From positions 1-33,119 of the IMG/VR virus record IMGVR_UViG_3300007735_000629: DNA of 33,119 bases; one strand, given 5' to 3'. The position numbers and the translations under genes are program-made. Shown in pieces: positions 1 to 33,119 of this stretch. The notes under the pieces are model-generated. The model was given only the letters and a program-made list of their open reading frames with translations, ran no database searches and had not been told where the DNA came from. This DNA comes from a virus. Position 1 is the stretch's first letter; every line of letters starts with the position of its first letter.

Positions 1-31
1 CACGGAAGTGATTTTGTGCAAGCTTTCACGC

Positions 32-50
32 CCCCGGGGTTTCCCCGGGG
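32..50. repeat. GC-rich palindrome upstream of terminase
   Basis: Two copies of the self-complementary octamer CCCCGGGG (32-39 and 43-50) separated by TTT can fold into an 8-bp hairpin. It lies 35 bases before the terminase start. A terminator, or part of a packaging (cos/pac) region, are both possible. Only a short TTT follows, so termination is not well supported. Confidence 0.4.
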
Positions 51-84
51 TTTGGTGCCATTGTGGCAGGTTAGGGGGTAACAA

Positions 85-516
85 ATGGCGCGGGGGCGCA
101 AGGTTCAAACAAACACTTCGGCCAAAGTGGCAGAAGATGCCCCATCGGGGTTGACTAAGGAACAAGCGGACGCTTACCGGCGGATCCGTGCCCAAGTGGC
201 CCAAACCAACGGTACCGGAATATCGGCCGCCGATGAATCCATCTTTACCATGGCCGCTTGTCAGTTGGCAAGAGTGGAGGCGTTACGGAAAGAATCCCTC
301 AAGGTTCCTTGGATGCTTTCCGGCGTGGCCAGCGGGCAAGAGCGTATTCATCCAATTCATACCGAACTACGGGCGGCTGAAACCCAATTGAAGGCAACGC
401 TAACAACGCTTTGCTTGACCCCACGAGCGCGGAAGGGGTGGCGAAGCCAACCCGACGCAACGGGCGCCCCGGCGGATAAGGTGCAAGAAGACCCAATTCT
501 GAAGTTATTGGGTTAA
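85..516 (+). CDS. terS: phage terminase small subunit, P27-like
   Basis: This 143-aa protein is probably the DNA-recognition subunit of the packaging motor. It binds the packaging site and delivers DNA to the large subunit encoded next. The C-terminal half has the P27-family pattern: HP, then an amphipathic helix, then a 'LTPRAR' turn near residues 112-118, followed by a short tail. The length is normal for the family. The start ATG is preceded at a good distance by TTAGGGGG (71-78). The gene opens the late head-tail module, as terminase genes usually do. The assignment rests on pattern and on position before an unambiguous TerL, because small subunits diverge quickly. Confidence 0.8.
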   Translation: MARGRKVQTNTSAKVAEDAPSGLTKEQADAYRRIRAQVAQTNGTGISAADESIFTMAACQLARVEALRKESLKVPWMLSGVASGQERIHPIHTELRAAETQLKATLTTLCLTPRARKGWRSQPDATGAPADKVQEDPILKLLG

Positions 517-532
517 GGGGAAGGGGTGGAAA

Positions 533-718
533 ATGGAAAAGGCGGTTGCAAAGGATTTGCTTTATCGGGCTTTAGTTGACACCATTACCGACAAGTGGGG
601 CGAAGCGGAACGCAAGTTCGAGAAGTTGGCAACAGCCATTCGGGAACACCAGGCGGCCCAAGGGACGGAATCCGAAGCCCAAGCCAATTCCCGTTTGTGG
701 AACGCCCTAATTGACTAA
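533..718 (+). CDS. small helical protein of unknown function
   Basis: This 61-aa protein is mostly charged and predicted helical, with many Glu, Lys and Ala residues. No family is recognised. It sits between the two terminase subunits, 16 bases after the first and 10 bases before the preferred start of the second, so it is almost certainly co-transcribed and may assist packaging. A purine-rich GGGGAAGGGG stretch precedes the ATG. It ends just before the AAGG that serves the terminase large subunit. Nothing in the sequence identifies a catalytic role. Confidence 0.6.
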   Translation: MEKAVAKDLLYRALVDTITDKWGEAERKFEKLATAIREHQAAQGTESEAQANSRLWNALID

Positions 719-728
719 GGCAAAAACC

Positions 729-2312
729 ATGGCCAAAAAACGGCCAACCGTGAAGCGGGCGCCAATACTAAGGCCCGCTTCAGCGGAAATGGAATTGATG
801 CCTTCACAAAAGGTGGAGGCATTCTTTTCCAGGTTCCTTCGCCACTCCAAGGGGGAACATGCGGGCCGGCCGTTTGAATTGGCAGAATGGCAACTTCGGG
901 ATATTGTCCGTCCGTTGTTCGATACATTACGGCCTGACGGTTTGAGGCAATACCGAACCTGTTATGTAGAAATTCCGCGCAAGAATGGTAAAACTACCAT
1001 AGCGGCCGGGTTGGCCTTGTATATGTTGTTCGCGGACAATGAAGCCGGGGCGGAAGTGGTTTCGGCGGCCGCGGATCGGGAACAAGCTTCCATTTGCCTT
1101 GACCTAGCCAAAAGCATGGTTCAAGCAAGCCCTGATTTATCTTCCCGTTGCACGGTATACCGAAAGGAAATAGTAACCCACAAGGGCGGGCGTTATAGGT
1201 CCATTTCCAGCGAAGCGGCAACCAAGCACGGATTCAATCTTTCAGCCGTGGTGGTTGATGAAGTTCATGCCCAACCGGATCGGGAATTATGGGATACCCT
1301 GACCACGGCCACGGGCGCCCGGCGCCAACCGTTGACCATTGCCATAACCACGGCAGGGCATGACCGGGAAAGCCTATGTTGGGAATTGCATACTTATGCC
1401 CGAAGCTTGCTAGACAAGACGGCGGAAGACCCAACCTTTTTGCCCGTAATTTATTCCGCGGGCAATGATGCCGATTGGACCGTTGAAGCGACTTGGAAGG
1501 CGGCCAACCCTGGTTACGGGGTATCGGTGTTGCCTGATTATTTCCATCAACAGGTGATTGAAGCGAAGCAATCACCAGGGAAGGAACAAGCCTTCCGGCG
1601 GTTGCACCTTAACCAATGGACCGCCTCAAGCGTTCGATGGATTGCCCCGGAGAAATGGGATTCATGCCAAGGGGAAATGCCCAACCTTGCCGGGCGCCAA
1701 TGTTGGGCTGCCCTTGACCTTTCCAGCACAACGGACCTTTCCGCCCTGGTGTTGGCCTTCCCGATTGATGACAAAATATGGCTTCTTCCCTTTGCTTGGG
1801 CCCCACGGGCGGCCTTGGAGGTTCGGGAACGGCGGAACAAAACCCGGTTTGACAATTGGGCGCGGGCCGGGCATTTGCAGGCCACGGCCGGGGAAGTGAT
1901 TGATTACAACCAAATCCGGGAAAAGATTCTTGAGTTATCAAGGATTTATAGAATTAAGGATTTGGCCTTGGATCGCTGGAATGCGGCCCAACTAGCCCAA
2001 CAACTTCAAGCGGACGGCATGGAAGTTGTGGCCTTTTCCATGGGTTGGGCCACGCTATCCCCGGCAACAAAAGACTTTGAGGCCCTGGTTCTTTCCGACA
2101 AGATACGCCACGCGGGCCATCCGGTTTTAAGGTGGTGTGTGGGGAATACCGTGGTTGAAACGGATTCCCAAGGAAATACAAGACCAAGCAAAGCGAAATC
2201 GTCCGAAAAGATTGATTTAGCGGTAGCCGCCGTCATGGCCACGGCCCGGGCGCGGGTTCAAGCAATTGTTGGAACTTCGGTATACGAAGAACGGGGGTTA
2301 CGGGTCTTGTGA
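729..2312 (+). CDS. terL: phage terminase large subunit
   Basis: This 527-aa packaging ATPase-nuclease translocates DNA into the prohead through the portal. The N-terminal ATPase domain has the Walker A-like stretch IPRKNGKT (about residues 82-89). It is followed by a hydrophobic strand ending VVVDEVHA (about 175-182) as Walker B. The C-terminal nuclease domain has the RNase H-like acidic positions in AALDLSSTTD and in DLALDR, and a late Asp in KIDLAVAA. This is the Terminase_1 (HK97/phage BPP-like) type. I prefer ATG 729 because AAGG lies 8 bases upstream; an in-frame TTG at 711 overlaps the previous gene and lacks a good ribosome site. It ends in a 4-base overlap with the next gene. Confidence 0.95.
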   Translation: MAKKRPTVKRAPILRPASAEMELMPSQKVEAFFSRFLRHSKGEHAGRPFELAEWQLRDIVRPLFDTLRPDGLRQYRTCYVEIPRKNGKTTIAAGLALYMLFADNEAGAEVVSAAADREQASICLDLAKSMVQASPDLSSRCTVYRKEIVTHKGGRYRSISSEAATKHGFNLSAVVVDEVHAQPDRELWDTLTTATGARRQPLTIAITTAGHDRESLCWELHTYARSLLDKTAEDPTFLPVIYSAGNDADWTVEATWKAANPGYGVSVLPDYFHQQVIEAKQSPGKEQAFRRLHLNQWTASSVRWIAPEKWDSCQGEMPNLAGRQCWAALDLSSTTDLSALVLAFPIDDKIWLLPFAWAPRAALEVRERRNKTRFDNWARAGHLQATAGEVIDYNQIREKILELSRIYRIKDLALDRWNAAQLAQQLQADGMEVVAFSMGWATLSPATKDFEALVLSDKIRHAGHPVLRWCVGNTVVETDSQGNTRPSKAKSSEKIDLAVAAVMATARARVQAIVGTSVYEERGLRVL

Positions 2313-2755
2313 TTGACCTACCAGACATAAGGCAGGCCAAGGAACACGATTGCGGGCCAACCGCGGTTAAGGTGTTGCTTCGCTATTTGCGAAAGCGGCC
2401 CACCAAGGCCCAATGGGCCGGCCTGTTAAATGATCCGGTAGACGGCACGGACCCGCGGGCTATTGAAACCTGGTTGCGTGGCTTGGGCCTTTTGGTTTTG
2501 TCTGGTTCCATGAACTTGGACGATTTATCCCGGCTAACCAAGACCTTCCGTCCCGTGGTTTGCCTGATAACCCCATCGCATGGCGTGGGCCATTATGTGA
2601 CAGTTTCCGGGGTTTGTTCGGGAAAGGTTTGGTTCCAAGACCCGACAAACGGCCCTGCCTTTGTTCCAATTCCCAAATGGAAAACCCAATGGTTGGAAGT
2701 GGACCGCCTAGGCGCGGACTATCACCAATGGGGTATTGCCGCGTGGCGGCGCTAA
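2309..2755 (+). CDS. C39-like cysteine peptidase domain protein
   Basis: This 148-aa protein consists of little more than a papain-fold peptidase domain of the C39/NlpC-like type. DCGPTA places the nucleophile at Cys15, GHYV gives His95, and QDP gives Asp111. The spacing and order match C39 (bacteriocin-processing) peptidases. No signal peptide or transmembrane segment is visible, so it probably acts in the cytoplasm or in the virion. It starts with GTG overlapping the TGA of the terminase by 4 bases, which implies translational coupling. A peptidase between terminase and portal is unusual, since the normal prohead protease is also present further on. Its substrate is unknown. Confidence 0.7.
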   Translation: MIDLPDIRQAKEHDCGPTAVKVLLRYLRKRPTKAQWAGLLNDPVDGTDPRAIETWLRGLGLLVLSGSMNLDDLSRLTKTFRPVVCLITPSHGVGHYVTVSGVCSGKVWFQDPTNGPAFVPIPKWKTQWLEVDRLGADYHQWGIAAWRR

Positions 2756-2797
2756 TCGGATAAGCAATATCTTAATGTGCCAATTGGAGAACCCAAT

Positions 2798-4327
2798 ATG
2801 GGCCTTGTTGACACTATCCGCAACTGGTTTGGCGCTGAAAGGCGTTCAAGCTATTCCTTGCGTGATCCCGCATTGGTTGCCCTATTCGGCGGACATGAGG
2901 CCGAATCGGGGGTATCCGTAACAGAAACAACGGCCCTTCAGTCTTCGCCAGTTTGGGCGGCGGTTCGTGTCATATCTGAAGGGGTGGCAAGCCTTCCCCT
3001 CCATCTTTATCAGCGGGAAGGGCGTGGGCGGACCAGGGCGGACGGCCACCCGATTTATACCCTCTTGCGGGATATGCCCAACCAGTACACCCCGGCCTTG
3101 GCCTTCCGGGAAGCCCTTTTGGCCCATGCCCTTTTGTGGGGCAACGGATACGCGGAAATTGAGCGTGATTTATTGGGGCGGCCGGTGGCCCTTTGGTTGT
3201 TGCGTCCAGATTTAATGCGGGTTGAATCCCGGGAAGATGGTTCCCCGTATTACCTTTACCGGCCGCCGGGCGCCAGCGAAACGGAATTGGAACCTTCGCA
3301 AGTCTTCCATATCCGCGGCCTTGGATTTGATGGTTACCGTGGTTATTCGGTGGTTGAAATGGCCCGGGAATCCTTGGGCTTGGGCATGGCGGCGGAACGG
3401 TTCGGCGCCCGCCTGTTTGGTAGTGGCGCAAAGCCTTCCGGGGTTCTGACAACTCCCGGGCATTTATCGGATGATGCCTTAGCCCGCTTGCGCCGTGATT
3501 TTTCCACCATGCATCAAGGGTTAGCCAATTCCCATAAGGTTGCCATCCTTGAAAACGGCCTCCAATGGCAATCTATTTCCATTCCACCGGAAGATGCCCA
3601 ATTCCTACAAACCCGTACTTTTCAACTGGCCGAAGTGGCCCGTTGGTTCAATATCCCGTCAAGCAAGCTTCGGGATAACGGCGGGAAAAGCTACGCCACG
3701 CTGGAACAAGAAAACTGGGCGTTCCTTTCGGAAACCTTGAGGCCTTGGTTGATCCGTATCGAACAAGAGGTCCACTCAAAGCTTTTGATGCCCTACGAAA
3801 AGGGCCAATACTACGCCGAACACCTGGTGGAAGGTTTGCTTAGGGCGGACCTCATGACCCGGTACAACGCTTACGCAATAGCCCGGAATTGGGGGTGGTA
3901 TTCGGTCAATGATATTCGGGCCATGGAAAACTTGGACCCGGTGCCCGGTGGCGATGTTTATTTGCAGCCCCTAAACATGCAGCCATTGGAAAGCCCTTTG
4001 GGGGCCAATGCCCCAACGGCCACCCCGGCGGTGGGAATTGCCCCACCCGGCGCTACTGGCGCCGTCCCCCTTCCCGATTCCCCCGCCGGGGCTTCGCCAA
4101 CAAACACCGTGGATACGGAAGAAAACGAATTGCCCACGGTTCGGGAATCGGTAGCGGCCTTGTGTGACCTGATGACGGCCCACCAAATCCCGGCTTGTGA
4201 ACACGGATCAACCAACCGTTGCCGGATTTGTGGAATTGAGCGGGAACGGGTTTTGATTCCGCCCAAGAAGCCCGGCGGTGAACATGCATGGGGCGTGAAG
4301 TGGGTTCCGATTAACCCGGGGGCCTGA
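2798..4327 (+). CDS. phage portal protein, HK97 family
   Basis: This 509-aa protein forms the dodecameric portal ring at the head vertex through which DNA enters and leaves. The HK97-type core is clear: VWAAVRVISEGVASLPLHLY near residues 50-70, PDLMRV, the FHIRGLG segment, and RWFNIPSSKLRD. The start ATG 2798 is chosen because GGAGA lies 7 bases upstream. An earlier in-frame GTG at 2777 has no such site. After the core there is a Pro/Ala-rich linker, then an odd C-terminal tail with a CEH-x5-CRIC cluster (bases 4197-4232) that looks metal-binding. That tail is not part of the usual family and resembles a motif in the 13997-14293 protein. Confidence 0.93.
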   Translation: MGLVDTIRNWFGAERRSSYSLRDPALVALFGGHEAESGVSVTETTALQSSPVWAAVRVISEGVASLPLHLYQREGRGRTRADGHPIYTLLRDMPNQYTPALAFREALLAHALLWGNGYAEIERDLLGRPVALWLLRPDLMRVESREDGSPYYLYRPPGASETELEPSQVFHIRGLGFDGYRGYSVVEMARESLGLGMAAERFGARLFGSGAKPSGVLTTPGHLSDDALARLRRDFSTMHQGLANSHKVAILENGLQWQSISIPPEDAQFLQTRTFQLAEVARWFNIPSSKLRDNGGKSYATLEQENWAFLSETLRPWLIRIEQEVHSKLLMPYEKGQYYAEHLVEGLLRADLMTRYNAYAIARNWGWYSVNDIRAMENLDPVPGGDVYLQPLNMQPLESPLGANAPTATPAVGIAPPGATGAVPLPDSPAGASPTNTVDTEENELPTVRESVAALCDLMTAHQIPACEHGSTNRCRICGIERERVLIPPKKPGGEHAWGVKWVPINPGA

Positions 4328-4328
4328 T

Positions 4329-4673
4329 ATGTGGCAATGGCTTTGGAATAACCTGTTTGGCCGCGAAAACTTGATTGGTGATGCCCCAAGGTCTTCCTCT
4401 TGGGACAAGGTCCGCAACGCTTTTCTTGACGGCAAGGAATGCCGGGCGTGTGGCAAGCTTTCGGACCTTGAAGCCCATCATGTTTTGCCATTCCATTTGG
4501 CGCCTGAATTGGAATTGGACCCGGGCAACCTGGTGGCCCTTTGCCGAAGGTGCCATTTGGTATTTGGGCATCTTGGTTGTTGGCAATGTGTCAATCCTGA
4601 AGTTCTGGCCGATTCTGACGCCTACCGGCAACGGCTGGAGCGTAACCGCGGAGTCCACCATGCCAAATCTTGA
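4329..4673 (+). CDS. HNH endonuclease domain protein
   Basis: This 114-aa protein has a compact HNH nuclease fold. ECRAC gives the first zinc pair (Cys38, Cys41). EAHHVLPFH gives His50/His51 as the metal and catalytic site. DPGNLVALCRRCH gives Asn67, the second zinc pair (Cys72, Cys75) and His76. It begins one base after the portal stop and overlaps the protease start by 14 bases, so it is embedded in the head operon. It may be a free-standing nicking or homing-type nuclease, or assist packaging as HNH proteins near terminases do. A second HNH gene lies at 30435-30725, nearer the place usual for a packaging helper. Confidence 0.85.
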   Translation: MWQWLWNNLFGRENLIGDAPRSSSWDKVRNAFLDGKECRACGKLSDLEAHHVLPFHLAPELELDPGNLVALCRRCHLVFGHLGCWQCVNPEVLADSDAYRQRLERNRGVHHAKS

Positions 4674-5229
4674 GTTAAGGGCGGGCGGATCGGTTCAGGC
4701 GGCCGAAGGCCGGGTTATCGGGTACGCGGCCGTATTCGGCCCGCTTTCGGAAAACCTTGGGGGATTCCGGGAACGGGTGGACCCGAACGCTTTTAAGCGT
4801 TCCCTTGGTGATGGCCGGGATATCCGGGCCTTGGTGGACCATGACACGGCCAAAGTTTTGGGCCGGCGGGCTTCCGATACCTTGCGTCTTTCTACCGATG
4901 ACCAGGGCTTGAGGGTTGAAATTGATTTGCCTGATACAAGCTATGCCCGTGATTTGAAGGTCTTAATGGCCCGTGGCGATGTTTCTCAAATGTCCTTTGC
5001 CTTTACCTTGGCCCCCAATGGGGACAAGTGGGAAACCCGTGAGGAAGGGCGGATAAGAACCTTATTGGATGTTGAATTGGTTGAAGTTTCGGTTGTGACT
5101 ATTCCAGCCTATCCGGACACAAGCGCGGCGGTTCGTTCCTTGCATGGCCATGAAGCCGAAGGCAGGGCGCGCAACCTTTGGCTTGTTAGAAACCGTGTCC
5201 CCAAATGGTTGGGCGGCCGGGAATCGTAA
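4660..5229 (+). CDS. HK97-type prohead protease
   Basis: This 189-aa serine protease of the S78 family matures the head by removing the capsid scaffold domain. The family features are present: an N-terminal GRVIGYAAVFG strand, DPNAF, the catalytic His in VDHD (His61), the nucleophile in QMSFAF (Ser112), and the ELVEVSVVTIPAYP segment containing the likely third residue, Glu142 or nearby. The start is ATG 4660, with GGAG 6 bases upstream. The open frame extends much further left, but that part only reads through the HNH gene in another frame. Portal, protease and capsid genes in this order are typical of HK97-like phages. Confidence 0.92.
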   Translation: MPNLELRAGGSVQAAEGRVIGYAAVFGPLSENLGGFRERVDPNAFKRSLGDGRDIRALVDHDTAKVLGRRASDTLRLSTDDQGLRVEIDLPDTSYARDLKVLMARGDVSQMSFAFTLAPNGDKWETREEGRIRTLLDVELVEVSVVTIPAYPDTSAAVRSLHGHEAEGRARNLWLVRNRVPKWLGGRES

Positions 5230-5249
5230 ACGGCGGATGTTACCGTCGT
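5230..5249 (+). promoter_or_regulatory. hairpin between protease and capsid genes
   Basis: ACGGCGG (5230-5236) pairs with CCGTCGT (5243-5249), giving 7 bp with one G-T pair and a 6-base loop. A run of seven T follows only 14 bases later (5263-5269), directly before the capsid ribosome site. It could be a weak attenuator or an RNA-processing site upstream of the highly expressed capsid gene. Confidence 0.3.
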
Positions 5250-5281
5250 GATTGTTTAACCCTTTTTTTGGAGGCCATTTA

Positions 5282-6670
5282 ATGGCTAAAACGGAAGAAA
5301 TCCGCCAACTTATGGCAGAACGCCGGGCCTTGGTGGCCCAACTTGAAGGGCTTAACAAGCGGGAATTGACCCCCGACGAACAGGCCCAATGGGATGCCCT
5401 GACCCAACAGGTTGCCCAATTGGATTCCCGGGTAACGGCCATTGAAACGGCCATTGGCGCTGACGAAGCGGCCGAAGAAATGCCCGCGGATACCCCGGCT
5501 GACCCCCCGGCGGTGCAGCAGAACAGCGCCAACCTTGAAGCCATTGAAAAGCGGTTAAACGCTATCCTTGACAAAGCGGAAAAGGTTGGTGTTGGCCGCC
5601 GTACCGCCCCGGCCTTTGTGCGTGACTACAACGATAAGCGGGCCAATAAGGACCGTGATTTGGCCCTTCGTGGTTGGCTTTTGTCCCCCGCTGGCCTTTG
5701 CACGGACGAACACCGGGCGGCCGCTTCCCGTTGTGGCTTTCACCTTGGGGAAAAGCTGATCCGTTCCAACCTGTTTGCCGAAGCCCCCAAGAGCGTTAGG
5801 GAAATTGAAGCCCGCGCCCAATCGGTTGGCACGGCCAGCGCCGGCGGTTACCTGGTTCCCACCACGCTTTCGGAAAACCTTGAAAAGCAATTGCTTTACT
5901 TTGCGAATGTTCGCCAAGTGGCAACGGTTCTTCGTACCGCCACCGGAAACGCTTACGATATTCCCACAATGGATGACACTTCCAACAAGGGTGAAATCAT
6001 TGCTGAGAATACCGTTTTTAACAACCAGGATGTTACCTTTAGCAAGAAAACCCTGAACGCTTTCAAGTACACAAGCAAGATGGTTCTTGTGTCCATTGAA
6101 TTGCTTCAGGATTCCGTGGTGAATATCCCGGCTTTGCTTGGTGATTCACTTGGCGAACGCCTTGGCCGCATTCAATGTGACCATTTCACCACCGGCACCG
6201 GTTCGGGCCAACCTGAAGGCATCGTGACGGGTTCGGCGGCCGGGGTAACCGCGGCAAGCCCAACCGCCATTGCGGTTGATGACCTCTTGGGCCTGGTTCA
6301 TTCGGTTGACCGCGCCTATCGTCCCCAAGCGGCGTTCATGATGAACGACGCCATCTTGCTGGCTATCCGCAAGCTGAAGGATGGCCAGCAACGGCCAATC
6401 TTCACCGAATCCTATGTGGTTGGCGAACCCGATAGGATTTTGGGTTACCCGGTTGTCATTAACAACAGTATGACCGGCACCATTGCGGCCAGCGCCAAAT
6501 CTGTTTTGTTTGGTGACTTCTCCAAGTACATCGTGCGCGATGCCTTGGATATCCAAATTGTTCGCATGGATGAACGCTATGGTGACCTTGGCCAAGTTGG
6601 CTTCGTCGCCCTTCAGCGATCCGATGCCAAGGTGATTATGTCGGCCGCAATCAAGCGCCTGACCCACTAA
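5282..6670 (+). CDS. major capsid protein, HK97 fold
   Basis: This 462-aa protein is the main head subunit. The first roughly 130 residues are a charged, Gln/Glu/Ala-rich coiled coil, the scaffold-like delta domain expected to be removed by the protease just upstream. The rest carries HK97 signatures: GTASAGGYLVPTTLSENL near residues 182-199, IPTMDD, the MVLVSIELLQDS helix, the DHFTTGTGSGQPEGIV stretch, and a C-terminal VVINNSM region with a final beta segment. The start ATG is supported by GGAGG (5270-5274), 7 bases upstream. An in-frame upstream start adds only the noncoding leader. The maturation cut is likely after the coiled coil, but its exact position is not visible. Confidence 0.95.
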   Translation: MAKTEEIRQLMAERRALVAQLEGLNKRELTPDEQAQWDALTQQVAQLDSRVTAIETAIGADEAAEEMPADTPADPPAVQQNSANLEAIEKRLNAILDKAEKVGVGRRTAPAFVRDYNDKRANKDRDLALRGWLLSPAGLCTDEHRAAASRCGFHLGEKLIRSNLFAEAPKSVREIEARAQSVGTASAGGYLVPTTLSENLEKQLLYFANVRQVATVLRTATGNAYDIPTMDDTSNKGEIIAENTVFNNQDVTFSKKTLNAFKYTSKMVLVSIELLQDSVVNIPALLGDSLGERLGRIQCDHFTTGTGSGQPEGIVTGSAAGVTAASPTAIAVDDLLGLVHSVDRAYRPQAAFMMNDAILLAIRKLKDGQQRPIFTESYVVGEPDRILGYPVVINNSMTGTIAASAKSVLFGDFSKYIVRDALDIQIVRMDERYGDLGQVGFVALQRSDAKVIMSAAIKRLTH

Positions 6671-6692
6671 CCCTTAGTTGGAGGTTTCCACC

Positions 6693-6881
6693 ATGCGGAT
6701 ACAGCTAATAGCTTGTCTAGCTAGCCCCACGCATTCCCACGAACCGGGGGAATTCCTTGAGGTTAGCGAAGAAATTGGCGCCCGCATGGTGGCCGCGGGG
6801 GTGGCGATTGCCGCCCCCGTGGAGGCCTCCACCCCCGAACAGCCCGAAGCTAAAGCCAAGGTTAAGCGGGAAAAGCGATGA
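6693..6881 (+). CDS. small protein following capsid, unknown
   Basis: This 62-aa protein has the short pattern GEFLEVSEEIGARMVAAGVA followed by a charged Lys/Glu-rich tail. Small proteins with this 'goes bad if greater than, index above' type of motif frequently follow capsid genes in siphoviruses, but their role is not established. A strong GGAGG lies 8 bases before ATG 6693. The gene ends in a 4-base overlap with the connector gene. It may be a minor head or head-completion component; that is inference from position. Confidence 0.7.
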   Translation: MRIQLIACLASPTHSHEPGEFLEVSEEIGARMVAAGVAIAAPVEASTPEQPEAKAKVKREKR

Positions 6882-7498
6882 ACACCGGGGATACCCTTAG
6901 CTTGAAAGTATTGACCCCACGGGCCAACCCGGCCGTGGGGTTATCCGATGCTAAAAACTACCTTCGGGTAGACGGCACGACGGATGATGCCTTCATAGCT
7001 GGCCTGGTGAATGCGGCAACGGACATGGTGGAACGGGTAACCCGCCGTAGCCTGATTTATCAAACCTTTCGGATGATGCTTCCAACTTTCCCGGCGGGGC
7101 CTATTGAGTTGCCGCGAAGCCCGGCCGTGGCCGTGAATGTGGGCGGGGCTTATGATTACGCCCTTCCGCGGGTCCGGTATTACGATACTTGGGGCGATTT
7201 ACAGATTCTGGCTGACGGCCATTACCATTTGGATTTGGATAACAACCCGCCTTCCCTCCAATTGCTTCCCATGGATTACTGGCCTTTGACCCAACCAGGC
7301 AGGGCCAAGGCTTTGGAAGTGGATTGGGTGGCCGGTTATGGTTCCTTTGCCACTCAAGTTCCCCCTTTGCTTCAACAGGGGGTATTGATGCTTACGGCCC
7401 ATTGGTATTCCAACCGAGAAGCGGTTGGCCAATTTGGTAGCGAAGTCCCCTTGGCCTTGGATTCAATCCTTCGGATTTATTCCGATGGGGGCTTTTAA
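6878..7498 (+). CDS. head-tail connector, phiE125 gp8-like
   Basis: This 206-aa protein is the probable first adaptor bound under the portal ring. The N-terminal pattern LSDAKNYLRVDGTTDDAFI, followed by a helix containing VERVTRRSL, is characteristic of the gp6/phiE125 gp8 connector families. The C-terminal half, AVGQFGSEVPLALDSILRIY, fits the same family. It overlaps the previous gene by 4 bases and the next by one base (TAATG), so the connector genes are tightly coupled. Length and position are normal. Confidence 0.85.
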   Translation: MNTGDTLSLKVLTPRANPAVGLSDAKNYLRVDGTTDDAFIAGLVNAATDMVERVTRRSLIYQTFRMMLPTFPAGPIELPRSPAVAVNVGGAYDYALPRVRYYDTWGDLQILADGHYHLDLDNNPPSLQLLPMDYWPLTQPGRAKALEVDWVAGYGSFATQVPPLLQQGVLMLTAHWYSNREAVGQFGSEVPLALDSILRIYSDGGF

Positions 7499-7821
7499 TG
7501 CCGCCCATCGGGAAGCTTCGCAAGCGATTAGAGTTGCAGGCGCCCACGGATTCCGTTGACGCCTACGGCCAACCAACCAGGGCATGGGCAACCTATGCCA
7601 CGGTATGGGGCCAAGTTGAACCCACCGGCGGAAGCGAACCTTCAGCTGGCAACGAACAACAACTAGAGCGATCCCATAATCTAACTATCCGTTACCGGTC
7701 CGGGGTGGAGTCCACCCACCGGGCCCTGTACGGCGCCCGTGTGTTGAATTTTGATTCCGTTCAAAATGTGGAGGAAGCCGGGGTTTGGTTGCTCATAACG
7801 GCAACGGAACGGACGGGCTAG
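7498..7821 (+). CDS. head closure / head-tail adaptor protein
   Basis: This 107-aa protein is the probable stopper that closes the connector after DNA packaging. It has the family pattern: an N-terminal LRKRLELQAP strand, DAYGQPTRAWATYATVWGQV, a central charged loop, a TIRYRSGV strand, and a final VWLLITATERTG. The family is the SPP1 gp16 / phage head-tail adaptor group. It starts at the overlapping stop of the connector gene and is followed after 3 bases by the next tail-completion gene. Assignment rests on both pattern and gene order. Confidence 0.82.
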   Translation: MPPIGKLRKRLELQAPTDSVDAYGQPTRAWATYATVWGQVEPTGGSEPSAGNEQQLERSHNLTIRYRSGVESTHRALYGARVLNFDSVQNVEEAGVWLLITATERTG

Positions 7822-7824
7822 CCC

Positions 7825-8580
7825 ATGGGCTTAACTGAACGCAAAGCAACAGCGGGTGGAACTTGGGCCTATCGGGTCCAAATGGCCGGCGTCAGCGATC
7901 TGATACAACGCTTTATCGTTTTTCCCAAAGCCCTGAACGGCGCCCTTAAGCGGGCCGGCCGTAAGGCCAATACTATCATTCTTCAAACCATGCGGACCAA
8001 GGTGCCCAAAAAGGGAAAGAAGCTAAAGATCAAACGCCAAGCCACCCTCAAGGAAGCGGCCCGGGATTTGTTTTCCACGGCATGGGCCACCCTTGAAGCC
8101 AAACTAAAGGGCAAAAAGAAAAAGAAGAAAAAGGCAAAACAATACTTTGACAAAGAATTTCAGGCTGGAAAAACGGGACTTTTGAAAAAATCCCTTGGTG
8201 GAAAGGTTGGAGTAAGGCGCCGTGATGGCGCGGTTTATGCCGTGGCCGGCCCGCGCAGAAAAACGGATGGTTTCCATGGGAAAGCGTATTCTCCATGGAT
8301 ACGAAAGATGATCAATGTCATCCCTTCCAAATATGCTCATTTGGTGGAGCGCGGGCATATCCTGAAAATGCGCGGCAAGGTTGTTGGGCGTGTTCCCGGA
8401 AGGCCGTTTGTGCGGCCCGCATATGACGAAAACAAAAACAAGATAGAGGCAATAACCGCAACTGTTTTGCAAGAAGAACTAGATAAACAATGGGCTAAAA
8501 CGGCTGAAAAAGCGGCCAAGGCGGCGGCCAAGGCGGCCCAACTGGCCGCGGATAGTGGGGATGGAGGGGGAACGGAATGA
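7825..8580 (+). CDS. HK97 gp10-like tail completion protein
   Basis: This 251-aa protein probably completes the neck or tail terminator. The family's typical core is seen as NTIILQTMRTKVPKK near the N-terminus and SKYAHLVERGH with GRPFVRPAYDE in the C-terminal third. It is longer than the usual 130-170 residues. The extra length is a very Lys-rich insertion (around residues 90-120, with up to seven Lys in a row) and an Ala/Lys-rich tail. The coding A-rich tract near 8105-8140 is a place where sequencing or translational slippage could occur. The start at ATG 7825 lacks a strong ribosome site; ATG 7882 is an alternative. Confidence 0.75.
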   Translation: MGLTERKATAGGTWAYRVQMAGVSDLIQRFIVFPKALNGALKRAGRKANTIILQTMRTKVPKKGKKLKIKRQATLKEAARDLFSTAWATLEAKLKGKKKKKKKAKQYFDKEFQAGKTGLLKKSLGGKVGVRRRDGAVYAVAGPRRKTDGFHGKAYSPWIRKMINVIPSKYAHLVERGHILKMRGKVVGRVPGRPFVRPAYDENKNKIEAITATVLQEELDKQWAKTAEKAAKAAAKAAQLAADSGDGGGTE

Positions 8581-8990
8581 GTGCCTTGGGGAAGGTTGTG
8601 CGGGATTTCCTGGTAGCCCGAACTGGGTATGGCGATGCTTTGCCTGGAGGAATTCATCCAGACACTAACCCGGTGGGTTCCGCCATGCCTTATGCGGTTT
8701 ATAACGGGGTTTCACGGCAAAGAACGGCCAGCGTAGGCGGGGCCACCGTGGCCACCACGGAACGGGTTCAATTCACCGTGGCGGCCATGACCCGGGCGGC
8801 CGCGCAGACTTCCGCCCAATGGATTTCGGATCAAATCAAGGCCACGCCTTCACGGCAAACGGTAGGGACAACGGTTATCTTTCAATGGCGAATTGAGGAT
8901 GAAACCGGTTCGGCTGAAGTGCTTGATGATGGCACCGACGAAGCAATCCGAACCGTTGATGTTGACCTTGTTGGAACTTACAAGGAGTAA
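8577..8990 (+). CDS. DUF3168 tail completion protein
   Basis: This 137-aa protein matches the DUF3168 (gp17-like tail-to-head joining) group. It has an N-terminal helix, an 'IHPDTNPVGSAMPYAVYNGVS' type segment, the VQFTVAAMTRAAAQTSAQWI helix pattern, and a late VDVDLVGTY strand. It overlaps the preceding gene by 4 bases and precedes the tail tube gene by 5 bases. The position between gp10-like and tail tube genes is where this protein is usually found. Confidence 0.82.
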   Translation: MSALGKVVRDFLVARTGYGDALPGGIHPDTNPVGSAMPYAVYNGVSRQRTASVGGATVATTERVQFTVAAMTRAAAQTSAQWISDQIKATPSRQTVGTTVIFQWRIEDETGSAEVLDDGTDEAIRTVDVDLVGTYKE

Positions 8991-8995
8991 GCGAA

Positions 8996-9418
8996 ATGGG
9001 TGAACCCGTCTTTTCTTCCGGGGCTACCGCCACGCTGAAGGATGAACCTTCAGGCACCCCGGTTACCCTAAACAACATCAAGACAATTAGCGGAAATGAT
9101 GCCGTTATTGCGTTTGGTGATGTTACCACCATTGATTTATTGAAACTAAAGAAGCGCCCCAACCGTGATGATCCAGGCACCATTACGCTTACCTTCCTTT
9201 TGACGGATGATGCCATTGCCACTAACCAAATGGTGACTTTGCGAACAAAGCGGACCAACCGGCAAAAGGTAACCCTGACGGTGAACCTTCCCGGATCGTG
9301 GGATGATGGTTCATCCATTATTTCCTATACGGGCTACCTTTCTTCATTTGGTCAACCTGAAATATCCGTTAGTGATGAAGCTTTGACCTACACGGTTGGC
9401 CTTCAGGTGACTGATTGA
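8996..9418 (+). CDS. major tail tube protein
   Basis: This 140-aa protein is the likely tail tube subunit that polymerises into the siphovirus tail. It is beta-rich, with alternating hydrophobic strands such as ITLTFLLTDD, VTLTVNLPGSW and LTYTVGLQVTD, and has an N-terminal strand typical of small tube proteins. AAGGAG precedes ATG 8996. The gene lies directly upstream of the tail assembly chaperone pair, the invariant place for this gene. It is at the short end of the range for tube proteins and has no extra Ig-like domain. Confidence 0.8.
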   Translation: MGEPVFSSGATATLKDEPSGTPVTLNNIKTISGNDAVIAFGDVTTIDLLKLKKRPNRDDPGTITLTFLLTDDAIATNQMVTLRTKRTNRQKVTLTVNLPGSWDDGSSIISYTGYLSSFGQPEISVSDEALTYTVGLQVTD

Positions 9419-9441
9419 CGCTTAATAGGAAGGGGGATTTT

Positions 9442-9813
9442 ATGGGCCTTGGCGAACAGATTTTGGCGGCGGCCGGCAAGTTCAAGGTTGAAAAAGTTCA
9501 TGTTCCCGAATGGGGTTTGGATGTTTGGGTTCGGGAACTGAAGACCGGTGAACGGGATAGGTTCGAGGGGGAACAGATAACTGCGAAGGGGCAAGCGAAA
9601 TACACCAATTTCCGTTCCCGTTTCCTGGTTCTTGTGCTTTGCGATGAAGCCGGCCAACGGGCCTTTACCGATGACCAAGTAGAGCAATTGGCCGCTTTGC
9701 CGGCTAGCGGGGTGGACCGTGTGTTTGATGCGGCCTGCCGGGTGAACCGGTTGACGGAAAAAGATGTTGAGAGTCTGGAAAAAAACTTGCCACCAACCCC
9801 GCCCGGCGCCTGA
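9442..9813 (+). CDS. tail assembly chaperone, gpG-like
   Basis: This 123-aa protein is the shorter product of the tail-chaperone pair that coats the tape measure during tail assembly. Its features fit lambda gpG-type chaperones: a WGLDVWVRELKTGERDRFE segment, the LVLCDEAGQRAFTDDQV strand and helix, and a final VFDAACRVNRLT region. The start ATG 9442 follows an AGGAAGGGGG site; an in-frame TTG-type extension to 9415 is not needed. Near the 3' end lies an A AAA AAC slippery heptamer in this reading frame. The zero-frame ending after it is only about ten residues. Confidence 0.82.
   Translation: MGLGEQILAAAGKFKVEKVHVPEWGLDVWVRELKTGERDRFEGEQITAKGQAKYTNFRSRFLVLVLCDEAGQRAFTDDQVEQLAALPASGVDRVFDAACRVNRLTEKDVESLEKNLPPTPPGA
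9780..9786 (+). promoter_or_regulatory. -1 ribosomal frameshift slippery site
   Basis: The heptamer A AAA AAC is aligned to the gpG reading frame (codons AAA at 9781-9783 and AAC at 9784-9786), exactly the X XXY YYZ form. A -1 slip continues at CTT 9786 in the frame of the gpT-like region, which stays open to 10190. GC-rich sequence with GGCGCC follows, but no single stimulatory structure is certain. Confidence 0.8.
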
Positions 9814-10190
9814 AGTTCATGCTGGCGGCCACCCTTGGTATGACCGTTGGGGAATTGGATGAACGGATGGGGGCCGCGGAGTTTGCCGAATGGTTGGCCT
9901 TGTTGCGGGTGGAACCGTGGGGGCCTTACCGGGCGGATTTAACCGGGGCAATCGGGGCTTGGGCGGTTGCGGCCCCTTGGTCCAAGGAAACCAAGGTTAG
10001 CGACTTCCTGCCGAAGTTTGGGGAAAAGGAATCCGACAAGCCCAACTTGGAGCGTTTAAGGGCGTACTTATTGGCCCTTGGAGGAAAACCCCGTGGCAAG
10101 TCTTTCCCGGGTCAATGTCCAAGTGGGCTTTCAAGGGCAGGAAGCCCTAGCGGGAATGCAGAAGCTAGAGGCGGAAGCCAAGAAGCTTGA
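9786..10190 (+). CDS. gpT-like extension made by -1 frameshift
   Basis: This is the downstream part of the frameshift product. After slipping, translation reads LATNPARRLKFMLAATLGMTVGELDERM and continues 134 residues, giving a total product of about 249 aa. The segment GMTVGELDERMGAAEFAEWLALLRVEPWG is the hallmark of tail assembly protein T (helix, then 'FAEW', then 'EPxG'). An internal ATG at 9819 exists but has no ribosome site, so independent initiation is unlikely. The end overlaps the tape measure gene by 98 bases, a normal arrangement for gpT and the tape measure. Confidence 0.78.
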   Translation, partial: LATNPARRLKFMLAATLGMTVGELDERMGAAEFAEWLALLRVEPWGPYRADLTGAIGAWAVAAPWSKETKVSDFLPKFGEKESDKPNLERLRAYLLALGGKPRGKSFPGQCPSGLSRAGSPSGNAEARGGSQEA

Positions 10191-11949
10191 AACGGCAACA
10201 GAATCCCTAAATGGCGCCGGACCGCCCAAGGGTGGCAAAGCCCGTGGAGCGGAAGACATGGAGCGCGGCGCCAAGGCCGCGAACAAGGAAGGCCGTTCCC
10301 TTATTGGAACTTGGACCGAATTTAAAAGCCAACTTGATTTGGCCGTTGGGGCGGCCAAGGGCATTTACACCCTTACAAGTTCATTTCTTGAAATGGGCGC
10401 GGCCCTTGAATCATCCCAAATCCGTATGGCCTACTTTTCCGGTTCATGGGAAGAAGCCGGCAAATCCCTTGACCATTTGCGGAACCTATCGGTTGATTCC
10501 GGGATTGCGTTTTCTGAACTAACCGCGGGTATGCAGAAATTGGCCAATTCTGGCCTTTCCATCCAAACGGCCACCGGCTTGATGGAAAGGTTTGCCCGTG
10601 GCGCCGAAATCATGGGGCAGGGCGGTGCCGAAGCCATGGCGGGGGCTACCAGGGAACTACTACGCGGGGCCGTTGCTTCCGAAGGGGCCTTGGCCCAATT
10701 GCAGGAAAAGGGCTTGGATGTTTACGGTTCCCTTGGCGATGAGTTAGAAAAACTGACCGGAAAATCTTACACCACGGAAGAAGCCCTTCGTGCCATTCGG
10801 CGCGGGGCCATATCGTCCGCTACGGCTATGGATGCCATCCTTGCGGCCGCGGAAAGCCCCAAAGCCATGCAGGCCCAAGCCCGCTTCCTTGGTTCGTTTG
10901 AAGGTCAAATGTCCCGCCTCAAGACGGCTTGGGAAGAATTAACCCGTACCATGTCCCAAATGTTGTTGAAGTCTTTTGACTTCACGGCCATAGCGGCCGG
11001 TGCCCGGGGCGTGTTTTCTGCCGTGCTTGATATCGTCAAGAAGATTTCTGAAATTTTTCTTCCCGTGATTGATCCGAAGGACAAGGCCGCCGGGATTGAA
11101 AAGACCTTCCGGGCCTTGCGTGATGCAACCTTTGCCATTGCGGAACGCATTGGTAAGGCCGTGGTTGAACTATCGGCCACCATGGAAGGGGTGTTTGCCG
11201 TTGTACAAGCGGAAATGAACAAGCTAATGAAACGGTTGGAATGGGGTGTTGCCGGTATATTTGCGGGGGATCAAATTGAGCGATTCAATGAATCCGAAGA
11301 CAAGGTAGCCAAGGCCCGCATTGCCCGGGCTAATCAAAATAAGGAAAGGGATTTGGCAGGTATTACAGCATTTTTCAAGGGGCTAAATGCCGACGCAAAG
11401 GCCAAGGATATTGCCCGTGATGCCGAATTAGCGGCGGCGGCTCAAGGCAAGGGCGCCGATGCAGCGGAAAAGGCGGCGGAAGCCGCCAAGAAACAGCGGC
11501 AACAAATGGAATTGGCCGCCAAGTCTTTCGAGCAACTGGCCCTTGATTTGGAAAGCCAATTTGCCACCCCTATTGAGCAATTTAACCGAAGCATTGAAGA
11601 CGCTAACACCAAGCTATTGGCGGCCCAAAAGAACAACTTGCTGAAGCCTGAAATGCTAGGCCGCGTGGAAGCTGGCCTTCAGCGGCAAGTGGGACAAGAC
11701 ATTATGGAGTTGCTAAAGAACAACGGCACGGGAACCAATTGGCAGGCGGCCCGGGCGGAACGGGGTTCCGCTTCCGCGGCCGAAGCGATCCTTCGCAACC
11801 GGTTTGGTGACGAAAGCAAGAACATTCAGCAACGAATTAAAGATGCTTTGGATCGGGCAAACATGCTGGCCAAGGCCCAATTGGATGCCCAGCGTGAAGC
11901 GGTGAAGGCTTTCCAGAATGCCAAACCGGGCGTTATTGCGTTCAATTAA
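10093..11949 (+). CDS. tail tape measure protein
   Basis: This 618-aa protein sets tail length and takes part in DNA ejection. It is rich in Ala, Lys, Glu and Gln, and is largely helical with long coiled coils (residues 10-60 and 390-480). A central hydrophobic region (about 300-380) contains segments such as VFSAVLDIVKKISEIFLPVI. The 'MGAALESSQIRMAYFSGSWEEAGK...L' stretch near residue 100 is the typical tape-measure N-terminal domain. The start is GTG 10093 with GGAGG 8 bases upstream; the TTG at 10078 lies before that site. The length would correspond to a short tail, roughly 90 nm if 1.5 angstrom per residue applies. Confidence 0.88.
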   Translation: MASLSRVNVQVGFQGQEALAGMQKLEAEAKKLETATESLNGAGPPKGGKARGAEDMERGAKAANKEGRSLIGTWTEFKSQLDLAVGAAKGIYTLTSSFLEMGAALESSQIRMAYFSGSWEEAGKSLDHLRNLSVDSGIAFSELTAGMQKLANSGLSIQTATGLMERFARGAEIMGQGGAEAMAGATRELLRGAVASEGALAQLQEKGLDVYGSLGDELEKLTGKSYTTEEALRAIRRGAISSATAMDAILAAAESPKAMQAQARFLGSFEGQMSRLKTAWEELTRTMSQMLLKSFDFTAIAAGARGVFSAVLDIVKKISEIFLPVIDPKDKAAGIEKTFRALRDATFAIAERIGKAVVELSATMEGVFAVVQAEMNKLMKRLEWGVAGIFAGDQIERFNESEDKVAKARIARANQNKERDLAGITAFFKGLNADAKAKDIARDAELAAAAQGKGADAAEKAAEAAKKQRQQMELAAKSFEQLALDLESQFATPIEQFNRSIEDANTKLLAAQKNNLLKPEMLGRVEAGLQRQVGQDIMELLKNNGTGTNWQAARAERGSASAAEAILRNRFGDESKNIQQRIKDALDRANMLAKAQLDAQREAVKAFQNAKPGVIAFN

Positions 11950-11961
11950 GGGACGGGGCAA

Positions 11962-12885
11962 ATGGCTTATACATATTTCGGGGAAATACACGAAGGCCGG
12001 CAGGCTTCCGTAGATTCCAAGTTTCAACGAACCTATACCCGGGTTTTCCTGGTGGGGACGGATTCCGGCCTATATGGGCCGTATTACGCCGGTTCCCACC
12101 CTTCCTTGCCGGTTATCTATTCAAGCCATCCGGAAGACCCTTACGCTTTTTGTGTGCGATTGGCGCCCACCCAAGATGGCGAAGACCCAACCTTGTGGCG
12201 GATAACCGCGGAATACTCTTACAACCTTGACCTTGGAAACGGAACCGGCGGTGGCACGGGTAACCCTTCGGTGGATTCCCAACAGGCCGGACAAGCCCCC
12301 GGGGATCGGGTGGCCAACCCGCTTACTAGGCCACGGGATTATACGATTTCATCCGGTACATATCCCATGGCCATATTAAAGGCCCGCAACCCTTCAACCG
12401 GGGTTTATGACAAGGCCATCGACAATTCAGCGGGCGATCCGTTCTTTCCACCCGTGGAAATCCAACGGGCGGAAGCAACCATATCCGTTGGCCTGAATGC
12501 CACAAGTAGCCCTTCGGCCGCGTGGCTTGGTTCGGTTGGTTGCGTGAATGCCAACAGTATGGTTATTGGCCCCTATGTGGTTGGGGTTGGGACGGTCAAG
12601 TTAAACAAGGTTGGTGCCAATTTGGTTTATGAAAATAATGTTTCCTATTGGCGGTGGCAATTAGAATTTGGCTATCGGGCAACATGGGCTTTTGAATTGC
12701 TTGACCAGGGGCTAAGGGAATTGAGGGGCGGGAACCTGGTTCCCATTATTGACCCGGCCACGGCTTTGGAGGTTTCCCAACCGGTCTTGTTGAACGGGGC
12801 GGGAAGTAAGGCTTCAGCCGGGGCTAACCCTACCTTCCGGGTGTTTGATGTTTACCCGCGGGTAGCCTTTACAACCCCAATCTAA
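11962..12885 (+). CDS. putative distal tail protein, unknown family
   Basis: This 307-aa protein is not recognised. It follows the tape measure by 12 bases, where distal tail or baseplate hub proteins are normally encoded. It contains many Tyr, Gly and Pro residues and alternating beta-strand patterns. A GNGTGGGTGNPS linker (about residues 92-103) separates two domains. The second domain includes WRWQLEFGYRATWAFELLDQG, which could pack as a tail-hub beta structure. No transmembrane segment or signal peptide is visible. The role is inferred from position only. Confidence 0.6.
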   Translation: MAYTYFGEIHEGRQASVDSKFQRTYTRVFLVGTDSGLYGPYYAGSHPSLPVIYSSHPEDPYAFCVRLAPTQDGEDPTLWRITAEYSYNLDLGNGTGGGTGNPSVDSQQAGQAPGDRVANPLTRPRDYTISSGTYPMAILKARNPSTGVYDKAIDNSAGDPFFPPVEIQRAEATISVGLNATSSPSAAWLGSVGCVNANSMVIGPYVVGVGTVKLNKVGANLVYENNVSYWRWQLEFGYRATWAFELLDQGLRELRGGNLVPIIDPATALEVSQPVLLNGAGSKASAGANPTFRVFDVYPRVAFTTPI

Positions 12886-12894
12886 GGCGGACAA

Positions 12895-13584
12895 ATGGCC
12901 GGCTATCTGTTAGATGACGGTTCCGCAAAGCGCCTTGGGCGCATGCTTCACGCTTACGAAAATGGGGAAATCAGCGACGGCCGGCGCGGCCTCCACAACA
13001 CCCAACGGGCGCGGGCAACCCCGCCGGTTAATGTTGTCTTGGTTACCGGGGCCATGGATGCGGCCGGTTGGTGGCCGGGCTATGTTCGCATATGGGACAA
13101 CGAAGCCAAGGTCTATAACAACGGTACGGTTTGCCGTATTCGGGAAATCAACAGGGCAAACCTTTCTAGGATTCAATACCTAGGGCGCCTTGCCGGTTAC
13201 GATGCTGGCCCAACCTCCACCACGCCGGATATTCCAGTTTACCTGGTGCAATACCGTGAAACGGTCCAAAGTGGTTCCGGATCGGGAAGTGGTTCCGGAT
13301 CGGGTAGTGGTTCGGGTGATAGTAATTCGGGTTCTTCATTATCCGGTTCATTTGATTCGGGTTCCGGTTCTTTTGAATCAGGTTCATTTGATTCTGGTTC
13401 CGGTTCTTTTGAATCCGGTTCATTTGTTTCAGGTTCAGAAGGGTCAACAGGTTCCGGTGGTTCTTCACCATGCGGTACATCGGGTTCTTTGTTGGTTGAA
13501 GTGGTTACAAATGTTCAATGTATTAACGGGGAAATTGTGGTAACCAAAAGCACAATAGCTATACCCGGCGGGGTTATCTGCTAA
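12895..13584 (+). CDS. Ser-Gly-repeat tail-associated protein
   Basis: This 229-aa protein has two parts. The first, about 120 residues, is globular and begins LLDDGSAKRLGRMLHAYENG. The second starts with an SGSG run and continues with SFDSGSGSFESG repeats, then a short Cys-containing end (CGTSG...CINGE). The Ser-rich stretch has almost no charge and would be extended and flexible, like a linker or a sugar-acceptor region. The gene follows the probable distal tail gene by 9 bases and overlaps the next in TAATG. It is likely a virion fibre component. The neighbouring glycosyltransferase makes glycosylation of its Ser residues a reasonable, untested idea. Confidence 0.65.
   Translation: MAGYLLDDGSAKRLGRMLHAYENGEISDGRRGLHNTQRARATPPVNVVLVTGAMDAAGWWPGYVRIWDNEAKVYNNGTVCRIREINRANLSRIQYLGRLAGYDAGPTSTTPDIPVYLVQYRETVQSGSGSGSGSGSGSGSGDSNSGSSLSGSFDSGSGSFESGSFDSGSGSFESGSFVSGSEGSTGSGGSSPCGTSGSLLVEVVTNVQCINGEIVVTKSTIAIPGGVIC
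13348..13419 (+). repeat. 36-bp tandem repeat in Ser-Gly protein
   Basis: Two near-identical 36-base units (13348-13383 and 13384-13419) encode the 12-residue unit SFDSGSGSFESG. They are followed by a partial unit beginning TCATTTG. Preceding bases (about 13270-13320) carry a shorter GGTTCCGGATCGGG-type repeat encoding SGSG. Such repeats can change copy number by slippage or recombination. Confidence 0.85.
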
Positions 13585-13997
13585 TGGCCATTGTTAATAT
13601 TGGCCCTTGCGGATGCTGTAATTTGGGTTGTTGCCCAAACCCTCCACAAACCTTGCATGTCACGATTACGGCAACGGGTGATTGTGGATGTTGGGCTGGT
13701 TCGTTCAATCTAACATATAATATAAATTCAAACACATACGAGAACAATTTTAAGCCTTGTGGATACCCTATTGGCGGTTTTGTCTTTTTGTGCGAAGGTA
13801 ATAAATATTATTTAATTTCAACATATCAAAATGATGAACCAACTCTTGGGGCAGGGTGTATTTTGGGTTTGGAAAGTGGGAATATAGTAACTCCAACATC
13901 GTGTTCACCTTTTTATCTGGAATTCACGGCAAGCGTTTTGGAATACCTAGGCGCCACTTGTTGCAGCGGTTCGGTTACGGTGATTATTACGGAGTAA
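13584..13997 (+). CDS. Cys-rich beta protein, possible adhesin
   Basis: This 137-aa protein has about fourteen Cys residues, in clusters CGCC, CC, CGC and CC plus singles, spread through a beta-rich sequence (LHVTITATG, FNLTYNIN, SVTVIITE). The pattern suggests a disulfide-stabilised or metal-bound sandwich domain. No known family is recognised. It starts at ATG overlapping the stop of the Ser-Gly protein, so the two are translationally coupled. Its base composition is clearly more AT-rich than that of the tail genes before it. A receptor-binding or tail-tip role is inferred from position and fold style. Confidence 0.6.
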   Translation: MAIVNIGPCGCCNLGCCPNPPQTLHVTITATGDCGCWAGSFNLTYNINSNTYENNFKPCGYPIGGFVFLCEGNKYYLISTYQNDEPTLGAGCILGLESGNIVTPTSCSPFYLEFTASVLEYLGATCCSGSVTVIITE

Positions 13998-14293
13998 TGA
14001 TGATTTTGCCATGCAATCATGAATTGGAAAGACCAGTTAATAATTGCAGAATATGTGAATTGAATTTAACAAGAAAAGACTATTCCGTCCTGTTTAGGTC
14101 AAGAAGTATTCAACAAGCCAAACGGGTGTTTCGCAAACCATGTATTTATCTTGGACCTCTTTTAGAGGTGAAGCCGCTTTGCGGTTGCGGTTCCAAGCAT
14201 GAATGCCTAAAGCATGGGCAATGTGTCTTAAACGGCAACACAAAAGAATATAAAGTATGTAGCCAATGCACGGATTATTCACCAGGTGTTTAG
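13997..14293 (+). CDS. zinc-binding-type small protein, unknown
   Basis: This protein of about 98 aa is packed with Cys/His clusters: CNH-x7-CRIC near the N-terminus, CGCGSKHECLKHGQC in the middle, and CSQC at the end. It probably binds two or more zinc ions. Two starts are possible, ATG 13997 (overlapping the previous stop) or ATG 14000 (5 bases after GGAG). It ends just one base before the glycosyltransferase start. The composition is AT-rich. The first cluster resembles the C-terminal tail of the portal protein. A role as partner or regulator of the next enzyme is conjecture. Confidence 0.6.
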   Translation: MMILPCNHELERPVNNCRICELNLTRKDYSVLFRSRSIQQAKRVFRKPCIYLGPLLEVKPLCGCGSKHECLKHGQCVLNGNTKEYKVCSQCTDYSPGV

Positions 14294-14294
14294 T

Positions 14295-15821
14295 ATGTGG
14301 TTTCCTGGGTTTTCCGATCCAATTCCCGAACCTGAACTTTCCCCCATGCCCGCGGATTGGCCCCACCAGGCGGGCCAAATAACCCGGCACCTTGCCGGCC
14401 TTAAGCGCATTCTTGACCAATCGTATTCAGGCCCCAAGGAAGCCCGCGGAACGGGAATCCTTTGGGTGGGTGGCGGGCCTTACTGGCCCGGGGTGGTTAT
14501 TGGAATCAGGTTGCTTCGGGAAATGGGGTGCAACCTCCCCATTCAGGTTTGGCACCGTGGCGACTTGGAACCGGTCAACCTTGACCTACTCCAAGGGTAT
14601 GGCGGTATCACCATTGTTAATTCGGTGGAATTTGCCAAACAGATTGGCGGTTGCCGAATTCTTCGCGGTTGGGAACAAAAGCTTCTGGCCATAGCCCATT
14701 GCGGATGGGAACGGTTGTTATTTCTTGATGCCGACGCCTACCTGGTTGAACAGCCGGAACCAATCCTTGACCAATTGGACAAGGCGCCTTTTGTGTTTTG
14801 GGAGGATATGGACCACAACTTGGCAACGGTCAAATGGGATAAGGTTTGGCCGGAAGGCCCCAACGGGGTTCCGCCCATCCAAGGCGGTCAACTGGCCATC
14901 GACCGCGTTGAAGCTTGGAAGGTGATTTTGGCCGCCCATTGGATGAATCAGCATTCGGATTTTTACTTTTCCCATATGTTTGGTGATCAAGACACTTGGC
15001 GTACCGTGCTTGCGGCCATCAACAATCCGCGGGGTTGGTTAAACCTTGGCAAAGCGCCTTGGAGGGGAACGGCGTTCCTTTGCTCCTTGCCCGATAACAA
15101 GATCCGGGTTGTTCATCGGTGCCAAGGGAAGCTTATGCGCCTTGGGGATATTCCCAAGGGCCGGCAAGGCTACAATTCCCCCCAATGGGCCTACCCAAAG
15201 GAAGACCGTGTATTTCAGCTATTAACGGAAATCTTGAGGGCGGAAGAAAAGACGGCGGAAGAAACCTTTGGCGCCATTTACGCAAAAGACCTTTGGGCCG
15301 GTGGGGCTAGTTCCGGCACCGGGTCCATTGGTCAAGAAGCCCAAGCTTACCTTGGGTTAATCAACACCCTGGTAAGGTTCACCGGGGCCCAATCCGTGGT
15401 TGATTTGGGTTGTGGTGATGGTGCCATTGGTTCTTTGGTTCAAGCCCCTAACTATACCGGGATTGATTGTTACAAGCCACATATTGACCGGTTGCGGCAA
15501 GCCCAACCCCTTCAAAAATGGGTTCATCTAGATTTCTTTCGGGATAGGTCTTCCATCCCTTCCGGGGATGTTCTTCTCTGTAAAGATGTTCTTCACCATT
15601 GGCCCAACGATTGGGTGGTTTCTTTCCTTCGTTGGGTCAAAGCGGAAGGCCGTTGGAAGCGGTGTTTCTTCACGCAAGACTACCAACAAATCACGGATGG
15701 GCAGGATACCCACTTGGGCGGTTATCGGGCTTTGGACCCGGCAAAATATCCCTTGAAGGATTTGGGCTTAACCATGGTGGTTCCGTACCACCACAAGGCT
15801 TGCCTTATGATGGAGTTGTGA
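14295..15821 (+). CDS. glycosyltransferase-methyltransferase fusion
   Basis: This 508-aa protein appears to carry two enzymes. Residues about 50-320 form a GT-A type glycosyltransferase: GGGPYWPGVVIGIRLLRE, a QVWHRGD strand, LLFLDADAYLV with the metal-binding DAD (Asp145, Asp147), and GGQLAIDR with FGDQDTW further on. This resembles alpha-mannosyl/GT8-like enzymes. Residues about 340-508 form a class I SAM methyltransferase: VVDLGCGDG (368-376), YTGIDCY, and DVLLCKDVLHHW. ATG 14295 follows the previous stop by one base. The gene is within the tail operon, so the acceptor may be a tail protein or a host surface sugar. Substrates are not readable from sequence. Confidence 0.82.
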   Translation: MWFPGFSDPIPEPELSPMPADWPHQAGQITRHLAGLKRILDQSYSGPKEARGTGILWVGGGPYWPGVVIGIRLLREMGCNLPIQVWHRGDLEPVNLDLLQGYGGITIVNSVEFAKQIGGCRILRGWEQKLLAIAHCGWERLLFLDADAYLVEQPEPILDQLDKAPFVFWEDMDHNLATVKWDKVWPEGPNGVPPIQGGQLAIDRVEAWKVILAAHWMNQHSDFYFSHMFGDQDTWRTVLAAINNPRGWLNLGKAPWRGTAFLCSLPDNKIRVVHRCQGKLMRLGDIPKGRQGYNSPQWAYPKEDRVFQLLTEILRAEEKTAEETFGAIYAKDLWAGGASSGTGSIGQEAQAYLGLINTLVRFTGAQSVVDLGCGDGAIGSLVQAPNYTGIDCYKPHIDRLRQAQPLQKWVHLDFFRDRSSIPSGDVLLCKDVLHHWPNDWVVSFLRWVKAEGRWKRCFFTQDYQQITDGQDTHLGGYRALDPAKYPLKDLGLTMVVPYHHKACLMMEL

Positions 15822-15823
15822 GA

Positions 15824-16066
15824 ATGGAATCCATCCAATTTATCCGCGAATTTGGCCTTCCCGTAGCGGCCCTTGCGGTTATTGCTTATGCCTCTTGGCA
15901 TGGCGCCGAATGGATTGCGGCCAATGTGGTGATTCCATTAAGGGATCGGCACTTTGCGTTTCTTGAATCACTTGAGGGGACATTGGACGCAATAGCCAAG
16001 ACGCAAGCCCAGTTGGTCCGCGAAATTGAACGGGTGGCTTCCGTTTGCAAAGGAAGGCCGGAATGA
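15824..16066 (+). CDS. small single-pass membrane protein, holin candidate
   Basis: This 80-aa protein has one strong transmembrane segment (about residues 12-36, LPVAALAVIAYASWHG and following). A charged, coiled-coil-like C-terminal half of about 45 residues follows. GGAG lies 8 bases before ATG 15824. It overlaps the next gene in ATGA. One-helix proteins of this size placed after tail genes often serve as holins or spanin-like lysis partners, but no specific holin family is recognised. The location two genes before a peptidase gene is consistent with a lysis cassette. Confidence 0.6.
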   Translation: MESIQFIREFGLPVAALAVIAYASWHGAEWIAANVVIPLRDRHFAFLESLEGTLDAIAKTQAQLVREIERVASVCKGRPE

Positions 16067-16707
16067 TTGCCTGGTTGCTATTACTGGCCGGTCAAGAATT
16101 GAAATTACCCCCGGAAGTGAAGGGGGAACCCGCGGCCTTCGTTTCCATCGTGGCGGAAACCCCGGGGAAGGTTGTCCGGTTTGTCCCCCTTGACCCGGGG
16201 TTATCGGTGTTTCCGGCGGCCTTATTAAGCAACCCCAAGGCCACCGTTGTGGTGGCCGCCAAGGCGGGGCGCTATCGGGTTCTGGCTTATACGGCGGTTG
16301 GAGAAATACCTTCCGAACCGGCGGTTACAACCGTGGTTATTGGTGGAGGCGGCCCGCCCGATCCACTTCCACCAGGTCCGGCGGAAGACCCGTTGGCGCG
16401 AAGTTTGGCCAGTATTTATGGAGGCCTTCAGGAACCGGGTAAAGCGGCCACGGTGGCGGCCTTGGCCAAGGTCTACCGGGCCGCGGATGCCTCCAATTGC
16501 GCCACCCTTGGGGAATTCCACGGGTTGTTACTGAATTTGGCCAAAGGTGTTGCGAATAACCTATGTGTCCCCCTTCGGGAACGGTTGGCGGAACACCTGA
16601 CGGCCACCCTTGGCGAAAATCCCGCAACGGTTTTGGATGATGCGGCCAAGGCCCGAATCAAATCAGAAATGGCCCGCATAGCCTTCATTCTAGAGGGCTT
16701 GAAATGA
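16063..16707 (+). CDS. secreted protein of unknown function
   Basis: This 214-aa protein starts with a short hydrophobic leader (MIAWLLLLAGQ), probably a signal peptide or a minimal anchor. A beta-rich domain (about residues 20-100, AAFVSIVAETPGKVVRFVPLDPG onward) follows. Then come a GGGGPPDPLPPGP linker and a helical C-terminal domain with two Cys. The start has AGGAAGG 5 bases upstream. It shares 4-base overlaps with both neighbours. Domains of this type are seen next to peptidases in planctomycete-like phages, which I state from general impression rather than a match. A role in the envelope or lysis is inference. Confidence 0.6.
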   Translation: MIAWLLLLAGQELKLPPEVKGEPAAFVSIVAETPGKVVRFVPLDPGLSVFPAALLSNPKATVVVAAKAGRYRVLAYTAVGEIPSEPAVTTVVIGGGGPPDPLPPGPAEDPLARSLASIYGGLQEPGKAATVAALAKVYRAADASNCATLGEFHGLLLNLAKGVANNLCVPLRERLAEHLTATLGENPATVLDDAAKARIKSEMARIAFILEGLK

Positions 16708-17609
16708 TTAACGGCTTGTATCAAACGGGGTGGGTCCGGGATGATGAAGCGGTTGATTCCCTCTTGGGGGAATTGCCTTTTCCCGTTGCCGGGTCCACTC
16801 CGGCGGGCCAAGTGGAAGAAATCCCTGATCATATTTTTTTATGGGAAGCCGTTAAGCGGGTAACGGGGAAATTGCTTCCGCCACGCGATCAAGGCCAAGT
16901 GGGAAGTTGCGTTTCCTTCGGCACGGTTCGGGCCGTGGAATACTCTCAAGCTTGCGAAATCGTGGCCGGGGAACAGGAAGAACTTTTGGACCTTGCAACG
17001 GAAGTAGTTTATGGCGGTAGCCGGGTAGAAATTGGTGGTGGCCGGTTGCGCGGTGATGGTTCGGTGGGGGCTTGGGCCGCTGATTGGGTTCGTAGGTACG
17101 GGGTATTGGCCCGATTGGAATACAAGACCCAAAAAGGCGAATATGACCTTCGCCATTATTCGGAAACCAGGTGCCGGGATTGGGGCGCAAAAGGAGTGCC
17201 GGATGACCTCGAACCCCTTGCTAAAGCCCATCCGATTAAACAAACCACGCAAGTAAGAAATTGGGCGGAAGCCAAACGGATGTTGGCTTCAGGCTACGGA
17301 ATAGCCGTTAGTTCTGACCAGGGTTTCGGCATGAAGCGGGATTCCAACGGGGTGGCTACCCCGTCCGGTTCTTGGGCGCATTGCATGGCCCTGGTGGGGT
17401 ATTGCACCATAGGCGGCCGGGAATATGGGCGTATCGACAATTCATGGGGCGGGGAAGCCCATACCGGGCCAACAGGCCCGGGTAACCCGGGGCCTGAAGG
17501 TTTTTGGGCCGATTCCGTGGTGATTAACCGGATGTTGGGCCAAGGGGATAGTTGGTCGTTTTCTTCCGTGGAGGGTTTCCCCGCCCGGCGCCTTCGGTGG
17601 TATGTGTGA
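16704..17609 (+). CDS. papain-like (C1) cysteine peptidase
   Basis: This 301-aa protein carries all four papain catalytic positions: RDQGQVGSC (Gln63, Cys69), SWAHCMALVGY (His226) and DNSWGG (Asn246). The motif is DQGQVGSCVSF where classic papain has a GQCGSCWAF-like sequence, so the disulfide Cys before the nucleophile is missing. The domain covers nearly the whole protein and lacks the usual inhibitory propeptide and signal peptide. It is coupled by 4-base overlaps to the genes on both sides. It could act in entry or exit through host surface proteins. This phage has no recognisable murein endolysin, which makes this a candidate lysis enzyme. Confidence 0.82.
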   Translation: MINGLYQTGWVRDDEAVDSLLGELPFPVAGSTPAGQVEEIPDHIFLWEAVKRVTGKLLPPRDQGQVGSCVSFGTVRAVEYSQACEIVAGEQEELLDLATEVVYGGSRVEIGGGRLRGDGSVGAWAADWVRRYGVLARLEYKTQKGEYDLRHYSETRCRDWGAKGVPDDLEPLAKAHPIKQTTQVRNWAEAKRMLASGYGIAVSSDQGFGMKRDSNGVATPSGSWAHCMALVGYCTIGGREYGRIDNSWGGEAHTGPTGPGNPGPEGFWADSVVINRMLGQGDSWSFSSVEGFPARRLRWYV

Positions 17610-18091
17610 AAAAAAGAAACAAACGCGGCCTTCCACGGGGCGCCATGCCACGGCCCCATCGGGGGCCACCCAAGCGGTCATCGTGCGGGCGTTGTGGCAA
17701 TTATCGGAATCGGTGTGAGTGTATCAAACGCAAAGGGGGCAAAGTTATGGACCCGTTAGAATTACCGGTTGATTTCCCTTCCAATAGTTTGCGGATTCTT
17801 TTGGGATTCGTCCGCGGCAAGGAAACCTGGTCAAGAGAAGTGCTTGCGGCCGCCGTTACCGTGGTGGCATACGCTTCCCAAATGGCCATTCCCCCCAAGG
17901 TGGTTGGGTCTTCCACTTCCGCCATCGGCACCCCGGCGGACCCCGGCCCAACGGAAGTTAAAGTTGCCGAAGCCCTCCAAATGGCCTTGGACCAACACGA
18001 AGCCCCCCAAGTGAAGACCGGGATTATCCCGTGGGCTTTGTTGGTTGATTGGGCCTTGCAGTCGATTCTAAAAAAGGTCTTTACGGCCTAG
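17606..18091 (+). CDS. basic zinc-motif protein of unknown function
   Basis: From GTG 17606 (GTGA overlap with the peptidase stop) this gives 161 aa. It has a very basic N-terminus, then a CGRC-x6-CEC cluster, then a hydrophobic and helical domain beginning MDPLELPVDFPSNSLRILLGFV. ATG 17747 has the better ribosome site (AAAGGGGG, 7 bases upstream) and would give only the second domain, 114 aa. The Cys cluster and the GTGA overlap favour the longer form, but I am not sure. The gene closes the long rightward operon. No family is recognised. ATG 17645 is a further alternative. Confidence 0.55.
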   Translation: MKKRNKRGLPRGAMPRPHRGPPKRSSCGRCGNYRNRCECIKRKGGKVMDPLELPVDFPSNSLRILLGFVRGKETWSREVLAAAVTVVAYASQMAIPPKVVGSSTSAIGTPADPGPTEVKVAEALQMALDQHEAPQVKTGIIPWALLVDWALQSILKKVFTA

Positions 18092-18095
18092 CGGG

Positions 18096-18143
18096 CGCTG
18101 GACGATTGGCCAGCGGGTTACCTATACCGGGTGCCCGCTGGCC
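18096..18143. terminator. overlapping hairpins between convergent operons
   Basis: GGCCAGCGGG (18108-18117) pairs perfectly with CCCGCTGGCC (18134-18143), 10 bp with a 16-base loop. An alternative hairpin pairs CGCTGG (18096-18101) with CCAGCG (18110-18115). The two cannot form together. They lie between the ends of the convergent late (+) and integration (-) operons, where a bidirectional terminator would be useful. No T-run follows on either strand, so Rho-independent action is doubtful. Confidence 0.4.
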
Positions 18144-18175
18144 TTCGGGTGAGGTTACGGCTAGCTGTTAAAACC

Positions 18176-18607
18176 CTACCGCCAATCTGGAACAAACTCC
18201 ATCCATTCTGTGTCGGTATCTATGCGATATTTAAATTTTTTTATTTTGTAACCCAAACGCAAATACCGATAGGCATATCTGACAAGTTCACGCTTGTCGC
18301 CTTCATCATCATAAATTTCTTCTGGAGCGCGGGGTTTAAGGGTTATGGATTCCATATCAATACCACCTTCAATGCTGAACATGTAATAAACGGCTATGTT
18401 AAGGTCCGATACCAAAAACCATCTTGCCTCCCCAAAAAACCAGCGTTCTTCAATTTCTGTTTCTTCCAGACACTCGATAGTCGCAATGTTCTGGGCATCA
18501 TTAAATAATGGTGTCGGAAACACCCCAAGTGCTTGGGCAATTACCCTATCATTGACATCATTCAATAATTGGATTAACCATTCCCAGTCTATACTAGATT
18601 TTTTCAT
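18176..18607 (-). CDS. acidic protein of unknown function
   Basis: This 143-aa protein is acidic, with many Glu and aromatic residues, and is AT-rich in base composition compared with most of the genome. The sequence has no recognised motif, though DEGDKRELVRYAYRYLRLGYKIKKFKY suggests an amphipathic helix near residues 100-125. It is the last gene of the leftward operon and overlaps the 3' end of the small HTH gene by 14 bases. An AAAGGGAAAA stretch precedes the start. It may be an accessory (moron) gene. Nothing fixes its job. Confidence 0.65.
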   Translation of the reverse strand: MKKSSIDWEWLIQLLNDVNDRVIAQALGVFPTPLFNDAQNIATIECLEETEIEERWFFGEARWFLVSDLNIAVYYMFSIEGGIDMESITLKPRAPEEIYDDEGDKRELVRYAYRYLRLGYKIKKFKYRIDTDTEWMEFVPDWR

Positions 18608-18803
18608 TTTTTCCCTTTGTTTTGTAATGTTTAGGCCGCCCGCATGGGCGGGCTTCGTATTGGGCCACGGAATCGGCTAACACCAGGTAGGCGCGCCCAA
18701 CCTTTTGGGCCGCCAACCTTCCTTCGGTAATCAAGACCCGAACCCGTTGGCGGGTCATCTTGAGGCGGGCGGCCGCTTCAGCGGTTGAAATAAGGTTGGT
18801 CAT
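18594..18803 (-). CDS. small HTH DNA-binding protein, excisionase-like
   Basis: This 69-aa protein has the MerR-like/HTH_17 fold: ISTAEAAARLKMTRQRVRVLITEGRLAAQKVGRAYLVLADSVAQYE. Here 'AEAAARLKMTRQRVRVLI' is the helix-turn-helix, and the 'GRLAAQKVGRAYLV' strand-turn-strand is the wing. A basic C-terminal tail follows. This is the classic size and architecture of phage excisionase or recombination directionality factors. It lies in the same leftward cluster as the integrase, though one gene and a possible promoter intervene. It may control integrase direction or repress genes. Confidence 0.75.
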   Translation of the reverse strand: MTNLISTAEAAARLKMTRQRVRVLITEGRLAAQKVGRAYLVLADSVAQYEARPCGRPKHYKTKGKNEKI

Positions 18804-18809
18804 TGTTTT

Positions 18810-19268
18810 TTAGCGTGAAAACTCAACCCAACAATCACCATCTTCCGGCGCCCCGGTGATATTCCGAACATCGCAAGTAATGGTTTCCATCCATCCTTCC
18901 AGCCAGCATAAAACCACTTCTTTGCCATAAGCCACGCGAAGGATGCGGTTATCATCACCGGCTTTAAGGTTGAATCGGTTACCGACTAAAACATCCGTGA
19001 TTGCTTCGACCAGGGCGCCACGGGTTGCCTCATCGGCGTCAACTTCCAGATCACTAGGAATATAGCTTAGTTCAGATTGGGGCGATGATTCATCCCGTGT
19101 AGTGAAAAACAAGTCGCCATCCGCGGCAAGGGTTAGCCACCGGTCAACCCTTTTTGGGTTTTCCAAGATTTCCTTGGCTTCACCATGCAACCGATCAAGC
19201 CATTTGCGCCCAATTGGGCTACGGCTGACGGTCTTTTCAAGTTGAATCCGATCTTCTTGGCAAATCAT
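18810..19268 (-). CDS. protein of unknown function, integrase cluster
   Basis: This 152-aa protein begins MICQEDRIQLEKTVSRSPIG and continues with mixed helix and strand, including LTLAADGDLFFTTRDE and VVLCWLEGWMETITCDV. No family is recognised. The start ATG 19268 is supported by AGGGG about 7 bases upstream. A longer in-frame start near 19352 covers a predicted promoter instead. It lies 6 bases before the HTH gene, so the two are probably one transcription unit with the 18176-18607 gene. The role is unknown. Confidence 0.6.
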   Translation of the reverse strand: MICQEDRIQLEKTVSRSPIGRKWLDRLHGEAKEILENPKRVDRWLTLAADGDLFFTTRDESSPQSELSYIPSDLEVDADEATRGALVEAITDVLVGNRFNLKAGDDNRILRVAYGKEVVLCWLEGWMETITCDVRNITGAPEDGDCWVEFSR

Positions 19269-19310
19269 GATTACACCCCTTTTAATGAAGCCCCATTTGC
19301 TTCGGTTGTT

Positions 19311-19339
19311 ATTGTTGTCATAAGGAAACAATAAGTCAA
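19311..19339 (-). promoter_or_regulatory. putative sigma-70-type promoter (leftward)
   Basis: On the minus strand TTGACT (complement of 19334-19339) is followed after exactly 17 bases by AACAAT (complement of 19311-19316). It would drive the 18810-19268 gene and the two genes after it. The -35 box is near-perfect; the -10 box matches 4 of 6. Confidence 0.45.
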
Positions 19340-19342
19340 TCG

Positions 19343-19365
19343 AAAAAACCAAAGAAATTCTTTAG
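19343..19365 (-). terminator. putative integrase terminator
   Basis: On the minus strand CTAAAG and CTTTGG pair around AATTT (19349-19365), with a T-G pair, and are followed by six T (complement of 19343-19348). The hairpin begins within the integrase stop codon. The stem is short and AT-rich, so it is probably weak. Confidence 0.45.
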
Positions 19366-20513
19366 CCCCATTTTTCAACCGTTTCTTCAACCTGTTTTCG
19401 TTGGATGGCCGCGTAGCGGGAAGTGATGGACCCGGAACCGGACCGTAAGGAAGATTCTTGACCGGTTCCGGAATGCCCCAAAACGGCCCCGACAATAGAT
19501 TCCGAAACCCCCTGATATACAAGCCATTCGGCGGCCGTATGGCGGATTTGTCGAGGCGTGTAATGGGGTAAGACCGCAACCTTGCAAGCCTTGGCCATGG
19601 CGTCGTGGTATCCCGCATATTCCCTTGGCCCGCGCCTAATCATATTTCCCGCCTTGGTTCGGCCGGGGAAAAGTAGCCCCTTTTCCTTGGCTGCAATAAG
19701 CGGCCCTAAAGCTTGCCGGGCCTTTGGGCCAACCAATATGGTCATGGGTAAACCCTTTGCCAAAAGCTTATGTTGCCGCGGGGTGTACCTCCACGGGGTA
19801 ACGGTTCGGTCTAGGTCTTCCACGGCCACGCCCAAGGCAGTTTCTACCCGCTGGCCGGTGAACAAATGCCACGCAAACACGGGCTTCCAATGGGCAGGAA
19901 GGGCGCGATAAAGCCGGACCAGGTGCCGGAAGGGGATTCCCCGAACAACCTTGGAGGGGCGCCCTTGGTCCATCCGCATGGCCGGCAACTGGCCTAAACG
20001 GGCTATCTGATCGGCCCCAACCCATTCCCGTTCCCCACCCCACCGATAGGCCCGAACTATCCGTGAAATGTAATGTTTAATAGTTTGGCGGGAATCCCCC
20101 TTGTTCACCAATCCATCCCGGATTTGCAGCAAGTGGGAACGGTTTAAAAAACTAATGGGTTGGTCCGCTATTCCAGCCAAAAGGCCGGCCGCCCGAACGC
20201 ATATCCCAACTTCGCCGGTATGCCGGCCATCCTTCCGCCGGTATGTGTTGCCGCAATACTCCAACCAACGGCCCAACAACTCCCCAATAGATCGGGGCGC
20301 CCGGGCGTTCAGGATAACGGGGGTTGCGTGTACTTCTTGGGAGAACTCCCGGACCCAATCCGCGTACCTGGTGGCGGCCTCGATTGATCCAGCCGGACCC
20401 ATCACAATTTGCCTGCCGGTCCGCGGGTCAGTCACATAACTGAACCCCCGTTGCCGGTGGACGCAAAGACCAGGAACTGTTTTTTTCTGACGGCCCATCA
20501 TTTTTCTGTACAC
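19362..20513 (-). CDS. int: tyrosine recombinase integrase
   Basis: This 383-aa site-specific recombinase integrates the phage into the host chromosome at the adjacent tRNA-type attachment site. The C-terminal catalytic domain shows TGQRVETAL (Arg222), a Lys near 249-253, RQIRHT (Arg324), LGHSGT (His347) and SRYAAI (nucleophile Tyr367). The HxxR box reads RQIR, so the usual first His is Arg. The first roughly 60 residues look like an AP2-type arm-binding domain, and residues 75-180 like a core-binding helical domain. The GTG at 20513 has a full GGAGGTGA ribosome site, but 16 bases upstream, which is long. In-frame ATG codons at residues 5-6 are alternatives. Opposite orientation from the replication genes fits an int module. 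Confidence 0.92.
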   Translation of the reverse strand: MYRKMMGRQKKTVPGLCVHRQRGFSYVTDPRTGRQIVMGPAGSIEAATRYADWVREFSQEVHATPVILNARAPRSIGELLGRWLEYCGNTYRRKDGRHTGEVGICVRAAGLLAGIADQPISFLNRSHLLQIRDGLVNKGDSRQTIKHYISRIVRAYRWGGEREWVGADQIARLGQLPAMRMDQGRPSKVVRGIPFRHLVRLYRALPAHWKPVFAWHLFTGQRVETALGVAVEDLDRTVTPWRYTPRQHKLLAKGLPMTILVGPKARQALGPLIAAKEKGLLFPGRTKAGNMIRRGPREYAGYHDAMAKACKVAVLPHYTPRQIRHTAAEWLVYQGVSESIVGAVLGHSGTGQESSLRSGSGSITSRYAAIQRKQVEETVEKWG

Positions 20514-20735
20514 GAATTTTTTTTGGCCGTCACCTCCAAACCGCTTGTTTTCTAGTGTTTTTTGCCAGTCGGGGCGATTGGATTTGAACCAACGACCTCT
20601 TGCACCCCAAGCAACTAATTATTGAATGGTAAACAAAATACTTATAAAGACTTACGGCAAATTAGTATACCCCGCAAGGTGACGAAAAAGCCGCAGAAAA
20701 CAAGCGCCAGAAAATGTTTTTCTGGTATTTTTCTG
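20483..20735. repeat. TTTTCTG/CAGAAAA site array flanking attP
   Basis: The 7-mer TTTTCTG or its complement occurs at 20483-20489, 20502-20508, 20694-20700 (CAGAAAA), 20708-20714 (CAGAAAA), 20718-20724 and 20729-20735, with a near match at 20548-20554. The four right-hand copies form two facing pairs around TGT, and the last two lie in a perfect 11-bp tandem TTTTTCTGGTA. Copies lie on both sides of the tRNA core. This is the layout of integrase arm-binding sites, although a repressor operator is also possible. Confidence 0.6.
20569..20615 (-). other. attP core: 3' part of tRNA-Pro(GGG)
   Basis: On the minus strand the sequence contains the 3' anticodon-stem side, a 7-base anticodon loop TTGGGGT (anticodon GGG, complement of 20606-20608), the AGGTC variable loop, a T arm with stem GTTGG/CCAAT around TTCAAAT, the acceptor strand CGCCCCG and discriminator A. 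It matches the 3' half of proline tRNAs. No D arm or 5' acceptor strand exists upstream. It lies 56 bases from the integrase start. A tRNA fragment beside int with phage genes on both sides indicates attP. CCA is not encoded (CTGG follows). Confidence 0.8.
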
Positions 20736-20783
20736 GTAGCCGGCAAATAATTTTGAAATTAGAATTTTTTTGTTATGCCAACT

Positions 20784-20812
20784 TTGCCGGTTATGGTGAA
20801 CAGGCGTACAGT
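20784..20812 (+). promoter_or_regulatory. possible rightward early promoter
   Basis: TTGCCG (20784-20789) and TACAGT (20807-20812) are separated by 17 bases. The boxes match the sigma-70 consensus moderately. It would transcribe a leader with two hairpins and then the HTH gene. Confidence 0.3.
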
Positions 20813-20818
20813 ACAAGT

Positions 20819-20837
20819 AGCGGGGCGCCCCCCCGCT
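20819..20837 (+). promoter_or_regulatory. leader hairpin
   Basis: AGCGGGG (20819-20825) pairs with CCCCGCT (20831-20837) around a 5-base CGCCC loop. It is just downstream of the possible promoter, so it would form near the 5' end of the transcript and might protect it or pause polymerase. Confidence 0.35.
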
Positions 20838-20876
20838 CCATCTTGGACGGAACCAGGATGCCAGCAACGGATTGAT

Positions 20877-20900
20877 AACCTTCCAGCCCTGAAGGTTTTT
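20877..20900 (+). promoter_or_regulatory. terminator-like hairpin over ribosome site of HTH gene
   Basis: AACCTTC (20877-20883) pairs with GAAGGTT (20891-20897) around CAGCCCT. Three more T follow, making five T in a row up to base 20900, and ATG 20902 comes next. GAAGG is also the only ribosome site. The hairpin could terminate transcription or hide the ribosome site, so expression of the HTH gene is probably controlled here. Confidence 0.5.
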
Positions 20901-20901
20901 A

Positions 20902-21285
20902 ATGCTTCTGTCTAATTGCTTAACCACGGGTAAGGTGGCCCGGCGGATGGGTGTTTCCACGGATACGGTTCGGCGGTGGATTACCCGTGGGGTTCCCCAC
21001 TATGGACGGGTTGAATTCTTGGGTTCGGTACAAATCGGAACCCAATGGCGGATTCCGGAAGATGAGTTGAACCGGTTCTTGGCGGCAATTCAAACAACCA
21101 CCAGGGCGCGGGAACTACTGACCCCGCAACGCAAAGAATCTAACGGTTCCCTTCATTTGTCCCGGGCAATTGCCGGGCTACGGCGGAAGAAATCAGGTCC
21201 ACAACGGAAGGCGCCGGCAACAAGGAAGGGTCCAAGGCCGTCGCCAGCAAACGCAACGCATGGTGGAGAATTTCAGCTTGCGTGA
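20902..21285 (+). CDS. HTH DNA-binding protein (MerR/excisionase-like)
   Basis: This 127-aa protein has an N-terminal helix-turn-helix, LTTGKVARRMGVSTDTVRRWITRGV, followed by the wing-like stretch with GTQWRIPEDELNRFL. This is the HTH_17 (excisionase/MerR-like) pattern and covers about residues 5-65. The remaining C-terminal half is basic and low-complexity and may be disordered. It overlaps, in the opposite strand, the C-terminal coding region of the RHH-like gene by 146 bases. A terminator-like hairpin lies across its ribosome site. A role as lysis-lysogeny regulator or excision factor fits the place next to attP. Confidence 0.7.
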   Translation: MLLSNCLTTGKVARRMGVSTDTVRRWITRGVPHYGRVEFLGSVQIGTQWRIPEDELNRFLAAIQTTTRARELLTPQRKESNGSLHLSRAIAGLRRKKSGPQRKAPATRKGPRPSPANATHGGEFQLA

Positions 21286-21403
21286 CTTCATCGCCTGATT
21301 TTGCCTCTAAATAGTCTTGAATCGCAATCAGCACCTTAGCGGCCGGCTGATGCAAGCGAATGTTTAACACTTCGTTTTTTTGTTTTCCTTCGTTTCTGCT
21401 CAT
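21140..21403 (-). CDS. ribbon-helix-helix-like regulator
   Basis: This 87-aa protein has the order seen in RHH repressors: a short strand NEVLNIRLHQ, a helix PAAKVLIAIQDYLEAK, a turn, and a helix TQAEILHHALRLLATAL. A Pro-rich C-terminal tail follows. The strand would contact DNA as a dimer. It is oriented leftward and its 3' end overlaps the HTH gene. Upstream of its start, at 21441-21514, are repeats of GCAAGTTGCG that could be its operator, placing it opposite the lipoprotein and CsrA-like genes. It may be a phage repressor. Family membership is from pattern only. Confidence 0.55.
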   Translation of the reverse strand: MSRNEGKQKNEVLNIRLHQPAAKVLIAIQDYLEAKSGDEVTQAEILHHALRLLATALDPSLLPAPSVVDLISSAVARQLPGTNEGNR

Positions 21404-21440
21404 TTCCGCATTTTACCAAAGGTTTTTTGTTCAACAATTG

Positions 21441-21514
21441 AAGTTGCGAAGCAATTTGTATGCAAGTTGCGTTTTTATATTGACGATACAGACGCAAGTT
21501 GCGTACAACTTGCG
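21441..21514. promoter_or_regulatory. operator-like GCAAGTTGCG repeats
   Basis: The motif AAGTTGCG is found at 21441-21448, GCAAGTTGCG at 21462-21471 and 21494-21503, and in inverted form within CGCAAGTTG-CGTA-CAACTTGCG (21493-21514). The last is a perfect 9-bp inverted repeat around a 4-base spacer. TTGACG (21480-21485) lies between copies and may be a -35 box for the rightward genes, with TACAAC as -10 inside the palindrome. Repressor binding would then block transcription. Confidence 0.55.
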
Positions 21515-21528
21515 GCGGGGGATGAAAG

Positions 21529-21660
21529 ATGAAGCGATGGGGCCTTTTCTTGATTCCTTGGTTGCTTCCCGTGGTGGCGGGTTGCAGCGGGTTTAGGTCC
21601 GAAATCCAAATCAGCTACGCCAGCGGTGGGGTTAATGCGGCGGTTGTGCTGAAGCAATGA
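21529..21660 (+). CDS. small lipoprotein
   Basis: This 43-aa protein is not in the usual gene-size range but is well supported. A GGGGG site lies 7 bases before ATG 21529, and its stop overlaps the next start in ATGA. The sequence starts MKRW, then a hydrophobic stretch GLFLIPWLLPVV, then the lipobox VAGC (Cys19). After cleavage only about 25 residues remain, ending AAVVLKQ. It would be a lipid-anchored envelope peptide, first in an operon with the CsrA-like protein. Small phage lipoproteins such as T5 Llp cause superinfection exclusion; that parallel is inference. Confidence 0.7.
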   Translation: MKRWGLFLIPWLLPVVAGCSGFRSEIQISYASGGVNAAVVLKQ

Positions 21661-21869
21661 GGAAGGGGGTTTGTGTGCTTGTTGTCAAATTGAAGCCCGA
21701 TTCCGTTGATGACCACTTGAGGCTTGATACCCCAAGTGGGCCAATCACGGTCAAAGTTCTTGGTGGTGGTGAAGACTGGATACGGGTTGCGATTGATGCG
21801 CCTAGGGCGGTGGCAATCACGCGATCCGGGGCGAAAAACAAGACTTCAGAACGGGGGGTGGGGAAATGA
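21657..21869 (+). CDS. CsrA/RsmA-like translational regulator
   Basis: This 70-aa protein resembles carbon storage regulator CsrA in its core. The stretch LDTPSGPITVKVLGGGEDWIRVAIDAPRAVAITRSG aligns with the beta2 to beta5 region, including the 'APxxVAxxR' end. Arg56 corresponds to CsrA Arg44, the main RNA-contacting residue. The first strand differs: VLVVKLKPDSVDDHLR replaces the usual LILTRRxGE, so the second RNA-contact side may be altered. CsrA binds GGA-containing hairpins in mRNA leaders and changes translation. Here it could tune phage or host mRNAs. It is coupled to the lipoprotein upstream by ATGA and to the next gene by ATGA. Confidence 0.65.
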   Translation: MRKGVCVLVVKLKPDSVDDHLRLDTPSGPITVKVLGGGEDWIRVAIDAPRAVAITRSGAKNKTSERGVGK

Positions 21870-22066
21870 ATAATTCCGATGCTTTTGTTTTTGTTTGCGA
21901 ATCGATTTCACAAATTTCATCTTCGATAGATAATGCAATTTATTGCATATCCGATCTTGATAATGATGAACCTACCCTTTCCATGGCCATATGCCAAGTG
22001 GCTGCCGGTCTAAACCGCATAGCGGCGGCCATTGAATCCTTGACTAAGCCGGGGGATATCAAATGA
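21866..22066 (+). CDS. small acidic protein, unknown
   Basis: This 66-aa protein is acidic and rich in Ser, Ile and Asp, with a helical second half (SMAICQVAAGLNRIAAAIESL). No family is recognised. It starts in a 4-base ATGA overlap with the CsrA-like gene and ends in a similar overlap with the next gene, so it is part of the same operon. AT-rich sequence covers its first half. Nothing indicates enzymatic function; a small regulator or binding protein is possible. Confidence 0.6.
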   Translation: MNNSDAFVFVCESISQISSSIDNAIYCISDLDNDEPTLSMAICQVAAGLNRIAAAIESLTKPGDIK

Positions 22067-22332
22067 ATGAACCCGTCATGGAAGACCAAGTGGAAGGCAT
22101 GGAAGCCTACGAAGATGTTTTTGGTACGGTTATGCTTCTTCCGTCAGAACTGAAGGTTACCCGGTGTTTTTGGTGTTTCCGAACCGCTACCAGGTCAAAG
22201 CTGATCGAAACCGTGGGGCGCCTTCGCAAGATGCATTTTTGGGGTCATTTAAAGCCATTGGCCGGCTACTCCAAGGGGCGGCCGGCTTGCGTGGATTGTC
22301 AACAGGAACGGGGTTTGAGGGTTCAGCAATGA
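22063..22332 (+). CDS. zinc-finger-like protein of unknown function
   Basis: This 89-aa protein has two Cys pairs, CFWC (Cys35, Cys38) and CVDC (Cys76, Cys79), about 40 residues apart with His residues between. They probably make one zinc-binding domain. The N-terminal 30 residues are acidic. The gene overlaps both neighbours by 4 bases, with the ATPase starting inside its stop. Zinc proteins of this size often bind nucleic acids in phage replication modules, but I see no specific match. Confidence 0.6.
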   Translation: MNEPVMEDQVEGMEAYEDVFGTVMLLPSELKVTRCFWCFRTATRSKLIETVGRLRKMHFWGHLKPLAGYSKGRPACVDCQQERGLRVQQ

Positions 22333-23084
22333 ACAGATTGGCAATGATTACCAGGGGGCGGACGGAACTAGCCCCGCGCCTGGTTGTGTACGGAACCGAA
22401 GGAATTGGGAAAAGCACTTTTGCGGCCGCGGCGCCCAACCCAATCTTCATCCAAACCGAAGATGGCCTTGGTCAAATTGATGCGGCCAAGTTCCCCGTGG
22501 CCACCAAACTTGCCGATGTTGAGCACGATTTGGAGGCATTGGAACGGCAAGAACACGATTATGGAACGGTGGTAATTGATTCCCTTGATTGGTTGGAAAG
22601 GCTAATTTGGGATTCAATATGTGAGGAATACGGGGTTACCTCCATTGAATTGGCGGCCGGCGGTTACGGCAAAGGGTACACGGCCGCCCTGGTGATTTGG
22701 CGCAATTTGCTTGCCTCGATGGACCGGTTACGGGAACGGCGGGGCATGGCTGTAATTTGCGTTGCTCATAGCAAGGTTGAACGGTTTGAAGACCCGGAAG
22801 CCCCGGCCTATGACCGGTACGCCCCGCGCCTTCACAAATCCGCTTCGGGCCTAGTGTGCGAATGGGCGGATGGGGTTTTGTTTGCCACCAGGCGGATACG
22901 AACCCTTGAGGAAAAGACCAAATCCGGGGGAACCCGGACGATGGCCGCAACGGTGAAAACCGGTGATGACCGTATTCTCCGTTGCGTGGGTGGGCCGGCG
23001 GCCGTGGCAAAGAACCGCTACGGCATTCAAACGGATATCCCGCTTTCGTGGGAATCCTTTGTTGCAGCAATGGGGGGGAACTGA
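22329..23084 (+). CDS. Sak4-like RecA-fold ATPase
   Basis: This 251-aa P-loop ATPase is like the phage Sak4/AAA_24 proteins that assist single-strand annealing and recombination. Walker A is GTEGIGKST (residues 22-30), and the probable Walker B is GTVVIDSLDWLE (about 78-90). The family's TEDGLGQID segment follows the first strand, and a VICVAHSKVERF segment forms the later core strand. The open frame extends upstream to 22164 but that part overlaps the zinc protein. ATG 22329 overlaps the previous stop. A DUF669 gene follows by one base, a frequent pair in such phages. Confidence 0.8.
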   Translation: MNRLAMITRGRTELAPRLVVYGTEGIGKSTFAAAAPNPIFIQTEDGLGQIDAAKFPVATKLADVEHDLEALERQEHDYGTVVIDSLDWLERLIWDSICEEYGVTSIELAAGGYGKGYTAALVIWRNLLASMDRLRERRGMAVICVAHSKVERFEDPEAPAYDRYAPRLHKSASGLVCEWADGVLFATRRIRTLEEKTKSGGTRTMAATVKTGDDRILRCVGGPAAVAKNRYGIQTDIPLSWESFVAAMGGN

Positions 23085-23085
23085 A

Positions 23086-23649
23086 ATGCGATTGGATGGA
23101 TTCGACGCAATATCAATTGAACCAGATACGGGTAGTTTTGGGGCTATTCCGGCGGGTGATTATGTCGCTGAAATTATTGAATCTGAACAGGTTGCCAATA
23201 AAAACAACACGGGTTCTCATCTTAAACTTACTTTTAAGATTATTGATGGGGAGTATGAAAACCGCCGTTTATGGCACCGTGTAAACTACTGGCATAATGA
23301 CCCAGGTTGCGCCTTAAAGGCAAGACAGCACTTCAAGAAAATTTGTAAATTTGCAGGCAATCCGGACATAAACGACGCTTCTGAAATACACGGGTTGCCA
23401 ATTGTTATTCGAGTGGTGCAGGTTCCCCGCCGTGATACCGGGGAAATGGTCAATGAAATCAAGTGGTTTATGCCTTTTCAGGCCCAACCCCAACCCGTGC
23501 AAGCCAATCCAAAGCCGGTAGCCGGCCATCGGCCATTTGGTGGACCCATGGGGGCGGTCAGCAAGCCCGGGGTGGCAACCAAGACCGCTTGGAACAGAAA
23601 GCCCAATCCGCCAACTGATTTAACCCCGCCCGCGGATATGCCTTTCTAA
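23086..23649 (+). CDS. DUF669 ssDNA-binding-type protein
   Basis: This 187-aa protein matches the DUF669 group, thought to be single-strand DNA-binding proteins. It has FGAIPAGDYVAEIIESE near the N-terminus, then HLKLTFKIIDGEYENRRLWHRVNY, then a helix with CKFAG. The C-terminal third is a Pro/Gln/Gly-rich disordered linker. The last residues are ADMPF, similar to the bacterial SSB tip (DDDIPF) that recruits partner proteins. It starts one base after the ATPase stop. It is probably the phage SSB working with the Sak4-like ATPase and the primase. AT-rich in its first half. Confidence 0.78.
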   Translation: MRLDGFDAISIEPDTGSFGAIPAGDYVAEIIESEQVANKNNTGSHLKLTFKIIDGEYENRRLWHRVNYWHNDPGCALKARQHFKKICKFAGNPDINDASEIHGLPIVIRVVQVPRRDTGEMVNEIKWFMPFQAQPQPVQANPKPVAGHRPFGGPMGAVSKPGVATKTAWNRKPNPPTDLTPPADMPF

Positions 23650-23670
23650 TCGTCCGCCCTTACAACCCAA

Positions 23671-23733
23671 ACCGCGTACCACGACGGGCCACAAGCCCCC
23701 GTGGTTTGCGGTATTGGAGGCGTGATTACGCCT
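23671..23733 (+). promoter_or_regulatory. two hairpins before acetyltransferase-like gene
   Basis: ACCGC (23671-23675) and CCACG (23679-23683) pair with CGTGG (23700-23704) and GCGGT (23708-23712), with an added GGG/CCC helix and small internal loops. AGGCGT (23718-23723) then pairs with ACGCCT (23728-23733) around GATT. Neither is followed by a clean T-run. They may be regulatory RNA or an attenuator in front of the next gene. Confidence 0.4.
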
Positions 23734-23757
23734 TACTGGGATTTTAGGAGTTTAATA

Positions 23758-24273
23758 ATGCTAATAAATAAATTAGATATAAAAAGTCCGTATATTGAAA
23801 CAATGGGGATGGAGCGCATGGTTGCTCGTAATGGCATTGCAATTTTGCCTGTTAATGCTAAATCGCCGCTTGCGCATAGAAGATCGGTTTTTAGGATGGC
23901 ACAGTATTTTGGCAGAGAATGCGATTCCATAACGCTTTATGGATGGAACGGACATGAAGACGATATGGATGCAACAGCCTATTTGTGGGTTTGCATGAAT
24001 TTGATGGATCAGGGCAAAGTTCCCTGCGTAGGTGGTTGTTGTTTCCGGCAGAGAGAAGAGGGTGGCCCAGCCCTTCAGTGGATTTGGATTAATCCATTTG
24101 TGCGGCGCCAAGGGATATTGTCCCACACATGGAGCACATTTGAATATAACCATCCTGATTTTGCTGTTGAGCGCCCGCTATCGGAAGCCATGCTCCGATT
24201 CCTTGAAAAGCGCGGTTACAAAAATGGAATTTGCGGTTGGTATCTAAAGTTTTTTTCTAAACAAATTGGCTGA
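23758..24273 (+). CDS. GNAT-like acetyltransferase
   Basis: This 171-aa protein has features of the GNAT fold. A strand LQWIWINPFVRRQGILSHTW includes the RRQGI cofactor-binding turn, and ERPLSEAMLRFLEKRGY is the late helix typical of phage acetyltransferase-like proteins. The N-terminal part is less typical. The start ATG 23758 has TTAGGAG 7 bases upstream. The gene is AT-rich and framed by hairpins, and it interrupts the replication operon between the ssDNA-binding protein and the primase. The substrate is unknown; it may modify a host protein. Confidence 0.6.
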   Translation: MLINKLDIKSPYIETMGMERMVARNGIAILPVNAKSPLAHRRSVFRMAQYFGRECDSITLYGWNGHEDDMDATAYLWVCMNLMDQGKVPCVGGCCFRQREEGGPALQWIWINPFVRRQGILSHTWSTFEYNHPDFAVERPLSEAMLRFLEKRGYKNGICGWYLKFFSKQIG

Positions 24274-24278
24274 TCCAC

Positions 24279-24294
24279 GCGCGTGCTGACGCGC
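24279..24294 (+). terminator. hairpin after acetyltransferase-like gene
   Basis: GCGCGT (24279-24284) pairs with ACGCGC (24289-24294) around the tetraloop GCTG, directly after the stop codon. No T-run follows, so it may only stabilise or separate transcripts. Confidence 0.3.
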
Positions 24295-24391
24295 AATCCG
24301 GCCGGGCGGTGGCATGGATGCTAAACCCGGAAAAACAATTGATGAATAAGCGGATACAGGAAGTATACCCAACAGGCAGGGTGGCCTTTCA

Positions 24392-26524
24392 ATGGAAGAT
24401 AACGCATTGCTTGAGGCGGCCTTGGGATATGCAAGCCTAGGGTATCCGGTATTTCCATGCCGTCCCGGCCGCAAGTTGCCGCTAACCCAACACGGCCGGA
24501 ATGATGCCAGCACGGATGAAGAAACCATCCGGCGTTGGTGGGAAACCAACCCCCGGGCCAATGTGGGCTTGGTTACGGATGGGTTGCTTGTTGTCGATGT
24601 TGACGGTTCCGACAACGCATGGCCAGCGGACCAGGAACTAGCCGTTGATCTGGTGGCGGCCCCAACCAGCGTTACCCCGTCCGGCGGGCGCCATCATGTG
24701 TTCCGGCAACCCGCTGGCAGGGGTTGGCGGTCAACCGCTGGCCGCGTGGCCTCCAAGGTCGATACCCGGGCGGACGGGGGGTATATCGTCGTTTCCCCGT
24801 CCGTCTTGGAGGATGGGGGCCAATACCAATGGATTGATGGGCTTGAATTGGATACGCCACGGGAAGCCCTTGGCGAACCGCCGGCCTGGTTGGTTGGGAT
24901 GTTGGACCAATTGGCCGCGGGTCGGGGCCCCGGCAAGCTTCCCACTAGCCAAGTTATCCTTGGCGACTCCAATCCCATCCCGGACGGCCAGCGGAACGCA
25001 ACGCTGGCCCGGCTTGCCGGAACCATGCGGCGGGCGGGTATGTCCCGGGGGGAAATTGGTTCCGCCCTCCATCGGGCCAACCAAGACCGTTGCGTACCGC
25101 CGCTATGTGAATCGGAAGTGGACCGCATAGCGGAAAGCATTTCCCGCTACGAACCGGACCAAATCACCGTTGCCCTGGTGGAAAACCATTGGGGGCAAAT
25201 GGCCGGGGAAGCCCCACCCGTTATTGGTGGGCCGGTGGACCCCGGACCATTTCCCCACCACTTGTTGGAGGTTGATGGTTTTTTGGGCATGGTATGCCAA
25301 ACCATCCTTGCAAATTCCCACCGGCCCCAACCCATCCTTGCCCTTGGGGCTTCTCTTTCCTTGCTATCCGTGGTGGCGGGCCGAAAGGTCAGGGATGAAA
25401 TCGACACACGGCCCAACCTGTATTCCATTGGGGTTGCCCCATCGGGTGGAGGGAAAGAAGCGGCACGGCGGGTTATCAAAGATTTACTTTACCTTGCCGG
25501 CGCGGGGGATCGGGTAGGGGAAGGCATTGCAAGCCATGCGGGCCTAGTTACAGCCGTTGCTCAAGCCCCATCTTCCATTTGGTTATTGGATGAAGTGGGC
25601 CGGTGGTTCCGGTCCGTTGGCACGGGGGCGGCCAATGCGGCCCCGCATTTGATGGGGATTGTAACCAATCTTCTCAAGCTTTATTCATCTTCCAACACGG
25701 TATTCCTTGGTGATTGCTACGCTGACCCATCCAAAAAGGTTTCGGTTAATCAACCCAATGTGGTGATGTACGGCACCACGGTTCCCCAATCCCTTTACGA
25801 AGGGTTAAATGCGGAATCCATCACGGATGGGCTTTTGGCCCGCGTCATGGTTTGGGAAGCCCCGGCCACCCGGCCACCCAAGCAAAAGCCCCAAGCAGAA
25901 CCGCCTTCCCCATCCTTGGTGAACCTGATCCGGGAATGGTTGGCGTGGGTTCCTGGTAGCGGGAACCTTGCGAACGAAAATCCCCAACCATACACGGTTC
26001 GGGCCACCCCGGAAGCGGCCGCCATCCTTGACGCCATGGATGAAACCGCGGATGCCCGCCTAGACGAACTGGGGGAACCCCTTGGCACCTTGTGGACCAG
26101 GGCCGCCGAGAAAGCCCGCAAGCTGGCTTTGTTGCGGGCGTGTTCCTCCACCATTTATCCGGGGCGGGCCGGATTTGAAATTGATGAAGCGGCCGCCCGA
26201 TGGGCTTGCGAATTGGCCACTTGGGCAACCGAACGGATGATTTATCTGGCCCACCAATGGGTATCGGATGGGGCCTTTGACTCCAAGCGCAAGCGGGTAT
26301 TGAGGGCAATTGAGGCTTCAGGGAAAGATGGGCTAACCGGGTCCGAATTGTGCCGAAGAACGCAATCACTCAGTCCCCGCGAACGGCAGGAAGTGCTTGA
26401 AGCATTGGTTCAATCCGGGGAAATCAATCTTTCAATTAGTGATTCAAACCGGCCCGGAAGAAATGCAACCCGATATTTTGCGGCAAAAGTGGGGGTAAAC
26501 CGGGCGACAACATTAATTCAATAA
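24392..26524 (+). CDS. primase-polymerase/helicase fusion
   Basis: This 710-aa protein joins three parts. Residues 1-190 are a primase-polymerase (Prim-Pol, AEP) domain with GLLVVDVDG (Asp69, Asp71), SGGRHHVF (97-104) and ADGGYIVVSPS (127-137). About 200-260 is a PriCT-like helical domain. About 290-520 is a DUF3987-like ATPase, with Walker A-like APSGGGKEA near residue 350 (Glu replaces Ser/Thr after Lys) and WLLDEVG near 400. A winged-helix end (EASGKDGLTGSELCRR) may bind DNA. It primes and unwinds DNA in phage replication. The ribosome site before ATG 24392 is weak. The gene directly precedes the probable origin. Confidence 0.88.
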   Translation: MEDNALLEAALGYASLGYPVFPCRPGRKLPLTQHGRNDASTDEETIRRWWETNPRANVGLVTDGLLVVDVDGSDNAWPADQELAVDLVAAPTSVTPSGGRHHVFRQPAGRGWRSTAGRVASKVDTRADGGYIVVSPSVLEDGGQYQWIDGLELDTPREALGEPPAWLVGMLDQLAAGRGPGKLPTSQVILGDSNPIPDGQRNATLARLAGTMRRAGMSRGEIGSALHRANQDRCVPPLCESEVDRIAESISRYEPDQITVALVENHWGQMAGEAPPVIGGPVDPGPFPHHLLEVDGFLGMVCQTILANSHRPQPILALGASLSLLSVVAGRKVRDEIDTRPNLYSIGVAPSGGGKEAARRVIKDLLYLAGAGDRVGEGIASHAGLVTAVAQAPSSIWLLDEVGRWFRSVGTGAANAAPHLMGIVTNLLKLYSSSNTVFLGDCYADPSKKVSVNQPNVVMYGTTVPQSLYEGLNAESITDGLLARVMVWEAPATRPPKQKPQAEPPSPSLVNLIREWLAWVPGSGNLANENPQPYTVRATPEAAAILDAMDETADARLDELGEPLGTLWTRAAEKARKLALLRACSSTIYPGRAGFEIDEAAARWACELATWATERMIYLAHQWVSDGAFDSKRKRVLRAIEASGKDGLTGSELCRRTQSLSPRERQEVLEALVQSGEINLSISDSNRPGRNATRYFAAKVGVNRATTLIQ

Positions 26525-26747
26525 TTCACGCCCAGTCCCGGGGGGCCCGGGGAAGGAAGGGGGCCCGGGCGCCGGTGAAGGTGGGTTGAAGAATTGAAGA
26601 ATTGAATTATTGAACCGGACGGGGTGGGAAGGGGACGGGAAGGGACGGAAGGAAGTGTATTATATATATAATATATATATATATTATATATATATACATA
26701 CTAGCTACCGCTAGCCGGCCGCCCGATATGAGGATGGGGTATTTGGG
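26525..26747. other. probable phage replication origin
   Basis: This 223-base non-coding gap holds four kinds of structure in order. There are two direct copies of GGGGGCCCGGG (26541-26551, 26559-26569). Four TTGAA-type iterons lie at exact 8-base steps (26586, 26594, 26602, 26610). A G-quadruplex-compatible run of five G-tracts follows (26621-26644). Then comes an uninterrupted A/T tract of 39 bases (26658-26696), an ideal DNA-unwinding element. A small CTAGC/GCTAG hairpin follows at 26701-26714. The primase gene is directly upstream. Regulation of the sigma gene is an alternative role. Confidence 0.65.
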
Positions 26748-27344
26748 ATGGATGCGATTTCAGAAATTAAATCAACTGGAAGACGGCGCGAGCGGGTGCC
26801 GTTGACCAGTGAACAGCAACAACTTGTTGTTAATAACACGAGGTTGGCCTTTAAGGCCGCTAAAAAGTTTCGGGCGCCTATTGGCATGTCTTTAGAAGAA
26901 TGGGAAGCGGAATGCCTTTATGCGCTCGTGTTAGCCGCTGAGTGTTTTGACCCGGCCCGCGGAAGCTTTTCAACTTGCGTTTATTACTTGGTGCAATGGC
27001 ACCGGCGCGATCTGATTCGGCAACGGCAAGAGGAATACAAGAAAAAACAAAGAACCCGTTCCCTTGGCAATTGGATTTGGTCCTTGGGTGAGCGTTATGA
27101 CTTTGACAAGAACATGAGGGCCGCGGACCTACAAGAATTCAATAATCAGGTGATTGCCCAATTGCCAAAACAATGGCAATTAATTCTTCGCGGTTGGCTA
27201 TCCGGTCGAACTTTTGAAGATATGGCAAATGAACGGGGTGTACGCAAACAAGCCATTGTTCAAACGGCAAACCGGGCTATTCAAATGGCCCGGGGCATGG
27301 CCCTTGAACTGAAAATAAACCCTTCTTGGTACCGTGCGGATTGA
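26748..27344 (+). CDS. RNA polymerase sigma-70-like factor
   Basis: This 198-aa protein is a short sigma factor. Region 2 is seen as a helix with EEWEAECLYALVLAAECFDPARGSFSTCVYYLVQWHRRDLIR (about residues 50-92), and 'FDPxxGSFSTxxYY' is the family hallmark. Region 4 follows at about 137-182 (LPKQWQLILRGWLSGRTFEDMANERGVRKQAIVQTANRAI), the -35-binding helix-turn-helix. Region 3 is absent, as in small sigma factors. It would redirect host RNA polymerase to phage promoters, probably late ones. The ribosome site is a diffuse GGATGGGG. It starts directly after the probable origin, so replication structure may influence its expression. Confidence 0.85.
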   Translation: MDAISEIKSTGRRRERVPLTSEQQQLVVNNTRLAFKAAKKFRAPIGMSLEEWEAECLYALVLAAECFDPARGSFSTCVYYLVQWHRRDLIRQRQEEYKKKQRTRSLGNWIWSLGERYDFDKNMRAADLQEFNNQVIAQLPKQWQLILRGWLSGRTFEDMANERGVRKQAIVQTANRAIQMARGMALELKINPSWYRAD

Positions 27345-27375
27345 TCAACTTGGTTGGCTTATGGAGGGGCAAGCC

Positions 27376-27549
27376 ATGACGGACCAACGGTTATTGGAAA
27401 TCAAGTTGAAGGCCATTTTTCATTCGGACCAGGAAACCCGCCAAGACCTTCAAGATTGTCTGGCCCTGGTGGACCGATTGAAAGCCAAGATAGATAAACT
27501 TGAATTGCATATCCTTGATTTGGAAAAGGGGGAAACTAAGGCATGGTAA
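27376..27549 (+). CDS. small coiled-coil protein, unknown
   Basis: This 57-aa protein is highly charged and forms a probable coiled coil (DCLALVDRLKAKIDKLELHILDLEKGE with heptad-like Leu/Ile spacing). The start ATG 27376 is chosen because GGAGGGG (27363-27369) lies 6 bases upstream; ATG 27361 overlaps that site and GTG 27334 lies before it. It overlaps the next gene by 7 bases. No family is recognised. It may oligomerise or bind another replication protein. Confidence 0.6.
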   Translation: MTDQRLLEIKLKAIFHSDQETRQDLQDCLALVDRLKAKIDKLELHILDLEKGETKAW

Positions 27550-28052
27550 CGGCCGCAATACCCGCGGTCCGTATCGGTGCCGTTGCCGAATTGACCCGGT
27601 TGGAGCAACAGATTGCCGCGTTGCTTTGTAAAAGCCGGGAAAAGGCCATGGCGGACGGCGGAAGCATTAACAAGATTATCGGCCCCCAATCCGTCAATTT
27701 CTCAAACATCAACGGGCTTTCGGCGGAAATAGCTTTTGGCAAATTGGCCAATTGTTACCCCGACTTTTCCGAAATACCCAATGAATGGGATTTTAAGTTA
27801 AATGGGCTTTCCTTGGACATAAAGGTTACGAAATATCAAAACGGGAAGCTTTTGTTGCCCATCTACAAGGTGCCGTATTCGGAAGCGGTAGACGGGTATT
27901 GTTTGATGGTTGGCCAGTTCCCGGGGCCATTTGAGTTCCGCGGTTTCATGTATCGAAGCGAATTGATAGCGAAATGGCGAATTATCAGCCTTGGGCATGG
28001 TGCCGTTTATGCGGCCTATCAACATGAATTAAGTGAGTTGCCATATGAGTGA
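27543..28052 (+). CDS. PD-(D/E)XK nuclease-like protein
   Basis: This 169-aa protein has the layout of a PD-(D/E)XK-type nuclease core. A helix GLSAEIAFGKLAN supplies a Glu. A strand EWDFKLNGLSLDIKVTKY then contains Asp followed by D-I-K, matching D-x(n)-(D/E)-x-K. Next come a strand LLLPIYKV and a later hydrophobic strand YCLMVGQF. No exact family is known to me. It may process replication or recombination intermediates, or degrade host DNA. It starts inside the previous gene and overlaps the next by 8 bases. The assignment is a fold guess. Confidence 0.5.
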   Translation: MVTAAIPAVRIGAVAELTRLEQQIAALLCKSREKAMADGGSINKIIGPQSVNFSNINGLSAEIAFGKLANCYPDFSEIPNEWDFKLNGLSLDIKVTKYQNGKLLLPIYKVPYSEAVDGYCLMVGQFPGPFEFRGFMYRSELIAKWRIISLGHGAVYAAYQHELSELPYE

Positions 28053-28350
28053 TTTGATTAATCCGGACCACTACAAGGGCCATGGTGGGCTTGAGTGCCA
28101 CCAGGTTCAACGGGCCATGGTGGGAAGCGCGGGGATGGCCCACTATTGGAGGGCAACGGCGGTAAAGTATGTCTTTAGGTGTTTTAGAAAGGGGGGTGCC
28201 GCGGACATCCGGAAGGCCATTCGATGCCTTCAATTTTTACTAGCCGAAGTGGAGGGCGCCACCGATGGACCAACACCACCAAGACCAACTTCTGATGGTG
28301 TTGACCGATGCCATTCAGTTGGTGGCCAAGACGGGTACGGCGGCGGGTGA
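28045..28350 (+). CDS. DUF3310 protein
   Basis: This 101-aa protein matches DUF3310 (sometimes called nucleotide kinase-associated) through INPDHYKG-x-GLECHQVQRAM, then HYWRATAVKYVFRCFRKGG and DIRKAIRCLQFLL, the family's typical three segments. The domain ends near residue 72; the remaining tail overlaps another reading frame and may be read-through. ATG 28045 lies inside the previous gene's end. Such proteins are common in phage replication modules, but their function is not firmly known. Confidence 0.78.
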   Translation: MSDLINPDHYKGHGGLECHQVQRAMVGSAGMAHYWRATAVKYVFRCFRKGGAADIRKAIRCLQFLLAEVEGATDGPTPPRPTSDGVDRCHSVGGQDGYGGG

Positions 28351-28534
28351 TGACCGTTTGCTAACGGCTTCCGCCTGGTTGCGGCGGGCCCGGAAATTGT
28401 TCCGGGAAGCCCAAGACCTTTTGGAACTGGCCATCCTTGAGCGGGAAGAAGGATCGGCCAATGGTGGGAATTCCCGTGGTGATGGGGAAGGGGAAGATGA
28501 TGCGGATTCAGGCGGAACGGCGGAAGCTACTTGA
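28265..28534 (+). CDS. small overlapping-frame protein, unknown
   Basis: This 89-aa protein has a helical first half (QDQLLMVLTDAIQLVAK, ASAWLRRARKLFREAQDLLELAILEREE) and an acidic, Gly-rich tail. GGAGGG (28252-28257) lies 7 bases before ATG 28265. It overlaps the DUF3310 gene by 86 bases and the clamp gene by 38 bases, each in another frame, so parts of three genes share the region. It could be a real small protein or an artefact of the overlaps. The good ribosome site argues for a real gene. Confidence 0.5.
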   Translation: MDQHHQDQLLMVLTDAIQLVAKTGTAAGDDRLLTASAWLRRARKLFREAQDLLELAILEREEGSANGGNSRGDGEGEDDADSGGTAEAT

Positions 28535-29615
28535 CGCGGTGGCCACGGTTGCGGCCGTGGTGCCAAACAAGCCAACCAAGGAAATCTTGGGCAACCTGGT
28601 TATCAAGGCGATGCAAAACGGCCAAGGGCTGATTTATGCAACGGATTTAGAGGTTGCAATTGAGGCCGGTGTTGAAATTGCTGAAGTGGTTATCGCTGGC
28701 ACGGTCTTGGTCCCGGCCGCCCAATTGCTAGGTATTTTAAAGGTGATTCCTGAAGGCATGGTAGAACTTCGGGAATTGTCCAACATGTCAGTAATGGTGA
28801 TTGAATCGGGAACCCTTTGGTACGAATTACCCCTGGGGGAAATAGATTCATACCCTGATCTTGGCGCCCCGGATTATGGTTGGGCGGTTGAAGTTTCCAA
28901 CAACGAATTGGCCGAAGGGGTTCGGGCGGTATCGGATAAAGCGGCCACGGAATCGGCGCGTTTCAGCATGTGCGGGGTTCAGTTGACCCCTACCCCCCTT
29001 GGCTTAACGGCCGTGGCCACCGATGGGCGCCGGCTGGCAATCAAGGAAATCCGTGGGGTTAAATCTGGGGAGGGCCAAGGCAAGCCCTGTATCATCCCGA
29101 TCAAGGCCGTGGGGGTTCTTGAGAAAATGTCTTGGCCAACGGCCCAAGTGTCGTGGGGCCCCAATGGCGCGGCCGTCCGGTTCTTTGCCAACGGTGAACA
29201 AGGCCCGCTTTGGCGGGTTACGGTTTCCACTCGTTTGGTGGAAGGGCGGTTTCCGGACTATAAGGCGGTATTGCCCACCACGGAAGCGGCGGGAAGCTTC
29301 CGGCTTCAGGCTGAAGCCTTGGGCGTGGCCATCCGGCAGGTGGCCATGATGAAAGACCCTGAAACGGGCAAACTTTCCTTGGCGGTTGATAAGTGCAAGC
29401 TAGCCCTTACCACAAGGAGTGCGGGGAAAGCCCATTCAATGGTGGAAGTGGATTCCGTGGGGAAACGGCAGGAAATAGCCGTGAACCCGGATTACCTATC
29501 CGAAGCGGTGAAGCCAATTACCGGGGAAGCTTCGGTGGAGTTGTGGGGGCCGGAAAAGCCCCTTTTGGTGACTGGCCAAGGCGGGTATACCTGCCTGGTT
29601 ATGCCACTTAGTTGA
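28497..29615 (+). CDS. dnaN: DNA polymerase III beta sliding clamp
   Basis: This 372-aa protein is a beta clamp, the ring that tethers polymerases to DNA. The family layout is clear over the whole length: an N-terminal domain with RKLLDAVATVAAVVPNKPTKEILGNLVIKA, a central domain with RFSMCGVQLTPTPLGLTAVATDGRRLAIKE, and a C-terminal domain ending YTCLVMPLS, similar to the VMPM-type end. The length is normal (E. coli 366). Starts at ATG 28497 or 28500 follow a GGGGAAGGGG site. The earlier in-frame starts read through the overlapping gene. A phage clamp without a phage replicative polymerase suggests it loads on host Pol III or displaces the host clamp. Confidence 0.92.
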   Translation: MMRIQAERRKLLDAVATVAAVVPNKPTKEILGNLVIKAMQNGQGLIYATDLEVAIEAGVEIAEVVIAGTVLVPAAQLLGILKVIPEGMVELRELSNMSVMVIESGTLWYELPLGEIDSYPDLGAPDYGWAVEVSNNELAEGVRAVSDKAATESARFSMCGVQLTPTPLGLTAVATDGRRLAIKEIRGVKSGEGQGKPCIIPIKAVGVLEKMSWPTAQVSWGPNGAAVRFFANGEQGPLWRVTVSTRLVEGRFPDYKAVLPTTEAAGSFRLQAEALGVAIRQVAMMKDPETGKLSLAVDKCKLALTTRSAGKAHSMVEVDSVGKRQEIAVNPDYLSEAVKPITGEASVELWGPEKPLLVTGQGGYTCLVMPLS

Positions 29616-29626
29616 AAGGAAAAGAA

Positions 29627-30013
29627 ATGCCTTTTTCTTTCTACTTGCCCCTTCCTCCATCCGTGAATCACATATGGAGGCGGGGCAAGGGCCGGACCTA
29701 TCTTTCGGCCAACTATTCCAAATGGCTGAAAGTTGCCCACGCCATAACCCTTGACGATATGCCCCCGCGCCCGCTTGAGGGGCCGGTTGAAGTCCGATTG
29801 CGGGCCTACCATGGCAAGGGATGGATGGACCGCAAGCGGGATCTAGACAATCTTTGTAAACCCATTCTTGATTTCCTAGTTAGGCGGGGCGTGTTGGTTG
29901 GTGATGACCATACCGTTATTAAGCGGGTGATTGTGGAAGTGGACCCCAAGCCCATACCAGAAGCCGGGGTTGTCGTGAGTGTTCGGGATTTTGAGGGGGT
30001 GTTGGATGATTGA
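29627..30013 (+). CDS. rusA: RusA-type Holliday junction resolvase
   Basis: This 128-aa protein is a RusA-family endonuclease that cuts Holliday junctions formed in phage recombination or replication. Diagnostic residues are in DRKRDLDNLCKPILD (Asp72, Asp74, Lys78) and VGDDHTVIKR (Asp93, Asp94). N-terminal PLPPSVNHIWRRG with a strand also fits the family. ATG 29627 is chosen because AAAGGA lies 6 bases upstream; an in-frame TTG at 29612 lies before that site. It follows the clamp gene by 11 bases and overlaps the next gene by 8 bases. Confidence 0.93.
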   Translation: MPFSFYLPLPPSVNHIWRRGKGRTYLSANYSKWLKVAHAITLDDMPPRPLEGPVEVRLRAYHGKGWMDRKRDLDNLCKPILDFLVRRGVLVGDDHTVIKRVIVEVDPKPIPEAGVVVSVRDFEGVLDD

Positions 30014-30404
30014 GGTTGAAGGAACGGTTGCGGCCCATGACCTGAAAAACCGATTGGCAAGGTTGCGGTTGTGGTGTTGGCAACCCAACATGTTTGCCAA
30101 CATTGAATTGGCTTTTGCTGACCTTCCGGAATCGGTTTCTTTTGCTGAAGTTGAGGAACGGCTTGAGTGCATTCCTGATCTTTGCCCCCAAATCACGGTT
30201 GCCCGGTGGGCCACGGTTTGTGAAGTGATTTTGCCGGAATTATACGATGACCCCAAGGCCAGCAAAAAGACAAGCGCGGCCATCCCTGGTTCCCGTTCCC
30301 GCCAATGGAGGCTTGAGGAACGGGCGCGAACGGGGCTTTCATTATTTCATCGCAAGGATTCACTTGGTGTTAAATTGGAAGAACGGCAACTATCCCTTTT
30401 CTGA
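30006..30404 (+). CDS. unknown protein with C-terminal clamp-binding motif
   Basis: This 132-aa protein is not recognised as a family, but its last five residues are QLSLF (bases 30387-30401). This exactly matches the beta-clamp binding consensus QL(S/D)LF found in DNA polymerases, Hda and repair proteins. A second partial copy, GLSLF, lies about 14 residues earlier. The N-terminal 90 residues are helical with several Cys (WCWQPN, CIPDLCP, VCEVI). The linker before the motif is basic. It overlaps the RusA gene by 8 bases and lies two genes after the phage clamp. It probably docks on the phage or host clamp. Confidence 0.7.
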   Translation: MIEVEGTVAAHDLKNRLARLRLWCWQPNMFANIELAFADLPESVSFAEVEERLECIPDLCPQITVARWATVCEVILPELYDDPKASKKTSAAIPGSRSRQWRLEERARTGLSLFHRKDSLGVKLEERQLSLF

Positions 30405-30434
30405 ATCGTGCCGGCCCCGTGTTAGCTTCCAACC

Positions 30435-30725
30435 ATGGAACCCAAGAGGCTGAAGCAACACCGGGCGGCCCCGAAAATGCCCAAGGCGCCGGCGCCCAAC
30501 CGGCGGCCTTCCACAAGTAAGCGGGGCTATGATCGAACTTGGCAGGCCTTACGCTTGCAAGTCTTGAGGCGTGAACCGCTTTGCCGGAAATGCGGCAAGG
30601 CGGCCCAAGATGTTGACCATATACGCCCCATCCGGCAGGGCGGGGCAAGGTTGGACCCGGCTAACCTCCAACCGCTTTGCCATAGTTGCCACGCCCGGAA
30701 GTCCAATACTGAGGATAAACGCTAA
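30435..30725 (+). CDS. HNH endonuclease
   Basis: This 96-aa protein has a standard HNH fold: CRKCGKAAQDVDHIRPIRQGG supplies a Cys pair and the DHI core. DPANLQPLCHSCHARKS supplies the Asn, second Cys pair and final His. The N-terminal 30 residues are basic and Pro-rich. It is of the type often encoded just before terminase, where HNH nucleases nick DNA during packaging. Here only spike, fibre and phosphoesterase genes separate it from the terminase, if the genome is circular. ATG 30435 is the first possible start; no clear ribosome site is seen. Confidence 0.88.
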   Translation: MEPKRLKQHRAAPKMPKAPAPNRRPSTSKRGYDRTWQALRLQVLRREPLCRKCGKAAQDVDHIRPIRQGGARLDPANLQPLCHSCHARKSNTEDKR

Positions 30726-30988
30726 TGGCCGATCAATTTGCCAATGTGGCCGAAGGATTCACGGCGCCGGCCGACAACCAGGTTAGCATCACTCCGTCGG
30801 ATTCAACGGACCTTCCGTTTGTTTCCCGCGCCTTGTGGGTGGGTGGCGCCGGTAACCTTGTGGTTACCCCGGCCGCCGGCGGAAGCGATGTTACCTATAC
30901 GGTTGCGGCAGGGGCTATCTTGCCAATCAGGGTTTCTCGGGTGAAGTCAACCGGAACAACGGCAACACAAATTGTGAATTGGTATTAA
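30725..30988 (+). CDS. spike base protein, RCAP_Rcc01079-like
   Basis: This 87-aa protein closely fits the small spike base family of the Rhodobacter gene transfer agent: FANVAEGFTAPADNQVSITPSDSTDLPFVSRALWVGGAGNLVVT, then AGAILPIRVSRVKSTGTTATQIV and an aromatic end. In the gene transfer agent it attaches head spikes to the capsid. Here it precedes a LamG-like protein, so it may anchor that fibre. It starts in TAATG overlap with the HNH stop. Such proteins are common in alphaproteobacterial phages; in this context the presence may reflect exchange. Confidence 0.75.
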   Translation: MADQFANVAEGFTAPADNQVSITPSDSTDLPFVSRALWVGGAGNLVVTPAAGGSDVTYTVAAGAILPIRVSRVKSTGTTATQIVNWY

Positions 30989-30990
30989 AG

Positions 30991-31773
30991 ATGAGAATTG
31001 GAATTGATATTTCGACTTTTCAGTCATTGAATGTTGCAACCGTGCCGGCGTTCACTCCGGCCAGCATTTCAGGGCTGCAACTGTGGCTGGATGCAAGCGA
31101 TGCGTCGACGCTGTTTACCGATTCGGCAGGCACGACGGCGGCGACGGCGGACGGGGATCCGGTGGGGTGCTGGAAGGATAAGAGCGGGAATGCCAAAAAT
31201 GCCACACAGCCAAATGGTACCAAAAAACCATTGCTTAAAATTAACGCAAAAAACAGCAAAAACACTATTAGATATGATGGCGTGGATGATGGCATGATAA
31301 ATGCTGTTGGCCTGACATCTGGCACATATTCCGGTGTAATTCATGTATTTTTTGCTGCCAGCAAGCCTACTTCTGGTGGAACATATTTTGTTGAGCGACA
31401 AACGGGCCCGTGTAAAGCCTTTTTTTTCTGGCAAACTGGTCCATATATCGAATCTGATGGATCAACATATGCGAAAACAATGACAAGCGGTAGCTATTCA
31501 TTATTTAATAGCGCCGGATCAGTAGTATCGCATATAACTAGCGGAACTTCCGGATCTGTCGCCAGAGTAAACCGATCCTCTGTGACATTTAGCAGCAATC
31601 AGTACGCTTCTGTTTCTGGTTCCTCCGGATACATTTTAGCGGAACGCGAAGGCGGTCAGGGTCAACGGTGGCCGGGCGATTATTTCGAATTGCTTGTTTA
31701 CACCAAAACATTGACTAATGATGAAATTCAAAATGTCGAAAATTATCTTATCGATAAATGGGGTATCGTATGA
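30991..31773 (+). CDS. LamG/concanavalin-like fibre protein
   Basis: This 260-aa protein is a single beta-jelly-roll (LamG/ConA-like) domain. ISGLQLWLDASDASTL near residues 26-41, GCWKDKSGNAKNATQ and IRYDGVDDGM are the typical N-terminal half. GDYFELLVYTKTLTNDEIQNVENYL at the end is the closing 'E-I-x-x-I/V-x-x-Y-L' helix. It has no metal-binding pattern I can be sure of. It probably binds host surface sugars as a spike or fibre tip. The base composition changes within the gene: the first 200 bases are GC-rich with many CTG and GCG codons, and the rest is AT-rich. This suggests recombination. Confidence 0.75.
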   Translation: MRIGIDISTFQSLNVATVPAFTPASISGLQLWLDASDASTLFTDSAGTTAATADGDPVGCWKDKSGNAKNATQPNGTKKPLLKINAKNSKNTIRYDGVDDGMINAVGLTSGTYSGVIHVFFAASKPTSGGTYFVERQTGPCKAFFFWQTGPYIESDGSTYAKTMTSGSYSLFNSAGSVVSHITSGTSGSVARVNRSSVTFSSNQYASVSGSSGYILAEREGGQGQRWPGDYFELLVYTKTLTNDEIQNVENYLIDKWGIV

Positions 31774-32165
31774 CTGACTGGATACACTGCGTCCATGTCA
31801 TTTGCACCGCCGAGGCTATCGGTGGAGCGATTGCGGCGCTGGACATTGCGTTTCCGTGTGACGACGGCACTCCACGCAACCCCGCCACGCCGGAGCTTTA
31901 TGGGTGCCAGTTGTCGGCCGACGGGAAAATGCCGGCCACGCACTACGGCTCATCGTTTGTCGCCACGGAAGAGATCCGGGCGCGCCTTGAATCCCTGGGC
32001 CTCGCTAGCGTCCCCGGCGTGACTTATTGGCGCTGCACGAATCCCGGCGGGGAATTAATTGCTACTAACCATGAAGGGGCTAATCCTAGCCAAATGTTCT
32101 TTTTTGATGATGCTATTTTATCCTTAAATTTACAGCGAATCCAGCCGGCTTTTTATGATGGGTAA
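31770..32165 (+). CDS. unknown protein after fibre gene
   Basis: This 131-aa protein starts MTDWIHCVHVICTAEAIGGAIAALD and has several Cys and His. The sequence ELYGCQLSADGKMPATHYGSS and ELIATNHEGANPSQMFFFD suggests a small globular fold. No family is recognised. ATG 31770 overlaps the fibre stop in ATGA. Its first two thirds have a codon style (GCG, CGC, GGC) that differs from the usual style here, and its end is AT-rich. It may be a fibre chaperone or a further spike part; that is inference from position. Confidence 0.6.
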   Translation: MTDWIHCVHVICTAEAIGGAIAALDIAFPCDDGTPRNPATPELYGCQLSADGKMPATHYGSSFVATEEIRARLESLGLASVPGVTYWRCTNPGGELIATNHEGANPSQMFFFDDAILSLNLQRIQPAFYDG

Positions 32166-33063
32166 AGCAAGAATAAAGGTTAAGCCAGAACGGTCTAAGC
32201 CAACTTGGTGGAAGTTGGACAAGACCTCCCCGAACGCTTACCGTATGCGCCTAGGTTTTTCGGGTGCCGGGTCAACCCGCCGGATATTGCTTTTGGCGGA
32301 TGTTCATTGGGATTCCGCCCATTGCCAATGGGATTTGCTCAAGGCCACGCTTGAGGAGGCCAAACAAGAAGGCGCCCCAATCCTGGTGGCCGGTGATTTT
32401 TTCGATGCCATGGGTGGCAAATGGGATCCCCGCGCAAGCCATGAGGCTTTGCGGGATATTCACCGTGGCGGGAATTACCTCGATTTGCTTGTGAACACGG
32501 CGGCCGATTGGTTGCGGCCTTATGCCGGCAACCTTGCCCTTATGTCATACGGCAATCATGAAACAAGCATACGCAAACGGCATGAAGTAGATTTGCTTCA
32601 ACGGCTTTGCCACGAATTGAGGGGCCACGGTTCTCCGGTTGAATGTGGCCCATATTGGGGCTTCGTTGTCATGTCCGGGGTTTTTTGCCCAAATAGTAAG
32701 CATCGCGAAACCTTGACGCTTCATTACCACCATGGATTTGGTGGGGGCGGGGAAATAACTCGGGGCCTAATCGACCAATCACGAACACGCGGCCAATATA
32801 TGGCGGATGTTTATTTCAGCGGCCACATACACCGAAGAAACCAGGATGAAAACATAATTACCACCGTGTCATCCCGGGGCATGGTGGAGCAACGGCGCCA
32901 ATTATTCCTTCGGGCGTCAAGTTGGAAAGATGAAAGCCACGATGGTTGGCATGTTCAGCAGGGCCGGGCCGCCCGTCCGATCGGCGGTTGGTGGCTAGAA
33001 ATGACCGCGCGAAAGACAACACAAACCTACATTTTAGACTATCGGGCTACGCCAACGCTATAA
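32155..33063 (+). CDS. calcineurin-like metallophosphoesterase
   Basis: This 302-aa protein has the metallophosphoesterase metal-binding motifs in order: LLADVHWD (Asp49, His51), LVAGDFFD (Asp81), SYGNHE (Asn134, His135), YHHG (His192 or 193) and SGHIH (His224, His226). It probably hydrolyses phosphoesters with two metal ions, perhaps on nucleic acid or nucleotide substrates. The C-terminal roughly 70 residues after the last motif are an extra domain with no recognised match. It starts inside the previous gene's end (ATG 32155 or 32158). It is the last gene before the terminase if the ends join, where such phosphoesterases are often found. Confidence 0.88.
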   Translation: MMGKARIKVKPERSKPTWWKLDKTSPNAYRMRLGFSGAGSTRRILLLADVHWDSAHCQWDLLKATLEEAKQEGAPILVAGDFFDAMGGKWDPRASHEALRDIHRGGNYLDLLVNTAADWLRPYAGNLALMSYGNHETSIRKRHEVDLLQRLCHELRGHGSPVECGPYWGFVVMSGVFCPNSKHRETLTLHYHHGFGGGGEITRGLIDQSRTRGQYMADVYFSGHIHRRNQDENIITTVSSRGMVEQRRQLFLRASSWKDESHDGWHVQQGRAARPIGGWWLEMTARKTTQTYILDYRATPTL

Positions 33064-33075
33064 AGGTGATATCAA

Positions 33076-33085
33076 CCCCTAGGGG
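33076..33085. repeat. CCCCTAGGGG palindrome near window end
   Basis: A perfect 10-bp palindrome is followed by more G to give a run of eight G (33082-33089). Together with the CCCCGGGG hairpin at 32-50 it lies in the short non-coding region before the terminase, if the window ends are joined. It could be part of a packaging site. Confidence 0.4.
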
Positions 33086-33119
33086 GGGGTATTCTATTTA
33101 CTATAGGTAAAATGGAGAC

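Follow-up and report, generated by a model that had tools for sequence, protein, structure and literature searches.

Virion glycosylation is known from few phages. Known GT71 glycosyltransferases extend glycans rather than initiating them; those of yeast reside in the Golgi and elongate O-mannose, and MNT2 extends mannose linked to serine or threonine. Virion glycosylation has been reported for mycobacteriophages Che8 and Rita (Freeman et al. 2023, cited in PMC11256854). In the chlorovirus PBCV-1, protein A064R joins two rhamnosyltransferase domains to a methyltransferase and makes a capsid N-glycan of this algal virus (PMC9614988). Among bacteria, the surface proteins called SRRPs are served by dedicated glycosyltransferases and accessory Sec export (PMC5578698, PMC6973325). 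The locus analyzed here places a glycosyltransferase-methyltransferase (GT-MT) fusion beside a Ser-Gly-tract protein among the tail genes of a phage.

This phage is represented by an uncultivated siphovirus-like contig of 33,119 bases, the whole of which is the window. Terminase, portal, S78 protease, HK97-type capsid, connector and tail genes follow one another in that order, and replication genes sit downstream. A Prim-Pol/DUF3987 primase-helicase-like protein is encoded at 24392-26524 and a DNA polymerase III sliding clamp at 28437-29615. An integrase is encoded on the minus strand, and neither tRNA nor Rfam RNA was detected in the window. The motifs may resemble those of planctomycete prophages. 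An earlier sequence-only reading had placed four coupled genes in the tail operon, and they are indeed there: four contiguous open reading frames at 12895-15821, all on the + strand, with stops overlapping or abutting starts, have a tail protein on one side and a putative lysis cassette on the other. Just 5′ of them, as part of the backbone and outside the cassette, is the gene for a conserved 307-aa tail-region protein (11962-12885, + strand). On the 3′ side, positions 15824-17609 encode a small holin-like protein, a 220-aa protein and a papain-family (C1) peptidase, an order also present in L013, L019, L025, L009 and L100. Pfam scans of the main ORFs revealed neither a lysozyme nor an amidase nor any further wall hydrolase, so the peptidase is a candidate for the lysis enzyme, an unusual choice if so.

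The first cassette gene (12895-13584) encodes a 229-aa protein with an N domain (residues 1-120), a Ser-Gly tract (about residues 126-190; 13270-13464, + strand) and a C-terminal hairpin. It is followed by a 137-aa Cys-rich protein (13584-13997), a 98-aa zinc-type Cys protein (13997-14293) and the 511-aa GT-MT fusion (14286-15821, with an alternative ATG at 14295). The tract, Cys-rich and zinc-type proteins gave no matches to Pfam, PHROG or NCBIfam models. Of the 65 tract residues, 29 are Ser and 21 are Gly. The best 60-residue window of the tract reaches 75% Ser plus Gly, whereas 13 other ORFs of this contig do not exceed 33%, and its serines are encoded by five of the six possible codons; the tract is thus neither a product of chance nor a DNA-level repeat. 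Both the N domain and the hairpin, which carries VVT..C.G....T.IPGG, are conserved. An AlphaFold2 model is confident at residues 45-120 and at the hairpin (199-223), with residues 127-192 disordered. Fold searches with this model matched two phage proteins at E ≤ 0.001 and gave weak OB-fold-like matches in the PDB (best E 0.011), so that an OB-like N domain is a guess. In another contig, L058 (positions 2-3265; also in L059), several tandem copies of the N domain end a 1088-residue repeat-rich open frame resembling a long tail fibre.

The enzyme matches Pfam PF11051 over residues 55-172 (E 1.2e-12; 48.2 bits, cut-off 22). Its GT71-type domain covers about residues 55-316 and contains a DAD motif (148-150) that is invariant across relatives. 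The SAM methyltransferase domain covers about residues 360-511, with model matches at 362-455 (Methyltransf_11 and Methyltransf_2 marginally over their cut-offs) and a conserved motif I, VDLGCGDG. Five relatives went into an AlphaFold2 model, whose confidence is modest (pLDDT 62.7). Its Foldseek matches include class I O-methyltransferases and yeast MNT2 (GT71; 7xjv, E 1.7e-5), although the PDB matches of the GT are partial. The protein is a PF11051/GT71-type glycosyltransferase fused to a class I SAM methyltransferase, with the corresponding activities predicted, and the earlier claim of an enzyme with both a DAD site and a SAM domain is borne out. Exact peptide patterns of the fusion had no matches in viral or genome collections, tblastn of the GT at E 0.01 had none in 50,697 cultured-phage records, and tblastn against plasmids returned no GT71-type relatives. 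Relatives of the locus were found through the capsid and the 307-aa tail protein, and further GT-MT relatives required an alignment-based search.

With the 307-aa protein as a marker for collecting related phages, relatives were found in 36 viral contigs (52% identity in L003), and a search of bacterial genomes with its alignment found none. The sequence-only reading had proposed a survey of the neighborhood in related phages and had named a lack of conservation as grounds for dropping the idea; the neighborhood proved strongly conserved, in dozens of IMG/VR contigs. Every contig that has the 307-aa protein and at least 2.9 kb downstream shows the same order: an N-domain protein, mostly with a low-complexity tract, at least one Cys-rich protein, a zinc-type Cys domain and a glycosyltransferase. 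In longer contigs the holin-like protein, the 220-aa protein and the papain-family peptidase then follow.

Three enzyme classes occupy the glycosyltransferase slot. Class A (the window, L013-L016 and L100-L114) has a PF11051 GT with a methyltransferase; class B (L017-L026 except L024, and L050-L089) has a GT2-family enzyme without one; and class C (L024, L032, L035, L038, L041, L042 and L044) has a zinc domain fused to a PF11051-type GT, again without a methyltransferase. The earlier suggestion that the enzyme adds a sugar and then methylates it is therefore compatible with the fusion in class A, but methylation would be an optional addition confined to one class of the three. The zinc-type protein carries the motif CxH...CxxC plus C.YLG...C.CG...C...GxC...C..C, and its putative zinc-binding character is taken solely from this Cys/His spacing; the L003 homologue is 43% identical, with the Cys and His residues conserved. 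Because class C enzymes, like those of L116 and L117, carry a homologous domain in one chain with the GT, we read the zinc-type protein as a probable partner of the GT. Of 25 surveyed loci retrieved with the class B enzyme, 18 carry the zinc motif, at 160-220 bases ahead of the GT start. Six aligned class B proteins share an invariant DxH. This motif fits a mucin-type GalNAc-transferase (GT27), but the sequence search does not back that identity: a profile search ranks PglI first and gives GalNAc-T12 an E of only 0.93. A second GT2-like protein of another type is encoded near the cassette in L025 (14668-15522) and, directly after the GT, in L058, perhaps a sign that certain class B phages use more than one sugar. 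The large-phage GT2 homologues (L090-L097) served as a contrast set: six of the 25 surveyed loci, from contigs of 41-165 kb (L090-L093, L095 and L097), encode class B-type homologues without a zinc domain or tracts.

The kind of tract follows the kind of enzyme. We surveyed 66 contigs that contain the tract-protein N domain. GT71-type enzymes were accompanied by Ser-Gly tracts in 20 of 22 contigs, the other two being tractless, and GT2-type enzymes by mucin-like Thr/Ser tracts in 33 of 33; among the 53 contigs with both a tract and a GT there were no crossed pairs, in raw counts that include related contigs and are uncorrected for relatedness. By class, Ser-Gly tracts occur in 15 of 15 contigs in A and 5 of 7 in C, where L038 and L044 keep the GT beside a tractless N-domain protein, and Thr/Ser tracts occur in all 33 of B, 25 of which were classed by the class B enzyme search after motif-scan misses (the truncated L018 also by locus survey). 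Thinning by N-domain similarity left 10 Ser-Gly/GT71-type, 10 Thr/Ser/GT2-type and 1 tractless GT71-type contigs, a distribution with Fisher p = 1e-5 when phylogeny is ignored. In the tree of the 307-aa protein, the class A contigs L015 and L016 are nested in the class B clade (support 97/96) and separate from the window, L013 and L014, so enzyme class and tract type have switched together more than once. The shorter N-domain tree likewise demands several changes, with weaker support. In L015 and L016 the N domain is closer to class B (48-50% identity, vs 36-41% to class A), whereas the C-terminus is closer to class A (68-84%, vs 52-61% to class B). The exchange point therefore lies inside the tract-protein gene, near the tract.

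Base composition also points to exchange. Genome GC3 is near 57%, and values of 56-62% hold for the window's tail protein, N domain and GT, against 28-35% in the tract/C-terminus, Cys-rich and zinc segments, which form an AT-rich island at 13261-14293, from the tract through the zinc gene. The Cys-rich protein itself has a GC3 of 35%, vs about 57% in its neighbors. L015 has a similar AT-rich Cys/zinc block (10534-11252). Between the window and this contig the Cys-rich protein is 77% identical, compared with 56% for the 307-aa protein and 50% for the GT, and together with the shared island this would indicate recent exchange of the Cys module. L100, the closest relative over most of the block, carries a different, short Cys protein in the slot. 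Such swapping is the pattern that an adhesin or receptor-binding module would be expected to show, its binding role being hypothetical. The sharp difference in composition between the GT and the tract-Cys-zinc block of the window means that the two were not acquired together in recent time. A CxW-type Cys module has Thr/Ser flanks in class B and a Ser-Gly flank in L103, the one clear class A case.

The arrangement of the genes, their domain families, their conservation and the agreement of tract with enzyme lead us to consider it fairly probable that these genes are a dedicated cassette for O-glycosylation of a tail protein, with sugar methylation added in the window's class. The Ser-Gly-tract and Cys-rich proteins would be exposed tail proteins, presumably adhesins. 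Across the cassettes the GT would modify Ser (or Thr) of the tracts; in the window the GT71-type domain would place a hexose-like sugar on serines of the tract, the zinc-type protein probably docking the GT to its substrate, and in class A the fused methyltransferase would next cap the tract sugar with a methyl group. Since known GT71 enzymes are extenders, the first sugar may need another enzyme. The glycan would stiffen and shield the disordered stalk on which the exchangeable Cys-rich module is displayed, and it may help attachment. The tract had been proposed from the start as an acceptor for O-linked sugar; its chemistry does follow the GT family, which lends that proposal independent support, and attachment remains a prediction. 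More tentatively, and at somewhat less than even odds, a widespread group of uncultivated phages may possess an acceptor-matched tail glycosylation system of exchangeable adhesin cassettes, each with its own tract (Ser-Gly or mucin-like Thr/Ser), a cognate GT family and a zinc-type targeting protein, in which tract and enzyme change as lock and key and one branch adds sugar methylation.

The chief weakness of the glycosylation reading is that the pairing may reflect linkage alone, since neighboring genes can move together. In its fullest form this alternative makes the tract a mere flexible or extended linker in an exchangeable adhesin, the block recombining as one unit and the GT, with or without its methyltransferase, acting elsewhere on the virion, for instance on the Cys-rich module or the hairpin. 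Ser-Gly stretches are classic flexible linkers, the tract is disordered in the model, and the segments adjoin and move as blocks. Against a plain linker stands the distribution of the tracts: in 23 loci all 95 are found no more than 4.5 kb upstream of the GT, with none in the other 254 kb, and the same tract type recurs in several separate proteins of one locus. The pairing also reappears in phages with other tail genes. In L116 and L117, where queries with the window's tail proteins had no matches, a zinc-GT71 fusion directly follows a large protein with Ser-Gly tracts. These observations, together with the composition gap between GT and tract block, argue against pure linkage, and we regard the linker explanation as unlikely.

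A second alternative, also raised in the sequence-only reading, is that the enzyme alters host surface glycans, in seroconversion or superinfection exclusion, and that its position in the late operon is an accident of acquisition. Temperate phages often carry GTs that modify the host surface, and the window does encode an integrase. But in all relatives the GT is fixed between tail and lysis-type genes, outside any lysogeny module; the GT-MT looks soluble, and its adjoining genes include no membrane partner (flippase or bactoprenol GT). Host modification would also leave the tract pairing unexplained. Position in the tail operon and the match of tract to GT thus disfavor this role, which we judge improbable. 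Glycosylation as a mere intracellular folding or protease-shielding aid, keeping the low-complexity and Cys-rich proteins soluble before assembly with no role for the sugar in attachment, would parallel the serine-rich-repeat adhesins that are glycosylated inside the cell before export (PMC5578698) and suit a gene block that also encodes a papain-family peptidase, but the methyltransferase fusion of class A suggests that it matters which sugar lies outermost, and we hold this to be very improbable.

Returning to dedicated tail glycosylation, the kind of tract, where one is present, always matches the kind of enzyme beside tail genes, and this suggests a virus that adorns its tail with sugar. 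The overall interpretation of the sequence-only reading is partly supported. From comparison of sequences alone, an acceptor (the tract), its enzyme and a rule for their pairing can be predicted in dozens of phages, and the rule makes the acceptor specificity of viral GTs testable through swapped pairs. It is also relevant to the construction and protection of phage adhesin stalks.

It is useful to set the locus against the systems it most resembles. Like mycobacteriophage virion glycosylation, it would link phage-encoded GTs to glycans on virion proteins. The acceptors described there are major capsid proteins, whereas those predicted here are low-complexity tail-region tracts beside the GT, their chemistry matched to the GT family. 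With PBCV-1 A064R, whose methyltransferase O-methylates the terminal sugar of the virion glycan (PMC9614988), it shares a viral GT-MT fusion; unlike A064R, the window's enzyme has one GT71-type domain and one methyltransferase, belongs to a tailed phage and has a predicted Ser-Gly tract acceptor. It resembles the GT71 mannosyltransferases (MNN1/MNT2, PF11051) in its Pfam match over the cut-off, its DxD-type metal motif in a GT-A fold and its fold match to MNT2, although the Pfam match covers positions 1-126 of the 273 in the profile. As at SRRP loci, a low-complexity Ser-rich stalk protein is encoded beside a putatively dedicated GT; unlike them, the locus belongs to a phage tail region and uses other GT families, and the Pfam-scanned ORFs of the window contig, which is possibly partial, include no SecA2/SecY2 (aSec) genes. 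Searches of literature outside subscription journals turned up no tract-matched GT cassette with a zinc-type partner. Phage virion glycosylation and viral GT-methyltransferase fusions are thus already known; what is new, as far as that literature reaches, is the matching of tract chemistry to enzyme family, together with a zinc-type partner.
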